Assembly: GCA_958295935.1 (NCBI GenBank)
Contig: OY282385.1
Location: 1,054,001 to 1,118,000, forward strand
Reading direction: 5' to 3'
Source: an uncultured Dehalococcoidia bacterium
GTDB taxonomy: Bacteria; Chloroflexota; Dehalococcoidia; Lucifugimonadales; Lucifugimonadaceae
DNA: 64,000 nucleotides
Made by a program: the position numbers and the translations under genes. Positions 1 through 64,000 of the stretch are shown in pieces (position 1 is the first letter of the stretch; each line of letters begins with the position of its first letter). A model generated the notes under the pieces. That model did not search any database and had not been told where the DNA came from. It was given only the letters and a program-made list of their open reading frames with translations.

Positions 1-2758
1 CACCGACTCGCATAGAAACGTCGTAATGCTCCTTCTCGAATCCGAACGAGCCGGCCATCCCGCAGCAACCCGCGTCGATCAGCCGAGCCGAATAGTTCGG
101 CGGAAGGTTGAGAGCCTTCACAGCCGCACCCGGCCCCGACAACGCCTTCTCGTGGCAATGAACGTGGACCGCAGCATCCGCAGCGCGGCCAGACCATTCG
201 ATCTGCTGACCACCGTCCCCCGAGGTCTCGACCAGCAGCTCCTGAATCAGCACGGAAGCGGCCGCCACGGCCCGCGCCTTGACGTCGTCAGGAAACAGGT
301 CCGGGTACTCATCTCTGAGGGTCAACAGGCAACTCGCCTCAAGCCCCACCACGCGGGCGCCCTCCCGTACTCGCGGATACAGGACGTCGATGTTATGCCG
401 GGCGTTGCGGGCAGCTTTGTCCAGCATCCCCTTGGAAATCATCGGCCGGCCGCAGCATTTGCGCGGCGCAATCTCCACCTCGTACCCCAACGCCTCCAGC
501 AGCCGCGTCGCGCCCATCCCCGCCTCGGGGTGATTGAAATTCGTAAAAGTATCGTGGAAGAAGACGACCCGACCCCGCGCCCCGGTGGTGTTAGGCGCCC
601 GTGAACGAAACCGCGACTCGAAGGTACTGCCCGACAGCTCCGGAAAGCGCCGCCGCCGGTCGATCCCCAAAAACGACTCGCCAAGACGCCGACCCACCGA
701 TGACCCGCTCGCAGCGTTGATCAGCCCGGACAACGGGCTCGCAACCGCGTTCAGCCGGTGAACCCCGGCCACGAAGCGGGAGCGGAGAGGCAAGCGCCGG
801 CCGCGATAGTACGCATTCAGAAACTCGTACTTGATCTTGGCCATGTCCACGCTCGAAGGACACTCCGACTTGCAGGACTTGCACTCCAGGCACAGGTCCA
901 GAACCTCCATCATGCGCTCCGACCCAAGCTGATCCGGGGGCAGAGCGCCGGAAAGAGCCGCGCTCAGCGCGTTCGCCCTGCCCCGCGTCGAGTGCTCCTC
1001 CTCACGCGTCGCCATATAGGACGGGCACATAGCCCCCGCATTCACCTTGCGGCAAGCGCCCACGCCGTTGCACCGCTCCACCGCGCCGGCAAATCCACCG
1101 TCCGCAGACCAATCCAGACGCGTCGAAAACGCAGCCGTGCGGTAACCCTCTCCGTAACGCAGGTTGCTCGTCATCCGAGGCGCATCCACTATCTTGCCCG
1201 GATTCATAATCCCCGCAGGGTCGAACGTAGACTTGATCTCCCGAAACGCACGGTACAGCTCCGGCCCGAACATCTTCTCGTTCCACTCCGAACGCACTAT
1301 CCCGTCCCCGTGCTCTGCCGACATCGCCCCGCCGAACTCTAGGACCAGGCTGGAAACCTCCTCCGATATAGCGCGCATCTTCTCCACACCGTCCCGACGC
1401 TTGAGATTCACCACCGGCCGTATGTGCAGACAACCCACGCTCGCGTGCCCGTAGTAGCCAGCCTCAGTACCGTGGCGACGGATGATCTCATCGAAACGGC
1501 GCACGTACTCAGGAAGCCTCTCCGGAGACACCGCCGTATCCTCCACGAAAGGCAGCGGCTTCGCATCGCCCGGCGCGTTCATCAAGAGACCAAGCCCAGC
1601 CTCCCGCATACTCCACACCTGACGCTGCTCCGCCGCCTCCAGCAGGTTGGTGACCGCAAATCCCAGACCCTCCCGGCGCATTCGCACGTTCAGACGCTCC
1701 AGCCTGGAACTCACCTCCCGCCTGCTATCGCCTGAGAACTCCACGACCAGCACGTCCGTGGGGTCGCCCTGGAGAAACCCGATGTTTCGCGAAAACCCCC
1801 GCGACTGCCGGGCCTGCCGAATGATCATCTCGCCAATGTGCTCCACCGCGTCCGGGCCTTCTTCCAGCGCCGCAACGGTGGCTTCCATCGCCTCCCCAAT
1901 GCCGGCAAAGTGAAGAACCGCCAGCCCCTTCACCTTCGGCAAAGGCATAAGGTTCAATTTGGCCGACGTGACCGCCAACAGCGTCCCCTCCGAACCGGTA
2001 GCCAGCCGGGCCATGTTGAAGTCCGAAGCGTCCTGCACCAGGTCCAGGTTGTACCCCCCCACTCGGCGCATGATCCTGGGAAACCGGCGCAAAACCTCCT
2101 CCCGCGAATCTTCGGCAATTCTGCGCACTCCCCGATATATCGCCCCCTCCAGCCCGCCGCCAGACGTCTTCGACTCCACGGCCGCAGCGTCCAAACGACC
2201 AAAGCGCGCCCGCGACCCATCCGACAGCGTCACGTCCAGCTCCAGCACGTGATCCACCGTCTTCCCGTAGATGATGGAATGCGCGCCGCAAGAGTTGTTT
2301 CCGATGGCGCCCCCGACGTTCGCCCGATTCGCCGTGCTCGGATCCGGTGTGAAATGGAGACCGGTGGACGCAATCCGGCGGTTCAACTCCCCGATCGTGA
2401 TGCCGGGCTGCGTACGCGCCCAAGCCTCCTCCGCGTTCACTTCCAACAGGTCGTGCATGTACTTCGAAAAGTCGATCACCACCGCGCGGTTCACAGTCTG
2501 ACCGGCCAGCCCCGTGCCGCCCCCGCGAGGCAGTACCGGCGCACCGTGGCGGCCCGCCGTCTCCACCACCGCCGACACGTCATCCGCGTCTCTCGGCACG
2601 ACCACGCCAATAGGCTCTATACGGTAGATCGAGCCGTCCGTGGAATACATCGCACGAGAGTAAGAATCGAATCTCACCTCGCCGGCAACCGCAACACTCA
2701 GATCGCGCTCCAACTCACGAACGTCCGGATCGCGGACCGGGGCCGCGGCAGGCGGCAT
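1..2758 (-). CDS. FAD-linked oxidase fused to Fe-S/CCG domains (GlcD-GlpC/YdiJ type), 3' end cut by window
   Basis: Likely a flavin- and Fe-S-dependent 2-hydroxyacid (D-lactate, glycolate or 2-hydroxyglutarate type) dehydrogenase that passes electrons to the respiratory chain. The frame runs open from the ATG at 2758 to the window edge, 919 codons. In order: an FAD_binding_4 domain (about residues 45-225, glycine-rich GGGTGLAGQ near 80), the FAD-oxidase C-terminal domain (HGDG near 480), a ferredoxin-like pair of cysteine clusters (CNGVGAC near 560, CLECKSCKSECP near 622), then a CCG heterodisulfide-reductase-like region ending with GCCGMAGSFGFE near 896. The start lies 1 nt after the terC stop (TGA-G-ATG), so the two genes are probably co-transcribed. 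The substrate cannot be read from sequence. The protein is nearly complete but its last residues are outside the window. Confidence 0.9.
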   Translation of the reverse strand, partial: MPPAAAPVRDPDVRELERDLSVAVAGEVRFDSYSRAMYSTDGSIYRIEPIGVVVPRDADDVSAVVETAGRHGAPVLPRGGGTGLAGQTVNRAVVIDFSKYMHDLLEVNAEEAWARTQPGITIGELNRRIASTGLHFTPDPSTANRANVGGAIGNNSCGAHSIIYGKTVDHVLELDVTLSDGSRARFGRLDAAAVESKTSGGGLEGAIYRGVRRIAEDSREEVLRRFPRIMRRVGGYNLDLVQDASDFNMARLATGSEGTLLAVTSAKLNLMPLPKVKGLAVLHFAGIGEAMEATVAALEEGPDAVEHIGEMIIRQARQSRGFSRNIGFLQGDPTDVLVVEFSGDSRREVSSRLERLNVRMRREGLGFAVTNLLEAAEQRQVWSMREAGLGLLMNAPGDAKPLPFVEDTAVSPERLPEYVRRFDEIIRRHGTEAGYYGHASVGCLHIRPVVNLKRRDGVEKMRAISEEVSSLVLEFGGAMSAEHGDGIVRSEWNEKMFGPELYRAFREIKSTFDPAGIMNPGKIVDAPRMTSNLRYGEGYRTAAFSTRLDWSADGGFAGAVERCNGVGACRKVNAGAMCPSYMATREEEHSTRGRANALSAALSGALPPDQLGSERMMEVLDLCLECKSCKSECPSSVDMAKIKYEFLNAYYRGRRLPLRSRFVAGVHRLNAVASPLSGLINAASGSSVGRRLGESFLGIDRRRRFPELSGSTFESRFRSRAPNTTGARGRVVFFHDTFTNFNHPEAGMGATRLLEALGYEVEIAPRKCCGRPMISKGMLDKAARNARHNIDVLYPRVREGARVVGLEASCLLTLRDEYPDLFPDDVKARAVAAASVLIQELLVETSGDGGQQIEWSGRAADAAVHVHCHEKALSGPGAAVKALNLPPNYSARLIDAGCCGMAGSFGFEKEHYDVSMRVG

Positions 2759-2759
2759 C

Positions 2760-3731
2760 TCAGCCGGACCTGCCCGCGCTAGCAGATTCAGCCTCCTCGC
2801 CGCCCTCATCCTTATCAGGCAACACCGCAGACGCCGCGATGCTCAACCCCAGAATGCCCATGATCACCCCCAGGGAAAGGTAAGGATCTATGTGAACGCT
2901 CTCGAACGCCTCCTCCACGATCATCTTCGCCCCCACGAATCCCAAAATCATAGCCAGCCCGTACTGAAGGAAACGGAATATCTTCACCAGACCGGCCAGC
3001 AGAAAGAATAAGGGCCTCATTCCCAGCACGGCCATGGCATTGGAGCTCCAGACCACGAACCAATTGGTGCTGATTCCGAAAACGGTCGGGATCGAGTCCA
3101 CCGCAAACACAACGTCGGTGGTGCCCAGCGCCAGCACCACGAGCAGCAGAGGCGTGGCCGCGCGCACACCGTCCACGCGGGTGAAGAAGTTGCGCCCCTC
3201 GTACTCCGTGGAAACCCTCATAAACCGGCGGGCAACGCGCAGTGCCAAATTTTTCTCCGGGTCGACCTCCTGATCGCCGGTAAAAGCCAGCTTGTAAGCC
3301 GTATACAACAGGAAGGCCCCCAGTATGTATAGCGCCCAGGAGAAGGCGGTTATCACCGCCAGCCCCGCCACTATGAACAACGCCCGCGCAATCAGAGCCC
3401 CCACGATCCCCCACAGCAAAGCCCGCATCTGATACTTGGCAGGCACCGCAAAGTAGCCGAAGATAACTATGAAGACGAACAGGTTGTCTATGCTGAGCGC
3501 ACGCTCCGCCGCGTACGCGGTCAAATACTCCCCGCCCAGCTGCGAGCCGCCGGCCAGCCACACGAACACGCCCACACCAGCCGCCGCCAGCGTCCAGAAC
3601 GCCGTGAGCCAGCCAGCCTCCTTCATCCCCACCACGTGATCGCGGCGCGTCAGAATCACAAGATCCAGGAACAACAGCGCAGCCAGAGCCGCGTTGAAGC
3701 CCACCCACGTCCAGATGCTATCCAACAACAT
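2760..3731 (-). CDS. TerC/Alx family integral membrane protein
   Basis: 323 aa, rich in hydrophobic helices over its whole length, with the TerC signatures RALSIDNLFVFIVIFGYF (about residues 79-95) and GTTDVVFAVDSIPTVFGI in the middle, acidic residues within membrane helices that are typical of this family. Family members are linked to manganese export or to membrane metal handling and protein secretion; the tellurite name is historical. It starts at ATG 3731 inside a 200-bp segment (3609-3808) that is repeated at 5704-5903. The copy here is the intact one. A -10-like TATAGT on the - strand lies about 60 nt upstream in both copies. It is followed 1 nt later by the FAD/Fe-S oxidoreductase. No yybP-ykoY manganese riboswitch is evident upstream. 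Confidence 0.9.
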   Translation of the reverse strand: MLLDSIWTWVGFNAALAALLFLDLVILTRRDHVVGMKEAGWLTAFWTLAAAGVGVFVWLAGGSQLGGEYLTAYAAERALSIDNLFVFIVIFGYFAVPAKYQMRALLWGIVGALIARALFIVAGLAVITAFSWALYILGAFLLYTAYKLAFTGDQEVDPEKNLALRVARRFMRVSTEYEGRNFFTRVDGVRAATPLLLVVLALGTTDVVFAVDSIPTVFGISTNWFVVWSSNAMAVLGMRPLFFLLAGLVKIFRFLQYGLAMILGFVGAKMIVEEAFESVHIDPYLSLGVIMGILGLSIAASAVLPDKDEGGEEAESASAGRSG

Positions 3732-3808
3732 TGGTCAAGGCCTCGCGCCCAAAGGATCCCGGCGCCTTCATACGTCGCGCCAAGCCATGCTAAACACTAT
3801 AGCAATCG
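3609..3808. repeat. Direct repeat copy A (terC 5' region), about 200 bp
   Basis: Covers the first 41 codons of terC and about 77 bp upstream. It matches 5704-5903 in the same orientation with three mismatches that I could see: two adjacent at 3622-3623 versus 5717-5718, and one near 3665 versus 5760. Identity starts at ccagccagcctcc and ends at ctatagcaatcg on both sides. Beyond 3808 and 5903 the two flanks diverge at once. Confidence 0.95.
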
Positions 3809-4009
3809 TAATTATGTAGCAAAATCCGCACCCGGTTGGATTCACTCTCGCCGCGACAGCTTCCATCGCCTGTTCAATTCGGCCCTGGTGGGCTCCCGAT
3901 TCTCGCTGCGCGGAAGGTCAGGGGCCGGAGCCAAGAGCACGCCTTTCAAGGCGTCCTCGAAGTCCACGAGGGTTACAGGCTCGCGGCAGTCTCCTCGATG
4001 GTGTCGCGG

Positions 4010-5233
4010 TCAGGCTGTGACATATTCCGGTCGCTTTTTCAGTTCCGCTATCAGATACGCCTGGTCGCGATCACCCTTGACGCTGTTGCAATGCCCGCAC
4101 AGCAGCTGAAGGTTGGCGAGATGGTCGGTCCCGCCCTTGGAGCGCGGCACAACGTGGTCAACCGTGAATATCTTGAACGGAAAGTCCATACGGCATCCTT
4201 TGCATTGGCCTTCCTGCTGACCATAGAGCACGTGTTTGTTCTTGCGGTAGTTCTTGGGCGCGTCGATGTCTGTGCGCTTGGGAATATCTGTCCGGGCCGT
4301 AACCAGGCGGTTGTGAAACAGGTCTCCCAGTTCGCCGCGTAGCCGGAGATTGACCAGCTCGACGGCCTTTGGGGACAGGTCGATACCTACCCACTTGCGC
4401 CCCAGACGTTCGGCGGCAACGCAGGCTGTGGCGCAACCGCAGAAGGGGTCTAGCACGATGTCGCCAGGGTTGGAAGACGCCTTGATGATGCGCTCCAACA
4501 GGGCCAAGGGCTTCTGGGTCGGGTAGCCGATGCGCTGTTTTCCGTATGGTCGTGAAATGCCGCGCCACCAGTCCTCGACGACCTTCCCCCTCTTGTCGGG
4601 GTGATACGTCCGCCCAGGTGCCCGTGAGTCAGACCCTGAGAACACCGTCGCCTGATAGTCTGAATCATATGGTACGCGGGCTGCATCGGCGTTGAAGGTT
4701 CGATTCTTGCCCGCGTAGCGCAGGATGATGTCGTGTTTTCGCGGGAAGTCCAGCTTCGGAATCCCTCCCCCCGCGTAACACCACACGATCTCATTCCTAA
4801 AGTTGGCCGCGCCAAACACTGCGTCCATCAGCATCTTGAGATAGTGGCTCGCTGTCGGATCGCAATGTAGATATATGCTCCCGGTGTCCTTCAACACCCG
4901 CAGCATTTCCAGCAGCCGGACAGCCATCATGGTCAGATAGGACTGCATACCCTTGCCGTTTGTCCAGCTAGCAGCGTCCAACAAACGCGCTACTGCGGGG
5001 TATTCGTCCGCAATCAGGCCCATCCATGCAACGTCAAGGTCCGAGAGCGTCCAGGTGTCTTTGAACGCTGCCCCGGCCGCCTTGCTTCCGACCGGCGCAG
5101 CGTAGTCGCGGTTGGAATTGAACGGCGGGTCCAGATAGATGAGGTCTACCGTCTCGGAGTTCAGCCCGCGCAGGATGTCGAGGTTGTCTCCCGTCCAGAG
5201 CGTCTTATCCACGAAGTTCGGGGCTGCCATCAC
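4010..5233 (-). CDS. DNA methyltransferase (N6-adenine/N4-cytosine, beta class) with C-terminal HNH domain
   Basis: 407 aa. The N-terminal part is an S-adenosylmethionine-dependent DNA amino-methyltransferase: catalytic motif IV LDPPFNSN at residues 34-41 precedes motif I VLDPFCGCAT at 261-270, the order of beta-class enzymes, with GYPTQKP at about 237-243 typical of this group. After about residue 340 comes an HNH nuclease-like zinc module: CKGC (345-348), FTVDHVVPRSKGG with the DH pair at about 360-361, LLCGHCNSVKGDR with CxxC at 380-383. One chain could thus both methylate and cut, or the HNH part may act as a regulator. Start: GTG at 5233, or ATG at 5230, which overlaps the stop of the transposase remnant (GTGATG). 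It is the only intact gene in the insertion. No separate restriction gene or specificity subunit is next to it. Confidence 0.85.
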   Translation of the reverse strand: MMAAPNFVDKTLWTGDNLDILRGLNSETVDLIYLDPPFNSNRDYAAPVGSKAAGAAFKDTWTLSDLDVAWMGLIADEYPAVARLLDAASWTNGKGMQSYLTMMAVRLLEMLRVLKDTGSIYLHCDPTASHYLKMLMDAVFGAANFRNEIVWCYAGGGIPKLDFPRKHDIILRYAGKNRTFNADAARVPYDSDYQATVFSGSDSRAPGRTYHPDKRGKVVEDWWRGISRPYGKQRIGYPTQKPLALLERIIKASSNPGDIVLDPFCGCATACVAAERLGRKWVGIDLSPKAVELVNLRLRGELGDLFHNRLVTARTDIPKRTDIDAPKNYRKNKHVLYGQQEGQCKGCRMDFPFKIFTVDHVVPRSKGGTDHLANLQLLCGHCNSVKGDRDQAYLIAELKKRPEYVTA

Positions 5234-5640
5234 GCCGCCAAGTCCCGATAGCGAAGGCGCTTTCCGCCGACGCCCTTGGTGAAATGCGTCATGCGGTCGA
5301 TGGCGTCAACCCCGCAGTCCCCCTCGTTCAGCAGGAACCTAGCCTCGTTGACGTAGCGGCCAAGGCGCTTTGGCCTGACATCGCGCCAAGTACCGTGAAT
5401 CGAACGCTCTCGGACGGCCCGGACAGCCTCGATGCTATTGGTGTGAGCGCCGCGCCCCGAACGTACTCCCCGGCGACGTGCTCGATGGTCTGGTGGCCGT
5501 ACCGGTTGAAGCCATTCGGAAGGGCCGAGTAAGCGCGGGCCGCGCCCGTGTAGACCGTTGCGCCGGGTTAGACTGAGCTTTCCACGAACTCGATGAGCGT
5601 GGCGCCATCGGCGCGTTCTACGGATTTGGCAATCAACTTG
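5230..5640 (-). pseudogene. IS1595-family (ISXO2-like) transposase, 3' fragment, broken
   Basis: Two frames together spell the C-terminal part of an IS1595-type DDE transposase. Reading leftward from the poly-C tract: KLIAKSVERADGATLIEFV, an in-frame TAA at 5568-5570, then GATVYTGAARAYSAL and HVAGEYVRG. After a frame change near 5450 the other frame continues with AHTNSIE, then RDVRPKRLGRYVNEARF and GKRLRYRDL, ending at TGA 5230. This matches the family pattern of an acidic residue in VYTDEARAY followed by GEYVRG, AHTN and LHRYVxEF. The N-terminal half, including the first catalytic Asp, is absent; the sequence stops at the C run. At least one stop and one frameshift make it non-functional. 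Confidence 0.75.
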
Positions 5641-5662
5641 CCCCCCCCCCCCCCCCCCCCCC
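5641..5662. repeat. Homopolymer tract, 22 consecutive C
   Basis: A run of 22 C on the + strand (G on the strand read by the neighbouring frames) sits exactly where the transposase remnant ends. It is followed on the + strand by a short GC-rich stretch and by the tandem unit ccagccagt before repeat copy B. Long G/C runs can be phase-variable slippage tracts, but they are also common scars of poly-G sequencing artefacts and of joins in assemblies. Its length cannot be trusted from one consensus. Confidence 0.95.
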
Positions 5663-5703
5663 GCTGCCGCGCCGGAGACTACCGGCTTACCAGTCCAGCC
5701 AGT

Positions 5704-5903
5704 CCAGCCAGCCTCCGCCATCCCCACCACGTGATCGCGGCGCGTCAGAATCACAAGATCAAGGAACAACAGCGCAGCCAGAGCCGCGTTGAAGCCCACC
5801 CACGTCCAGATGCTATCCAACAACATTGGTCAAGGCCTCGCGCCCAAAGGATCCCGGCGCCTTCATACGTCGCGCCAAGCCATGCTAAACACTATAGCAA
5901 TCG
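5704..5903. repeat. Direct repeat copy B (duplicate of terC 5' region)
   Basis: Second copy of 3609-3808, same orientation, three visible mismatches. On the - strand it carries the terC start and first 36 codons unchanged, then diverges into a frame that reads through the C run (poly-Gly) and ends at 5230. This truncated terC head cannot make a TerC protein. The copy still contains the TATAGT -10-like element, so it may drive transcription leftward into the methyltransferase gene. Confidence 0.95.
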
Positions 5904-5918
5904 ACAATAGCCCGACGG

Positions 5919-6761
5919 CTAGCCGGTCGACTTTATGCGGTACACCTGCTCACCGCGCGGCGTCTGCACCGAAACCTCGTCACCGCGATTCCGACCAAGA
6001 ATAGCCGCCCCAACCGGCGAGGCGATCGATATCTTCCCGGACAGCGGATTAGCCTCGCGCGGATCCACCAACTGATAGCGCACCGTCCGGCCAGACCCTA
6101 CGTCCGTCAACCTCACGTTAGAGCCTATCCGAACCGTCTCCCGGTCAAGCTTTTGCTGCCCGATCACTATGGACGACTTCAGCGTGGCCTCGATCTGCAG
6201 AATACGAGATGAAACCATCCCCTGAGACTCACGCGCAGCCTCCAAGGGCGCGTTCTCACGAACGTCCTTGTCCTCAGCCGCCCGGTGTATCTCCTCGGCC
6301 AGCTTGATTCTTTCTTTCTGCAGGCCCTCCAACTCTTCCTTCAGCTGGTTGTAACCGGACTTGGTCAGGCGTATCACGTTGCCCGAGATCCCGGAACCGC
6401 GCCCACCCGCAGTGGCGGACCGCCCGCGACGCAGGCGCAAGTGCTGCGAAAGATTTACGGCGATGTACTTCTTCTTCTTGAGGAAGCTCAGGTACCGCTT
6501 TACGTGTGCCGCACGATCCGCAGCAGCCGCAGAGGATGCCCTCGAGGCTATCGAGTCGCTGAACTCACCAACCTCCGAGGCCGTGAGCGAACCGACCGAC
6601 CGCTCCCCTCCAACCCACCGCACGAACTTCACTATCTCAGGTTGCGCCTGTTGCTTCGAATCGTCAGCCAGCTGACTAACGTAAATCTGGAACGATGCGG
6701 TCACGGAAAGGCTTGCTTCTGCAGCCTTGGACGGGGAAACAGTCTCGGTCTTGGTAGCCAC
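5919..6761 (-). CDS. greA: GreA-type transcription elongation factor with N-terminal integrase SAM-like domain
   Basis: 280 aa against about 158 for ordinary GreA. Residues from about 128 on are a normal GreA: a coiled-coil GreA_N domain (LTKSGYNQLKEELEGLQKER, AEDKDVRENAPLEAARE) and a C-terminal FKBP-like domain (ISIASPVGAAILGRNRGDEV, then PRGEQVYRI). GreA inserts its coiled coil in the RNA polymerase secondary channel and stimulates cleavage of backtracked transcripts; the acidic tip residues are here D and E in AEDKDVRE. The first 110 residues resemble the core-binding (SAM-like) domain of tyrosine recombinases: FQIYVSQLADDSKQQ, VGSLTASEVGEF, HVKRYLSFLKKKKYI. No catalytic recombinase domain follows. 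The domain may bind DNA or polymerase; that is inference. The gene precedes the rpmH cluster on the opposite strand. Confidence 0.88.
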   Translation of the reverse strand: MATKTETVSPSKAAEASLSVTASFQIYVSQLADDSKQQAQPEIVKFVRWVGGERSVGSLTASEVGEFSDSIASRASSAAAADRAAHVKRYLSFLKKKKYIAVNLSQHLRLRRGRSATAGGRGSGISGNVIRLTKSGYNQLKEELEGLQKERIKLAEEIHRAAEDKDVRENAPLEAARESQGMVSSRILQIEATLKSSIVIGQQKLDRETVRIGSNVRLTDVGSGRTVRYQLVDPREANPLSGKISIASPVGAAILGRNRGDEVSVQTPRGEQVYRIKSTG

Positions 6762-6883
6762 TAAGCGTTTTCACCTCCACTTGAGATAGACCCCGCCTGC
6801 AACATGACGCTGCGGGCATCGCCAGCCACACTCAATGATAGGTTTGCCATAAGCAGCCGTCAAATTGCCAACCCCGACTCACG

Positions 6884-6913
6884 TTGACACTCAACTTACC
6901 CGAAACTTACAAT
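6884..6913 (+). promoter_or_regulatory. Sigma-A type promoter for the rpmH-rnpA cluster
   Basis: TTGACA at 6884-6889, an 18-nt spacer, and TACAAT at 6908-6913, 26 nt before the rpmH ATG at 6939. This is the closest match to consensus that I found in the window, and it points into the operon. Confidence 0.7.
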
Positions 6914-6938
6914 CCCTAACAGCGGAAAAGCGAATCTC

Positions 6939-7076
6939 ATGCCCCTCAGAACTTACCAACCAAAGAAACGCAGACGGGCCAGAGTCCACGGCTTCAGAAC
7001 GCGCATGCGGACCAAAGCCGGAAGGCGAGTCATCGCACGGAGAAGAGCGAGAGGCCGCACAAGACTCACCGTCTAG
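6939..7076 (+). CDS. rpmH: 50S ribosomal protein bL34
   Basis: 45 aa, highly basic, with the bL34 signature: [19 protein letters not shown] at the start, then [19 protein letters not shown]. It lies 26 nt downstream of a good promoter and 8 nt before rnpA, the near-universal bacterial order. The length is normal for the family. In many genomes dnaA and the origin lie upstream of rpmH; here greA lies upstream and I see no DnaA-box cluster in 6762-6938. Confidence 0.95.
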
Positions 7077-7084
7077 ACCGTGAA

Positions 7085-7453
7085 GTGGCGCTTCCCCGCA
7101 GGCGACGCCTACGCAAACCCGCCCAGTTCCGGCAAACCTTCTCCAGAGGAAGCCGGAAAGGCGACCGACTGCTCTACGTCGTGGCAGCCCCCGGAACAGG
7201 ACGCGAAACAAAATACGGGCTGGCCGTTTCCTCAAAAGTGGGAAACGCCGTCTGCAGGAATACAATCAAGCGAAGGCTCAGAGAAATACTGAGAAAACTG
7301 GAGACCAACGGCGCTTGGGACATAGTCGTCTCAGCAAGACCACCCGCCGCAAAGGCCAGCTACCCACAACTCGAAAAGTCGATGCTAGCCATCGCATACC
7401 GCCTGAAGATCGCAAGAAAAACGTCGCACACCCCAAGAAACGCGACGACATGA
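7085..7453 (+). CDS. rnpA: Ribonuclease P protein component
   Basis: 122 aa, GTG start at 7085, just after rpmH. It carries the RnpA pattern: [17 protein letters not shown] at the N-terminus, [24 protein letters not shown] in the centre (the conserved RNR-like helix is here [10 protein letters not shown]), and [12 protein letters not shown]. It is the protein cofactor of RNase P, which trims the 5' leader of pre-tRNA. The 3' end overlaps the yidD start by 4 nt (ATGA at 7450-7453), so the two are translationally coupled. Confidence 0.92.
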
Positions 7454-7680
7454 CCATGAAAACCATCGCTCTCGGCCTCATCCGCTTCTACAAGGCGGCC
7501 GTGTCTCCATACATGCCCGGAACATGCCGCTTTACGCCCACCTGCTCCAGCTACGCCCATGAAGCCGTGGAGAGGCACGGAACCGCGAGAGGCGCAGGCA
7601 TGGCCCTGAGGCGGCTCGCAAAATGCCACCCAGGGCGGACAGGCGGTTACGACCCAGTACCAGGGACGGAAACCACGTAG
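7450..7680 (+). CDS. yidD: Membrane protein insertion efficiency factor YidD
   Basis: 76 aa from ATG 7450, which overlaps the rnpA stop as ATGA. The family core is complete: [35 protein letters not shown], then [18 protein letters not shown], with the three conserved cysteines. YidD is a small amphipathic inner-face membrane protein that helps YidC-dependent insertion. A frame upstream of 7450 is open but lies within rnpA and shows no conservation. Confidence 0.93.
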
Positions 7681-7816
7681 TAAACAAGACGCGACGCTCC
7701 AACCCGCTGACGGACAGAAACCCGAAACGAACAGAACGGGACGAGCGCGCAAACCCAGGCGGAGGCCCAAGACGCCACCGGAAAAAAACCGACGGGCGCA
7801 ATCAACTGCGCCCGCC

Positions 7817-9160
7817 TTGAATAACACCGCCGCAGCGACAAGGACGAGCACGAAGGCGCGGTGGCTTGCACTCTTAGGAGCCGCAGCCCTCGCACTCTTA
7901 ATCGCAGCGTCCGCATGCCTCAATGAACTCACCCCACAGGGCGGATGGTCCGCGCCCGTGCTCGAAGAAGGCTTCTTCTACCTCGGAAACAAGGACGGAA
8001 GAATCGGACGGATCGAAGTACAATCCGGCAACTTCGACCGAAACTGGCCCGCAACCACCAACCAGGACCTCGCCGTAGTATCCAGCCAACCCTCCACCGG
8101 ATTCCTCGGATCATGCTCCGGCGTCCGCGCGGGACAGGCCATATACGGCTCACCCCTCATCCGGGACGGACGGCTATACGCCGCAGGATACTCATGCACC
8201 GGAAACGATTGCGAAGCAGGCGTGTTCGCCGTCGACCTCGAATCCGGCGCCCCCGTATGGCGGGAAAGAGTGGTGCACGTACCCACCAAGATCGTGGGAC
8301 GCCTCGCCATGGGAGATGACACCCTCGTGTTCGGAACCTCCGAACTCGACGGACTCGATGACCCCCCGGGCTACCTCTTCGCACTAGACCCAACCCCGGA
8401 CGCCGCCACCGACGCCGAACCCGTCGGAATACGCATAAAGTGGCAATTCCCCACAGACGGAAACGTCTTCAGCGCACCCGCAGTCGTCGACAACGTCGCA
8501 TACTTCGGCACCACCGGAGGCTCCCTATACGCCGTCGATCTTGAAGACTCCCCCGAATATCTGAACCAGCCAGAGTCCAGACTCCTATGGAAATTCAAGG
8601 CCGAGGGAGCCATCACTGCCCCGCCGCTCGTAGAAAACGGAAAAGTACACTTCGGAGACTTCAGCGGAAACTTCTACGCCCTCGACCTCGAAGCGCGCAA
8701 CCGCGGCGCAATGCCGGAAACCTCCATCGCCCCGGCAACCGAATGGAAGGCCGAAGTCGAGGCCTGGGTCTGGGCACAGGCCCTATCGCTGAACGGCGTA
8801 GTGTACGTATCCACCCTGGGAGGCCGCGTATACGCCCTCGACCCAAGATCCGGCCGAAGCTTGTGGCCCCAACCCGCTGTCATCGAAGGACAGATAGTCG
8901 CACAGCCAACAGCCGTCGAGCACGCACGAGGACCCGCCATCGCCGTCCCCTCCGGAAGAGCAGACGTATACGTCGTAGGACTCGCAAGCGGAGACATATT
9001 CGGCCAACTCTTCACAGACGCACCCGTAAAGTCATCCCCGCTCGTAAGCGAGGGATTCATATACGTACACACCGAAGACGGAGAACTGAAAACCTTCTCC
9101 GCAGGCGACCTCACAGAGCGGAATTGCGTGGAGACGCGGGAAGGCAGGAACTGCCAGTGA
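7817..9160 (+). CDS. PQQ-type beta-propeller lipoprotein (BamB-like fold)
   Basis: 447 aa from TTG 7817; the start is not certain. A hydrophobic stretch (LALLGAAALALLIAASAC) ends in a plausible lipobox cysteine, so the protein is probably exported and lipid-anchored. The rest has repeated propeller blades of the PQQ/BamB type: FYLGNKDGRIGRIEVQSG, LYAAGYSC...VFAVDLESGAPVW, VAYFGTTGGSLYAVDLED, VHFGDFSGNFYALDLEA, VYVSTLGGRVYALDPRSG, IYVHTEDGELKTFSAGD. It sits between yidD and yidC in the same direction, which suggests a role beside the insertase, for example as an extracytoplasmic chaperone or scaffold. That is inference. No catalytic PQQ-dehydrogenase residues were recognised. Confidence 0.8.
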   Translation: MNNTAAATRTSTKARWLALLGAAALALLIAASACLNELTPQGGWSAPVLEEGFFYLGNKDGRIGRIEVQSGNFDRNWPATTNQDLAVVSSQPSTGFLGSCSGVRAGQAIYGSPLIRDGRLYAAGYSCTGNDCEAGVFAVDLESGAPVWRERVVHVPTKIVGRLAMGDDTLVFGTSELDGLDDPPGYLFALDPTPDAATDAEPVGIRIKWQFPTDGNVFSAPAVVDNVAYFGTTGGSLYAVDLEDSPEYLNQPESRLLWKFKAEGAITAPPLVENGKVHFGDFSGNFYALDLEARNRGAMPETSIAPATEWKAEVEAWVWAQALSLNGVVYVSTLGGRVYALDPRSGRSLWPQPAVIEGQIVAQPTAVEHARGPAIAVPSGRADVYVVGLASGDIFGQLFTDAPVKSSPLVSEGFIYVHTEDGELKTFSAGDLTERNCVETREGRNCQ

Positions 9161-9203
9161 CACCCCGTAGAGCGCAAACCGCGAGAGACCTCAGAGGCTA
9201 ACC

Positions 9204-10148
9204 ATGGAATTCCTGGGAATCCTCTGGGACGAGGTCTTCATGAGGCCAATGATCAACAGCCTCGCGCTGTTGTACGACCTCCTCTTCGATAACTTCGGCC
9301 TGAGCATCATCGTCTTCACAGTACTCATGCGCCTGCTGCTCATACCCCTCCAGGTGCGCCAGACGCGGCAGACCATGAAGATGCAGGAACTTCAGCCCAG
9401 GATGAAGGCCCTGCAGGAAAAGTACAAGGGCAAGAGTCAGGAAGAACGCAAACAACTCTCGTCCGAAACCATGCGGCTCTATAGGGAAGCAGGCGTCAAC
9501 CCGGTCGGGTGCCTAGGCCCGCTCGTCATACAGATGCCCATATGGATCGCACTGTACAGAGCCATACTGCGCGCCGTACCCCCCACGCCGGAGGGACTGG
9601 CAAACCTCTCCGAAGCCTTCTACTGGTGGAACCCGGCCAGGGCAAGCGTACCCCTTAACAGCGACTTCGCAGGAATGGACCTCGTCGACTTCGTACAGAA
9701 CGCGCCTGTACCCATCAACTTCGCACTCCCCGTACTCGTCGGCGCCTCCATGTGGGTCCAGCAGAAGATGATGACCCCCCCTAGCATCGACCCCAAGCAG
9801 GCCCAGACCAACCAGATCATGCTCTGGATGATGCCCATAATGTTCGGGTTCTTCACGCTGCAGTTCCCCGCAGGACTCGGCATATACATCCTGTTCTCGA
9901 ACCTGATCGGAGTGGCGATCCAGTACTTCATCGGCGGAAGAAAGCCCATATCGATATTCGGAAGACAGTTCCCCGCGCAGCAGGATGACCCAAATGACGT
10001 CATCCCTCCGACCGCTCCGGAGGACAACCAGGAGAAAAACGACGATGCACAGCCGGACCTTCGACGGAAAGAACGTAGGCGAAGCAACCGACCTCGCTCT
10101 GGAAGAACTGGGCGTTCGTCTAGAAGACGTAGAAATATCCGTCATTAA
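9204..10148 (+). CDS. yidC: YidC/Oxa1 membrane protein insertase
   Basis: 314 aa, the short Gram-positive type without the large periplasmic P1 domain. The membrane core is clear: FGLSIIVFTVLMRLLLIPLQVRQ with the conserved Arg at residue 43 in the hydrophilic groove, LGPLVIQMPIWIALYRAI, and the last segments MLWMMPIMFGFFTLQFPAGLGIYILFSNLIG. The C-terminal tail is strongly basic (RRKERRRSNRPRSGRTGRSSRRRRN), as in insertases that dock ribosomes. The last 104 nt (10045-10148) are shared with the start of jag in another frame. Confidence 0.94.
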   Translation: MEFLGILWDEVFMRPMINSLALLYDLLFDNFGLSIIVFTVLMRLLLIPLQVRQTRQTMKMQELQPRMKALQEKYKGKSQEERKQLSSETMRLYREAGVNPVGCLGPLVIQMPIWIALYRAILRAVPPTPEGLANLSEAFYWWNPARASVPLNSDFAGMDLVDFVQNAPVPINFALPVLVGASMWVQQKMMTPPSIDPKQAQTNQIMLWMMPIMFGFFTLQFPAGLGIYILFSNLIGVAIQYFIGGRKPISIFGRQFPAQQDDPNDVIPPTAPEDNQEKNDDAQPDLRRKERRRSNRPRSGRTGRSSRRRRNIRH

Positions 10149-10977
10149 CCCAGGACGGTCGGGAATCCTCGGCTTCGGAGGAGAACCCGCAAGGATAGAG
10201 GTCAGACTCCTGGCCGACCTCATCGAACCGGAAACGCCCAGCCAGCAAAGACAAAGCCAAACACAGGAAGAAACCGACCAACCGCAGCAGCCGGCCAAGG
10301 AAGAGGCCCCCGCACGCCCGGCACAGGGACGAGACAGACGAGGACGACGAGGACAGAGGCGCAGAAGAGGCAGCCAGGCCACTCGCACCGCGCCGGAACG
10401 CGAAGAAACCTCGACCGACGACCGGCAAGACCAACCGCGCCGGCAAGAGCCGAGAAACCAACGCCCCGCAAAGGCGCAACAACCAACCGCCGAACAGGAA
10501 CAGCCGCCCGAAGAGCGGGACGAAGAGGCCGAACAAGCCGTCGCAGACCTGCTCGACTACCTCTTCGAGGCCCTCGGCGTAGTCGCCAATACATACGTCC
10601 GGGAAGAACCCGAAGGCGGCTCCCTCGTCTTCGAAATCGAAGGCGAAGACGCCGGGCTGCTCATTGGACGACGAGGAGAAACGCTCAGGGCCCTTCAGTT
10701 CATCGTCAGAATGATCGTAAACCGACAACTCGGACGGAAGGCATTCGTAATACTGGACATCGAGGACTACCGGGAGCGCAGAGTGGACATGCTAAGGCAA
10801 CTCGCCCGCAGAACCGCCGGCCGAGTGGCATCATCAGGCCGACCGGCCTCACTCGACCCAATGTCCCCGGCTGAACGAAGGGTCGTACACGTGGCGCTCG
10901 CAGGCAACCGGCGAGTACACACCGAAAGCGAAGGCGAAGGAAGCCAGCGCAGGGTCGTCATAAGCCCAAAGCGCTGA
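10045..10977 (+). CDS. jag: Jag/KhpB RNA-binding protein (Jag_N, KH, R3H)
   Basis: 310 aa from ATG 10045. An in-frame ATG-less extension upstream lies inside yidC and is not needed, because the Jag_N domain starts at this ATG (residues 3-52: TFDGKNVGEATDLALEELGV, GRSGILGFGG). Residues 60-160 are a low-complexity Gln/Arg/Glu linker. The KH domain has LLIGRRGETL (GxxG at about 208-211) and the R3H domain has ERRVVH (278-282). Jag/KhpB binds small RNAs and mRNAs and in Firmicutes affects cell shape and division; it usually follows yidC, as here. Confidence 0.93.
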   Translation: MHSRTFDGKNVGEATDLALEELGVRLEDVEISVINPGRSGILGFGGEPARIEVRLLADLIEPETPSQQRQSQTQEETDQPQQPAKEEAPARPAQGRDRRGRRGQRRRRGSQATRTAPEREETSTDDRQDQPRRQEPRNQRPAKAQQPTAEQEQPPEERDEEAEQAVADLLDYLFEALGVVANTYVREEPEGGSLVFEIEGEDAGLLIGRRGETLRALQFIVRMIVNRQLGRKAFVILDIEDYRERRVDMLRQLARRTAGRVASSGRPASLDPMSPAERRVVHVALAGNRRVHTESEGEGSQRRVVISPKR

Positions 10978-11097
10978 CCGACTAAAACCCCGATCCGCGC
11001 CGATCCGCGCTCGCCGCACACTCGACCAACCGTCACAGACGCCAAGACATACCGCCCCAATCCCGAATTCGTAGCCATCGGCCACGCAACCTTCGAC

Positions 11098-11919
11098 GTG
11101 CGCCTGAACCAGGACCGAACGCGCAGCGCACCCTCCCCCGGCGGGACGGCCTCATACGCCGCACGCACAGCGGACGCCATGGGCCTACAAGCCGCTATCG
11201 TCACCTCCGCATCCACACGCTATCCATTTGAAGCCCTGCTGCCAGGCATACGGGTACGCAACAAGCAAAGCCCCAACACCACCGCGTTCAGCTACTCCAT
11301 ACGGAACGGCGTCCGCACGCAGTGGATCGAGAAACGAGCACGACCGCTCTCCCGCGCCGACGTACCCGATGCATGGCTCAACGCCCCCATCGTCCTGCTG
11401 GGGCCGGTCGCAGCCGAACTACCGCCCGACGCACCGGACTGGTTCTCCAAAGACTCATTCACCTGCGCCGTCCCCCAGGGATGGCAGCGAAGCCAAGACC
11501 GCAACCGCCTCGTCACCGTCTCGCCCCGGCCCCCCGCCGGCATCAGCCAAAACATAGACGCAATCGTAATATCCGAGGCCGACGCACCGCGCACCTTCTG
11601 GAACGAATGGATGGAAGCAACCCGCGTTCTCGCAGTCACCCGCGGTAAGAACGGCGCCGTCATATGCGCCCGTGGGAGGCGGCCCGTCCGTGTTCCCGCC
11701 CCCGCAGCCAGAGAGATCGACCCAACTGGCGCTGGAGACGTCTGGGCCGCAGCATTCGCCGTAAGGTACGCCCAAACCGGCGAACCCGTAGCCGCCGCAA
11801 GGTTCGCAGCAACGGCGGCAGCCATATCCGTGGAAGCCGTCGGACTCGAAGGCGTACCGACCCTCCGCGAGGTAGAAGCCCGAATAGCGGCAGACCGCGG
11901 TGGCCTAAACCGACGCTAA
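11098..11919 (+). CDS. PfkB-family carbohydrate kinase (start uncertain)
   Basis: 273 aa from GTG 11098. The PfkB anion-hole motif DPTGAGD is near residue 209, preceded by VTRGKNGAVICARG and followed by WAAAFAVRY, all typical of ribokinase-like enzymes. The sugar or nucleoside substrate cannot be told. The conserved first strand of the fold, FVAIGHATFDVRLN, begins about 10 codons before the GTG, but there is no ATG, GTG, TTG or CTG between the jag stop (10975-10977) and 11098 in this frame, which is the same frame as jag. Either a non-standard start (ATC at 10993 or 11077), a sequence error, or a shortened protein must be assumed. The 3' end overlaps the converging methyltransferase gene by 15 nt. 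Confidence 0.72.
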   Translation: MRLNQDRTRSAPSPGGTASYAARTADAMGLQAAIVTSASTRYPFEALLPGIRVRNKQSPNTTAFSYSIRNGVRTQWIEKRARPLSRADVPDAWLNAPIVLLGPVAAELPPDAPDWFSKDSFTCAVPQGWQRSQDRNRLVTVSPRPPAGISQNIDAIVISEADAPRTFWNEWMEATRVLAVTRGKNGAVICARGRRPVRVPAPAAREIDPTGAGDVWAAAFAVRYAQTGEPVAAARFAATAAAISVEAVGLEGVPTLREVEARIAADRGGLNRR

Positions 11920-12858
11920 TTCCGCCTGAGACTCCTCACCGCGTGACCGCGGCCCCGCAAGCCGCAGGATCCGAGCCTCGGCGCGAGATGCATACTCCCC
12001 GTCTATCTCATAGCCAACGTAGCGCCGAGCCGTCCGAACCGACGCGATACCCGTAGCCCCGGTGCCCATGAACGGGTCCAGTACAACCTCCCCCCGATAG
12101 GTGTAGAGCTCGATCAAACGCCTCGGCAGCTCAACCGGAAAAGGCGCCGGGTGCTCGGCACGCTTCGCCGACTCCGGCCCGAACTTCCACACGCTGCGCG
12201 TCAACTCCAGAAAATCGTCGCGGGAAATCGTCGACTCGCGCCCCCGTGGAGCAGCCCGACCGAACGGCGGCTTCTGGAATACCAGAATGTACTCGTGAGT
12301 GTCCCTAAGCGTAGGGTTGGACGCCGAACGCCAGCTCCCCCACGCCGTAGAACTGCCCGCTCCAGCACCCTTGTCCCAAATTATCTCCCCCCGCATGTAG
12401 AAACCGGCCTCAAGGGCATCCTCTATCACGGACGCGTGAACAGGTATGTACGGCCTGCGCCCCAGATTGGCCACGTTGACGCAGGCCCGGCCTCCGTCCA
12501 CCAGCGCCCGGAAGGTCTCACGCAGTACCCTGCTCATGAGACCGCGCCAATCCTCCATCGTCAGGTCATCGTCATAATCTTTCCCAACGTTGTAGGGAGG
12601 CGACGTGACCATCAGATGCACCGAGCGGTCGGGCAACTCCCGCATCTCCTCGCTGGTGCGCTGGAAGATTCGGTCCAGATACTCCGCAGGAACGGCCTGC
12701 TCAGGCCGAGGCTTCACGTCCAACTTGGCCCGATCGGGCTGAAGAGCGCGCGCGTAGAAAGGCGAGGAGTCGTGCGCGATACGTCCGTTGACGCCGAACG
12801 AACTGGTTCGCGTGGATCGACGACGCTTAGTTGGGCTAGTCACCGGAGGATCGATCAA
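11905..12858 (-). CDS. Orphan DNA amino-methyltransferase (N4-cytosine/N6-adenine, beta class)
   Basis: 317 aa from TTG 12858; the first 50 or so residues are basic and unconserved, so the start may lie further in. Motif IV is TSPPYNVGKDYDD (residues 85-97) and motif I is VLDPFMGTGATG (259-270), beta-class order. TSPPY is more often seen in N4-cytosine enzymes, but SPPY also occurs in adenine enzymes, so the methylated base is open. FPVELPRRLIELYTYRGEVVLD is the usual run into motif I. No restriction endonuclease lies beside it, so it is called orphan; such enzymes often act in gene regulation or as anti-restriction. It converges on the PfkB gene with a 15-nt overlap. Confidence 0.88.
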   Translation of the reverse strand: MIDPPVTSPTKRRRSTRTSSFGVNGRIAHDSSPFYARALQPDRAKLDVKPRPEQAVPAEYLDRIFQRTSEEMRELPDRSVHLMVTSPPYNVGKDYDDDLTMEDWRGLMSRVLRETFRALVDGGRACVNVANLGRRPYIPVHASVIEDALEAGFYMRGEIIWDKGAGAGSSTAWGSWRSASNPTLRDTHEYILVFQKPPFGRAAPRGRESTISRDDFLELTRSVWKFGPESAKRAEHPAPFPVELPRRLIELYTYRGEVVLDPFMGTGATGIASVRTARRYVGYEIDGEYASRAEARILRLAGPRSRGEESQAELASV

Positions 12859-12989
12859 GCTGGCAAGCGAAAGATTGGGGGCGGGCGAATCTTACCACTA
12901 CCCCAGAGCCCCTGGGAGTCCCCCCGCGCATCCCCCACAGAAGCCCCTATCCCGCTGGCTTTAGCCTCTGGCCAAGCCGCCGAGCCGCT

Positions 12990-15080
12990 TCACCTCCCGC
13001 CCGTAGCCTCGTCCACCATCTCGATGAGGTCCCGGGCGCGCCTCGATCCCTCCATCCCCTTCGCAGATATCCCCTCCTCCATCATCTGAAGGCAAAACGG
13101 ACAGGAAACCGCCACCACGTCGCTACCAGTCTCCAGAAAATGCTCAGTGCGAATGTGGTTCACACGACGACCAGACTCCTCCATCCACATACGCCCGCCG
13201 CCCGCGCCGCAACAAAAACCACGGTCGCGACAACGGCTCATCTCACGAGGCGCAGACCCGGTCACCGATCTCGCGATTAGGCGAGGCTCATCGTAGATCC
13301 CGTTGTGACGACCCAGGTAGCATGAATCGTGATAACTCACCGACTCGCCCTGCGACGCGGCGCGAGGACTCAGACGCCCCTGCTCTATCAACTCCGACAC
13401 GAACTCCGTGTAGTGAAGCGTCTCGTAGTGACCGCCCAACTGTGGATACTCGTTGCGAATCGTGTTGAAGCAGTGCGGGCACGTAGTCACCACCCTCTTC
13501 ACCCCGTATCCGTTCAGCGTCGCCACGTTCTGACCCGCCAGAACCTGATACAGATACTCGTTGCCCAGTCTGCGGGCAGGATCCCCTGAGCAGCCCTCCT
13601 CGTCACCCAGTACCGCAAAGTCCACCCCCGCCCTCTTGAGAACGCGCGCCATCGACCGCGTGACCTCCACCCCCCTATCCACCATAGCCCCGGTACAACC
13701 CACCCAGAACACCGTCTCCGCGTCGGGCTTCTCAGCCAGCGTGGGAACGTCCAAACCCTCCATCCACGACGTGCGGGTCAACTTCGAGCCGATCCACGGA
13801 TGACCCCGCTGCTCCAGGTTCTGCAGGGCGGAAAGAGCGCCCGAAGGCGCGCTCGCCTCTTCCAGCATGAGGTAGCGGCGCATATCCACTATCGAATCAA
13901 TGTGGTCTATCGAAACCGGACACGCCTCCAGACACGCGGCGCAACTGGTGCAGGCCCACAACTCCTCCTCCCCCGCCGCGTCCCGCACCATCGACCGGGC
14001 AGGCTCCGGCGGCGCAGCCCCCGCCGGGGTCCCCAGCAGTACCGGCGCCCGCTCCGACGTGTAGCCGCGCAGGTCCTGTATCAGCTTGCGCGGAGACAAC
14101 GGCTTCCCGCTCGCCCAGGCAGGGCACTGATCCTCGCAACGCCCGCAGTTGGTGCACGCGTCATAGCCCAGAAGCTGATTCCAGCCCAACTGAGGAAGAT
14201 CCTTCGCCCCGAACGTCTCCAGCTTCTCGAAATCCCCCATCGGCCTGAGAGCCCCCCGCGGACGCAGGCTGCGAAAGTAAGAGTTGAGCGGGCTAACGAT
14301 GACGTGGCCGATCTTGCTGAAACTCAGAGCGCCGTAAACCAGTCCCGCAGTGAATATCGCCGCGTGAGTCCACCACGTCGCCTTGTGCGCCGACTCCATC
14401 GATGGCGCCGTCATCCCCGCGCCCCCAAGAGCCTTCGCGAACAGCCAACCAACCGGAGACCAGGGAGCCGCCCCCGGGGCGTAGAGATCGCTACGCGGAT
14501 TGAGCTCAGTCGCACCTATACGCAGACCCTCGATGAGAAAACCCGACAGCAGCAACAGCCCCAGCAGCGAAAGCACAATCCCATCGTCCAGAAACGTGTT
14601 GAGCCGGCCCGGACGCAGCACGTAGCGGCGGTAAACCGCCATAGCAAGACCAACGCTTGCCAACACGCCCCCAAAGACGTCCCACACGAACCCGGCCGCC
14701 ACACGGTACGAGGCCGTCGGAAACATCCGGCCCGTGTACTCGTAGACGTTGAACTCGATTGCCGAAATCACAGTGGCCGCGAGCAGAATCGAAAAACCCC
14801 AGAAGATCGCAAAATGCATCAGACCGGCAAAGAGCTCGCGCTTCGCAAACTTCCGGTGGCCCAAAAGGTCGAACGCGGCCAAACCTATGAAACGCCGAAT
14901 CCTCTCACGGTGAGAACCCAACTCGACGTAAGGCCCGCCGGTGCGCCATATCCGCACCCGACGGTAGAGAGAGTAGGCTATGGCAGCCAACGCTATCGGC
15001 GCGACGAAATAGACCAAAGCACCCAGAAGAGGGTAGCCAATGTTCCAGAAGTCGATTCGACCGTCCATGATTCTGCCCAA
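12990..15080 (-). CDS. FadF-like membrane Fe-S reductase (NarI-like + 2x4Fe-4S + CCG domains)
   Basis: 696 aa. About six membrane helices form the N-terminal third (YPLLGALVYFVAPIALAAIAY; LMHFAIFWGFSILLAATVI; IVLSLLGLLLLSGFLIEGL), similar to the cytochrome b-type gamma subunit of nitrate reductase. Then come two 4Fe-4S clusters, CTNCGRCEDQCP and CTSCAACLEACP, and two CCG domains (GCTGAMVDRG with DEEGCSGDPARRLGN; HDSCYLGRHNG with FCCGAGGGRMWMEE). The arrangement is that of FadF/EtfD proteins, which pass electrons from electron-transfer flavoprotein or acyl-CoA oxidation to quinone. No etf or acyl-CoA dehydrogenase genes adjoin it in this window. The start may be ATG 15080 or ATG 15068. Confidence 0.88.
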   Translation of the reverse strand: MGRIMDGRIDFWNIGYPLLGALVYFVAPIALAAIAYSLYRRVRIWRTGGPYVELGSHRERIRRFIGLAAFDLLGHRKFAKRELFAGLMHFAIFWGFSILLAATVISAIEFNVYEYTGRMFPTASYRVAAGFVWDVFGGVLASVGLAMAVYRRYVLRPGRLNTFLDDGIVLSLLGLLLLSGFLIEGLRIGATELNPRSDLYAPGAAPWSPVGWLFAKALGGAGMTAPSMESAHKATWWTHAAIFTAGLVYGALSFSKIGHVIVSPLNSYFRSLRPRGALRPMGDFEKLETFGAKDLPQLGWNQLLGYDACTNCGRCEDQCPAWASGKPLSPRKLIQDLRGYTSERAPVLLGTPAGAAPPEPARSMVRDAAGEEELWACTSCAACLEACPVSIDHIDSIVDMRRYLMLEEASAPSGALSALQNLEQRGHPWIGSKLTRTSWMEGLDVPTLAEKPDAETVFWVGCTGAMVDRGVEVTRSMARVLKRAGVDFAVLGDEEGCSGDPARRLGNEYLYQVLAGQNVATLNGYGVKRVVTTCPHCFNTIRNEYPQLGGHYETLHYTEFVSELIEQGRLSPRAASQGESVSYHDSCYLGRHNGIYDEPRLIARSVTGSAPREMSRCRDRGFCCGAGGGRMWMEESGRRVNHIRTEHFLETGSDVVAVSCPFCLQMMEEGISAKGMEGSRRARDLIEMVDEATGGR

Positions 15081-15151
15081 GCCAGAGTCAAACCGGCAGC
15101 GACTCGCCTCGCCCCCGCCTGGTTACCCCCGACCGGCCGGTCCGCACGCCC

Positions 15152-16138
15152 CTAGCGATTCAGTATCAGCAGCGCAGAGGCCGCCGCAACCCATAGAGTG
15201 ATGTTGATGATCAACGGCCAATCCGAGACCAGAATATCCTCCGGCGCTTCACCCTTTCTGTGGCGGTAAACCAGAAATAGATAGCGGAAAAGGCCGTAAG
15301 CCACGAACGGAACTGTCAGAAGCATCGAATTGTTCGCAGGCACGTTCGCACCCGTGATCCCGCCGCTGAAAGTGTAAAGCGTGTACGACACAAGCGTCGC
15401 TGACGCCACGATCGAAATGATCTGGTCCAGCACCGGCTCAGAGTACTGCGACAGGGACGCACGCTGCGAGGAAGACCGCTCCCCGGCCCCGGCAAGCTCC
15501 GACTTTCGCTTAGCCAAAGCTATCAACAAAGCCCCCAACGCAGTCACTATGTACAGCCAGGGTGAAATCGTAAGGTCCAGCGTGGTCTCCACCCCCCCGC
15601 GGATGATGATCGAATCCTCTATCGCAAACGAACCGGCAGTCGCACGCAGCACGAATCCCGCCGAGATTGTCATCACGTCGAGGATCACCATGTCCTTCAG
15701 CGCCAGGCTGTAGAACACCATCAGGACGACATACCCCAGAGCCAGATAGCCCAGGTTGAAGGACATCAAAAACGAGCCCGCCACGGCAGCCGAACCCAGA
15801 ACCCCGGCGCAAGCCAGCGCAAGCGATACCGGCGTCAAACCCGCGGCTATAGGCCGGTTGCGCTTCTCCGGATGAGCGCGGTCCTTCTCCGCGTCCACAG
15901 AGTCATTGACCAGATAGATGGCCCCCGAAAGCAGCGTGAATAGACCGCAGGCGATCAGCCCCGCTCCCACTATCCCCAACATACCCATGGCGTCGCCCGG
16001 CTCCCACCAACGGTTCACTGTGAAGAAGACGGGCACCAGCACCAGACCGTTCTTGGTCGCCTGCTTAGGCCTCGTCGACCAGAACAGACCCCTGATAGCC
16101 AATAGCGCGGTTCGGTGAGTCGTCGCGGCGGTTGCCAT
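15152..16138 (-). CDS. UbiA-family prenyl transferase, decaprenyl-phosphate phosphoribosyltransferase-like
   Basis: 328 aa from ATG 16138; an upstream in-frame start exists at 16174 but the added residues look unconserved. Eight or nine membrane helices. The aspartate motif NDSVDAEKDRAHPEKRNRPIAAG near residues 77-99 is that of DPPR synthases (UbiA/Rv3806c type), which transfer 5-phosphoribosyl pyrophosphate to polyprenyl phosphate as the first step to lipid-linked arabinose or related sugars. A second acidic motif, with MVILDVMTISAGFVLRA, follows. RPKQATKN near the N-terminus is also typical. No other arabinan gene is seen nearby, so the end product is unknown. Confidence 0.85.
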   Translation of the reverse strand: MATAATTHRTALLAIRGLFWSTRPKQATKNGLVLVPVFFTVNRWWEPGDAMGMLGIVGAGLIACGLFTLLSGAIYLVNDSVDAEKDRAHPEKRNRPIAAGLTPVSLALACAGVLGSAAVAGSFLMSFNLGYLALGYVVLMVFYSLALKDMVILDVMTISAGFVLRATAGSFAIEDSIIIRGGVETTLDLTISPWLYIVTALGALLIALAKRKSELAGAGERSSSQRASLSQYSEPVLDQIISIVASATLVSYTLYTFSGGITGANVPANNSMLLTVPFVAYGLFRYLFLVYRHRKGEAPEDILVSDWPLIINITLWVAAASALLILNR

Positions 16139-16374
16139 ACCTTGATGATAGGCAAGCGCCAAACCAGCGGTCAACGAAAGGCCCGCGTCGTTTCAGACCT
16201 TTGCTTGACAAAAGCCGGCCACGGATCGAACATCCGACCATACGTACAGCCATACCACCCACTTCCCGACCAGCCTCGACTACTCCCTCAGCCTCACACC
16301 GCCCCTGACCTCGTAGTCCCCTAGAAATAACCGCACCGGCCGGCAAATCCCCTGATCCGGGCCGCAATGTCAGC

Positions 16375-17193
16375 ATGAACCCCCCCTCGCCCGGCCATGA
16401 AAACGCAAAACGGCTGGACAAATTGATGGTAGAGCGCGGCATCGCCGAGTCCGGCCAACAGGCGCGAGCCATGGTGATGGCCGGGATGGTAGAACTGCCG
16501 TCGCGGCGAGGACGAGCCAGACCCACCCCCGGCATGAGCGTTCGACACGATCAGGAAATCCGGATCAAGAAAACGCCCCTCTACGTCTCGAGAGGCGGTC
16601 ACAAGCTAGCTCACGCCTTGGACGCGTTCAACGTAAACCCCGCCGGTATCACCGCGCTGGACGTGGGCGCCTCGACCGGCGGGTTCACCGACTGCCTACT
16701 GCAACACGGCGCAAAGCGCGTATACGCCGTCGACGTCGGCAGGGGACAGCTGCACCATAGGCTGCTGTCAGACCCCCGCGTAGTATCTATGGAACGGACA
16801 AACGCCCGAAACCCCTTTACTCTGCCGGAAAAAGTCGGCATCGTGACCGCCGACGTATCGTTCATATCGCTAAGGCTCGTACTGCCCACCGCAATGGCGC
16901 ACCTTCAACAAGGCGGACTGGTCATTGCCCTCCTCAAGCCACAATTCGAAACCAGCCCCGGCAACGTAGGAAAGAAAGGCGTGATAAAAGACCCTCTCGT
17001 GCACGCAGAGACCATCGGGCAGTTCGTGAAATGGGCTGTATCCCGACGGCTAAGGACGTTGAGCCTCTCCGCCTCTCCGCTCCTTGGTGACAAGGGCAAC
17101 CGAGAGTTCTTCTTCCTACTGAAACCGCAGCAAACCCCGGACAGCCGCCCCCCGGCTACCGAGCTCCTCTGCGCCGCTGTCTCCAACACCTGA
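16375..17193 (+). CDS. tlyA: TlyA-family rRNA 2'-O-methyltransferase / hemolysin-like protein
   Basis: 272 aa. An S4 RNA-binding domain (about residues 12-70: KRLDKLMVERGIAESGQQAR) is followed by an FtsJ-like methyltransferase domain: YVSRGGHKLAHALDAF, the SAM-binding loop DVGASTGGFTDCLLQ, VGIVTADVSFISLR and LLKPQFE. TlyA enzymes methylate the 2'-hydroxyl of cytidines in 16S and/or 23S rRNA, which affects capreomycin sensitivity. It stands alone on the + strand between two - strand genes; the 236-nt gap before it (16139-16374) carries a TTGACA at 16205-16210 without a good -10. Confidence 0.9.
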   Translation: MNPPSPGHENAKRLDKLMVERGIAESGQQARAMVMAGMVELPSRRGRARPTPGMSVRHDQEIRIKKTPLYVSRGGHKLAHALDAFNVNPAGITALDVGASTGGFTDCLLQHGAKRVYAVDVGRGQLHHRLLSDPRVVSMERTNARNPFTLPEKVGIVTADVSFISLRLVLPTAMAHLQQGGLVIALLKPQFETSPGNVGKKGVIKDPLVHAETIGQFVKWAVSRRLRTLSLSASPLLGDKGNREFFFLLKPQQTPDSRPPATELLCAAVSNT

Positions 17194-17224
17194 GCCGAGC
17201 TAGAAAACCCCGCCCGCGCTTCGC

Positions 17225-19066
17225 CTAGGCCCTCCTGCCAAGAGTACGATCCAGATTGAACGCCGCGCTGATCAGGGCCAAATGCGTAAAAGCCTGCGGA
17301 AAATTGCCCAACGCCTCGCCAGTAGGACCGATCTCCTCAGAGTAGAGGCCAAGGTGGTTGGCGTAACCCAGCATCTGTTCAAACATGAGCCTGGCCTTTT
17401 CCAGATACTCGCTATTCACGCTCCCAGCACGGGTGAGCGCCTCCACGAGCCAGAAAGTGCACATGTTGAAGGTGCCCTCCTCGCCCGTCAGACCGTCGGC
17501 AGGGTCATCAGGGTTGTACCTATAGACGAGGCCGTTGGAAACCAGCCCGCCGTTCTCGGGCGACCGATTGATAGCCTCCAAAGTGCTTAGCGAGCGCGGG
17601 TCCGAGGGTGAAAGAAAGAACACCATGGACATCATCAGGTTGGAGGCGTCCAGCCGATCGCTCCCGTAAAACTGGACGAAGGCCTGCATCGAAGAGTCCC
17701 AGCCGTTCTCCATGATGTCTTCGTATATGCGGTCTCGCACCTCGAGCCACCTGCTGCGGTCCGCAGGCAGGGACCGCTTGTCAGACAGCCGCAGCGCCCT
17801 GTCCAAAGCCACCCAGCACATCAGCTTCGAGTACACGAACTGCTGCTTCCCGCTGCGTACCTCCCAGATGCCATAGTCCCCGTCCTGCCAGTGGTCGCAA
17901 ACCCAGTTCACCAGACGACGCAGGCGCTTCCAGAAATCATAGGAGATGGGCGTACCGTATTTGTTGAACAGGTACACCGAGTCCATCAGTTCGCCGTATA
18001 TGTCCAGCTGAAGTTGATCGAACGCCCCGTTGCCTACACGCACGGGCCGGGAGCCGCAGTAACCCTCCAGGTGGTCGAGCGTCTCCTCGGAAAGTTCATG
18101 CAAGCCGTGTATGCCGTACATCACCTGCAGCGCGCCGTCGGCCGTCGCCTCCGCGCATCGAGCTTCCAGCCATTCCATGAACTGCGACGCAGCCTCCGTC
18201 AGACCAATTCGCATAAGCCCGTACACGGTGAAGGCAGCGTCCCTGATCCAGGTGTAGCGGTAATCCCAATTGCGCACCCCGCCCAGGGTTTCAGGCAGGC
18301 TCGTGGTAGGCGCGGCAACGATCGCCCCCGTCGGGGCATACGTCAGAAGCTTCAGTACCAGAGCAGAACGGTGAACCATCTCGCGCCACCTGCCAGAGTA
18401 GGTGGACTGCGATATCCATCTGCGCCAGTACGCGACGGTGGCCGCAAATTTCTCGTCTGCCCACGCAAATCCGCGCGAAGCGCGCCCACCGGACCAACCA
18501 TGGCCAACGTAGCTCAGCACGAACAGCGCGCTTTTGCCCTCTTCCAGAGTGAGGTCCACGACGGCCGACTCGCCGCTCGCCGCAAGAGGTTCGCTTGACC
18601 ACAGATCCAGACCGCCCGACTCTGACCTGAAGTAGGCGTCCCCGCCTGCCACTTCAACTGTGTGCGAGTCCAGGGCGTAGTTGAAAGCAGGCGTGCACTC
18701 CATGCGCAGGTTTGTGCTTCCCCTCACCCCCTTCACCATACGAATGATCACGTGCCCGCCCGCGTCGGGCGAGTCCCCGGCGCTGATGGGCATGAAGTCC
18801 ACCACCTCAGCCGCTCCCTCCGGGGACATGAAACGCGTGATCAGAACGTTCGTGTCGGGCAGGTAGTTCTGCCGGGAGCGGACGCCCTCCCCAACCGGGG
18901 CAATACGGAACCGCCCGCCCTTGGCGTCATCGAGCAGCGAGGCGAATATCGTCGAAGAGTCGAAGTGCGGGGCGCAAAACCAGTCGATGGAGCCATTGAG
19001 CCCCACGAGGGCCACGGTGTGAAGGTCGCCTATGACGCCATAGTCGCTTATGGGTTGGTAAGGCAT
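17225..19066 (-). CDS. Glycoside hydrolase family 15 (glucoamylase/trehalase-like)
   Basis: 613 aa from ATG 19066, chosen because [22 protein letters not shown] is the usual family N-terminus and AGCGAGG lies about 10 nt before it; the frame is open further up. A beta-sandwich N-terminal domain is followed by the (alpha/alpha)6 barrel: [20 protein letters not shown] (conserved substrate-pocket block) and [20 protein letters not shown] with the glutamate pair of the C-terminal active-site block. Bacterial members act on trehalose, malto-oligosaccharides or glucosides. No signal peptide is visible, so it is probably cytoplasmic. It follows a GT4 glycosyltransferase, hinting at storage-sugar or compatible-solute metabolism. 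Confidence 0.9.
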
Positions 19067-19130
19067 TGGACGTACCTCGCTTGTCCCTTGTATACGGTGC
19101 CGCAGGATCCACGCGACTCCGAATTCTACG

Positions 19131-20354
19131 TTAGCCCGCGGCCAGAGAACCCGCCAAGGCGGCGCGCATTCCGACCGCGTCAAACACGTCCATCAGCTTG
19201 TCCACTGTTGCATCCCACGTGAGGGTCTCCGCGTGCGCCCTCGCGGCCATTCCCATCGCACCGCGCAGGCCGTCGTCCGTGAGCAGCTTCTCCACACTAT
19301 CTACGAAAGGACCCGGACAGCGCCAAGGAATCAGGAAACCCGTCTCGCCGTCTTTCACCACGCAAGGAAGCCCTCCCACTTTGGACGCCACCACCGGCGT
19401 ACCGCAGGCCGAGGCCTCAAGCGCAGCAAGGCCAAAACTCTCGTAGTACGAGGGCAGTACGCATACGTCCGCGGCGTTGTAGTAGTCGGGCAACCGATCC
19501 CTGGACATCGAGCCGAGGAACGTGGTAAAGGAAGCGGCCCCAAGCTCTGACGCCAAGCTCTGCAGACGGGCCAACTCCGGGCTGTTGGCGTAACCCCCGG
19601 CTATCAGCAACCGGATTCCCATTGTGCGGCTCAACGCAGCGCTTGCCTCCAGCAGGATGTCCACGCCCTTCAACCGTTCAAGTCTGCCGACGTACAGCAC
19701 GGTCTTTTCTTCACGCATACCCAACCGCTTTCGAGCCGCAGACTGGCCGGATGGACGAAAACGGTCTGTATCCACACCCGGCGGAATGATCTCTATCCGG
19801 GCAGGGTCCGTATGGTAGTAACGAGCCGCAGCATCGCGCTCGTGTTCGGTCCAGACCACGACGCGGTCCGCACCCGCCGCAATCCTGGCCTCCGAATCGG
19901 CGCGGACGGGCAGATCCCACTCGCCCGGTCGGGCCCTGCGCTTCAACTCCGCCAGAGTGTGGAAACTGGTCACGTGCGGGATGCCCAGAATCCGACGAAG
20001 ACGTAGCCCCACCAGCCCGCTGAGCCAGTAATGGGAAATGATTATGTCGTACCTGCTCCCTTCGCGCCGGAGGAACTCCAGCAGCCGCTCGGTGAACAGC
20101 GGCAGGAAAGGATAGGTCTCGTGCTTGCTCGCCTCCACAGGGCCGGCGTCGAGGTGAATCAGGCGAGCCCCAGGACCCAGCTCTATGCACTGTGGGTCGT
20201 CAGGATCATGCCGACGAGTGAACACGTCCACCTGTGCGCCGCGCTCGGCAAGCCGCTTGGCGGTCTCCAGAACGTAAACGTTCATTCCGCCCGCGTCCTG
20301 TTCCCCAGCCTGCACCACAGGACAGCCGTGGACGCTTATCGCAGCAATTCTCAT
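19131..20354 (-). CDS. GT4-family glycosyltransferase (MshA/sucrose-synthase-like)
   Basis: 407 aa. N-terminal Rossmann half begins [28 protein letters not shown], with the GGMNVYV loop that binds acceptor and phosphate in MshA and sucrose-phosphate synthase relatives. The C-terminal half has [19 protein letters not shown] and the E-x7-E region [23 protein letters not shown]. This is a retaining GT-B enzyme using a nucleotide sugar. The acceptor is unclear; MshA-like activity, sucrose or glucosylglycerate synthesis are all possible. It lies 64 nt upstream of the GH15 gene in the same direction. Confidence 0.88.
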
Positions 20355-20437
20355 TCCTTGGGGCTTTTCATGGATTGGGCAAAAGTGGAAGGGGAGTACC
20401 CCGGTAGGTCGGCATTCAATATCTCTCGCGAGCCGTC

Positions 20438-21454
20438 TCAGCGGTCCGCCGTAAGCTTGAAGAGTGTGCGGTCCTTGCCGCCCAGACGGTATTTATAAGG
20501 CTCGTCGCCGCGCATGAAGTCAAAGATCGATAGACCTTCCTGAATGGAACGACGGATATTGTATGCGTGGTTCAACAATCCCGCTGCGAGATACCGAAAC
20601 TCTGGATCGTAGCCGGAGTTGTACAGGTAGCGGGCCCCGCCCCAGACGAAGGAAAGAGACGCCGCTATGCGCACCCCGTTCATCTCCACGAAACTGAGCC
20701 GCGAGATGCCATCTGACGCCAGTCGCACCGTGACGCGACGGAAGAACCGCTCCCGCTCTGAGGACATGAACTCCGCTTTCTGTGGATTGCTCTTCCTGTG
20801 AAGAACAAGGAAGTCGTCCATCCCCTCCGCGATATCGTCCGATTCGGACAACTCGTAATCACGTATCGCCCCGGCGCGCTCCAAACGACGCAACTTTCGA
20901 CGCAACTCATGGCGGTTCTTCCTGCTGAGGCGCGCCAGGTACTCCTCCCACGTGCCCGGCAACTCCAGGCGGGGAGCCGCGTCCTCGCGGTCCATCGACA
21001 CCGACCAATCGTAAGCACGGCACGTACCCGGAAGATATTCCGCCGCAAGGGAATCCCCGGGAAGAGAAGTGAACTCTAGCCGGGTGATGCTACTGTCCCC
21101 GGACAGGTGGTGAACAAGCTCGTCGGCCGCAGCAGGCGAGAAGGCTTCTGCGCCTTTCGGAAGAATGAAGTCATGGTAGTCGAATAGGTCGGTACCCCCG
21201 AGGAACGCAGCCACACCGTCCCGCACGTAGAGCGGAGCCACCAAAACGGCCTCGCCGCGACCGTCCCGGACGGACAACAGCTTCAGCTCACCGCCGCCGC
21301 AAATCTCCTCCCACCAGGCCCGGAGCCATTCCGGATGGTCGAAGAACGTACCGCAGCCGCACGAATCCCGCACCAGCTCAGCGAGCGACTCGAACGTCTC
21401 TTCCGACGCCGCAACCATGCAGCTCAAACCAGGTCCCTCCGGGAAGCGGCTCAC
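20438..21454 (-). CDS. GNAT-like protein of the CelD/FemAB type
   Basis: 338 aa. It has the layout of BioF2/CelD-like acyltransferases: FFDHPEWLRAWWEEICGGG near the N-terminus, LARLSRKNRHELRRKLRRLER in the centre, and SFVEMNGVRIAASLSFVWGG with YLYNSGYDPEFRYLAAGLLNHAYNIR and FDFMRGDEPYKYRLGG at the end. The family joins acyl or aminoacyl groups to sugars or peptides of envelope polymers; the substrate here is not known. It lies 83 nt upstream of the GT4 gene in the same direction. Confidence 0.82.
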   Translation of the reverse strand: MSRFPEGPGLSCMVAASEETFESLAELVRDSCGCGTFFDHPEWLRAWWEEICGGGELKLLSVRDGRGEAVLVAPLYVRDGVAAFLGGTDLFDYHDFILPKGAEAFSPAAADELVHHLSGDSSITRLEFTSLPGDSLAAEYLPGTCRAYDWSVSMDREDAAPRLELPGTWEEYLARLSRKNRHELRRKLRRLERAGAIRDYELSESDDIAEGMDDFLVLHRKSNPQKAEFMSSERERFFRRVTVRLASDGISRLSFVEMNGVRIAASLSFVWGGARYLYNSGYDPEFRYLAAGLLNHAYNIRRSIQEGLSIFDFMRGDEPYKYRLGGKDRTLFKLTADR

Positions 21455-21526
21455 AGTTCAGCCCCACTCAGAAGGGGTATTGGCGCGGGGGGTTCAAGAT
21501 ACTCTACAAGTCCCTGTGGAGTCACC

Positions 21527-22603
21527 TTACCGCCAGCCTCCGGCGTCAACAGACAGCATCGAAGCCACCGCTTCGAGGTCCGGCGCCACGTACTCCATTT
21601 CGACCAACGCCCGGCTTTCAGCCGTGCCAGGGTCTTTGAGGCCGTTGCCGGTAAGTACGCACACCGCGGTCTTGCCCTTTACTTCAACCCCCAGATCCGG
21701 CAGGCGCATCAGCCCGGCCACGGAGGCCGCCGAAGCCGGCTCGCAGAACACACCTTCCTCCCTCGCCAGACGAAGGTAGGCCGAAAGAATCTCCTCATCG
21801 GCTACCATGTCGATCATACCCCCGGATTCATCGCGCACCCGATTGGCGCTCTCCCAATTCGCCGGATTCCCGATACGGATCGCAGTAGCCACCGTCTCAG
21901 GATTGTCGACTCGCCGCCCCAAGGCTATCGGCGCAGAGCCGGAGGCCTGGAAACCCATCATCCGAGGCAACTTGCGGGACAGGCCGGCTTTTGCATATTC
22001 GTTGAAACCCAGCCAGTAGGAAGTAATGTTCCCGGCGTTGCCCACAGGAACGCATAACATGTCCGGAGCATCTCCAAGATCGTCCACGACCTCGAAAGCC
22101 GCAGTCTTCTGCCCCTGGATTCGATATGGGTTGAGTGAATTGACAAGCTCGATATCCAATATGTCCACCAGCCCCATGACGGTCCGGAAAGCGTCGTCGA
22201 AGTTGCCGCCGACGGCCAGGATGCGGGCGCCGTAGGCCATCGCCTGAGCCAGCTTGCCAAGTGCCACCTCGCCGGCAGGCACCAGCACGAGGGTCTCCAG
22301 ACCATAGCGAGAGCCATACGCCGCGGCCGAGGCGCTAGTGTTGCCGGTAGAGGCGCAGATGACCCTCTCGCGGCCCGTCTCCAGCGCACGCGCGATAGCC
22401 ATAGCCATCCCGCGGTCCTTGAAGGAACCGGTCGGATTGCACCCCTCCAGCTTGAAGTACAGCCCCTCGCAACCCAACATCGGACCGATGCTGCGGGAGC
22501 GCACCAAGGGAGTGCCGCCCTCGCCCAACGTAACTTCCGGCGTGGAGCCGCTGACAGGCAGAAAGTCCTTGTAGCGTCCTATTACACCCGAGAACATACC
22601 CAA
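21527..22603 (-). CDS. thrC: Threonine synthase
   Basis: 358 aa. A fold-type II PLP enzyme that turns O-phosphohomoserine into threonine. The PLP lysine is K62 in NPTGSFKDRGM; CASTGNTSASAAAYG binds the cofactor phosphate and side group, and the glycine loop PVGNAGNITSYW follows. The length and the start (MGMFSGVIGRYKDFLPV) match the family. It lies 50 nt downstream of hom in the same direction, so the last two steps of threonine synthesis are together. No homoserine kinase gene is in the window. Confidence 0.95.
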   Translation of the reverse strand: MGMFSGVIGRYKDFLPVSGSTPEVTLGEGGTPLVRSRSIGPMLGCEGLYFKLEGCNPTGSFKDRGMAMAIARALETGRERVICASTGNTSASAAAYGSRYGLETLVLVPAGEVALGKLAQAMAYGARILAVGGNFDDAFRTVMGLVDILDIELVNSLNPYRIQGQKTAAFEVVDDLGDAPDMLCVPVGNAGNITSYWLGFNEYAKAGLSRKLPRMMGFQASGSAPIALGRRVDNPETVATAIRIGNPANWESANRVRDESGGMIDMVADEEILSAYLRLAREEGVFCEPASAASVAGLMRLPDLGVEVKGKTAVCVLTGNGLKDPGTAESRALVEMEYVAPDLEAVASMLSVDAGGWR

Positions 22604-22653
22604 ACGTCCAAGAGGATTCCGAATTGCCGGACTGAAACGCCTCGGCGCTCCGC

Positions 22654-23970
22654 CTAAGGCGCCTGGGAGTAACTCTCCACCCGGATGAGGTTGTCGAGGC
22701 TGTCCACGGCATCGAGCTGCCGCAACCGGGCGGCAGCATCCTGCATGTTAGCCTCTCTAGCCGGATGCGTCATTATCACCAGGTCCGCGGTTCCACGCTC
22801 CTCGCTGTTGTCCATCTGTAATACCGAGTGGATGCTGATCAAGTGATCGCCCAGCACGCCTGCGATCCGGGCAAGCACCCCCGCCCGGTCCTGCGCGGTT
22901 ATCCGCAGGTAGTACTGCGAGGTGAGCGAACTCATGGGCAGGAGATCCAGGCTGGGCGACCCATCCCCAGGCCCTGGATAAGCGCTGTAACCCGCCTCCA
23001 TCCCATTCACCACGCGCCACACGTCCCCAAGTACCGCGCTCGAAGTGGGCGCAGGCCCTGCTCCTCTGCCCTGTAGCCAGAGCGGCCCCACCAGGTCCCC
23101 CTCGATCTCGACCGCGTTGAGAACGCCGTTAACCCCGGCCATAGGCACGTTCACCGGCACCAGCGCCGGATGCACCCGCACGAGCAGCCCGCCGTCCTCG
23201 CGCTGCGCTACGGCAAGCAGCTTGATGGTGTATCCCAGTTGACGGGCGTAGTTGAAGTCAAGCGCGCTGATCCCGCGGATCCCCTCCCGATGAATGGCAT
23301 CCACCGGGGTACGCGTGCCGAACGCCAGCCAGGCGAGTATGGCAATCTTGTAGGCAGCGTCGAACGCGTCCACGTCGTTCGTTGGATCCGACTCCGCATA
23401 ACCCAGAGACTGCGCCTCGGAAAGAGCGTCGGAAAACTGCGCGCCATCGGCCGCCATGCGCGTCAGAATGTAGTTCGTCGTACCGTTGATCACCGCCCTG
23501 ATGCTGCGAACCTTATTGGCCACCAGATCCCTTGAAAGAGGGCCCAATATAGGTATGCCGCCGCCCACGCTGGCCTCGAAGTAGAGCTTCGCGCCATTCT
23601 CCGATGCCAAACGGGACAGAGACTCCCCATGCCTCGCGATGACTTCCTTGTTCGCCGTTACCACGTGCTTACCCGCGCTCAAAGCCCGTTCCAGCAAACC
23701 GCGTGCAGGTTCCTCGCCCCCCATGAGCTCGATGACGACCTGTATCTGAGGATCCCCGACCACGCCGCACGGGTCCGTGGTAATCACTCCGTCCGGCAAA
23801 GTGACCGGACGAGCCCGGTTCGGATCGCGCACGAGAGCCCGGCGCAACTCCAGTGAAGCGCCGGGCGCGGCGGAGCGAGAAGCTCCTGACTGTATCGCCG
23901 TTGCAACGGCAGACCCGACGGTCCCCAAGCCAAGGAGACCTACCCCGATCCGTCCCGGTTGGCCGGTCAC
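22654..23970 (-). CDS. hom: Homoserine dehydrogenase
   Basis: 438 aa. The start is set at GTG 23970, which overlaps the stop of the upstream PPIase gene by 4 nt (GTGA) and places the Rossmann loop GVGLLGLGTVGSA at its usual distance from the N-terminus; a longer frame runs to 24066. Catalytic-domain features: VVTANKEVIARHG, FEASVGGGIPILGPL, GTTNYILTRM, YAESDPTNDVDAFDAAYK. The C-terminal domain is an ACT domain (YYLRITAQDRAGVLARIAGVLGDH), the usual site of threonine feedback. It makes homoserine from aspartate semialdehyde. Confidence 0.95.
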   Translation of the reverse strand: MTGQPGRIGVGLLGLGTVGSAVATAIQSGASRSAAPGASLELRRALVRDPNRARPVTLPDGVITTDPCGVVGDPQIQVVIELMGGEEPARGLLERALSAGKHVVTANKEVIARHGESLSRLASENGAKLYFEASVGGGIPILGPLSRDLVANKVRSIRAVINGTTNYILTRMAADGAQFSDALSEAQSLGYAESDPTNDVDAFDAAYKIAILAWLAFGTRTPVDAIHREGIRGISALDFNYARQLGYTIKLLAVAQREDGGLLVRVHPALVPVNVPMAGVNGVLNAVEIEGDLVGPLWLQGRGAGPAPTSSAVLGDVWRVVNGMEAGYSAYPGPGDGSPSLDLLPMSSLTSQYYLRITAQDRAGVLARIAGVLGDHLISIHSVLQMDNSEERGTADLVIMTHPAREANMQDAAARLRQLDAVDSLDNLIRVESYSQAP

Positions 23971-25145
23971 GGCGCCGACTGGAAACCCGGGCCAAGACCG
24001 GGAAACCCGGATTCGGGCGTCGGGGTTGGCCGGATAGACGCTATGGCCACCTGCCGGTTCACCCATGCATATATGCGGTCATTCAGCTCCATGTAAAGAT
24101 CAAACTCGCGCCGATGTTCGTTCAGATACGAGGCAAGAGCGTTGTCAGTCAGCTTTTCAAACTGGGTGTCAGTGACCTCCCGCGCCTCAGCCGCCTCGGT
24201 CACGACGTAAACCACGATCTGCCGCGACTCAGAATCGAATTGAGGCGGACTGGGTTCTCCCAACGGCAGGAAGCGCTCCCCGTCTTCATCCACTCCAAAC
24301 AGCATCCGATCCAGTGTTTCGTGAACGCCCTCCGGGAACCATCCCACCTCGCCGCCCGTGCGCTGCACCGCCGGATCAATGGAAAACTCCCGCGCAATCT
24401 CCTCCACAGGCGTCCCCCCTGTAATCCCCCGGTTCACGCGCTGAAGACCCTGCTCGTCAGTCTCTGACAACCTGATCTCGTACAACCGAACCTGGGGATG
24501 AATCCTCGGAACGTCCGTACCGATGGCCGCGCGCACCTTGTTCCGAAATACCTCCTTCCGCACGAATCCCCTGAAGACCTCTTCAGAAAGGCCCACGTTG
24601 TTCAGGAACTGCCGCTTGCGTTCCGCCAGGTTCGCCTGGTACTCCGCGGTCTCCCGCTCAGCAGCGTCCTCCGGGAGGATCTGGAGCCGGTATTCCACCT
24701 CCAGATCCACCTCTTCCGGGGATACGGAAATACCCAGTTGAGGAGCCAGCTTGAAGGCGATCTCGTTGTCCTGTATGTCCTGCAGCGCCTCGAACAGCGA
24801 CGTGCCCAACTCGAACTGCTGACCAAGCTCTTCCGTAAGACGCTGGCGATACCTGATGAAGTCCACCACGTCGCCGCGCGTGTAGGTGGAGTCCTCCACC
24901 CGCACCGCAACCTCCCGAGGAGGCAGCATGAAAGTCGTAACGAATTCGTAAATCGGGAAAGCGAGCAGGCACACGAGCAGCACGCTGCCCCCGATGATCC
25001 ACGGCCTCGAACGCAACCGGCTTCTGTGCTGCGCGGCAAGAAGCTCCCTGCGGCCAGGGCCCCGGCGGGTGATGCTGCGCTCGCCGGGCTCGTACCGGTC
25101 CGGGGAGTCCGCTTCCTGCTCCGGTCGGCGGTCTTCCTCACTCAA
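23967..25145 (-). CDS. SurA-like membrane-anchored peptidyl-prolyl isomerase
   Basis: 392 aa. A cytoplasmic, charged N-terminus precedes one membrane helix (about residues 49-70, WIIGGSVLLVCLLAFPIYEFV), so the bulk is outside the membrane. An N-terminal SurA-type helical domain (TRGDVVDFIRYRQRLTEELG and on to about 200) is followed by a PPIC rotamase region (EIRLSETDEQG, EIAREFSIDPAVQRTGGEVGWFPEGV). It probably assists folding of exported proteins. The stop overlaps the GTG of hom by 4 nt, although the functions are unrelated. Confidence 0.85.
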   Translation of the reverse strand: MSEEDRRPEQEADSPDRYEPGERSITRRGPGRRELLAAQHRSRLRSRPWIIGGSVLLVCLLAFPIYEFVTTFMLPPREVAVRVEDSTYTRGDVVDFIRYRQRLTEELGQQFELGTSLFEALQDIQDNEIAFKLAPQLGISVSPEEVDLEVEYRLQILPEDAAERETAEYQANLAERKRQFLNNVGLSEEVFRGFVRKEVFRNKVRAAIGTDVPRIHPQVRLYEIRLSETDEQGLQRVNRGITGGTPVEEIAREFSIDPAVQRTGGEVGWFPEGVHETLDRMLFGVDEDGERFLPLGEPSPPQFDSESRQIVVYVVTEAAEAREVTDTQFEKLTDNALASYLNEHRREFDLYMELNDRIYAWVNRQVAIASIRPTPTPESGFPGLGPGFQSAP

Positions 25146-25242
25146 TGATCAGCCTCCAGCGGGGGCGATGGGGATCGGGTGCGCCGCGCACCCGGACGCC
25201 GATAGATCGGCGACTGGCCAACTGTATAGACCCTCAGTCTTT

Positions 25243-25863
25243 CTAAGATGAGCCGGAACCAGATCCCGAGGCTCCCTCTCCCTGTATAACGTCCTCCGCA
25301 GGGCTGGTGGATTCCCCGCCGCCTACAGCGGCGGACGATACGGTTGCAACCTGCTCGGCCGGCCCTGCGGGCTCAGGCTCGCTTGCCGGGAGAGCCGGGT
25401 CAGGCGCCTCTACCGCGTCCTCCGGACTGGAGTCCTGCGTCTGCGCGGGTGGCAGGGTTTCGTCGACCGCCTTCTCATCGTCGGAAACCTGGGAAGACTG
25501 TGACCCCTGAGGCGTGCGCGGTGCAAGGTTGTTCGTCACTCTCGTGTGATCCGGCGCATAGGGGAGAAGGGCCATGAATCTGGCTCGGAGAATGGCGCGG
25601 CGCACCACGCGCTGATGCTTCGCGCAAGCCCCGCTCTTCTTACCGGAATCGATCCGAGCCCGGTCGGAGACATAGCGCCGGAGACGATTTACCGCCTTGT
25701 AATCAATCGAGTCAATGTGGTCCACGCAGAAGTGACACACGCGCCGGCCGCGCCTGAAACCTCCTCGCCGGCCGCCACCGCGGAACGGCCCGCCGCGCGG
25801 ACGGGAGCCCTGAGAGGGTCTGGACTGCGTGGACGTCTGTTGTGAAGGTCTGGAGGTGGTCAT
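25243..25863 (-). CDS. rpsR: 30S ribosomal protein bS18 with long acidic C-terminal tail
   Basis: 206 aa against about 75-95 for ordinary bS18. The core lies at about residues 40-105: CHFCVDHIDSIDYKAVNRLRRYVSDR and GACAKHQRVVRRAILRARFMALLPY. Cysteines 43, 46 and 80 with H83 form the zinc-type variant. The first 40 residues are Gly/Arg-rich. Residues 115-206 are a low-complexity tail rich in Ser, Pro, Glu, Asp and Ala, ending in a Gly-Ser run. bS18 pairs with bS6 on the 30S platform; here it is in the usual rpsF-ssb-rpsR cluster, 85 nt after ssb. Start ATG 25863; see the tandem duplication just upstream. Confidence 0.92.
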   Translation of the reverse strand: MTTSRPSQQTSTQSRPSQGSRPRGGPFRGGGRRGGFRRGRRVCHFCVDHIDSIDYKAVNRLRRYVSDRARIDSGKKSGACAKHQRVVRRAILRARFMALLPYAPDHTRVTNNLAPRTPQGSQSSQVSDDEKAVDETLPPAQTQDSSPEDAVEAPDPALPASEPEPAGPAEQVATVSSAAVGGGESTSPAEDVIQGEGASGSGSGSS

Positions 25864-25885
25864 TTCAGAGAGTGGTCATTTCAGA
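25856..25885 (-). repeat. 14-bp tandem duplication (16-bp period) over the rpsR start
   Basis: The unit gtggtcatttcaga occurs at 25856-25869 and again at 25872-25885. Each holds an ATG on the - strand. The upstream one (25879) opens a four-codon frame MTTL ending at a TGA one base before the real rpsR ATG (TGAAATG), so a minicistron could affect rpsR translation. Confidence 0.8.
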
Positions 25886-25948
25886 ATAATGGCGGTGTGA
25901 CAAACGGTTTGAAACGGAGACGTAGCCGGGAAGAAAAGCCGATTCGTC

Positions 25949-26395
25949 TTACCAAGGCAGATCCTCGACGCTCTCCGCATCTTCCCCGGGCGGAGACCAT
26001 TGCCCACCTGACCTAGCGCCTGACCTGGGCTGATAATCGTCCCCCGCGCCCGGCGCCCCAGTCCTGCCAGGCCGGTCCAGGAACAGCACACGGAAAGCGT
26101 TCACCTCATTAACGAAACGAGTCTGGCCGTCATTTCCCTGGTAGGTGCGGCTCCGAAGCCTCCCATTGACAAATACCTTACTGCCCTTCACAACGTACTG
26201 GTTCACCTGCTCGGCGAGCCTGTCCCAGGCTGCAACCCTGAACCATTCCGTCTCGTCCTGCCCTTCTCCATCCTGCCTGTTGCGCCGGTAGTTCACGGCA
26301 AGGCTGAAGTTTGTGACCGCTGAACCGCTGGGCGTATACCGCATCTCCGGGTCGCCGCCTACGTTTCCGATAAGTAAGATCTCGTTGAGACTCAT
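25949..26395 (-). CDS. ssb: Single-stranded DNA-binding protein
   Basis: 148 aa. OB-fold over residues 1-110: MSLNEILLIGNVGGDPEMRYT, VTNFSLAVNY, ETEWFRVAAWDRLAEQV, YVVKGSKVFVNGRLRSRTYQ. A Gly/Ser/Pro-rich linker leads to an acidic tip ESVEDLPW, the protein-interaction tail, though it ends in Trp where most end in DDIPF or similar. The start overlaps the rpsF stop by 4 nt (ATGA at 26392-26395). Confidence 0.95.
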   Translation of the reverse strand: MSLNEILLIGNVGGDPEMRYTPSGSAVTNFSLAVNYRRNRQDGEGQDETEWFRVAAWDRLAEQVNQYVVKGSKVFVNGRLRSRTYQGNDGQTRFVNEVNAFRVLFLDRPGRTGAPGAGDDYQPRSGARSGGQWSPPGEDAESVEDLPW

Positions 26396-26739
26396 CGCCG
26401 CGCCCCCCTGCCGCGGTCCCGGGACCCGCTTGTATCTTTCTTTCCGGTTTCCACTTTTTGAGCCCAGACGATCATGTGCCGCAACACGCTCTGGTCCGCG
26501 GTCATCTGCTTGCCGATCCTCACCACGCCGTCGCCGTCCGCAGAAAACTCGGCCACGTAGTAAGCACCCTCGGTGTGCTTGTTGATGGGATAGGAGAGGT
26601 TGCGGCGTCCCCAGAGTTCGGCTGAATGAAGCTTTCCCCCGCTGGCCGCGATCGTAGACGTGGTACGGCTCACCGAGGCTTCACAATCCTCGTCAGAGGC
26701 GTCACCGGGGAGGATCCACAAGAGTTCGTATCGGCGCAA
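26392..26739 (-). CDS. rpsF: 30S ribosomal protein bS6
   Basis: 115 aa. Begins MRRYELLWILPGDASDED, then GGKLHSAELWGRRNLSYPINKHTEGAYYVAEF, the classic bS6 core, and SVLRHMIVWAQK. The tail is short and basic, unlike the acidic, glutamylated tail of enteric bS6. First gene of rpsF-ssb-rpsR. bS6 binds bS18 on the 30S platform. Confidence 0.95.
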   Translation of the reverse strand: MRRYELLWILPGDASDEDCEASVSRTTSTIAASGGKLHSAELWGRRNLSYPINKHTEGAYYVAEFSADGDGVVRIGKQMTADQSVLRHMIVWAQKVETGKKDTSGSRDRGRGARR

Positions 26740-26809
26740 TTTTCACCTATGCCGGTTCAGTAGTTGGAAAACATGGCCATTTTACCACAAGGCCGTTCCG
26801 CAACCTGCC

Positions 26810-28087
26810 CTATCCGGCGCTAACTTCACGCCGTACCCCGTTCCGGTCTGTGATGCCGGGCGCAGGAAATCCCGAGGCAAACTCGGAAACCGCCTTCCTG
26901 ATGCGCCGGAGACCGACAGGGTCGCCAGCCTTGTTCAAGGCGTCCAGGACGTAGCCGCCCACCCGCTCCATCTCCGCTCGCCTCATGCCGCGCGTCGTCA
27001 CCGCAGGCACCCCAATGCGAATCCCGCTAGCAACCCGCGGCGGTTGCGGATCGTACGGGATCGTGTTCTTGTTCACCACGAGCCCCGCTTCCTTGAGAGC
27101 GTCCTCGGCCTGCGCGCCGGTCAACGAAAGAGGACGCAGGTCGACAAGCATCATGTGGTTGTCCGTCCCCCCCGACACGATACGCAGCCCCCCGTTCGCG
27201 AGCGCGGCAGCCAGCACGCGGGCGTTCTCGACGATAGCCGCCGCGTACGAACGGAACTCCGGCCTCAGAGCCTCGCCGAACGCCACCGCCTTCGCAGTGA
27301 TCGCGTGCATCATAGGCCCGCCCTGCACGTTCGGAAACACCGCGCTGTCCAGCCTGCGAGACAGTTCACCAACACTCAGAGCGAACGCTCCACGCGGGCC
27401 GCGAAGCGTCTTGTGGGTGGTACTCGTTACTATGTCCGCAAACGGCACCGGATCGGGGTGAACCCCGCCCGCTACAAGACCCGCTATATGGGCCATGTCC
27501 ACCATCAGACGAGACCCCGACGAGTCCGCGATAGACCTGAACTTCCCAAAGTCTATGAGCCGCGAGTACGCCGTTGCCCCCGCGATGATCAGCTTGGGGC
27601 GGAACTGATCCGCCCTGCGCGCCAGATCCTCGTAATCGATCAACTCCGTATCGGGATCAACCCCGTAGTGAGCAAATTCGTACAGCTTGCCAGAGTAGTT
27701 GACCGGCGAGCCATGGGTCAGATGGCCTCCCTGATCGAGCCGCATTCCCAGTACCCGATCCCCTGGCCCGAGCAGCGCAAAACAGGCCGCCATGTTCGCC
27801 TGCGCGCCGCTGACGGGCTGGACGTTGGCGTGTTCCGCACCAAAAAGCCGCTTCAGACGCTCGATAGCGATGCGCTCCACCGAGTCCATGTTCTCGCAGC
27901 CCGCGTAGTAGCGCCGCCCGGGGTAACCCTCAGCGTACTTGTTGGTCATCACCGTGCCGGTGGCCTCGAGAACGGCCGCGCTCGCGTAGTTCTCGGAAGC
28001 GATCAGAACCAACTCGTTCAACTGCCGACTGCGCTCTTCAGCGACCGCAGACGCCACTTCAGGATCTTGTAATTCGAGCCCAGACAA
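26810..28087 (-). CDS. glyA: Serine hydroxymethyltransferase
   Basis: 425 aa from TTG 28087, chosen because GGGAGG stands 7 nt before it and the protein then begins at the normal family position ([17 protein letters not shown]); the frame is open to GTG 28144. The enzyme exchanges one-carbon units between serine and glycine using PLP and tetrahydrofolate. The PLP lysine is in [38 protein letters not shown] and [10 protein letters not shown] are the other conserved blocks. It is a single gene, with 70 nt to rpsF downstream. Confidence 0.95.
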
Positions 28088-28300
28088 GCAAAAGCCTCCC
28101 GCGCTTCTTGACGAACTTGGTAAGTCTACGGCGTTTCGGCGCACGCTGCGCGCCTATAAAGCGCTCGCCGCCCCGCGATAGTAAACCCCCGAATCAGCGG
28201 ACGCGGTTAACGCACTGGAACCGCAGACGAATCCCGCTCCGGCCATTCCACCGGATTCCTGCATGCGTCCCGATGACCAATAGCCTACTCACGTCCAACC

Positions 28301-28726
28301 TTACAGCGGGGACTTCCAGGTCGTAAGCCGGGGTGAGCGCAGAGACACGGCCACGAATGGAAGCGGTTTGCCGTAGCTCTCCGCATACTCCGAGCCGCCT
28401 TCCACACCCATGTAGCGTTGGGAGACGCGCAGCATCTGATCGTCAATGCCGTCGGTAGAAAACTCAACCTCCCCCCGGTACATGATCCACCTGGCGCCGC
28501 CTTCCGAATCCACTATCAACACCGTGGCTTTTGGATTGCGCCGCAGGATCCGAGCCTTCACCGAGCCCGGCTCGATCAGCACGGTCACGCCCCCCTCCGG
28601 TTCCGGCAAGTACCACACCGGAGTCGAGTGCGCATAACCGTCGGCGCCCAACACCGAGATGATCGCCAAGTGCCTACCCTGAACAAGCTCCCGCGTCTCG
28701 GCAGGAGTGAGCGTTTCGTCAACCAC
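28301..28726 (-). CDS. PPOX-class flavin/F420-binding protein
   Basis: 141 aa, a split-barrel flavin-binding fold of the pyridoxamine 5'-phosphate oxidase superfamily. Visible blocks: LAIISVLGADGYAHSTPVWYLPE, GSVKARILRRNPKATVLIVDSE, YRGEVEFSTDG and YMGVEGGSEYAESYGKPLPFVAVSLRSPRLTTWK. Many relatives in high-GC bacteria use F420 rather than FMN, but the cofactor cannot be assigned here. The start overlaps the tmk 3' end by 8 nt, so it is translated from the same message. Confidence 0.82.
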   Translation of the reverse strand: MVDETLTPAETRELVQGRHLAIISVLGADGYAHSTPVWYLPEPEGGVTVLIEPGSVKARILRRNPKATVLIVDSEGGARWIMYRGEVEFSTDGIDDQMLRVSQRYMGVEGGSEYAESYGKPLPFVAVSLRSPRLTTWKSPL

Positions 28727-29492
28727 GTAGCCGCTCCTTCACAATGGCGTCCACTCTTATACCTATCTCATCGCCAATAGCTTCGACAGACTGCGAGGCC
28801 TCCACGACTAACCACCGCTCAGGTTCCGCCGACGCAAGCTTGTCATAGCCCAACGCCACTCGCTTGTGGAACGCCAGAGATTCCAACTCGAATCTCCGCT
28901 CCGAGTCGGGGTCAACCCTTACGGCCCGGGCCCCATCAGTACCTGTCGGCAGTTCCGGGCTTCGGACGCGAGCCACCGCATCCCCAGGATTCATCCTCAA
29001 CAAAACCGTGAGATCGGGCCTAAGCCCATCCGCGGCGATATCGTTGAGCTCGCGGATCAGCTCCTTGTCAAGTTCACGGCCATATCCCTGGTACGCCACT
29101 GTCGAATCCGTAAACCGGTCGCATATCACCACGCTGCCCCTGGCCAGGGCGGGCGCAATCACGCTGGATACAAGTTGGGCCCGAGCCGCCTCGAAGAGAA
29201 GCGCCTCCGCCAGGGGAGTCGTGTCCCGCCGCCGCTTGATCCAGGCCCGAACATAGTCGCCCAGCCCCGTAGTGCCAGGCTCTCTCACCGAAATGACGTC
29301 CACACCCTTTCCCATCAGGCGGTCCTCCAGAAGCCGCGCCTGCGTGGTCTTGCCCGATCCCTCCCCGCCTTCAACCGTCACGAACAAGCCGCGCAAACCG
29401 GCAGAAGCTCCCGACCCGTGACCGTGAATCTCCAGATCCAACTCGCTCTGCGCGCGAGACGCGCCTGTCTGGAAATCCAAAGACCGCCTCAT
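28719..29492 (-). CDS. tmk: Thymidylate kinase
   Basis: 257 aa, with about 34 extra residues before the kinase core. Core motifs: FVTVEGGEGSGKTTQARLL (P-loop), SVREPGTTGLG (DR/EP loop), CDRFTDSTVAYQGYGRELD and the lid region around ARVRSPELP. It phosphorylates dTMP to dTDP. The ATG overlaps the stop of the upstream R3H ATPase gene by 4 nt (ATGA at 29489-29492); a later start is possible, but this coupling supports the longer form. Confidence 0.93.
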   Translation of the reverse strand: MRRSLDFQTGASRAQSELDLEIHGHGSGASAGLRGLFVTVEGGEGSGKTTQARLLEDRLMGKGVDVISVREPGTTGLGDYVRAWIKRRRDTTPLAEALLFEAARAQLVSSVIAPALARGSVVICDRFTDSTVAYQGYGRELDKELIRELNDIAADGLRPDLTVLLRMNPGDAVARVRSPELPTGTDGARAVRVDPDSERRFELESLAFHKRVALGYDKLASAEPERWLVVEASQSVEAIGDEIGIRVDAIVKERLRG

Positions 29493-31162
29493 CTGTGACG
29501 CATCTGACGGCGGCGACCGCGAATCACCACCCGCCTGCCGTTATCCCGCCCCGTGCTCGACGAACCGAGATTGCTTCGCGCCGCCAGCCCATGTTGCAAA
29601 CGCCGGATGTAAGCGGCCTGCGGAGACAACTCAACCCGCTGAGCCCCATTGAGAGCACGCGATATCGCCTCCTCAGCTTCCTCCAGCGCGAGGCGTACCT
29701 GCCGGTCTTCACCATCCGAGAAAGACTCCCTGCTAGACCGCTCAGAGACAAAGCGCCGAACGAACTTTGCAATCTGTTCACCCGTGCCCCGCCTAAGCAC
29801 GTAGACCGGCACCCCGTCCCGCTCCGCGTTTCGCACCTCCTCCGGCCTGCGCCCATAATGTGACTTCGTAGTCACCAACACGTCCGCGTCGCGAGCGTCA
29901 TCCACCAATTCCACCAAAGCGCCGGCCTCATTTATCGCCTCCTCCAGCGATGGACTTGAAACCCCGAACGGGTGCACTCTTACCGGTGCGAACGGCCCGT
30001 TCTCGTCGCCCTGCTCAGCCTCATCCGCCAAGTCTCCCGCGCCGTACTGCCTGCGCGGCGTCCGCTGTGAAGAAAGATTGAAAGGCGCTGTCCTGAATTC
30101 ATGCGACTGCTTGGAGACGTCCTCTACACCGGACCGGACCGAGTCATCTTCATCGAGCCAGCGCAGCTCGCGGGGCGCCGACAGGCCTCGCAGCATCCGA
30201 TCCACCACGGACCCGGCGTCAAGATGCGCGCCAAGACGGTTTCGTTCCTGTATCTCGATCACTACGTTGAAGGTCGGTTCGTGCTTCCGTTCAAGTACCG
30301 TCTTCTGCGTCCGACGACGACGCGCCTCGACGTCCCCCAGAGTGACCGCCTGCACGCCGCCCACGAGGTCCGAAAGGCTCGGATTCGCAACGACGTTCGC
30401 AAGCGTGTTGCCATGGGCCGTTGCCACAAGCTGCACTCCCCGCTCTGCTATGGTGCGGGCCGCAAGAGCTTCCAGCTCCGTACTCATCTCGTCGATGATG
30501 ATGACCTCAGGCATGTGGTTCTCAACGGCCTCGATCATTACGCGGTGCTGAAGCTCCGTGCGCGCTACCTGAAGACGCCGCGCGCTGCCTGTCGCAGGAT
30601 GTGGAACGTCGCTGTCCCCGGCTATCTCATTCGACGTATCCACCACGACCACCCGCCGGCCCACGTCGTCCGCCAGCACCCGCGCCACCTCCCGCAGCAT
30701 CGTCGTCTTGCCCACGCCGGGACGGCCAAGCAACAGGATCGAGTCCCCCGTACGCACCAGGTCGTCGATGAGCCGCACGCTCCCGAACACGGCGCGGCCT
30801 ACCCTGCAGGTAAGACCGATGGGCTTGCCGCCGCGGTTGCGTATCACCGAAATCCGATGGAGAGTCCGCTCTATACCCGCGCGGTTGTCGTCGTCAAAGG
30901 GGCCGACGCGATCCACAACGCCAACAATGTCATCTTCAGTCACGTGAGCCTCCCCAACCAGTTGTTGGTCAACCACGTACCTGACTTGGGGTATCCGACC
31001 AAGATCCAGAATCACCTCCGTCAGATCGTCCTGGTTGGACGACGAACGAAGAAATGACTGCACCCGCGCCGGCAGTACCTCGATGAAGGCATCGAGGTCG
31101 TCAACCACCTGGGACGACCCGCGCTGCACAGAGCTTTCGCCGACTTCCTGCATCTCGCTCAT
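29489..31162 (-). CDS. SpoIIIAA/Ycf45-type AAA ATPase with C-terminal R3H domain
   Basis: 557 aa. An N-terminal helical part (DLDAFIEVLPARVQSFLR) leads to a RecA-like ATPase core: ILLLGRPGVGKTTMLREVARVLAD (Walker A, near residue 145), VVDTSNEIAGD, VIIIDEMSTELEALAAR (Walker B) and LVATAHGNTLANVV (sensor). The family is Ycf45 of algal plastids and cyanobacteria and the longer R3H proteins of Chloroflexota. The C-terminal third has a linker, a domain with LVTTKSHYGRRPEEVRNAERDGVPVYVLR, and an R3H-like region rich in Arg. A role in nucleic-acid handling is likely; the exact function is unknown in the family. It is the first of three overlapping genes with tmk and the PPOX protein. Confidence 0.88.
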   Translation of the reverse strand: MSEMQEVGESSVQRGSSQVVDDLDAFIEVLPARVQSFLRSSSNQDDLTEVILDLGRIPQVRYVVDQQLVGEAHVTEDDIVGVVDRVGPFDDDNRAGIERTLHRISVIRNRGGKPIGLTCRVGRAVFGSVRLIDDLVRTGDSILLLGRPGVGKTTMLREVARVLADDVGRRVVVVDTSNEIAGDSDVPHPATGSARRLQVARTELQHRVMIEAVENHMPEVIIIDEMSTELEALAARTIAERGVQLVATAHGNTLANVVANPSLSDLVGGVQAVTLGDVEARRRRTQKTVLERKHEPTFNVVIEIQERNRLGAHLDAGSVVDRMLRGLSAPRELRWLDEDDSVRSGVEDVSKQSHEFRTAPFNLSSQRTPRRQYGAGDLADEAEQGDENGPFAPVRVHPFGVSSPSLEEAINEAGALVELVDDARDADVLVTTKSHYGRRPEEVRNAERDGVPVYVLRRGTGEQIAKFVRRFVSERSSRESFSDGEDRQVRLALEEAEEAISRALNGAQRVELSPQAAYIRRLQHGLAARSNLGSSSTGRDNGRRVVIRGRRRQMRHR

Positions 31163-31173
31163 CGTTCTATCAG

Positions 31174-32109
31174 TCAGCCCACCGCGGCCGCAACGCTGCG
31201 GCCTTCACGAGCCCGCACCGCCAGCGCTTTCACCATGACAGTGTAAGTCAGCCCCTCGCAGAACCCGATCTCCTGCAATAGAGAGGCCATTCCCGAATTG
31301 CGCTCCGGTACAAGCGTCGAGACCGGCCCATCGCCCATTTCAAGACCCGCCGAGAGAAGGCGATGCAAAGCGTCAGGCCTCTCCGACAGCCAGGCCGCAT
31401 CAAAATAGCTGCCCCCGCGACCGCCCGCGGTGCGTAGCCACCCCCCGATACCGCCGGACGCACCATCCATAACCCACTCGCGCACTCCGCGACCGGGCTT
31501 CTCCAGCGAGTCCCGCCACTCAGCGGCAGTTTGGGATACGCGCATTCGCAAGTTCAGCGGCGCCGTGGCGCAATACAGCCGAAAGAGCCCCCAGTCATCT
31601 GCCGACGCGCGCGGGCGAAGTTGCATAGGCGCAGAGGGACGTCCCAATAGCCTCGACGCAGCCGAGGCAGACTCCGCCCGGTACAGCGTTTCATTCTCCA
31701 GCGCAGAGAACCCAGCCTTGCGCACCTGCTCGTAAAGAGGGTCGGCAGCCATGATGCGAATGAACAGACGCCGCGCGCCGGCTCTTGCCGCAGGCGCCGA
31801 CAGCTGCTCCAGCGCATCGCATACAGACTCCTGGAACTTGCGATGCACGTACAGATCGCGCACCTCCCAGGCCAGCCTGCCCGATCTCTGACCGGCTCTC
31901 AGAGCCACCTGGATCTGACTACGCCGAGTTTGTATCCAGCAACTGCGCCAAGCTCGAGGAGATAGAGTCAAACCAGTGTATCTGACCGCAGAAAACGGCC
32001 CGCCGTCTCCGCGAATCGCCATAGCCAACGTATACGCGCGTGCCCTGCCCGCCGCCTGTTTGAACGGCAGAAACGCCGGGGGGTCAGTGGGGTGCAGATG
32101 CCGAATCAT
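31174..32109 (-). CDS. GNAT-like protein, possibly two tandem GNAT domains
   Basis: 311 aa. I do not recognise a named family with certainty. The first half looks like a GNAT acetyltransferase: VRDLYVHRKFQESVCDALEQLSAPAARAGARRLFIRI followed by EQVRKAGFSALENETLYRA. The second half, after LRPRASADDWGLFRLYCATAP, resembles another GNAT-type module (GGWLRTAGGRGGSYFDAAWL, SGMASLLQEIGFCEGLTYTVMVKALAVR). No clear acetyl-CoA pyrophosphate loop RxxGxG/A is visible, so activity is uncertain. It lies 11 nt upstream of the R3H ATPase gene and follows pdxT closely, in one direction. Confidence 0.65.
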   Translation of the reverse strand: MIRHLHPTDPPAFLPFKQAAGRARAYTLAMAIRGDGGPFSAVRYTGLTLSPRAWRSCWIQTRRSQIQVALRAGQRSGRLAWEVRDLYVHRKFQESVCDALEQLSAPAARAGARRLFIRIMAADPLYEQVRKAGFSALENETLYRAESASAASRLLGRPSAPMQLRPRASADDWGLFRLYCATAPLNLRMRVSQTAAEWRDSLEKPGRGVREWVMDGASGGIGGWLRTAGGRGGSYFDAAWLSERPDALHRLLSAGLEMGDGPVSTLVPERNSGMASLLQEIGFCEGLTYTVMVKALAVRAREGRSVAAAVG

Positions 32110-32115
32110 GCAGCC

Positions 32116-32829
32116 TTAACTGCGGCTAGCTCCGATCTCCCGGTGAAAATCCGGGACAGAACCGACAGATGCTCCCGCCGGCCGGCCTTCAGATTGCAGC
32201 GGGCCCTCGACCGACATCCCAAGGAACATGCGGTGGACGCGGTCGTCCTCAGTCAACTCCGGGTGAAAGGCGGTGGCAAGAATTCTACCCTGCCTGACAG
32301 CCACCGGGTGGCCGTCGGGAAGCGACGCAAGCACCTCGACCGTGGGGCCGGTCCGCTCTATGACGGGCGCCCGGATGAATATGGCTCTAAACGGCCCCCC
32401 CTCCACACCGCTGATAGCGAAGTCCGCCTCGAAACTGTCCACCTGACGCCCAAACCAGTTCCGAGAAACCGTCACGTCCAGCAGACCCAGAGGCTCCGGG
32501 TACGGATCCACAAGATGCTTGGCCAATACGATCATGCCCGCGCAGGTACCCCAAACCGCCATGCCCGACGCGGCCGCACGGGGCAGCCCATCCCGGAAGC
32601 CCCAGCGGTCCATCAATTTCGTGATGGTCGTGCTCTCTCCGCCCGGTATGATCAAACCGTCCAGCCCCTCCAGATGGGACGGCAAGCGAACCTCAGGCGC
32701 CTCGATTCCCATACCCGCGAGCATCGCCGAGTGCTCGCGAAAATCGCCCTGTAAGGCCAGCACGCCGATCTTCGGCTGTACGGAAACCAGGCCGCTCATG
32801 GAGCGGGAGACGGCAGCCGAGGCTACCAT
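32116..32829 (-). CDS. pdxT: Pyridoxal 5'-phosphate synthase glutaminase subunit PdxT
   Basis: 237 aa. A class I glutamine amidotransferase: [31 protein letters not shown], the nucleophile in [13 protein letters not shown] (Cys about residue 96) and the His-Glu pair in [13 protein letters not shown]. It supplies ammonia to PdxS. The ATG at 32829 overlaps the pdxS stop by 7 nt; an internal ATG at 32799 would give a more usual N-terminus. Confidence 0.94.
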
Positions 32830-33815
32830 CCCCGCGTTTCAAGCCGGGACTCCTCGGCCAACTTCGACGTCTCGATCCCGCTCATCGGCTCCCCAAGACC
32901 CGCCGACACGTTCGCAAGCACGTCTGGATCCTGGTAATGAGTCGTCGCCTGAACTATGGCGTCCGCCCTCTTGGACGGTTCCGTCGACTTGAAGATCCCG
33001 GAACCCACGAAGATGCCGTCCACGCCAATCTGCATCAGCAAGGCGGCGTCCGCAGGCGTGGCTACCCCTCCGGCCGCAAAATTCACCACCGGAAGCTTGC
33101 CCGTCCTCGCCACCTCGGTCACCAGCTCGTACGGAGCCCCAAGCTTCTTCGCCTCAGCCATCAGCTCAGTCTCGTCCATCGTCGATAGCCTGCGGATCTG
33201 GCCCAGCACGGTACGCGCATGTTTAACCGCCTGCACCACGTCCCCCGTACCAGCCTCCCCCTTCGTGCGAATCATCGCCGAACCTTCGCCAATTCGCCTC
33301 AGAGCCTCGCCCAGGTCGCGGCACCCGCACACGAACGGCATGGCAAAGTCCCACTTGTTGATGTGGTTCGCAAGGTCGGCAGGCGTTAGAACCTCGGACT
33401 CATCGGCGTAGTCAACACCCAGAGCCTCCAGGATCTGAGCCTCGACTATGTGACCGATGCGGCACTTGGCCATTACTGGAATGGTCACCGCATCGATGAT
33501 CCCGCGGATAAGCTCAGGGTCCGACATGCGGGCTACACCGCCGTCCCTGCGGATATCGGCAGGCACCCGTTCCAGCGCCATCACGGCAACGGCCCCAGCG
33601 TCCTCGGCGATCTTTGCCTGGTCCGCCGTAACAACGTCCATGATCACGCCGCCCTTGAGCATCTGCGCCAAGCCACCCTTGACTCGCCAGTTGCCAACCT
33701 CCGGCTTCTCGTCCTCACGCCAGACCCGCGCATGGACGCGGCCCGCCTTGAAATCCTGCGTCCCGGCCTGACCGTTCGTAGAAGTGATTGTTTCCTGGCC
33801 CGGAGTGGTCGTCAT
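32823..33815 (-). CDS. pdxS: Pyridoxal 5'-phosphate synthase PLP-forming subunit PdxS
   Basis: 330 aa, with about 35 extra N-terminal residues before the conserved [28 protein letters not shown]. Further blocks: [91 protein letters not shown] and [14 protein letters not shown]. It condenses ribose 5-phosphate, glyceraldehyde 3-phosphate and ammonia to PLP. The pair PdxS-PdxT forms the 12+12 complex. Downstream genes glyA and thrC, not adjacent, are PLP users. A TATAAT on the - strand lies about 115 nt upstream. Confidence 0.96.
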
Positions 33816-33931
33816 ATTCTCTCTCCTTCGGCTTTTTGTTCCTCTCCGATGTCGAATCTCACCGAAGACCGTACCCGCGACACCGAACCCGCGTTACGGC
33901 TTTGCGCTCACCCTAGCGCAACTGCTTGAAG

Positions 33932-33937
33932 ATTATA
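33932..33937 (-). promoter_or_regulatory. Putative -10 element (TATAAT) upstream of pdxS
   Basis: A perfect TATAAT on the - strand about 115 nt before the pdxS start, inside the 225-nt gap to gap. No convincing -35 is visible 16-18 nt upstream, so the promoter is only a candidate. The pdxS start has GGAGAGA close before the ATG. Confidence 0.4.
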
Positions 33938-34040
33938 CGCCTGTACGCGCCCCCGTACACGCTTCGATAAAGAAGCGAAAAAACGGGTACCGGCACGGGC
34001 GCAGCGCGGCAGTCTCGGACACGCGCCAGCCTGCCAGGCT

Positions 34041-35060
34041 TTACAAGCCCTTGGCGGCTATGAAGTTGGCAAGGTCCGCGGTCCGGCAAGAGTATCCCCA
34101 CTCGTTGTCGTACCAGCCAACCACCTTCACGAAGCCCCCGCCCGTAGCAGCCGTCGAGAGGCTGTCAATCGTGCAACTATACGAAGTCCCTATGTAGTCC
34201 ACGGATACCAGCGGCTCTTCGGAATAGTCCAGGATGTCCTTCATCGAACCCGCCGAGGCCGACCTGAACGCCTCGTTAACCTCGTCCGACGAGGCCGGCT
34301 TCTCAAGCAAAGCGGTGAGATCGGTGACCGAGCCGGCTATCACCGGCACCCGGTACGCCATACCGTCGATGCGCCCCGCAAGCTCAGGTATCGCCAAGGT
34401 AACCGCCTTGGCCGCCCCGGTCGTAGTGGGGATGATGCTGTTCGCCGCCGCGCGGGAGCGCCGCAGGTCGCTGTGAACCTGGTCCAGGATGCTCTGGTCG
34501 TTGGTGTAGGCATGGATCGTGGACATCAACGCCCGCTCTATACCAAAGGCGTCGTTCAGTACCTTTGCCATCGGAGCCACGCAGTTCGTAGTACACGAGG
34601 CGTTTGACACCACGCTGTGCTTCTCCGGGTCGTACCGGTCCTCGTTTACTCCCAGAACTATGGTGATGTCCTCGCCCTTGGCAGGGGCCGAGATGATCAC
34701 CTTCTTCGCACCGCCCTCCATGTGCCCCGCCGCCTTGTCAGCGTCCGTGAAGATGCCGGTCGATTCTATGACCAGATCAACCCCTTCCCCGGACCAGTCC
34801 AGCGCAGCCGGGTCCCGCTCCGAAAACACCTTCACCAAGTGCCCGTCGATCTCCAGGTCGGTACCCTTCGCCGTCACAGTGCCGGGGTAAACCCCGTAAG
34901 TACTGTCATACTTGAACAGGTGCGCGTTCGTAGACGCGTCGGTGAGATCGTTGACCGCCGCCACCTCCAGCGTATCCGGGTGGAGATAGGCTATGGTCCT
35001 GAATACTTGGCGGCCAATACGCCCGAAACCATTGATCCCCACCCTGGTCTTGCCATTCAT
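34041..35060 (-). CDS. gap: Glyceraldehyde-3-phosphate dehydrogenase (class I, NAD(P)-dependent)
   Basis: 339 aa. NAD-binding [15 protein letters not shown] at the start, the active-site [17 protein letters not shown] (catalytic Cys about residue 156) and the C-terminal [29 protein letters not shown] and [14 protein letters not shown] are also canonical. It oxidises glyceraldehyde 3-phosphate to 1,3-bisphosphoglycerate. GGGAGAGGAC precedes the ATG. The residue after the dinucleotide-binding strand reads AVNDLTD, the NAD-preferring form. A solitary gene here; eno lies further on, past the restriction gene. Confidence 0.96.
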
Positions 35061-35220
35061 GAAATTGTCCTCTCCCTATGAGACTGTCGCGTGAATCACG
35101 CCAGACTCATCTCTATCCCTCTTCTCCCGCGAGAGACCCGTTGCGCAACTCTCATACCGCCCTCGCCCCGTCTTATTATCAACCCTGCATCCCACTCGTG
35201 CCACCCGGCCCCCCCACCAA

Positions 35221-38200
35221 ATGGCCTCAAACCCACTCCTCCAATACAAACGCGCGCTCCGGGCCAACCTGAACGCCGGACAACACACCGAGCATACCCA
35301 CAGGCCCGCGCTCAAGTCCCTCATAGAGCAGCTCGACCCCGGCCTTACGGCTACCAACGAGCCCGGTAAATCCGACTACGGCGCGCCCGACTACTCCATC
35401 GCCAGGCGAACGGCCGCTCAGAATCTGAACATCGGTTACGTCGAGGCCAAACAGCTCGGTACGCCGCTGGACCCTATACATACCGATAGCTATCGCACAA
35501 ACCCAAACACTCCCAACGGCAGACAACTGAAACGCTACCGGGAGGCCCTCCAAAACCTGCTCATAACCAACTACCTGGACTTCAAGTGGTACCGCGACGG
35601 TGAGCACAGGCTATCGGCCCGGCTCGCTGCCGTAGATCAGTCAGGCGGCCTTGCCCGCGTACAGGGAGGCGAAGCGGACGCGGCCGACCTTCTAAATGGC
35701 TTCCTCGCTCAATCCCCCATCGAAATCAGCAACCCCGAGGATCTCGCCAAACGCATGGCGCGCCTCGCCCACCTCATACGAGACATCGTCGTCAACGCAA
35801 GGCGCCGAGAATCCTCCCCACTTCTGCACGGGCTGCACAAAACCTTCCGGCAAGTCCTGATACCAAGCCTCTCAACAGAGGACTTCGCGGATATGTACGC
35901 CCAGACACTCACGTACGGACTGTTCGCAGCCCGCATCGAGCACGACCGTTCCGGAGAACCTTTCACACGTACCGCGGCAGCATTCAAAATACCGCGCACC
36001 AACCCATTCCTGCGCCGCCTCTTCAGCGCCATAGCCGGACCAGACCTTGAAGATGAGCCGTACGTGGGAATCGTCAACGACCTCGTACAAACCCTCGACC
36101 ACACAGACGTCGCCAGCGTCCTTGAGCGCTTTGGAAGAAACACGGCACAGCATGACCCCGTCGTTCACTTCTACGAAACTTTCCTCAGAGCCTACGATCC
36201 CGAAATCCGAGAACTGCGAGGGGTGTACTACACACCCGCCCCGGTCGTCTCATACGTCGTTCGATCCGTGGACCGCATACTGAAAAAACGGTTTGACCTG
36301 CCTGACGGCCTCGCAGACTCTTCGCACCTCTCCACACCGGAAGAAGCTACCCGCCAAGGGGATGCTCGCCATCGAGCTCTGATTCTCGACCCCTCATGCG
36401 GTACGGGCGCTTTCCTGTACTCCGTGATCGACCTCATCCGAGAACGTATTGCCAGAGGCAACCTCGGCCTTTGGACGGCTTACGTCAAGGAGAGACTGTT
36501 GCCCCGCCTGTTCGGCTTTGAACTACTCATGGCCCCGTACGCCGTCGCACATCTCAGACTCGCCATGCAACTCGCCGCCAGAGACAAGCCTGAAGAGAGC
36601 CGCAGCAGCCTCGCATATGACTTCGCATCGGACGACCGCTTGCAGGTCTACCTCACCAACTCCCTCGACGAGGCCCAAAAGAGGGCCGAACTGCTCATGG
36701 CATCCTTCATCGCAGATGAAGCCAATGAAGCATCCAGGATCAAGCGAGACCTGCCCGTAATGGTCGTGCTCGGAAATCCACCCTACTCAGGACACTCAGC
36801 CAACGACAGCAGAAGAAACGGCGAGCTCACCTGGATAGGAAAGCTCATCGAGGATTACAAGAGCGTAGACGGCAACCCCCTGGGAGAAAGAAATCCCAAG
36901 TGGCTACAGGACGACTACGTCAAGTTCATTCGCTTTGGACAATGGCGCATAGATGCCACAGGCGCAGGCGTGCTCGCTTTCGTCACCAACCACGGATACC
37001 TCGAAAATCCAACCTTCCGAGGCATGAGGGCCAGCCTCATGAAGTCATTTGACGAAATTTACTTGCTCGACCTCCATGGCAACGCGCGCAGGAAAGAGAC
37101 CGCCCCGGACAGCGAACCGGATCAGAACGTCTTTGACATTCAGCAGGGAGTAGCCATCGGTATATTCATCAAGCGGGCCCAACCGGAAAGCCACACCCGG
37201 GTACTACACGCAGACTTGTGGGGCAACCGCGACGCCAAGTACCAATGGCTCCATCAAAATGACGTCACCTCGACTGAATGGAAAAGATTGGAGCCTGAAA
37301 GTCCACAGTACCTCTTTTCTCACGTTTCACACGATAGACAGACCGAGTACCGGAAGGGCGTACCGGTAACAGAGATGTTCCCCATAAGCTCAGTAGGCAT
37401 TGTAACCGCACGAGACAAATTGACCATCCAATGGTCGAGAAAGGAAATGATGGACGTCGTAAGGGACTTCGCATCATTGCCGCCTGAATCCGCCAGAGAT
37501 ATCTATACCCTCGGAAAAGATGCTCAAGACTGGAAGGTTCAACTCGCGCAGGATGATCTGAACGAATCAAGCATAAGCGAAGAGCGCGTTACCCCGGTCC
37601 TCTACCGGCCATTCGACACGCGCTACACCTACTACACCGGCAGATCTCGAGGCTTCATATGCAGACCGCGCTTAAAGGTAATGCGCCACGTGATGGCAGG
37701 AGAAAATATGGCTCTTTGCATTGGCAGGGCAGGACAGGTGATTGGTTCACCAATATGGGATATACTATTTTGCACGAATAGCCTCTCCGAATTTAACCTG
37801 TTTCGGCGTGGAGGCAACAATATATTCCCCTTATACATATACCCGTCAAGGCAGGAAGTCGCTGCGGGACTCTACAGCCCACAGGACCGCCGGCCCAACC
37901 TCTCCCCAGCATTCGTCGCCCGGCTCCAAGAAGCCACAGGGCTGAAATTTATCCCTGACGAGCGGGGAGACTTACGTAGAACCATCGGCCCCAAAGACAT
38001 CTTTCACTACGTCTACGCCATCCTGCACTCCCCCACTTACCGGAGACGTTACGCCGACTTTCTGAAGAACGACTTCCCCAGAATACCCGAAACACAGGAC
38101 CGTCAGCTTTTCGCCGACCTGGCCGCGCTAGGCGAAAACCTCGTGGATACCCACCTGCTACAGGCAAGAGACGTCACCGGGAGCACGATCAACTACCCGG

Positions 38201-38544
38201 TTCCAGGTTCTAACGAGGTGGAACCGGGGCATCCGCGTTACATTCCGCCGGGACGCGCCGACCCGCCGCTCAGCAAGCCCGCGCACACAGGACGCGTCTA
38301 CCTCAACGCCGCCCACCGCCAGACAGGCAGCCCAGGCCAATACTTTGAAAACATCCCCCCGGAGGTATGGGACTTCACCATCGGAGGATACCGAGTATGC
38401 GAAAAATGGCTCAGGGACCGACGAAACCGATCCCTCGCCTACGACGAAATACAGACTTACAAGAAAATCGTCGAATCACTCGGCAGCACGATACGCCTTA
38501 TGTCGCAAATAGACGGCGTAATACAGAAATGGCCGATGACCTGA
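35221..38544 (+). CDS. Type ISP/IIG restriction-modification enzyme (nuclease, N6-adenine methylase, specificity in one chain)
   Basis: 1107 aa. N-terminal PD-(D/E)xK nuclease candidate: GAPDYSI (PD at 56-57) and YVEAKQLG (E75-A-K77). A helical coupler runs to about 320. The methylase has motif I ILDPSCGTGAFLY and motif IV VVLGNPPYSGHS. Between and after these lie FGFELLMAPYAVAHLRLAMQL and AFVTNHGYLENPTFRGMRASL, typical of type ISP and DISARM/BREX-like methylases. The C-terminal half has VTPVLYRPFDTRYTYYTG and DIFHYVYAILHSPTYRRRYADFLKNDFPRIP, the specificity part. A single protein could thus recognise, methylate and cut. It sits alone between gap and eno, with ordinary high GC up to about 37 kb and a somewhat lower GC stretch near 37.7 kb. 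No helicase motif was found. Confidence 0.9.
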   Translation: MASNPLLQYKRALRANLNAGQHTEHTHRPALKSLIEQLDPGLTATNEPGKSDYGAPDYSIARRTAAQNLNIGYVEAKQLGTPLDPIHTDSYRTNPNTPNGRQLKRYREALQNLLITNYLDFKWYRDGEHRLSARLAAVDQSGGLARVQGGEADAADLLNGFLAQSPIEISNPEDLAKRMARLAHLIRDIVVNARRRESSPLLHGLHKTFRQVLIPSLSTEDFADMYAQTLTYGLFAARIEHDRSGEPFTRTAAAFKIPRTNPFLRRLFSAIAGPDLEDEPYVGIVNDLVQTLDHTDVASVLERFGRNTAQHDPVVHFYETFLRAYDPEIRELRGVYYTPAPVVSYVVRSVDRILKKRFDLPDGLADSSHLSTPEEATRQGDARHRALILDPSCGTGAFLYSVIDLIRERIARGNLGLWTAYVKERLLPRLFGFELLMAPYAVAHLRLAMQLAARDKPEESRSSLAYDFASDDRLQVYLTNSLDEAQKRAELLMASFIADEANEASRIKRDLPVMVVLGNPPYSGHSANDSRRNGELTWIGKLIEDYKSVDGNPLGERNPKWLQDDYVKFIRFGQWRIDATGAGVLAFVTNHGYLENPTFRGMRASLMKSFDEIYLLDLHGNARRKETAPDSEPDQNVFDIQQGVAIGIFIKRAQPESHTRVLHADLWGNRDAKYQWLHQNDVTSTEWKRLEPESPQYLFSHVSHDRQTEYRKGVPVTEMFPISSVGIVTARDKLTIQWSRKEMMDVVRDFASLPPESARDIYTLGKDAQDWKVQLAQDDLNESSISEERVTPVLYRPFDTRYTYYTGRSRGFICRPRLKVMRHVMAGENMALCIGRAGQVIGSPIWDILFCTNSLSEFNLFRRGGNNIFPLYIYPSRQEVAAGLYSPQDRRPNLSPAFVARLQEATGLKFIPDERGDLRRTIGPKDIFHYVYAILHSPTYRRRYADFLKNDFPRIPETQDRQLFADLAALGENLVDTHLLQARDVTGSTINYPVPGSNEVEPGHPRYIPPGRADPPLSKPAHTGRVYLNAAHRQTGSPGQYFENIPPEVWDFTIGGYRVCEKWLRDRRNRSLAYDEIQTYKKIVESLGSTIRLMSQIDGVIQKWPMT

Positions 38545-38664
38545 CCGCAATACAACCCCCTTCTCCGCACTACCCCGGCCGGCTCAGCCAGCCCGGCACA
38601 CTCCGCACAACCTCCCTGAAATTTCACCCCTCATAGTTTGGATCCCCTTGACGCGCGGAGCCGC

Positions 38665-40050
<1,386 letters not shown>

Positions 40051-40548
40051 TCAACCCCTGCTCGCCGCGGCCATGGCCTTGTTAACGGCGTCCTCCGGCG
40101 TCGCGGCAAGAACCATCCCGCTGCCCGTATCGTCGGGTGGATCAAGCCTCCACGTCTTGAGACCGATCACCGGTTTGTGCTCCGAAAGGGCGTGGCCAAT
40201 CTCCGAAAGCGTTCCGTAAGCCCCGGAAATGGCGATCACCGCCGCGCCGGCCTTCACCACAATGGCGTTCCGGGCGTGGCCGAGACCGGTGGGAATAGGT
40301 ACGTCAACCCACTGATTGGCGGCCTTCGGGTCAGATCCCGGCAGAATGCCCACCGTGCGGCCCCCGACCGACTTCGCACCGCGGCAAACAGCCTCCATCA
40401 CCCCTTCCAAACCTCCGCAAACCACCGTCGCCCCGCGCAGCGCCAGCAAACGGCCCACCTCATCAGCCAAAACCATTGAATCCGGCGAGGCGTCGACCCC
40501 CCGACCGATCACGCTTATCTGGACCTGCCGGCCTATCCCCGCCTTCAC
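40051..40548 (-). CDS. LOG-like (TIGR00725 family) nucleotide-binding protein
   Basis: 165 aa. Rossmann-like fold of the lysine-decarboxylase-like/LOG group: ISVIGRGVD, LLALRGATVVCGGLEGVMEAVCRGAKSVGGRTVGILPG, and GAAVIAISGAYGTLSEIGHALSEHKPVIGL. The GGLEGVMEA and GAYGTLSE segments correspond to the GGGxxGLMG and PGGxGTxxE motifs of LOG phosphoribohydrolases, with substitutions that leave activity open. It follows rph by 4 nt and precedes eno. Confidence 0.85.
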   Translation of the reverse strand: MKAGIGRQVQISVIGRGVDASPDSMVLADEVGRLLALRGATVVCGGLEGVMEAVCRGAKSVGGRTVGILPGSDPKAANQWVDVPIPTGLGHARNAIVVKAGAAVIAISGAYGTLSEIGHALSEHKPVIGLKTWRLDPPDDTGSGMVLAATPEDAVNKAMAAASRG

Positions 40549-40552
40549 GTGC

Positions 40553-41272
40553 CTAACCTGTCACCGCGCGCTGGGCGGCGAGGCGATTCTCAACGCCAAT
40601 CCTGCCCAGCTCCAAAAGGCGGTCCAGTCTCTCCCGACTGAAAGCCGCACCCTCCGCGGCTCCCTGCACTTCAACATAATTGAAGTCCCCGGTCATAACT
40701 ATATTCATGTCAACCTCCGCCGAAGAATCCTCTTCGTACGTGAGGTCAAGCATCTCCACGCCGTCCACCGCACCCACGCTCACAGCCGCTACCTGCGAGG
40801 TCAGCGGCAGACGTTCGAACATCCCCGCCAGCGTCATCCGCTCCAGAGCGCAGCGCAGCGCCACGTAGCCGCCCGTGATTGCAGCCGTCCTCGTGCCGCC
40901 GTCCGCGCGCAAGACGTCGCAGTCGATAGTCACTGTATTTTCCCCAAGCGCAACCATATCGGTTACCGACCGAAGAGCCCTGCCCGTCATCCGCTGTATC
41001 TCCTGCGACCTGCCCGACGGACGGCCCCTCAACCCCTCTCGCGGAACGCGCTCGCCGCTAGACCTCGGCAGCATAGCGTACTCAGCCGTAACCCATCCCG
41101 AGCCGCTCCCTCTACGCCACGCCGGCACTCCAGGGGACACGGTGGCGGTGCAGATGACGTGCGTATCGCCCGTCTCGATGAGCGCAGACCCCTCGGCCAT
41201 GGGCATGAATCCCGGCGTTATCCTCGCCGGCCTGGGCTGCTCCGATGAGCGACCGTCCTTCCGGATCAACAT
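40553..41272 (-). CDS. rph: Ribonuclease PH
   Basis: 239 aa from ATG 41272 (MLIRKDGRSSEQPRPA, the normal N-terminus); a TTG 30 nt upstream would add 10 residues. Phosphorolytic 3'-5' exoribonuclease that trims tRNA precursors. Blocks: ALIETGDTHVICTATVSPGVP, GWVTAEYAMLPRSSGER, GRSQEIQRMTGRALRS, TIDCDVLRADGGTRTAAITGGYVAL and DLTYEEDSSAEVDMNIVMT. Length and motifs are complete. Confidence 0.95.
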   Translation of the reverse strand: MLIRKDGRSSEQPRPARITPGFMPMAEGSALIETGDTHVICTATVSPGVPAWRRGSGSGWVTAEYAMLPRSSGERVPREGLRGRPSGRSQEIQRMTGRALRSVTDMVALGENTVTIDCDVLRADGGTRTAAITGGYVALRCALERMTLAGMFERLPLTSQVAAVSVGAVDGVEMLDLTYEEDSSAEVDMNIVMTGDFNYVEVQGAAEGAAFSRERLDRLLELGRIGVENRLAAQRAVTG

Positions 41273-41574
41273 GCCATGAAACCAATCTGCTTCACCCGTC
41301 AATCACCCATCGCCAAGACGACGTAGGCCCAAACGGTTCATGCCTCCCGCCGCGGCACGTCTTATGCCTTCTCCTGCGAGGGCCTTCTGGGGTATTGAAG
41401 AAACCTGGAGCGATGCCCGCCCCAGGGTTCTCATGCAACGTGCAAGAGGTTATAGACCCTCTCGCACTTGCCCTCGCTGCAACCGCGAGAGCCTATGCAG
41501 TGGCTCAAGCGGCCCCAGGAAGCCCCTTCGGGCAGTTACCGGCCTACCCCTTTGCTGAGAAAGGGACCCTCAAG
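41273..41574. other. 302-nt gap with clustered inverted repeats, possible structured RNA
   Basis: No credible gene. Short stems follow one another: 41402-41408 with 41422-41429 (one bulge), 41459-41465 with 41485-41491 (CTCTCGC/GCGAGAG), 41489-41493 with 41502-41506, 41522-41525 with 41530-41533 (GCCC-CTTC-GGGC), 41548-41553 with 41560-41565 (CCCTTT/AAAGGG) and 41567-41572 with 41584-41589 (CCCTCA/TGAGGG, over the stop of the next gene). No U run marks a terminator. Features of tmRNA, RNase P RNA, SRP RNA and T-box were looked for and not found. Confidence 0.3.
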
Positions 41575-42183
41575 CTAGTTGACTGAGGGCGAAGACGCCG
41601 CGTGTGACGCGTTCCGGCTGTCGAGGGTGTCGATACCGCTTCTCACCTGGCCAAGCGTGTCGGCGATACGCTCCTCAAGGGTAAACAACACCTCGCGAGC
41701 GTAGTTGTCAGCGCCACGGCGCCGCTCCTCAGCCTCATTCGCAGCAGCGGATATGATGCCGTTCACCTGCTGCTCCGCGTCAGCGATGATCCGGGCGGAC
41801 TTCTCTTCGGCTTCCTGGAGAACCGCAGCAGACTCCATCTGGCCCTTCCGTACCACCTCAGTGTCCTTGACCATATTTCTGGCCTGCTCACGTGCAGAAT
41901 CCAGCGATGCCGTGCTCTGCTCTTCAGCCAACTGACGGATGGTGGTCGCCTCCTCATCCGCGTAGGTGCGAATACGGCGGGCCTCCAACTCAGCCTGCTT
42001 GATTATCGCCTCCTTCTGCCTCAGCACGGCCTCCGCCTCGTTGATGTGATCAGGCAACCCTGCCCTGATGTCTTTCAGTACCTGACCGATCGTGTCGATA
42101 CTCACCAACGTCCGTGACGTGCCGGGCACTCTGCCGCCGGCTATGACCGTCTCAAGTTTGTCGAGATGCGTTCCAATGGACAT
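41575..42183 (-). CDS. DivIVA/F0-b-like coiled-coil protein
   Basis: 202 aa from ATG 42183 (MSIGTHLDKLETVIAGG), which has GGAGG 6 nt before it; another ATG four codons upstream is less well placed. Residues 50-170 are a long, charged coiled coil (EAEAVLRQKEAIIKQAELEARRIRTYADEEATTIRQLAEEQ and on), then LFTLEERIADTLGQVRSGIDTL. Such proteins occur next to coaD and rsmD in several bacteria and resemble DivIVA-type or ATP-synthase b-subunit-type scaffold proteins. There is no membrane helix. Function unknown; a cell-pole or division scaffold is one guess. Confidence 0.75.
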   Translation of the reverse strand: MSIGTHLDKLETVIAGGRVPGTSRTLVSIDTIGQVLKDIRAGLPDHINEAEAVLRQKEAIIKQAELEARRIRTYADEEATTIRQLAEEQSTASLDSAREQARNMVKDTEVVRKGQMESAAVLQEAEEKSARIIADAEQQVNGIISAAANEAEERRRGADNYAREVLFTLEERIADTLGQVRSGIDTLDSRNASHAASSPSVN

Positions 42184-42230
42184 GCTTGCCTCCATGTATG
42201 GAAAAACCTATCGAATCCACTGTGTGAAAT

Positions 42231-42734
42231 TCAAGTAGTGGCAGGGGGCGAAACTCCCAATCTTTGATAAAGAGGACCCATCACGTGGGCAGGGACGAAG
42301 TCGCTAACGTCGCCCCCAAGCGCCGCTATCTCCTTGACCCGTGTGGAACTGACGAACTGATACTCGATAGAACTCAGCAGGCAGGCAGTCTCCACTCCGG
42401 GCAGCAACCGCCTGTTCATGAGAGCCATCTCCCGCTCGTACTCGAAGTCGCTCCCTATACGAAGACCGCGCACGATGACCGTCGCATTCACCCGATGCGC
42501 CAACTCCACCAGCAACCCGCCAAACGGCTGCACCTCGGCGTTTCTTACGTGACTCGTGGCCTCACGGAGCATCTCAACCCGCTCGTCTACCGTAAACGTC
42601 AGCCCTTTCGGAGGATCCGTATAGACCCCAACCACCAACTCGTCGAAGATCCGCGCAGCCCTGTCCACCATGTCAACGTGGCCCACGGTGACCGGGTCGA
42701 ACGTGCCGGGGTAAACGGCGGTTACGAAGGTCAT
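42231..42734 (-). CDS. coaD: Phosphopantetheine adenylyltransferase
   Basis: 167 aa. Nucleotidyltransferase fold with AVYPGTFDPVTVGHVDMVDRAARIFDE (the T/HxGH site), FGGLLVELAHRVNATVIVRGLRIGSDFEYEREMALMNR and SSIEYQFVSSTRVKEIAALGGDVSDFVP. It makes dephospho-CoA from phosphopantetheine and ATP. The start overlaps rsmD by 4 nt (ATGA), the usual rsmD-coaD pair. Confidence 0.96.
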   Translation of the reverse strand: MTFVTAVYPGTFDPVTVGHVDMVDRAARIFDELVVGVYTDPPKGLTFTVDERVEMLREATSHVRNAEVQPFGGLLVELAHRVNATVIVRGLRIGSDFEYEREMALMNRRLLPGVETACLLSSIEYQFVSSTRVKEIAALGGDVSDFVPAHVMGPLYQRLGVSPPATT

Positions 42735-43324
42735 GGATTCACGTCGGGCTGCGAAACGCCGAGCCCCTCAGTCTTGCGATAAACGCTCACGGCCGAATCG
42801 CCGTACCGACGGCGAGACGTTAGCCTGACGCCCGGCAGGTCTGCAGACGGCTCGCTGCGAGCAGAGTGTTCCAGGTACACCACGGCGTTCATCTTGAGGA
42901 GCCCCCGGTCGGTCAACCGGCCCAGCAAGCGCTCGAACGGGTTGAGAATGTATGGCGGATCTGCAAACACCAGGTCAAACTCGTCATCCAGCGTCCCCAG
43001 AACGGAAATAGCGTCTCCCCGACGTACGGCCGAGTTATCGCCAAAGCCTTCTTTCAGCAACGCCTGCTTCACGCGTCCACAAAGACGCCCATCTTGCTCG
43101 ACGAACACAGCGCGCCGCGCACCCCTGCGCAGCGCCTCGATGCCAAACGCGCCGGTGCCCGCGTAGATATCCGCTACGCACCTGCCGCGCACACCGTCCG
43201 GACCAAGCATAGAGAACAACGCGCCCAGAACCCGCCCCGTAGTGGGACGCAATCGTTCATTCGCACGCCGCCTAAAACGGCCTGATCTCGGCCCGAGCAC
43301 CATTGGCCTCCATGCCCGGCGCAC
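42731..43324 (-). CDS. rsmD: 16S rRNA (guanine966-N2)-methyltransferase RsmD
   Basis: 197 aa; ATG at 43324 or the internal ATG seven codons later. Motifs: RPTTGRVLGALFSML, VADIYAGTGAFGIEALRRGARRAVFVEQD (SAM site), and FDLVFADPPYILNPFERLL with the catalytic DPPY. It methylates G966 of 16S rRNA. Coupled to coaD downstream. Confidence 0.93.
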   Translation of the reverse strand: MRRAWRPMVLGPRSGRFRRRANERLRPTTGRVLGALFSMLGPDGVRGRCVADIYAGTGAFGIEALRRGARRAVFVEQDGRLCGRVKQALLKEGFGDNSAVRRGDAISVLGTLDDEFDLVFADPPYILNPFERLLGRLTDRGLLKMNAVVYLEHSARSEPSADLPGVRLTSRRRYGDSAVSVYRKTEGLGVSQPDVNP

Positions 43325-43602
43325 CGGACACGTCGGATTATTCCGCCGCCTGCTACCAGCCGCAATGATGCCGCGAGGCGTATTTGCGCAGATTTACACG
43401 CCGCACACCGCGCTGAAAGCGACCAGAGGCCATCCCGACATACAGCCCCGAACTGGGCATAGAATTGTCACAAGACCTTTGCCATGACCGGACGGCCCAG
43501 GCAGGCGACCGGATTCGAGCGTGAGCCGCGCCCAGGCAAGATCTTATCCGGACGGGCGCGCCGGACAACACCCCGGAACACACGATTCATCAATGCGGAA
43601 AC

Positions 43603-45129
43603 ATGAACGAAAAACGGATTGAGCCGTCAGCCCAGGCAGAAAACCGCCTGACGCAGGACCGGCTACAGAAACTGAAAGAACTGAAAGAACGCGGGGTAGA
43701 CCCATACCCCGTCAGGTACCGCCGTTCCCACACCATCGCCGAGGCCAAGCAGATGTTCGAGGCCCTCGAAGCGCAACCGGACCGCGCAGGAGACAGCGGC
43801 GCCAAGACCGGCGAAGTGCGCGTGGCCGGACGCATCATGGCCCGGCGCGGTTTGGGCAAGGCATCCTTCATCGACCTGAAAGACGGCTCCGGCCGTATGC
43901 AGGCGCACCTGCGCGCAGACGTGTTGCAGGGCGAATATGAACTGCTCGACCTGCTCGACCTCGGCGACATAATCGGCGTGAAAGGCCCGGTCTTCCGCAC
44001 GAGGCGAGGCGAGGTTAGCGTCGAGGCAACCTCGCTAACCGTCCTCACAAAAGCGATACGGCCACTGCCGGACAAGTGGGCGGGACTCAAGGACACCGAA
44101 GCGCGATACAGGCAGCGCTACCTCGACCTGATAGCAAACGACCGCGCCGCACGCAACGCCCGGATGAGGTCGGAAGTCGTGGCCAGTATGCGCCGCTTCC
44201 TCCACCAAAGAGGTTTCATCGAGGTGGAAACCCCCGTGCTCGTATCGGTCGCCGCCGGAGCCATGGCACGCCCGTTCCATACTCACCACAACGCCCTTGG
44301 ACGAGACCTATACCTGCGAATCGCTACCGAACTGTACCTGAAGAGGCTCGTCGTAGGCGGGATCGAAAAGGTGTTCGAAATCGGACGCGTCTTTCGCAAC
44401 GAGGGCATCGACCACGACCACAACCCGGAGTTCACGACCCTGGAGAGCTACGAAGCCTTCGCGGACTACAACGACGTAATGGACATGGTCGAGCAAATGG
44501 TGGCCGCCATAGCCGACGAGGTCACAGGATCCCCGATCATCGCATCCAGCAGGGGCGAAGGACCGGAAATCGACCTCACCCCACCATGGCCACGCATCGA
44601 CCTGAGGGAGGAAATCATCAGACGCACCGGCATAGACTTCCTCCAACAGGACGATACCGATTCCCTCGCCAACGCTATGCGCGAACAGGGAATATACGTA
44701 GAGGAAGGCTCCACCTGGGGGAGACTGCTCGACAAGGTCATCTCAACGGAGGTGGAACCGCGAATCGTACAACCCGCGTTCCTCGTGGACTATCCACTCA
44801 GAATGTCACCCCTGGCGAGGCACAAGCCCGGAACGGAAGGCATCGTAGAGCGGTTCGAGGTTTTCGCAATGGGAAGCGAACTGGCAAACGCTTTCACCGA
44901 GCTGAACGACCCGGTAGAGCAGAGAGTGCGTTTCGAAGAGCAAGAACGGCTGCGGATGGAGGCCGGTGAGGACGAAGCCGACCGCCTGGACGAAGACTTT
45001 CTCGTCGCGGTCGAGCACGGCATGCCCCCCACCGGAGGCCTGGGAATGGGCATAGACCGACTGACCATGCTCATCGCCGGCGAAGACTCCATCAGGGAAA
45101 CACTGCTCTTCCCGCAACTCAGGACGTAA
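43603..45129 (+). CDS. lysS: Lysyl-tRNA synthetase, class II
   Basis: 508 aa. OB-fold anticodon domain (VRVAGRIMARRGLGKASFIDLKDGSG), then the class II core: RSEVVASMRRFLHQRGFIEVETPVL (motif 1 region), FEIGRVFRNEGIDHDHNPEFTTLE (motif 2) and PTGGLGMGIDRLTMLI (motif 3). SPLARHKPG and VERFEVFAMGSELANAFTELNDP are characteristic of LysRS. It charges tRNA-Lys. It stands 12 nt before serS, so the two synthetases form an operon; the 278-nt gap to rsmD holds the divergent control region. Confidence 0.97.
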   Translation: MNEKRIEPSAQAENRLTQDRLQKLKELKERGVDPYPVRYRRSHTIAEAKQMFEALEAQPDRAGDSGAKTGEVRVAGRIMARRGLGKASFIDLKDGSGRMQAHLRADVLQGEYELLDLLDLGDIIGVKGPVFRTRRGEVSVEATSLTVLTKAIRPLPDKWAGLKDTEARYRQRYLDLIANDRAARNARMRSEVVASMRRFLHQRGFIEVETPVLVSVAAGAMARPFHTHHNALGRDLYLRIATELYLKRLVVGGIEKVFEIGRVFRNEGIDHDHNPEFTTLESYEAFADYNDVMDMVEQMVAAIADEVTGSPIIASSRGEGPEIDLTPPWPRIDLREEIIRRTGIDFLQQDDTDSLANAMREQGIYVEEGSTWGRLLDKVISTEVEPRIVQPAFLVDYPLRMSPLARHKPGTEGIVERFEVFAMGSELANAFTELNDPVEQRVRFEEQERLRMEAGEDEADRLDEDFLVAVEHGMPPTGGLGMGIDRLTMLIAGEDSIRETLLFPQLRT

Positions 45130-45141
45130 GGGAACGCACCC

Positions 45142-46401
45142 GTGCTTAGCCTCGAACAGATAGTCAACGAAACCGGCGCCGTGCGCGCCGCTCTGCTCCG
45201 TCGAGGGGAACAGCCGCCGATAGATGAGGTCATCAAGCTCGACACACGCCGACGAAGACTCATACGGGAAGCCGAGACACTGAGGGCCAGGCGAAATAAG
45301 GTCAGCAGCGCTATAGGAAGAGAGAAGCGGCCGCCGACCGCCAGCGAAACCGCGGACATGCGGGCGGACGGGCAGCGAATCAAGGCAATCGAGGCAGACC
45401 TCGACCGGGTGCAAGAATCCCTGAACCAAATCCTGCTGGCCATTCCCAACCTGCCCCTCGAATCCACTCCCGACGGCCTGGACGAGTCCGCAAACACAGT
45501 GGCCCGAGTCGGCCGGGAAGCGCGGCCCAACGATGCAGCCAAGCCCCACTGGGACCTCGGCCAGGAGCTGGGAATAATCGATATGGAGGCAGGCGCACGT
45601 ATCTCCGGCGCACGCTTCTACGTCCTGAAAGGCAAGGGCGCAAGGCTCCACCGGGCTCTCGCCAACTGGCTACTCGATACCCTCACCAGTGAGTTCGGCT
45701 ACACCGAGATAGCCCCTCCCCTGCTCGTACGCGCCGACACGATGACCGGCTCCGGAAATCTGCCCAAGTTCAGAGACAACCTGTACCGAGACGACGAAAC
45801 CGGACTGTGGTTGGTCCCCACCGCGGAGGTAGCCCTCAACGCTTTGCACCAGGGACAAATCATCGAGCCGCACCTGCTGCCCCTGAAGTACGTGGCATGC
45901 ACCCCATGCTTCCGCAAGGAACACACCGCGGCAGGAAGAGACGTGCGGGGAATCAAGCGGGTTCACCAGTTCGACAAGGTGGAGATGTTCCGATTCGTAC
46001 AGCCGGAAACCTCCGAAGAGGCGCTGAAGGAAATGGTCGAACAGGCAACAACCCTCTGCGACCGCCTCGGCCTGCCCCATCGCGTCGTGGAACTATGCGC
46101 CGGAGACCTCGGTTTCCAGTCCGCAAAGACCTACGACGTCGAGGTATGGGCGCCCGGATGCAAGGAGTGGTTGGAAATCAGCTCGGTATCCACCTGCACA
46201 GACTTCCAGTCCAGGCGCAACAATACGCGCTACCGCCCCGAACGAGGCGCAAGAACCCGATTCCCGCATACCCTGAACGGCTCCGCCCTCGGAATGCCGC
46301 GCCTACTGATCGCCGTCCTCGAAAACGGCGCACAGCCCGACGGAACTGTCGATATACCGGAACCAATCCGACCCTACGCAGGCTTTGAAAGGATCCCCTA
46401 G
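45142..46401 (+). CDS. serS: Seryl-tRNA synthetase
   Basis: 419 aa; start codon GTG at 45142. N-terminal helical arm of about 100 residues for the tRNA-Ser long variable arm (LDTRRRRLIREAETLRARRNKVS), then the class II core: GSGNLPKFRDNLYRDDETGLWLVPTAEVALNALHQ, YVACTPCFRKEHTAAGRDVRGIKRVHQFDKVEMF, CAGDLGFQSAKTYDVEVWAPG and the motif 3 region LNGSALGMPRLLIAVLEN. Length normal. It charges tRNA-Ser and serves selenocysteine when present. Confidence 0.97.
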   Translation: MLSLEQIVNETGAVRAALLRRGEQPPIDEVIKLDTRRRRLIREAETLRARRNKVSSAIGREKRPPTASETADMRADGQRIKAIEADLDRVQESLNQILLAIPNLPLESTPDGLDESANTVARVGREARPNDAAKPHWDLGQELGIIDMEAGARISGARFYVLKGKGARLHRALANWLLDTLTSEFGYTEIAPPLLVRADTMTGSGNLPKFRDNLYRDDETGLWLVPTAEVALNALHQGQIIEPHLLPLKYVACTPCFRKEHTAAGRDVRGIKRVHQFDKVEMFRFVQPETSEEALKEMVEQATTLCDRLGLPHRVVELCAGDLGFQSAKTYDVEVWAPGCKEWLEISSVSTCTDFQSRRNNTRYRPERGARTRFPHTLNGSALGMPRLLIAVLENGAQPDGTVDIPEPIRPYAGFERIP

Positions 46402-46527
46402 CAAAGCCCCCATCATCCGTCGCCTGCATCTTGGCGTTCGCCCTGAGAATCAGCCAACTCGCAAAATGGGCCCGAGCTGCGCCTGACCGCTTGAGATAAT
46501 TTCCAGGTCCTTGAGGAGCGTCCGCAA

Positions 46528-48474
46528 GTGGAAGAAGAAATAACAGTGTCCGGCGCAGTTCTCAAACAGGACGTAATGATCCCCATGCGGGACGGCGTAC
46601 GCCTCGCCGCCGATATCTACTTCCCCGCACCTCCCGCGGGCCGCGCAGAGCAAGAGCGGTTTCCCGCTCTGCTGATACGCACGTCGTGGGACAAATCAAA
46701 CGAGGAATGGGACCCGGTACGCACGTACTACCCGCAGCGCGGGTACGCACTCGTCATTCAGGACCTCAGATCCCGATTCAAGTCCGAAGGCGACGGACGC
46801 TACTACCACACGGCCAACCCCTGGGAAGGCGAGGACGGTTACGACACCGTCGAATGGGTCGCCGCGCAACCATGGTGCAACGGCCGAATCGGCACGCTTG
46901 GCAGTTCCCACCGAGGCATCGTACAAACGGTCATGGCCCTGCATCGACCGCCTCATCTGGGCGCGCAGTGGGTGGAACAGGCCCCCACCAACATATACGC
47001 CCACGAAGCCCGCGAAGGCGGCGCCATGGCCCTGCACATGGCGGCCGCCATCCACAACCACGCACTCGACGCACAAGAACTCCGCAACAACCAGGAAGGG
47101 GTGCGCCGGGTAATCGAAATATTTCGCAACATGGGCGAGTGGTTAGGCAGCACGCCGTGGCAGCGAGGCGAGACAGGCCTCGCAGATGCCCCCTGCCTCG
47201 AGGATACGCTATTCAATTACTACCAGCGAGGCGAGTACGACGAGTGGTGGGGAAATGAAAACAACGACCAGGAACCATACCTGGATCGTCATGCCGACGT
47301 GCCCGCCGCCATATCGGGAGGGTGGTGGGACCCCTTCGCCGATGCATCGACGAATCTCTTTGCACAGTTGAAGCGGCGTAACGCTAGCCCGACTCGACTC
47401 GTGATGGGCCCCTGGTCGCATGGCGGAATGCGCAGCGACGCCACCCATGAGGGGGACGCAGACTTCGGCAAGGACGCACCATGGGGAATGGCCGAGTTCA
47501 ATCGCGTAAGAGGACGATGGTACGACCGCTGGCTGAAGGGAGAAGAGAACGGGGTCGAACGTGAACCACCGGTCCTGATCTTCGTCATGGGAGGCGGCGG
47601 CGGGGCCAGGAATGCCGATGGCCGCCTCCACCACGGCGGCGTGTGGCGCGCCGAGCAGGAATGGCCCATCGCGAGAACCCGGAAGTGGCGGCTCTATATG
47701 CACCGCGATGGATCCCTGAAAGAGGAGGCCCCGGACTCAGACAGCCCGCCCCTGACTTACCTCTTCGACCCAGAACGGCCAGTCCCGACGCTGGGCGGGA
47801 ATATGGCGTCCTTCAGCTCTCTGCCCCGTCCGGAGGACGGCGGGCCGGTACTCCATGAAATCCCGCCTTTCGGCCAGCGCGCCGCGGCCGTACTTCCGCA
47901 CGTCGTCTCTCTCGTGCCGACCGGGCCAATGCACCAACGGGAGCGGCCGGGGTTGATCGCATGCAGTCCGCCCTATCCGTTGCTGGCAGACAGGCCCGAC
48001 GTACTCGTATTCGAGACCCCTACGCTTGAGGAGGACGTTGAAATCACCGGGCCGGCCAAAGTACGCCTATGGGTCGCGTCTTCAACCCCTGACACTGACT
48101 TTACGGCCAAGCTGCTGGACGTCTATCCGCCAAGCAACGACTACCCGGAGGGGTACCACATGAACGTGGTGGACTCCGTACTGCGCTGCCGATACAGGGA
48201 GTCATGGACGCAGCCCGTCATGATGGCCCCCGGCCAGGTGTACCCCATAACCATCCCGCTTCCCGCAACCAGCAATCTCTTCAAGGCCGGGCACCGCATC
48301 CGGGTAGACGTCTCCAGCAGCAATTTCCCGCGCCTCGACGTGAATCCCAATACCGGCGAGCCAATGGGACGCCACACCCGGCTCCAGACCGCCGAGAATG
48401 CAGTCTTTGTAGATAGAAGCCGCCCGTCTCACGTCACGCTGCCCGTGATACCCGCTCAGGGGTCGCGCACTTGA
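46528..48474 (+). CDS. CocE/NonD family alpha/beta hydrolase
   Basis: 648 aa from GTG 46528, with GAGGAG about 10 nt upstream. The N-terminal alpha/beta-hydrolase domain has VMIPMRDGVRLAADIYFPA, RGYALVIQDLRSRFKSEGDGRYY and the nucleophile elbow IGTLGSSHRGIVQ (serine in GSSHRG where most relatives read GxSYxG). The charge-relay acidic residue and His fall near GGWWDPFAD and VMGPWSHGG. The C-terminal jelly-roll (ITGPAKVRLWVASSTPDTDFTAKLLDVYP, HRIRVDVSSSNFPRLDVNPNTGE) is typical of X-Pro dipeptidyl-peptidase and cocaine esterase relatives. Substrate unknown; peptide or ester bonds. No signal peptide. Confidence 0.88.
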   Translation: MEEEITVSGAVLKQDVMIPMRDGVRLAADIYFPAPPAGRAEQERFPALLIRTSWDKSNEEWDPVRTYYPQRGYALVIQDLRSRFKSEGDGRYYHTANPWEGEDGYDTVEWVAAQPWCNGRIGTLGSSHRGIVQTVMALHRPPHLGAQWVEQAPTNIYAHEAREGGAMALHMAAAIHNHALDAQELRNNQEGVRRVIEIFRNMGEWLGSTPWQRGETGLADAPCLEDTLFNYYQRGEYDEWWGNENNDQEPYLDRHADVPAAISGGWWDPFADASTNLFAQLKRRNASPTRLVMGPWSHGGMRSDATHEGDADFGKDAPWGMAEFNRVRGRWYDRWLKGEENGVEREPPVLIFVMGGGGGARNADGRLHHGGVWRAEQEWPIARTRKWRLYMHRDGSLKEEAPDSDSPPLTYLFDPERPVPTLGGNMASFSSLPRPEDGGPVLHEIPPFGQRAAAVLPHVVSLVPTGPMHQRERPGLIACSPPYPLLADRPDVLVFETPTLEEDVEITGPAKVRLWVASSTPDTDFTAKLLDVYPPSNDYPEGYHMNVVDSVLRCRYRESWTQPVMMAPGQVYPITIPLPATSNLFKAGHRIRVDVSSSNFPRLDVNPNTGEPMGRHTRLQTAENAVFVDRSRPSHVTLPVIPAQGSRT

Positions 48475-48679
48475 GACCGCGCTGGGAAACTGACGGCGCC
48501 CCCATGGACGGAAACGCCGCGTAGATCGCCCACGGGGGGCTAACCTCCAGCAGTACCGGCCCATGGAGAAAAACTAGCGACCGCGCCAAACTTGAAACGG
48601 CCAACTGCTGCTCCCCAACCGGTTGATGGCCCTCGACCTGTAATCCAAACGACACAAACTTCACAAAACGGAGGTAAAC
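48475..48679. other. Gap between CocE-like gene and VOC gene; nothing coding seen
   Basis: 205 nt. ACGGAGGTAAAC, a strong ribosome-binding site, stands directly before the VOC start. No clear -35/-10 pair or terminator hairpin was recognised. Confidence 0.5.
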
Positions 48680-49042
48680 ATGAATCTCGGAAACTTCTCT
48701 GTAAGCCTGGCCGTAAAGGACATGTCGGAATCGCTGGCCTTCTATGAAAAATTTGGCTTCGAGGTCATAGCCGGCGGCCACTTGGACGAGAACTTTGCAG
48801 ATACCGAAAACGAGAAATGGCGCATATTGAAGAACGGCAAAGCCGTAATTGGCCTGTTTCAGGGCATGTTCGAAGATAATATCCTTACCTTCAACCCGGA
48901 GGATTTGCGCCCGATACAGAGCGCCCTCAAGGAGTTGGGCATCCAGTTCCATTCGGAAGCGGACATGACGACCACCGGGCCGTGCAGCGCGACCACCAAC
49001 GACCCGGACGGCAATCTTATTTTACTGGATCAGCACAGCTGA
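48680..49042 (+). CDS. VOC (glyoxalase/bleomycin-resistance fold) protein
   Basis: 120 aa, a single-chain pair of beta-alpha-beta-beta-beta modules. FSVSLAVKDMSESLAFYEKFGFEVIAGG at the start and CSATTNDPDGNLILLDQH at the end are standard; the glutamate usually found in FxDPDGNxxE is L here (LILLDQH), so the metal ligand set differs or is missing. Function not assignable. Strong ribosome-binding site GGAGG 7 nt before ATG. It is the last high-GC gene before the AT-rich stretch. Confidence 0.8.
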   Translation: MNLGNFSVSLAVKDMSESLAFYEKFGFEVIAGGHLDENFADTENEKWRILKNGKAVIGLFQGMFEDNILTFNPEDLRPIQSALKELGIQFHSEADMTTTGPCSATTNDPDGNLILLDQHS

Positions 49043-49355
49043 ACCCTTACCGATACTCATACCCTTCTTGTATCCGCAAGGGCAGCCTATGCCGCCCGGC
49101 GACCCGACCGACTCCGTCGCTACTTGATCCGTGACGGCTTCAAACCTCCGCGCCCGCGCCCTCAAGTTGGCGCGCAATACGCCCCTCCCATGCTTCAGCT
49201 TCCACCCTCGGAATGGACAGCCACGCCCCTGTAGACTACCTCCATCCCACACGACCGAAATCCTCAAGTGGGCGTATAGCTGGATGGACAACCGCCGTAA
49301 CTACGTGGTAACGTACCATGCAAGCATACCTCAAAACGGCAAAGGAAGCTCCGAA
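49043..49355. other. 313-nt gap at the start of the AT-rich island
   Basis: No convincing gene; an open frame from 49131 joins the next gene but has no conserved or domain-like content before 49356. Base composition changes here from high GC (to about 49.25 kb) to clearly AT-richer sequence, marking the left edge of an acquired segment. Confidence 0.5.
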
Positions 49356-49577
49356 ATGGCGCCACTGGGATTCCTTACAGGCAAAAACGTTGAAGAAGCT
49401 GTACAGGAATTTAGTGAAACTTTCACTGAAGTGGTAGTCGGCCTACATGAAGACGTAGAAACTCTTAAGACGGATGTATCTAAACTTGAGAAGAAACCAG
49501 CAACTTCATGTCTGCTCTTACTCACGTCAATAGCGGCGCTAATAATGTCCATAATTGCGTTGGTGATAGTGTTATGA
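49356..49577 (+). CDS. Small C-terminally anchored membrane protein, coiled coil plus one helix
   Basis: 73 aa from ATG 49356, with AAGGAAG 8 nt upstream. No known family recognised. Residues 10-45 are charged and heptad-like (NVEEAVQEFSETFTEVVVGLHEDVETLKTDVSKLEKK), and residues 50-73 are one strongly hydrophobic helix (CLLLLTSIAALIMSIIALVIVL) running to the end, so the protein should sit in the membrane with its coiled coil in the cytoplasm. The stop overlaps the next ATG by 4 nt (ATGA at 49574-49577). This coupling makes it a likely partner or membrane anchor of the following protein. AT-rich compared with neighbours. Confidence 0.65.
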   Translation: MAPLGFLTGKNVEEAVQEFSETFTEVVVGLHEDVETLKTDVSKLEKKPATSCLLLLTSIAALIMSIIALVIVL

Positions 49578-51028
49578 ATCCATCCATGGCCCAACAAATC
49601 GCCCAGCGCTACCGCGAAAAGTACGGCGAGTCGTTTACCTCATCAAATAGGCTAGAAGATCTTGTCGATATTTACATATTACGGGACGAAGAACTGATAC
49701 TGGACATTTTCAATGACAGCGAGGAGGTATGGAACATTGACCTTGATGATGTCGCTACAGAGCAGAGTGTGAACCCACAAATACAAGAAGCGCTTGGAAT
49801 GATATGTTCACGCGATGAACTTGAAGAACTGCTAGATGAATTACATGATCCAAGCATATCAGATGATGATATTATCGAATTCTATAATGAGTGGCAAGAG
49901 AGATACTATGAAGTACTATATCGAGATCGTTTGAATGCCGGCGATTTTGTCCATGGGATCAAGTTAGGTAGGGAAGAGTACGCTGATCTGATTAAATCGT
50001 CCGAAGAATTTTATGATTTACAAATTGTTGATGAAGATGGTGACATAATCATGGAAACCAGCATAGATGCCGCAAATGCAATCGCCTACGCTTCGGAAAT
50101 CAAACAACAGGAAAAACAGGAAGAAAACGAGCGGTCAGTACTACAACTTGCCGCAGATAGTACAGCTATATTCGGTAGTAGCATTAACGACACAATTGAA
50201 AGACTTCGTGTAAAACAAAACCTCAGTCCACAAATAGGGGAAGCAATTACGCTTACATCCCCTAGACGTGATGCATCTGACGTCTTATCAGCTTTCCAAG
50301 AAATGTCTGGAGATAAGTCACGTGTGAGAGGATTCTTCAACAATTTGCGCGGGAAATATTTCGAAGTTCTGGTCCGCAACCGCCTGAATAATGGCGAATC
50401 TGTTGGAGGAATTCAACTAGGTGAAGGTCAGCGGGCTGTATTAGCCAACTCTCCAACCCAGGAAGGCTGGGACTTGCGGATACTAAACAGGGACGGAAAT
50501 ATCGATGAATATCTACAATTAAAAGCAACAAAATCAATCGGATATGTCAATCAAACATTAAGGGAGAGTCCCGATATCCGCATTATCGTGACCGACGAAG
50601 TAGGGGAAATTTCACAACACGAAGACGTGCTTTCCGCAGGGATTTCCAATGAAAACCTAAAGGCTGAGATAAACGACTCGATTGGAGGACTCAACGATAG
50701 CTTTCCCGAGGAAATAGCCGAGAACGTATTGCCAGGCGCAGGCCTATTTATTGTCATTGCCACTGAAGGTGGCAGCGTCCTTATGGGGAAGCAAACATTC
50801 GGAAATGCGCTCAGCAGAGCTCCGAAACGCATCGCAGGCTCAGTCGCCTATACTGCACTTGGCGCAGCGGCTATAGCAGCAGGAGCGGATCCAACCGGCA
50901 TATCCGCTCTTTTTTTCGCTGGAAGGCTGGGCTATTCCCGATTCAAGAATATGAAAAGTGCGACAGATCAAGTGAATGCCCAGACTCAGTTACTACAACG
51001 AATATCGTATCAGCGAAGTTTTTCCTGA
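49574..51028 (+). CDS. Unknown 484-aa protein with duplicated Mrr-like nuclease module and C-terminal hydrophobic region
   Basis: Start ATG 49574, overlapping the previous stop as ATGA; a longer frame exists but lies inside the preceding gene. Not matched to a named family. Residues 107-172 and 257-325 are two copies of one module: WQERYYEVLYRDRLNAGDFV with YDLQIVDEDGDI, and LRGKYFEVLVRNRLNNGESV with GWDLRILNRDGNI. The second copy continues DEYLQLKATKSIGYV, so E264, D300 and Q315-x-K317 form an E-D-QxK set like that of Mrr-type PD-(D/E)xK nucleases. The first copy has lost QxK. Residues 420-460 hold small-residue hydrophobic helices (VAYTALGAAAIAAGADP, ISALFFAGRLGY). The acidic N-terminus is helical. 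AT-rich codon use marks recent gain. It ends 38 nt from the converging cysK. Confidence 0.6.
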   Translation: MNPSMAQQIAQRYREKYGESFTSSNRLEDLVDIYILRDEELILDIFNDSEEVWNIDLDDVATEQSVNPQIQEALGMICSRDELEELLDELHDPSISDDDIIEFYNEWQERYYEVLYRDRLNAGDFVHGIKLGREEYADLIKSSEEFYDLQIVDEDGDIIMETSIDAANAIAYASEIKQQEKQEENERSVLQLAADSTAIFGSSINDTIERLRVKQNLSPQIGEAITLTSPRRDASDVLSAFQEMSGDKSRVRGFFNNLRGKYFEVLVRNRLNNGESVGGIQLGEGQRAVLANSPTQEGWDLRILNRDGNIDEYLQLKATKSIGYVNQTLRESPDIRIIVTDEVGEISQHEDVLSAGISNENLKAEINDSIGGLNDSFPEEIAENVLPGAGLFIVIATEGGSVLMGKQTFGNALSRAPKRIAGSVAYTALGAAAIAAGADPTGISALFFAGRLGYSRFKNMKSATDQVNAQTQLLQRISYQRSFS

Positions 51029-51066
51029 ATTGGCAGGGATCATAGACAAGACGAAAAATTCATCCC

Positions 51067-52029
51067 CTACCACCAAACCTTCCCCGATATCTCCGACCCT
51101 ATCTCCCCCCAATCCTTCGTGTAAACGCCCGACGACAGATACTTCCAGCCGCTGTCCGCAAACAGGCACACCACGTTGCCCCGATCCAGCTTCTCCGCCA
51201 GCTTGCGCGCCGTCGCGGCCACGGCTCCCGACGACACCCCCGCGAATATGCCCGCATCCGTCAGCAGCCATTTCGTGTAGTAGAACGCCTCCTCAGCCTC
51301 GACCAGTATGCGACCGTCCAGATCGTCGAGGTCGAGTATCGGCGGGATGAAGCCGTGCTCGATAGACCGCAGCCCCTGCACCACGTCGTCCGGGTGTGGC
51401 GCGGTCGCCACTATCTGCACCCCCGGGCGCCGCTCCCTCAACGCCCTGCCAACACCCATCAACGTGCCCCCCGTACCCAAACCCGCTATGAACACGTCCA
51501 CGTCCGGCAGGTCGCGGATGATCTCAGGACCCGTCGTCTCGTAATGAGCTCGCGGATTGGCCTCGTTGCCGTACTGGTACGGCATGAACCATGAGGGGTT
51601 CTCCGCAGCCAGCTGCTCCGCCACCAGTATCGACTCGTTAGTGCCCTTGTCCGCGTCCGAATAGATCACCTCAGCCCCGTAAGCCTCCAGCAACTGCACC
51701 CGCTCAGGGCCCACGCTGGCAGGCATCACCACCTTGACCCGGTAGCCCTTGACGCAGCCCACCATCGCCAGACCGATGCCCGTATTCCCGCTGGTCGGCT
51801 CCAGAATCGTCGAACCAGGCTCCAGCAGCCCGCGCGCCTCGGCGTCCTCGACAAGCGAGCGGGCGATGCGGTCCTTGACCGAGCCCGTGGGATTGTGACC
51901 CTCCAGCTTGGCGAATATGCGGACCGATTCCTTTGGGCTCAGGCCGGGCGCCTCCACCAGCGGAGTGTTGCCAATAGCGTCGATTATGTCCGTCCGGTAA
52001 GCGCCGGCCTGCGGGAGTTTGGTAGTCAA
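51067..52029 (-). CDS. Cysteine synthase family protein (CysK/CysM)
   Basis: 320 aa. Fold-type II PLP enzyme: DAIGNTPLVEAP, FAKLEGHNPTGSVKDRIA (PLP lysine in SVKD, about residue 53), EPTSGNTGIGLAMVG, GLGTGGTLMGVGRALRE and IFAGVSSGAVAATAR. O-acetylserine or O-phosphoserine plus a sulfur donor gives cysteine. The MoeB-like gene is just upstream in the same direction, which recalls the CysM route where sulfide arrives on a carrier protein thiocarboxylate. No such carrier gene lies between them (52030-52123), so which sulfur donor is used is open. Confidence 0.92.
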   Translation of the reverse strand: MTTKLPQAGAYRTDIIDAIGNTPLVEAPGLSPKESVRIFAKLEGHNPTGSVKDRIARSLVEDAEARGLLEPGSTILEPTSGNTGIGLAMVGCVKGYRVKVVMPASVGPERVQLLEAYGAEVIYSDADKGTNESILVAEQLAAENPSWFMPYQYGNEANPRAHYETTGPEIIRDLPDVDVFIAGLGTGGTLMGVGRALRERRPGVQIVATAPHPDDVVQGLRSIEHGFIPPILDLDDLDGRILVEAEEAFYYTKWLLTDAGIFAGVSSGAVAATARKLAEKLDRGNVVCLFADSGWKYLSSGVYTKDWGEIGSEISGKVWW

Positions 52030-52123
52030 GCTATCGTCGTTGAGGGTATTCGAGACTGTCGAGACGGGAAGAGCCCCCGACGCATTTTACCTGCCGGGGC
52101 CAGCGTCATGCCTGACGGACGCA

Positions 52124-52975
52124 TCACCCGGACGAAGCGCCAACCATCGCCGCTTCCGCAGTGGGCGGCCCCACCCCGCAGAAGATCTCGTAGTCGATGA
52201 GCTCCGTCACCTCCGGACTGTCCCCGCAGAGCCTGCACCCAGGATCCCGCCTCACTCTCACCTCGCGGAACTCCATCGTGAGCGCATCTATGAGAAGCAA
52301 TCGGCTGGTAAGCGTCTCACCGATGCCCATGACGATCTTGACCGTCTCGATAGCCTGGATCGAACCGACCAGCCCGGGCAACGCGCCGATCACCCCGGCC
52401 TCCGCGCAGTTGGGAACCTCCCCGGGAGGCGGCGGATCAGGAAACAGACAGCGGTAGCAGCCCTGACCGGGGATATAAGTCGTCGCCTGCCCGTCGAAAA
52501 CCAGAATGCTGCCATCCACCAGAGGCTTGCCGGACAGGTAGGCGGCGTCGTTCACCAGGTAGCGCGTGGCGAAGTTGTCAGCCCCGTTGACTATCACGTC
52601 GTAGGACGGAACGATCTCCAAAGCGTTCTCTGAATTGATCGGCTCCTCGTGCAACTCCACCTTCACGCCGGGGTTGTAAGCCTTCAGAGTCTCACTGGCC
52701 GACACCACCTTGCGCCGGCCCACGTCCTTGTCCTGGTGCAGAATCTGCCGCTGCAAGTTGGAAACGTCAACCGTGTCGAAATCCACGATCCCGATCGTCC
52801 CCACGCCCGCAAGAGTCAGATAGAGCGCAACCGGAGAACCCAACCCACCCGCGCCAACCACCAGCACCCTGGAATTGAGCATCCGGCGCTGGCCCGCGCT
52901 GCCCACGTTGGGCATTATCAGATGCCGGCTGTAGCGCCGCGCCTGATCCGGCGTCAGAGGCGTTTCAAAAGCCAT
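52124..52975 (-). CDS. moeB: MoeB/ThiF-type sulfur-carrier adenylyltransferase
   Basis: 283 aa from ATG 52975, preceded by GAGGAC; the longer frame above is unconserved. RRYSRHLIMPNVGSAGQRRML, LVVGAGGLGSPVALYLTLAGVGTIGIVDFD (ATP site), SNLQRQILHQDKDVGRRK, ADNFATRYLVNDAAYLSGKPLVDGSI, the zinc CxxC pair YRCLFP and CRLCGDS. No C-terminal rhodanese domain. It adenylates the C-terminus of a MoaD/ThiS/CysO-like carrier. It is 94 nt upstream of the cysteine synthase gene, so the target may be cysteine formation rather than molybdopterin. Confidence 0.9.
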   Translation of the reverse strand: MAFETPLTPDQARRYSRHLIMPNVGSAGQRRMLNSRVLVVGAGGLGSPVALYLTLAGVGTIGIVDFDTVDVSNLQRQILHQDKDVGRRKVVSASETLKAYNPGVKVELHEEPINSENALEIVPSYDVIVNGADNFATRYLVNDAAYLSGKPLVDGSILVFDGQATTYIPGQGCYRCLFPDPPPPGEVPNCAEAGVIGALPGLVGSIQAIETVKIVMGIGETLTSRLLLIDALTMEFREVRVRRDPGCRLCGDSPEVTELIDYEIFCGVGPPTAEAAMVGASSG

Positions 52976-53277
52976 GTCGTCCTCATCGATTCCTGCCGGG
53001 ACAGGCCCGGCCCTGAGCGTCTTCCCCCTAAGTGTACCCGCCCAGCCGGTAAGTAGGCACTGTGCGGCCAAGTTAGGATCTCGATGGGATTCGTCTCTTG
53101 GCTCGAAAGAACCACTGCACGCGCCCCCGTGACGCGGGCATGAGCGCACCATCCCACAGCTCGATCAGCGCGACGTACAATATACACTCTTCGACAAATA
53201 ATCAGCCAAAGCCGGTCAGGCCTCCACCTCCTCAGGGCCGGGAGTCCACAGTTCGGCTCGAACGTACGGTCTTGGAC
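52976..53277. other. 302-nt divergent gap between moeB and the DUF262 gene
   Basis: The frame of the DUF262 gene is open upward to 53098, but conserved sequence starts at 53278. A -10-like TACAAT lies at 53176-53181 on the + strand, with no good -35. On the - strand GGTACACTTAGG is a weak -10 candidate for moeB. Nothing else recognised. Confidence 0.4.
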
Positions 53278-55254
53278 ATGGCAATGAAGATTTCCACCAT
53301 TCTTGATCACATCGACAGCGGTTCCATAGCGCTGCCCGAATTCCAGCGCGGCTACGTCTGGAATCGGAACCAAGTACGCAGCCTCCTCGCTTCGCTGTAC
53401 CGCCGCCATCCTGTGGGAGGGCTCTTGGTATGGGCAACAGAATCACAAGGGGCAAGCTATAGGGGCGAGGGAGAATTGCCGTTAGGGCAAGTTAAATTAT
53501 TGCTGGATGGCCAACAGCGTATGACATCCCTGTATGGAATCGTAAGAGGCAAACCACCAAAGTTTTTTGACGGTAACGAAAAAGCTTTCACAGACTTGTT
53601 CTTTAATTTGGAGAACGAAGAGTTTTCCTTTTATCAACCAATGAGGATGAAAAATGATCCTCTGTGGATCGACGTATCATCATTGATGATGAAAGGAAAC
53701 AACGGTCTGGGTGAATACGTCACGAGACTGTCACAAATACCTGAGCATTCGCCCAGAACTGGTGTATATGTCGGTCGCCTCTCCACGCTGTTAGGTATCA
53801 GAGAGATAGGTCTACATGTTCATGAAATCACGGGTGCTGACAAGACGATCGATGTCGTTGTCAACATCTTTAACACGGTCAACAGCGGTGGAACCAAGTT
53901 ATCCAAGGGTGATCTAGCTCTTGCCAAAATCTGCTCCAATTGGCCCGATGCCAGGGAAGCGATGAAGGTTGAGCTCATACGCTGGAAAAAGGCCGGCTAC
54001 GACTTTAATCTAGATTGGTTACTCCGTTCTGTGAATACAGTGCTAACCGGAGAAGCAAGGTTTACTTACCTGCACAATCAAGGTGCTGAAGAGATCAAAG
54101 GCAGCCTCACCCGTGCAACCAAAGCCATTGACACAATTCTCAACCACATCAGCGGTCAGCTAGGCTTAGATCATGACCGAGTGCTGTTCGGCAAATTCGC
54201 CATTCCAATTATGGCCCGATATCTTGATCAACGTAAATCGCAATTGAGTGCAAATGAAATAGATAAACTGCTCTTCTGGTACGTTCAAGCCGGTATGTGG
54301 GGCCGCTTCTCTGGCTCTACGGAAACGATGATAGACCAAGATCTAGCCGCCATTGAAGAGGTAGAGGGCGGGATAGACCGCTTGCTTGAGCAGATGCGAC
54401 TGTGGCACGGCAGCCTACAAGTCAAGCAAGAGCATTTTTATGGATGGAGCATTGGCGCAAGGTTCTATCCACTACTATACATGCTAACTCGTATGGGCGA
54501 GTCGAAAGATTGGGGATCTGGTCTACCACTCAAAGCCAGTATGCTCGGTAAAATGAACAAGCTGGAAGTCCACCATATTTTTCCTAAATCAAAACTCTAT
54601 GACTCGGGTTTCAAGCGACCACAGGTCAACGCCCTAGCCAACTTCTGCTTCCAAACCAAAAGCACAAATCTAGCAATCAGTGACAGGCTGCCGGAGGATT
54701 ATTTTCCTGAGATTGAGGCGGAGCACCCTGGGGCGCTGGCATCTCAGTGGATACCGATGGACCGGGAACTTTGGCGCGTGGACAACTACCAAGGTTTCCT
54801 TATTGCCCGGCAAAAACTGCTTGCCGAAGAAGCAAACCGTCGCCTTGAGTCATTGTTGCATGGCGACACACGCTGGTTTCCGAGTCCTTCACTCCCCAGC
54901 GTTTCGACTGCGAGTGCAGAGAAACCCGCCGTCCCCATCGGGGGCATCGCAAGCGATACGGAAGAGCAGGAACTTGAATCGCTCAACAAATGGGTCGGCG
55001 AGCAGGATCTGCCCATGGGCATCATCGCTTATGATCTCTCTGATGAAGAAACCGGCGAGCAACAGGCAGTCTTTGACTTGGCCTGGCCCGACGGGTTGCA
55101 GCCGGAGCTGAGCGAGCCTGTAGCCGTACTTCTTGATGAAGGCACCGAAGTAATCGTCTTGGCCAACGAACGCGGCTTCCGTTGCTTCACTACACCAGAA
55201 AGCTTCCAACACTACGTAGAGCGTGAACTTCTGTCACCAGTCCCGGTACAGTAA
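53278..55254 (+). CDS. DUF262 (GmrS-like) protein with HNH domain
   Basis: 658 aa from ATG 53278, where the family begins (MKISTILDHIDSGSIALPEFQRGYVWNRNQVRSLLASLYRRHPVGGLLVW); an upstream in-frame start at 53098 would add 60 poor residues. LLLDGQQRMTSLYG (DGQQR at 77-81) is the ParB-like nucleotide-binding and cleavage motif of DUF262. VVVNIFNTVNSGGTKLSKGDLALAKI is the second block. LEVHHIFPKSKLYD, with HH near residue 433, begins a DUF1524-type HNH nuclease motif. A C-terminal 90-residue part (PMGIIAYDLSDEETGEQQAVFDLAWPDGL) is extra. GmrSD-like enzymes cut modified phage DNA. GC is lower than in moeB. It diverges from moeB. Confidence 0.85.
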   Translation: MAMKISTILDHIDSGSIALPEFQRGYVWNRNQVRSLLASLYRRHPVGGLLVWATESQGASYRGEGELPLGQVKLLLDGQQRMTSLYGIVRGKPPKFFDGNEKAFTDLFFNLENEEFSFYQPMRMKNDPLWIDVSSLMMKGNNGLGEYVTRLSQIPEHSPRTGVYVGRLSTLLGIREIGLHVHEITGADKTIDVVVNIFNTVNSGGTKLSKGDLALAKICSNWPDAREAMKVELIRWKKAGYDFNLDWLLRSVNTVLTGEARFTYLHNQGAEEIKGSLTRATKAIDTILNHISGQLGLDHDRVLFGKFAIPIMARYLDQRKSQLSANEIDKLLFWYVQAGMWGRFSGSTETMIDQDLAAIEEVEGGIDRLLEQMRLWHGSLQVKQEHFYGWSIGARFYPLLYMLTRMGESKDWGSGLPLKASMLGKMNKLEVHHIFPKSKLYDSGFKRPQVNALANFCFQTKSTNLAISDRLPEDYFPEIEAEHPGALASQWIPMDRELWRVDNYQGFLIARQKLLAEEANRRLESLLHGDTRWFPSPSLPSVSTASAEKPAVPIGGIASDTEEQELESLNKWVGEQDLPMGIIAYDLSDEETGEQQAVFDLAWPDGLQPELSEPVAVLLDEGTEVIVLANERGFRCFTTPESFQHYVERELLSPVPVQ

Positions 55255-55498
55255 GGCTTGTACCTGCCTGTGCTTGGTGAATCCGGGGAACGCCCGATCT
55301 CTTTCCACACCCGCCCATGTGCAGCCCTTTTCATAACCCCGGTGCGGGTTTGGCCCACTGAACTTCAGTTGGATGTTTCCGAGCTATCCCACCCTACCCG
55401 TTAGATTCCGGCTCCGCCAGAATCAGGGAAACGCGAACTGCCCCGCCCGGTGCGCTACGCCCTACGCCGAGCCCCGCATCCCGTGAACTTACCGCCGC
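55255..55498. other. Gap between DUF262 gene and rrf2-type gene; nothing coding seen
   Basis: 244 nt between converging genes. No tRNA, no clear terminator hairpin with U run and no small gene was recognised. Confidence 0.5.
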
Positions 55499-55942
55499 TC
55501 AGCTCAGCGCCACAGGATCCGATACAGCCACAAGACCCAACTGCTTCCGCGCCAGATCTGCCACCTGCACCGTGCTCAGATGGTTGATCAGCATCTTCTC
55601 GACGTCCTGCCACAAGCCCCGCTGGGAACAGGCGCCGGAAAGACGACACTCCTCCGGCTCCTCCACACAGTCTATAGGGGCCAACGAGTGGTCGAGCGAA
55701 TCGACCACGTCGGCAACCGAGATGTCTTTCGCAGGACGAGCCAAACGGTGACCACCGGACGGCCCTCTGCGAGACTCGATGAGCCCCGCCTTTTGCAACT
55801 CCGAGCACACGCGCAGCAGGTACGGCTCCGGAATGTGCTGGGAGCGGGCTATTTCGCTGGCGGGCACGTACCGCTCAGTCGCACGAAGAGCCAGGAACAC
55901 CAACGCCCTGACTCCGTAATCCACCTTCATCGGTACGAGCAT
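55499..55942 (-). CDS. Rrf2-family transcription regulator (IscR-like)
   Basis: 147 aa from ATG 55942, preceded by GGGGGA; MKVDYGVRALVFLALRATE four codons later could also be the start. Winged helix with IPEPYLLRVCSELQKAGLIESRRGPSGGHRLARPAKDISVADVVDSLD. Three cysteines, in DCVEEPEECRLSGACSQRGLW (spacing C-x6-C-x5-C), match the Fe-S-binding type, so it may sense Fe-S, redox or sulfur state. The cysteine synthase and moeB genes lie 2.5 kb away across the DUF262 gene. Targets unknown. Confidence 0.88.
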   Translation of the reverse strand: MLVPMKVDYGVRALVFLALRATERYVPASEIARSQHIPEPYLLRVCSELQKAGLIESRRGPSGGHRLARPAKDISVADVVDSLDHSLAPIDCVEEPEECRLSGACSQRGLWQDVEKMLINHLSTVQVADLARKQLGLVAVSDPVALS

Positions 55943-56235
55943 GTAGAGATCCCCCGGATTGGGAGGCTCGCGCCGCCAGTTCGGCGCTCCCGGTGAGTAT
56001 AGCGCCGAGACGCTGACTCCTGACTCCGACAATCGTAAGCAGTATAACCTTGGATGAGCCGCCCCCTGGCTGTGCTACGATTTTGAGTCAGAGAGCGAGC
56101 GCCGACAACCCCCGCTTGCCCGATCCAAGCCATACCGCTCCCCGCCGGAGAAAGATCCGGCAGGAACGCACGCACCAGCCAAAATGCAAAATCGAGGACT
56201 CGCGCCCCAGACCGGCGCACACGGAAGATAGACCC

Positions 56236-56886
56236 ATGGAACAGGAACAGGTAACGCTCTTCGCACAGAACCGCACGCTGACCGGCAAGAAGACTCGCGC
56301 ACTACGCAGGCAAGGCATCACGCCCGTACACGTATACGGCCTTGAGGACCCCCCGCTGTCCCTACAGGCCGAGTCCGGACAGGTCTTGGCCGTGCTGCGG
56401 ACAGCGGGATACACAACGCCCGTGAACGTAAGAGTTCAAGGCGAAGAAGAAACCGTCACCCTGATCCGGGAAATCGACAGACACCCCGTCACAGGCGACG
56501 TACGCCACGTTGACTTCATGCGCGTCGACCCCAAACGCCGGGTGGAAGTCAGGGTGCCCGTGATACTCATCAACCAGGAAGACGCAGAAGGCGCCAGGGG
56601 AGGCGCGGGATTTGTGACACAGGGAACCTACGAGGTAACCGTACTCGCACGCCCATTCGACGCGCCCAATGAAATCCTGGCCGACTGCACAGTGCTAAAA
56701 ACCCTCGAAAGTACCATCACCGTGGCCGACCTCAGCTACCCCGCCGGAGTGGAGCCGGCCGGCGATACCGCGCAGAACGTCGCATGGGTACAGCCGCCGA
56801 GAGTCTCCAGCGAGGAAACCGACGAAGCACCGCAGGATCCCCTGATTCCGGAAAGCGCGCAAACCTCACAGCCCAATCCCCTCTGA
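56236..56886 (+). CDS. rplY: 50S ribosomal protein bL25 / general stress protein CTC
   Basis: 216 aa from ATG 56236; the longer frame begins in unconserved sequence. The L25 N-terminal domain: LFAQNRTLTGKKTRALRRQGITPVHVYG, VNVRVQGEEETVTLIREIDRHPVTGDVRHVDFMRV. The TL5/CTC C-terminal domain follows (RVEVRVPVILINQEDAEGARGGAGFVTQGTYEVTVLARP, TITVADLSYPAGVE). A 40-residue acidic tail is added. It binds 5S rRNA. A promoter is not evident; the gene lies 203 nt after the divergent rrf2-type gene. Confidence 0.94.
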   Translation: MEQEQVTLFAQNRTLTGKKTRALRRQGITPVHVYGLEDPPLSLQAESGQVLAVLRTAGYTTPVNVRVQGEEETVTLIREIDRHPVTGDVRHVDFMRVDPKRRVEVRVPVILINQEDAEGARGGAGFVTQGTYEVTVLARPFDAPNEILADCTVLKTLESTITVADLSYPAGVEPAGDTAQNVAWVQPPRVSSEETDEAPQDPLIPESAQTSQPNPL

Positions 56887-57157
56887 TACTCGCTCAGGCC
56901 GCACCGCTCATCCGCAAGCGCGAATCGGCAGCCGAAAAGTCTTCGCGCCAACTGACGAAGAGCCTGGAGCAAACGCGTACTCAAGCCCCCCAAGCAGTGC
57001 GCTGCGCCGGAGTACAGGGGTGAAACCCCCGCGCTCCCGCTGGCCCGGTTTGACACACAACTTGGCGCATACGTACCATCAAGGGACGGGACGGCGCCTG
57101 TGAAAGGCGGCGCCGAAACCCGGCAAAATCGAATAGAGACGGCTGAGGAGGGATGAC
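56887..57157. other. Intergenic region before rny
   Basis: 271 nt. Contains a GGGG-TGAAA-CCCC hairpin at 57017-57029, not followed by a U run, and the promoter at 57050-57079. GAGGAGGG stands before the rny start. A short inverted repeat, ggcgcc...ggcgcc, lies near 57092-57113 in the leader. Confidence 0.5.
57050..57079 (+). promoter_or_regulatory. Promoter for rny and following genes
   Basis: TTGACA at 57050-57055, 18-nt spacer, TACCAT at 57074-57079; rny starts 79 nt downstream. The -35 matches consensus exactly, the -10 at four of six positions. Confidence 0.55.
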
Positions 57158-58687
57158 ATGGAACTGATCCTGACGGCCGTCCTCGCAGCCCTGGCAGCAG
57201 GGGCCATCACAGGTGGATTGATCTTCTACCTGAGAGAATCGTTGGCGACAAAGACCCGAAAAGCGTCTTTCGAGGCTGCAGAACAGCAGATACGTCGGGC
57301 TCAGTCCCGTAGCAGAGAGATACTTCTCGAGGCAAAGGAAGAAGCGCTTCAAGCAAAAACCTCTTCGGAATCAGAACTGAAACGCCAGAGACGAGAGCTC
57401 AAAAGGCTACAGTCGAGGCTTGATGCGCGCGAGGAAAAACTCGACAGGCGCGCAGGATCGATTGAAACCAAAGAGGCTGAAATTCACTCACTGAGTGACT
57501 CGGTTGAGAACGAGCGCAAAGAGCTCGCCCACCTGCAATCGCAGGAAATGGAACGGCTTGAAGCGATCTCGAAACTCTCAGTGGCTGACGCACGACAGCT
57601 CCTCATGGAGCGCGCAGAAGAAGACATTCGCTTCGATCTCGCTCGACGTTACCAAGACGTCGAAGCCGAGGTCTCCGGGCAAGCCGACGAGCGCGCACGC
57701 GAAATAGTCGCAGGCGCCATACAAAGGCTCGCATCGGACGTGGTCGCCGAAGCAACGATCAACTCCATACCACTGCCAAACGATGAGATGAAAGGACGTC
57801 TCATCGGCCGCGAAGGACGAAACATAAGAGCGATAGAGGCCGCCACCGGCGTCGATCTCATAATCGACGACGTACCGGAGGCCGTGACCATATCCTGCTT
57901 CGACCCCATACGAAGACAGGTGGCCCGCATCGCCCTCGAACAACTCATTCGAGACGGACGCATACACCCGGCGCGCGTCGAAGAAACCGTCGGAAAGGCG
58001 CGCAGGGAGGTCGATGAAACCATACGCAAGGCAGGCCAGCAGGCGCTCTTCGACGCAAACGTAAGAGGGCTCAACTCCGAACTCATCAAACTCATGGGAC
58101 GCCTGAAGTACCGATACAGCTACGGAGAAAACGTACTACAACACTCCGTCGAAGTCTCGATACTCGCCGCGCTCATCGCCGCCGAAATCGGCGCAGACGT
58201 CCAGCTCTGCAAGATGGCCGGTTTCCTGCACGACATAGGCAAGGCCCTGACCCACGAGGTCGAGGGGCCGCACGCCGAAATCGGCGCAGACGTCGTCGCA
58301 AAGTACAACGTCGGAAAAGACATTCAGGTACCGATACGAGAACACCACGACCGCGAAATGACCACCGTAGCCTCCTTTGTAGTTGCGGCAGCCGACGCCA
58401 TAAGCGCCGCAAGACCCGGAGCAAGGCACGACACCGTGGAAAACTACATGCAACGACTCGATGCCCTCGAAGAAGTCGCCAGAGGATTCCAGGGCGTGGA
58501 ACGATGCTTCGCAATACAGGCAGGACGAGAAATGCGCGTCATGGTGAGCCCCGAACAAATCGACGACGCCCAGGCCGCAGTTCTGGCAAAGGACATCGTC
58601 GAACGCATTGAGGACACCCTCGCATACCCGGGACAGATCAAAGTCGTCGTCATAAGGGAGTCCAGAGCCGTGCAGGTCGCACGATAG
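57158..58687 (+). CDS. rny: Ribonuclease Y
   Basis: 509 aa. N-terminal membrane helix (LILTAVLAALAAGAITGGLIFYL), long coiled coil to about residue 190, KH domain (IPLPNDEMKGRLIGREGRNIRAIEAATGVDLIIDD) and an HD domain with the metal pair in MAGFLHDIGKALTHEVEGPHAEIGA and the later VPIREHHDREMT. RNase Y is the membrane-bound endonuclease that starts mRNA decay in many Gram-positive and Chloroflexota-type bacteria. It is followed 113 nt later by ymdB, the conserved rny-ymdB pair. Confidence 0.96.
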   Translation: MELILTAVLAALAAGAITGGLIFYLRESLATKTRKASFEAAEQQIRRAQSRSREILLEAKEEALQAKTSSESELKRQRRELKRLQSRLDAREEKLDRRAGSIETKEAEIHSLSDSVENERKELAHLQSQEMERLEAISKLSVADARQLLMERAEEDIRFDLARRYQDVEAEVSGQADERAREIVAGAIQRLASDVVAEATINSIPLPNDEMKGRLIGREGRNIRAIEAATGVDLIIDDVPEAVTISCFDPIRRQVARIALEQLIRDGRIHPARVEETVGKARREVDETIRKAGQQALFDANVRGLNSELIKLMGRLKYRYSYGENVLQHSVEVSILAALIAAEIGADVQLCKMAGFLHDIGKALTHEVEGPHAEIGADVVAKYNVGKDIQVPIREHHDREMTTVASFVVAAADAISAARPGARHDTVENYMQRLDALEEVARGFQGVERCFAIQAGREMRVMVSPEQIDDAQAAVLAKDIVERIEDTLAYPGQIKVVVIRESRAVQVAR

Positions 58688-58799
58688 TGAACTCGGCTCT
58701 CCTCGATGGCATAGGCCGGCAGACGAACGAAGAAGACCGCGGCAACTGGGGCACGTCTCGCAGCAGGACGCCGGCCAGGCCGCCGGTAGCAGGACCCCA

Positions 58800-59576
58800 A
58801 TGCGAATCTTGATGGTAGGAGACGTGATCGGCCGAGGCGGCAGACACACAGTTTGCGGCCTGTTGCCTATCCTGCGCAGCGAACTGAATATCGACTTCGT
58901 GACCGTACAGGGCGAAAACCTGGCCGGGGGGTTCGGTCTGACAAGGGACACCGTGGCCGACCTGCTCGACAGCGGAGCCGACGTCGTCACCAGCGGAAAC
59001 CACGTATGGGACCGCAAGGAGTTCATCGAACACCTCGACGACCCGGCCCTGCCCGCGCTAAGGCCAATGAACTACCCCGCCGCCGCGCCCGGCCGCGGAT
59101 CCATCGACACCGGCCCCGTCGCCGTCGTCAACCTCATAGGCCGGGTCTTCGTAGGCGAATTCGACTCACCCTTCGACGCCGTAGACGACCTGCTCGCATC
59201 CGGATGGGGCAAAGGAAAGCCCATAATCGTCGACTTCCACGCCGAGGCCACCTCCGAAAAGGCCGCCATGGCATGGCACCTCGACGGACGAACCGCCGCC
59301 GTATGCGGAACACACACCCACGTACCCACCGCAGACGCACGCGTGCTGCCCGGCGGAACCGCGTTCGTCAGCGACCTCGGTATGGTCGGCTCCCCGGACT
59401 CCGTCATAGGAATGCACGTGGATGACGTCCTCGCACGATTCCTGACCGGAGTGCCGCGCAGGATGAGGCCCGTCGAAAGAGGACCAATGAAATTCAACTC
59501 AGCGCTCATAGAAGTCGACGAGCAAACCTCCCTCGCCCTCAGCATCGAGCGCGTTGACCGGAAATGGACGGTATAA
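58800..59576 (+). CDS. ymdB: TIGR00282/YmdB-like metallophosphoesterase
   Basis: 258 aa. Calcineurin-like fold: MRILMVGDVIGRGGRHTVCGLLP, VQGENLAGGFGLT, DLLDSGADVVTSGNHVWDRKE, VDFHAEATSEKAAMAWHLDGR and VCGTHTHVPTADARVLPGGTAFVSDLGMVG. YmdB cuts cyclic nucleotides and adjusts RNase Y activity and biofilm choice in Bacillus; the neighbouring rny supports a similar link here. A PHP gene starts 7 nt after the stop. Confidence 0.93.
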   Translation: MRILMVGDVIGRGGRHTVCGLLPILRSELNIDFVTVQGENLAGGFGLTRDTVADLLDSGADVVTSGNHVWDRKEFIEHLDDPALPALRPMNYPAAAPGRGSIDTGPVAVVNLIGRVFVGEFDSPFDAVDDLLASGWGKGKPIIVDFHAEATSEKAAMAWHLDGRTAAVCGTHTHVPTADARVLPGGTAFVSDLGMVGSPDSVIGMHVDDVLARFLTGVPRRMRPVERGPMKFNSALIEVDEQTSLALSIERVDRKWTV

Positions 59577-59582
59577 GCCAAC

Positions 59583-60497
59583 ATGCCCTCACGCTACTCA
59601 CGCGTACCGCCCCCGCAGGCCCCCGCATACCCCGTACTCGTAGACCTACACCTACACACCACCGCCTCCGACGGCACGCTCACGCCGACCAGGCTGATAG
59701 ACCATGTCGCACAGACAAGCCTCAAGGTAATCTCCATAACCGACCACGACACCACAGACGGGGTCGACGAGGCCATGAACGCCGCCGCCGAACACCCGCG
59801 GCTAACTGTGCTGCCGGGCATCGAGTTCGGCACCGAAGACGGCCCCTCCGAAGTCCACCTGCTTGGCTATTTCCTGGACTACGAGAACCCGGACCTCCAG
59901 GACGCCCTCCAACGCTTTCGCCAACAAAGGGTCGAGACCGCCCGAAGAAGCGTCGACAAACTCAACTCCCTCGGAATCAAGATATCCTGGGACAGGGTGC
60001 GCGAACTGGCCGGAGGCACAGTGGGAAGACCCCACATAGCCCGCGCGATGGTGGAAAGCGGTTACGCAGAATCCATCCGAGACGCATTCGACAAGTACCT
60101 GGGCGACGCAGGCATAGGCCGGGTCCCCAGGCCAAAGCTAAAACCCGTAAAGGCCCTGGAACTCATCCACGCTGCCGGAGGCGTCGGAGCAGTGGCCCAC
60201 CCGCGCACAGTCAAACAACTCGACAAGGTGGTCGACGACCTTGCCGACGCCGGCCTCGCCGGAATAGAGGTCTACGCCGAAAAGTATGGCGCAGATGAGC
60301 AAGCCGGCTACCGAAAACTGGCCAGAAGATACGGCCTCATCGAGTGCGGCGGCAGCGACTACCACGCCTTTGGCGAGCCCAACGAAGTGATGCCCGGTAT
60401 CAGCGGCCCGCCGCCCGACACCGCAAGACTGCTCTATCAACGCGCCCGCGCAATGCACGGCAACGCAGTCGGATTCTCACCAGGCAGGCCCCTGTAG
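59583..60497 (+). CDS. PHP-domain phosphoesterase (TrpH/RNase AM-like)
   Basis: 304 aa. PHP metal motifs: VDLHLHTTASDGTLTPTRLIDH, ISITDHDTTDGV, PGIEFGTEDGPSEVHLLGYFLD, AVAHPRTVKQ and ECGGSDYHAF. These match the YciV/TrpH group, which act as 5'-3' exoribonuclease on short RNA or as nucleoside 3',5'-bisphosphate phosphatase. It follows ymdB by 6 nt and rny, so an RNA-decay cluster rny-ymdB-PHP is plausible. ATG at 59583; a later start is possible, since the first 15 residues are Pro-rich. Confidence 0.9.
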   Translation: MPSRYSRVPPPQAPAYPVLVDLHLHTTASDGTLTPTRLIDHVAQTSLKVISITDHDTTDGVDEAMNAAAEHPRLTVLPGIEFGTEDGPSEVHLLGYFLDYENPDLQDALQRFRQQRVETARRSVDKLNSLGIKISWDRVRELAGGTVGRPHIARAMVESGYAESIRDAFDKYLGDAGIGRVPRPKLKPVKALELIHAAGGVGAVAHPRTVKQLDKVVDDLADAGLAGIEVYAEKYGADEQAGYRKLARRYGLIECGGSDYHAFGEPNEVMPGISGPPPDTARLLYQRARAMHGNAVGFSPGRPL

Positions 60498-60505
60498 ACC
60501 AGGCA

Positions 60506-61222
60506 ATGGATCTCCTGGCATCAGTACTCCTCATCGTCGGAGCATACCTGCTCGGCTCCGTACCGTCCGCATACTACCTGGCCAGCCTCCTACGCGGAAT
60601 CGACATCCGAAAGTACGGAAGCGGCAATATCGGCATCTCAAACTTCTCCGTCCACGCAGGAAAGCGCTGGGCCGTGATTCTTATACTCTCCGACATCTTC
60701 ATAAAAGGCATGGCCCCCGTGGTGATAGCTTCAGACAAGGTACTGGGACTAGGGCTGCACGTGGAAGTGGCCGCGGGCTTCGCCAGCATCTTCGGACATA
60801 ATTGGTCCGTATGGCTCAGGTTCAGCGGCGGAAGGGGCATGGCCACGGTGCTAGGCGTGTTGGCGGCTCTCCATTACCCCCTGGTGATCGCCTATGGACT
60901 GGTGGCAGGTATCGGCTGGATACTTACGCGCGGCAGGGACAGCGCCGTACTGTGGGCCATCGCAGCGCTGACGCTGCCCCTCTGGGCCGTCGCGTTCCAG
61001 TATGTCCCGATCAAGCAAATAGCCCTCCCAAAAGGCGTCGAACTAGTCGCATTTTGTATAGGATTCCTCATGGTCACCGCGGCCAAGAGGCTGACCTCCA
61101 ACCGCTCCACCGCAGGCGGCGGTCAAACCACTTCACGACGTAGGCTCATCTGGAACCGACTCGTGTTCGACAGGGACATAGACTCGCGCCAAGACTGGGT
61201 GTACAGAAGCCCGCAGACCTGA
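60506..61222 (+). CDS. plsY: Acyl-phosphate:glycerol-3-phosphate acyltransferase PlsY
   Basis: 238 aa from ATG 60506, 8 nt after the PHP stop. Membrane enzyme with GAYLLGSVPSAYYLASLLRGIDIRKYGSGNIGISNF, GFASIFGHNWSVWLRFSGGRGMATVLGVLAAL and the later helices. The conserved SGNxGxxN and GHxxxxxxxFxGGKG regions are present, with GGRGMA replacing GGKGVA. It makes lysophosphatidic acid. The C-terminal 40 residues (TSNRSTAGGGQTTSRRR onward) are extra. The longer frame upstream overlaps the PHP gene and is not used. Confidence 0.9.
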   Translation: MDLLASVLLIVGAYLLGSVPSAYYLASLLRGIDIRKYGSGNIGISNFSVHAGKRWAVILILSDIFIKGMAPVVIASDKVLGLGLHVEVAAGFASIFGHNWSVWLRFSGGRGMATVLGVLAALHYPLVIAYGLVAGIGWILTRGRDSAVLWAIAALTLPLWAVAFQYVPIKQIALPKGVELVAFCIGFLMVTAAKRLTSNRSTAGGGQTTSRRRLIWNRLVFDRDIDSRQDWVYRSPQT

Positions 61223-61262
61223 ACCGGGCGTACACGCCGGAAGCGGCAGCCCCCCGTATGAA

Positions 61263-61793
61263 ATGGCATATCAAACGGAAACATCCTTCTGCCCCAGAGA
61301 TCCGAAGGTCCAGACAAACCTGAGGTGCGGCCGATGCGGCTCGCTCATATGCCCCTCGTGCCTCGTCCAATCACCCGTCGGCTCACGGTGTCCATCGTGC
61401 GCCAGAATCGGGCGCAGCCCCCTGCAGAAAACCTCAGGCGGAGAGCTCTCCAAAGCCATCGTCGCAGGCGTCCTGACCGCCATGGTCGGAGGCGCCGCGA
61501 TCTTCGGCATTCTGGAATTGGTCCCCAGAAACCAATACGGCGTTCTCTTAGGAACGATACTCGGCTTTGTCGCTGTCGGATACCTCGTCGGAGAAGCCGT
61601 ACGACGAGCCGTAGGCTACAAACTGGACAAGCGCATACAGTACACCGCCGGAGTCTCCGTCTTTGCCGCGTATATCGTTGTAATCACCATCTACCAGATG
61701 ACCGGCGGAGTCCCGCAATTCATGGTCCAATTCATCACGCTCGTAGCGCTCGCAGTAGGAATGTGGGTCGCCATGGGCCGAGTCAGACCGTGA
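61263..61793 (+). CDS. B-box zinc-finger membrane protein
   Basis: 176 aa. N-terminal zinc ribbon, CPRDPKVQTNLRCGRCGSLICPSCLVQSPVGSRCPSCAR, with six CxxC-type cysteines, then four hydrophobic helices (LSKAIVAGVLTAMVGGAAIFGIL; YGVLLGTILGFVAVGYLVGEA; YTAGVSVFAAYIVVITIYQM; FITLVALAVGMWVAM). Such zinc-ribbon plus membrane proteins are often seen beside rhomboids in actinobacteria and Chloroflexota, but no rhomboid serine motif is present. Function unknown. Same direction as plsY, 40 nt away. Confidence 0.75.
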   Translation: MAYQTETSFCPRDPKVQTNLRCGRCGSLICPSCLVQSPVGSRCPSCARIGRSPLQKTSGGELSKAIVAGVLTAMVGGAAIFGILELVPRNQYGVLLGTILGFVAVGYLVGEAVRRAVGYKLDKRIQYTAGVSVFAAYIVVITIYQMTGGVPQFMVQFITLVALAVGMWVAMGRVRP

Positions 61794-61919
61794 AAACGCC
61801 GACTGCCCGGCAACCCCCTGTGACACCAGCCGCACCCACACCCACTTGCCACGGCGCCCCGCGCCGTCTAGTGTCAACGCTGTAATCTGACACCGCGGAA
61901 AGTACCCCCGGAGGCCAAA

Positions 61920-63053
61920 ATGAAACCAACGCGCATAGAGAAGATCGAAACCATCCTCTGGGAGCGCTGGCTGCTGGTCCGGGTGTACTGCGAGGATGGA
62001 ACCGTGGGCGTCGGAGAGGCAGGAGTGCACGGATGGCAGAGACCCACCGAAACCATGCTCCGCATGTTCGAGCCTTACCTACTAGGCAAGGACCCCTCGC
62101 AGATAGAGCACCACTGCCAGTACCTGTACCGCAACTCGCACTTCATGGGCTCCGTGGTACAGGGCGCCATCTCCGCCATCGACATCGCACTGTGGGACGC
62201 CAAGGGCAAGAGGCTGGGCGTTCCCATATACGAGCTGATGGGCGGGCAGACCAGACACAAGGTGCGATGCTACATGCACGTCGGCGGAAACACCGCAGAC
62301 GAACTCGCGGAAGACGCCGTCCGGCAGGTGCGCGCAGGGTTCTCAGCCGTTCGATTCACACCCTTCGCACCCGAATACTGGCTGCACAGAACCTATTCCG
62401 AGTGGGCCGACGAAGCCGTTAACAGAGTCGGAGCCGTCCGAGAAGCCGTCGGCCCCGCCATCGACGTATGCGTCGAGATACACCGGCAGATGAATCCCTC
62501 CGAATCCATCTCCCTCGGCCGAAGACTGGAACAATTCAACCCCTTCTTCTACGAAGACCCCATGCTGCCCGACAGCCCCGACGTAATGGGCGAAGTGCAA
62601 CGGCGCGGAAACCTCCCCATAGCCACCGGGGAACGCTTCACCACCATCTTCGAGTTCCAACAACTGCTCGAAGCCAGAGCATGCGCATACGTCAGACCGG
62701 ATCTATGCCTATGCGGCGGACTCTCCGGCTGCAAGAAGGTCGCCGCCATGGCCGAAGCCCAGCACGTCAAGGTCATCCCACACAACCCACTAAGCCCCAT
62801 CAGCACCGCCGCATGCGTCCAACTCGACGCCTGCATACCAAACTTCGCCCTACAGGAATACACCGGAGAGTCCGAACCGCCCAAGAGCGACCTGCTCATC
62901 AACCCGCTCAAACTGGAAGACGGATTCCTGATCGTGCCGGACGGGCCCGGCCTAGGCGTCGAACTCAACGAGAAGGCCCTGACTGCACACCCCTTCACCG
63001 ACAAGGTGCTCGACACACCGCTCCACGAGGACGGCTCCGTAGCCGACAGATGA
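61920..63053 (+). CDS. Mandelate racemase/galactonate dehydratase-like enolase-superfamily protein
   Basis: 377 aa. N-terminal capping domain (TRIEKIETILWERWLLVRVYCEDGTVGVGEAG), then the TIM barrel: VVQGAISAIDIALWDAKGKRLGVPIYELMGG, IDVCVEIHRQMNPSES with the first metal ligands and a His, FFYEDPMLPDSP, PIATGERFTTIFEFQQLLEARACAYVRPDLCLCGGLSGCKK, VKVIPHNPLSPISTAACVQLD. The PHNPLSP and ATGER pattern is that of galactonate/mannonate-type dehydratases. Likely acts on a sugar acid; substrate not assigned. The FAH-family hydrolase beyond it converges from the other strand. Confidence 0.9.
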   Translation: MKPTRIEKIETILWERWLLVRVYCEDGTVGVGEAGVHGWQRPTETMLRMFEPYLLGKDPSQIEHHCQYLYRNSHFMGSVVQGAISAIDIALWDAKGKRLGVPIYELMGGQTRHKVRCYMHVGGNTADELAEDAVRQVRAGFSAVRFTPFAPEYWLHRTYSEWADEAVNRVGAVREAVGPAIDVCVEIHRQMNPSESISLGRRLEQFNPFFYEDPMLPDSPDVMGEVQRRGNLPIATGERFTTIFEFQQLLEARACAYVRPDLCLCGGLSGCKKVAAMAEAQHVKVIPHNPLSPISTAACVQLDACIPNFALQEYTGESEPPKSDLLINPLKLEDGFLIVPDGPGLGVELNEKALTAHPFTDKVLDTPLHEDGSVADR

Positions 63054-63101
63054 AACGCCGCCAACAACAGGCCACCCCGCGAACGGCGCCGTCAAACCGC
63101 C

Positions 63102-63860
63102 CTACTCCACCGGGTTGGACAACACCCCGATGCCCGCGATCTCCACCTCAGTAACGTCCCCAGGCTTCAGGGACGGCGGAGCCCCGGACGTGCCGGTGAA
63201 CAGCAGGTCGCCCGGCTCAAGCGTCGAGTAGCGGCTGATGAACGAAATCGCCTCCGCCACACCAAAGATCATCTCGCTAGTGTGGCAGGTCTGCCCCTCG
63301 ACCCCGTTCACACGCCCGTAAATGCGGATGTCCGTCGGGTCCAACCCCGTAACGATGTACGGCCCGATCGGGCTGAAGGTGTCAGACGACTTGGCCCGCC
63401 ACCATTGCACGTCGGAATCAGCGCCGCTCTGCCATTCGCGCTCGCTAACGTCATTGCCGCACGTATAGCCCAATACGTAGTCCAGCGCATCCACCTCCGA
63501 AACATTCTTAGCCGACTTACCGATCACCGCCACCAGCTCCGCCTCCATGTCCACCCGGCGCGAATCCGGCGGCAGTACAACCGCGTCGCCCGGGCCCGCG
63601 ACGGACGAGGAAGTCTTGTAGAACGGCTCCGGCCGCGAAGGAGGCCGCGCACCGTGCAGATGAGAGCCGTAGTTGAGCGCCATCGCCAGGATCTTCCCCG
63701 GCCGCGAAACAGGAGCCAACAGCCTGACCGCATCAAGACGGTGAACCGCTCCCGTCTCCGAGTACTCCTCGAATGGCGCCGAGGATATCTCACGAATGCT
63801 ATCCCCCTCGACGATTCCGTATGCACTCTGCCCGTTCGCCTCGAATCTGCCGTACTTCAT
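63102..63860 (-). CDS. Fumarylacetoacetate hydrolase-family protein
   Basis: 252 aa. FAH fold: LLAPVSRPGKILAMALNYGSHLHGA, PEPFYKTSSSVAGPGDAVVLPP, VDMEAELVAVIGKSAKNVSEVDALDYVLGYTCGNDVSEREWQ (metal-binding E-x-E in MEAEL), KSSDTFSPIGPYIVTGLDP and LEPGDLLFTGTSGAPPSLKPGDVTEVEIAGIGVLSNPV. Relatives act as acylpyruvases, 2-keto-3-deoxy sugar acid hydrolases or decarboxylases. The neighbouring dehydratase would make 2-keto-3-deoxy acids, so both may belong to one sugar-acid pathway, though they are convergent. Confidence 0.9.
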   Translation of the reverse strand: MKYGRFEANGQSAYGIVEGDSIREISSAPFEEYSETGAVHRLDAVRLLAPVSRPGKILAMALNYGSHLHGARPPSRPEPFYKTSSSVAGPGDAVVLPPDSRRVDMEAELVAVIGKSAKNVSEVDALDYVLGYTCGNDVSEREWQSGADSDVQWWRAKSSDTFSPIGPYIVTGLDPTDIRIYGRVNGVEGQTCHTSEMIFGVAEAISFISRYSTLEPGDLLFTGTSGAPPSLKPGDVTEVEIAGIGVLSNPVE

Positions 63861-64000
63861 CTCTTACCTCGTCCTTCCTTGCATTGATCTCGAAAGCAGC
63901 GCGCCGATAGGCTCCCCGGACACACATTATGCCCTGAAGCGACAACCCTGGAAGCCCGACGCACACAGAACCGCGTCAGAATTTACCGGCGCCACACTGC
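63861..64000. other. Upstream region of the FAH gene, window end
   Basis: 140 nt. AAGGACGAGGTAAGAG stands before the FAH ATG on the - strand. No gene or clear promoter is recognised up to the window end. Confidence 0.4.

Follow-up and report, generated by a model that had tools for sequence, protein, structure and literature searches.

A candidate defence module pairing a small coiled-coil protein with a predicted PD-(D/E)xK nuclease in Dehalococcoidia and other bacteria

Two coupled genes, here called A and B, in the genome of an uncultured Dehalococcoidia bacterium may constitute an anti-phage (or anti-foreign-DNA) defence module, in which B would be a metal-dependent PD-(D/E)xK DNA nuclease that A tethers to the inner membrane. 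We give this reading somewhat better than even chances. It is suggested by the conserved residues and predicted core of B, by the presence of an A-like gene directly upstream of B in every relative found, and by the location of many of these pairs within defence loci, in some cases inside BREX systems. The features of the locus are collected in Table 1, where positions refer to the window, that is, the whole stretch of 64,000 nucleotides that was analysed.

Table 1. Features of the A-B locus (window positions) and of the third gene found in relatives
Feature	Position	Strand	Basis or remarks
Gene A, coiled-coil protein of 73 aa with one membrane helix at its C-terminus (residues 54-72)	49356..49577	+	Family motif around EVVVGLHEDVETLKTDVSKLEKK; motif in the upstream gene of 36/36 relatives
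Gene B, 484-aa predicted nuclease of PD-(D/E)xK type with a Gly/Ala-rich hydrophobic C-terminus	49574..51028	+	PADLOC match, conserved residues, AlphaFold2 models
ATGA start/stop overlap coupling A and B	49574..49577	+	Identical 4-base overlap in 20/36 relatives
Degenerate first module copy, B residues 62-175	49757..50098	+	E and D retained, Q-x-K replaced by S-x-D; local alignment, family profile
Predicted nuclease core, B residues 206-375, with E264, D300, Q315 and K317	50189..50698	+	AlphaFold2 pLDDT 90.3, pTM 0.87; Foldseek list mostly PD-(D/E)xK folds
Two moderately hydrophobic Gly/Ala-rich helices, B residues 385-403 and 420-438	50726..50887	+	Full AlphaFold2 model, hydropathy
Gene C	Loci L026-L041 and L044, directly after B		Two zinc-ribbon-like cysteine clusters, hydrophobic N-terminus

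The locus and its base composition

The coordinates, protein lengths and ATGA overlap given in the original prediction, which had been made from the sequence alone, were all exact on recheck. The start of gene A (49356) is preceded at about 7 nt by AAAGGAAG and agrees with the N-termini of the relatives. The GC content is 0.42 in gene A and 0.45 in gene B, while that of the 64-kb window is 0.61, and the corresponding GC3 values of the two genes are 0.38 and 0.41. The composition had been described as unlike that of all neighbours, and this holds with respect to a hydrolase gene at 46.5 kb (GC3 0.74), the adjacent glyoxalase gene (0.71) and the adjacent cysK (0.82), but not with respect to a ThiF-like gene near the pair (GC3 0.45) or to a DUF262/HNH gene that is likewise AT-rich (GC 0.51). 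The latter (53098-55254) encodes a GmrSD-type DUF262 protein of 718 aa with matches to GmrSD_N (3e-25) and HEC-05 (6.9e-39), and lies 2 kb from A-B, beyond cysK-thiF. A type IIG restriction enzyme-methyltransferase (35221-38544, 1107 aa, PADLOC E=4.2e-270) is encoded 11 kb from A-B in another lower-GC stretch.

The host genome is a single contig of 2.75 Mb. The cysK-thiF pair beside gene B is kept together in nearly all related genomes examined, and neither A-B nor the DUF262 gene was found within 1.5 kb of it in any of the others. Since A-B and the DUF262 gene flank this conserved pair here and in none of the other genomes examined, both were probably acquired. We propose no insertion mechanism, because the surroundings of A-B yielded no tRNA, no convincing terminal repeats and no terminator.

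Gene B, its small partner and a third gene

Gene B had been thought to match no known family, which holds for Pfam and NCBIfam, where no match was obtained, but not for PADLOC, whose profile PDC-M72B matches residues 236-385 (E=1.4e-17; relatives down to 6.7e-21). Searches of the PDB sequences with phmmer and with a profile yielded no useful relative, and a match to 7ue2 (E=0.0011), limited to the N-terminal helices, looked like chance. The nuclease-like E-D-QxK set had been located at the right positions: E264, D300 and K317 are invariant across 26 divergent relatives and Q315 is conserved in at least 90%, so that the set is not a chance pattern but corresponds to the conserved residues of the family. 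The invariant residues also include G260, K261, Y262, F263 and W299, and L316 is conserved in at least 90%.

As Foldseek searches with the whole model were diluted by its low-confidence regions, the core was refolded alone, and AlphaFold2 predicted for it an alpha-beta-beta-beta-alpha-beta arrangement (Table 1). In the full model, DSSP assigned a helix (248-272), three strands (287-290, 301-304 and 310-317), a second helix (322-331) and a further strand (336-339), with E264 on the first helix, D300 just before the second strand, and Q315 and K317 on the third. The layout of this predicted core is that of PD-(D/E)xK enzymes, and the residues named beforehand fall on the expected elements. The Foldseek leaders for the core were influenza PA-N, DdmD, DrdV, YaeQ, EcoRII-C, Ecl18kI and Bax1, all of which we take to be PD-(D/E)xK proteins, and nearly all of the top matches belong to this superfamily; each match was singly below significance (best E 0.024, best Z 6.6 over 129 residues). 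On the strength of these models, we consider it very likely that B has the PD-(D/E)xK fold, and we infer that it is active as a nuclease. The hydrophobic helices that had been noted near the end of B are also found, but as two Gly/Ala-rich stretches of only moderate hydropathy (1.64 and 1.54; range 1.3-2.2), which probably form a region of contact with the membrane or with a partner.

The original prediction had passed over a tandem duplication inside gene B. The first module copy is a diverged duplicate of residues 213-327 (local alignment score 168; best of 1000 shuffles, 54), and the family profile matches residues 1-174 (E=1.1e-21) and the C-terminal part (9e-104) separately. This copy keeps the glutamate and the aspartate, but S-I-D stands in place of Q-L-K, so that the catalytic lysine is lost, and E-R-Y in place of G-K-Y; judging by these replacements, it is expected to be without activity. 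The double form is absent from all 36 relatives, which possess one domain and are of 317-350 aa, so that the size of 484 aa is so far special to the host genome.

These relatives were found with a profile built from eight of them (a genome scan with the single sequence P0002 had found none), and they lie on 36 genome contigs of Chloroflexota, Pseudomonadota, Bacillota, Bacteroidota and Nitrospirota. The named carriers within the family and order of the host are Chloroflexi, SAR202 and Dehalococcoidia MAGs. Whether homologues of B occur together with the small gene had been proposed as a check, and they do so in all 36 cases: the gene directly upstream of B carries the motif E-x-hhhG-h-(H/D)-x-x-h-x-x-L-x-x-R-h-x-x-L-E or a variant of it (h, hydrophobic). 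Where the spacing departs from the exact overlap, it is mostly within about 16 bases, and the widest gap is 38.

The description of A as a coiled coil with one C-terminal membrane helix was borne out, the helix being single and strongly hydrophobic (Kyte-Doolittle 2.89). A strong C-terminal helix is also present on A in Bacillota, Maribacter, Nitrospira and most Chloroflexota, and there is none in 18 loci of proteobacterial type and in three SAR202 loci (L055, L060 and L061). The membrane anchor on A is lineage-specific and, since it is missing from these loci, tethering through A cannot be universal. At one further locus (L056), A looks frame-shifted at the region of the membrane helix. The matches of longer A proteins to JetC, LeoC, ZorA, Shugoshin and XhlA in PADLOC and Pfam were put down to coiled-coil similarity.

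In 17 of the 18 proteobacterial-type loci, B is followed, usually with a 4-base overlap, by a third gene, C, of about 310-335 aa (the contig of the eighteenth ends too early). Its product begins with a hydrophobic or amphipathic stretch and bears two cysteine/histidine clusters (C145, C147, C171 and C184; C249, H252, C275 and C285, in the numbering of L030). It gave no significant match in Pfam or PADLOC, the Pfam zinc-ribbon matches being sub-threshold only. C was never found together with a helix-bearing A, which is most simply explained by a shift of membrane and DNA contact from one subunit to another. On two MAG contigs, labelled Anaerolineales (L026) and Saccharibacteria (L032), the nuclease and gene C are close to the versions of Zoogloeaceae and Hydrogenophaga, and these contigs probably represent binning errors or recent transfer.

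The host genome carries in addition a divergent paralogous pair (G000, about 2.735-2.737 Mb; L011, 7454-9250), composed of a 221-aa coiled-coil protein, which has a membrane helix at its C-terminus, and then a nuclease of 375 aa that has a QVKTG motif and whose C-terminus resembles a glycine zipper. A similar pair was also seen in L019.

Genomic context and alternative readings

The original prediction had proposed a survey for defence islands, and many homologues do lie in defence loci and are not confined to housekeeping operons. At five loci (L030, L031, L033, L034 and L035), A-B-C is placed inside a type I BREX system, between pglX and pglZ-brxL (matches to PglX, 3.9e-279; PglZ, 3.9e-304; BrxL, 1.6e-303). 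PsyrTA is directly upstream at four loci (L030, L032, L033 and L035), three of which are shared with BREX. At L037, a type IIG enzyme is upstream and Zorya genes are downstream (ZorA, 5e-179; ZorB, 1.5e-91); at L053 (234-7943), a type II methylase and a restriction enzyme lie within the same trp operon as A-B; and L028 and L046 are near McrB-like PDC-M26A genes. As raw counts, the defence neighbours among the 36 loci are BREX at five, PsyrTA at four, Zorya with a type IIG enzyme at one, a type II restriction-modification pair at one and McrB-like genes at two.

The five BREX loci raise the question of whether A-B is an auxiliary nuclease subunit of neighbouring defence systems, BREX and others, and not a self-standing module. 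Among the extra nucleases that BREX loci contain, PD-(D/E)xK enzymes are reported to be the commonest (PMC12839542). However, no BREX gene was found in the stretch examined at the host locus or at most of the relatives, and A-B occurs alone in trp and sarcosine-oxidase operons, so that we regard an auxiliary role as quite improbable.

The order of the genes also recalls a toxin-antitoxin or abortive-infection pair, in which A would keep B inactive until infection or the loss of A freed it to degrade host DNA or RNA and to stop the cell. Translational coupling of a small leading gene to a larger one for a nuclease is the order typical of toxin-antitoxin loci, and modules of PsyrTA type occupy the same BREX slot. 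PsyrTA resembles A-B in this slot and in being formed by two coupled genes, but PsyrT is helicase-like and PsyrA resembles ShosA (DprA-like), and A and B match neither. Moreover, unlike common toxin-antitoxin families, A-B is almost absent from 72,556 plasmids and did not turn up in 50,697 phage genomes or in the scanned viral contigs, the sole matches in all these being two distant ones on alphaproteobacterial plasmids. A bears a membrane helix in many phyla, and a Pfam scan detected no DNA-binding domain in it. Taken together, these points make a toxin-antitoxin pair unlikely.

The rarity of A-B on plasmids could be taken as a sign that the module is a barrier to plasmids or natural transformation instead of phage, and a DNA nuclease placed at the membrane would indeed act on any entering DNA. 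We believe that this is very improbable, since rarity on plasmids is to be expected of any chromosomal gene, the context is one of phage-defence loci, and the membrane nuclease SNIPE is no obstacle to plasmid transformation (PMC13190303).

Several Dehalococcoidia copies are in metabolic operons, with no defence gene seen nearby. A-B was found between trpG and trpD in three Dehalococcoidia genomes of one genus (a sister genus in which its presence is polymorphic), between trpD and trpC at L061 (4522-7730), and inside a sarcosine-oxidase-like operon (its identity being read from the sequence) in two Dehalococcoidia genomes. Such positions might point to a housekeeping function tied to these operons, but the operons differ between genomes, trpG adjoins trpD in three sister genomes of the genus with the trpG/trpD insertion, 6 of the 76 genomes of the host's family carry A-B, and the pair is AT-rich in the host and lies inside BREX elsewhere. 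A housekeeping function is for these reasons hardly credible. In its distribution, A-B behaves like an accessory defence gene of the chromosome and unlike either a housekeeping gene or a common addiction module of plasmids. As a separate observation, defence genes seem to use the trp operon of Dehalococcoidia as an insertion site, with the restriction-modification pair accompanying A-B at L053 and A-B at a different trp junction at L061.

Proposed mechanism and relation to known systems

The original suggestion that a membrane-bound nuclease with a dedicated small partner fits an immunity system is strengthened by the predicted core, the constant pairing and the defence loci, and weakened by the uneven occurrence of the helix on A, the moderate hydrophobicity of the C-terminus of B and the copies in metabolic operons of Dehalococcoidia. 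Two outcomes had been named beforehand as refuting it, a predicted structure lacking a PD-(D/E)xK core, and homologues that never accompany the small gene and are confined to housekeeping operons; neither was obtained. We retain a defence role as our inference, and A presumably contacts B and places it at the membrane. In such a module, the coiled coil of A would bind B or oligomerise, and its C-terminal helix would be inserted in the inner membrane and hold B there. The tethered nuclease would be kept off the chromosome and placed where phage DNA enters, so as to cut the incoming DNA or to be released upon infection. In Proteobacteria, where A has no anchor, gene C would probably take over both anchoring and DNA contact. 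The dead nuclease copy of the host genome may be a DNA-binding or an autoinhibitory (locking) domain, which is guesswork.

This mechanism recalls SNIPE (PD-lambda-1), a membrane-bound nuclease that cuts phage DNA at injection and whose anchor keeps the enzyme from cutting host DNA, with homologues that swap anchors or lack helices (PMC13190303). The proposed principle, a membrane-held nuclease with anchors swapped between homologues, would be the same, and members without a membrane helix occur in both. However, SNIPE unites DUF4041, a GIY-YIG nuclease and an N-terminal anchor in a single polypeptide, whereas B is predicted to be PD-(D/E)xK-like and the anchor is on a separate gene; neither DUF4041 nor GIY-YIG gave a Pfam match in A, B or their relatives. 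It is possible, though doubtful, that A-B represents a counterpart of SNIPE divided over several subunits and built on an unrelated nuclease fold, in which a PD-(D/E)xK enzyme would be tethered to the membrane by an obligate small partner, the anchor would be interchangeable (the helix of A, or a zinc-ribbon C with its amphipathic N-terminus) and the dead copy would serve as a sensor or a lock in the Chloroflexota member. It was demonstrated only recently (SNIPE, 2026) that a nuclease tethered to the membrane can cut phage DNA as it enters and, if A-B worked in this manner, the principle would have evolved a second time, independently, on the basis of a different nuclease fold and of an exchangeable anchor that has a gene to itself. 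The constant pairing of A and B makes the module easy to test in Escherichia coli or Bacillus subtilis.

No description of an A-B or A-B-C arrangement was found in the main texts of the published papers searched. That BREX loci contain extra PD-(D/E)xK nucleases is already known in general: stand-alone enzymes, fusions with HARE-HTH, ATPase or helicase domains, and Shedu are described in PMC12839542. These nucleases share with B the superfamily and the site inside BREX core loci but no description was found in the main text of that paper of the A-B-C arrangement, which accounts for a recurring insert in these loci. The CoCoNuTs, which also combine a coiled coil, a PD-(D/E)xK nuclease and a zinc ribbon, were set aside because they rest on a McrB GTPase that is not part of the A-B unit.

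The nuclease region of B is likewise already known as the computational candidate PDC-M72B. PDC-M72 (M72A and M72B) is a PADLOC candidate from the guilt-by-embedding survey of immune loci by Payne et al. 2024 (bioRxiv 10.1101/2024.01.29.577857), according to the account of it in PMC12988326; a literature search for PDC-M72 returned no paper. Both B and this candidate were found embedded in defence loci, but M72A matches ankyrin-repeat proteins whereas the partner of B is a small coiled-coil gene, and the M72B profile (193 positions) stops short of the C-terminal hydrophobic region of B. The M72A matches of the host genome are at 1.19 and 1.39 Mb, not near the A-B locus at 1.103 Mb, and, since the locus has no M72A, A-B was not accepted as a member of PDC-M72 in its defined form. 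The A-B pairing supplies a partner and a probable mechanism for what was formerly a computational candidate only. A distant B encoded on a Sulfitobacter plasmid comes after a Gly-rich hydrophobic protein and next to a HEC-05 (DUF262) gene, and on a Yoonia plasmid (L063, 4083-5612) a Gly-rich hydrophobic PDC-M09A-like domain is fused to an M72B-type nuclease in one protein.
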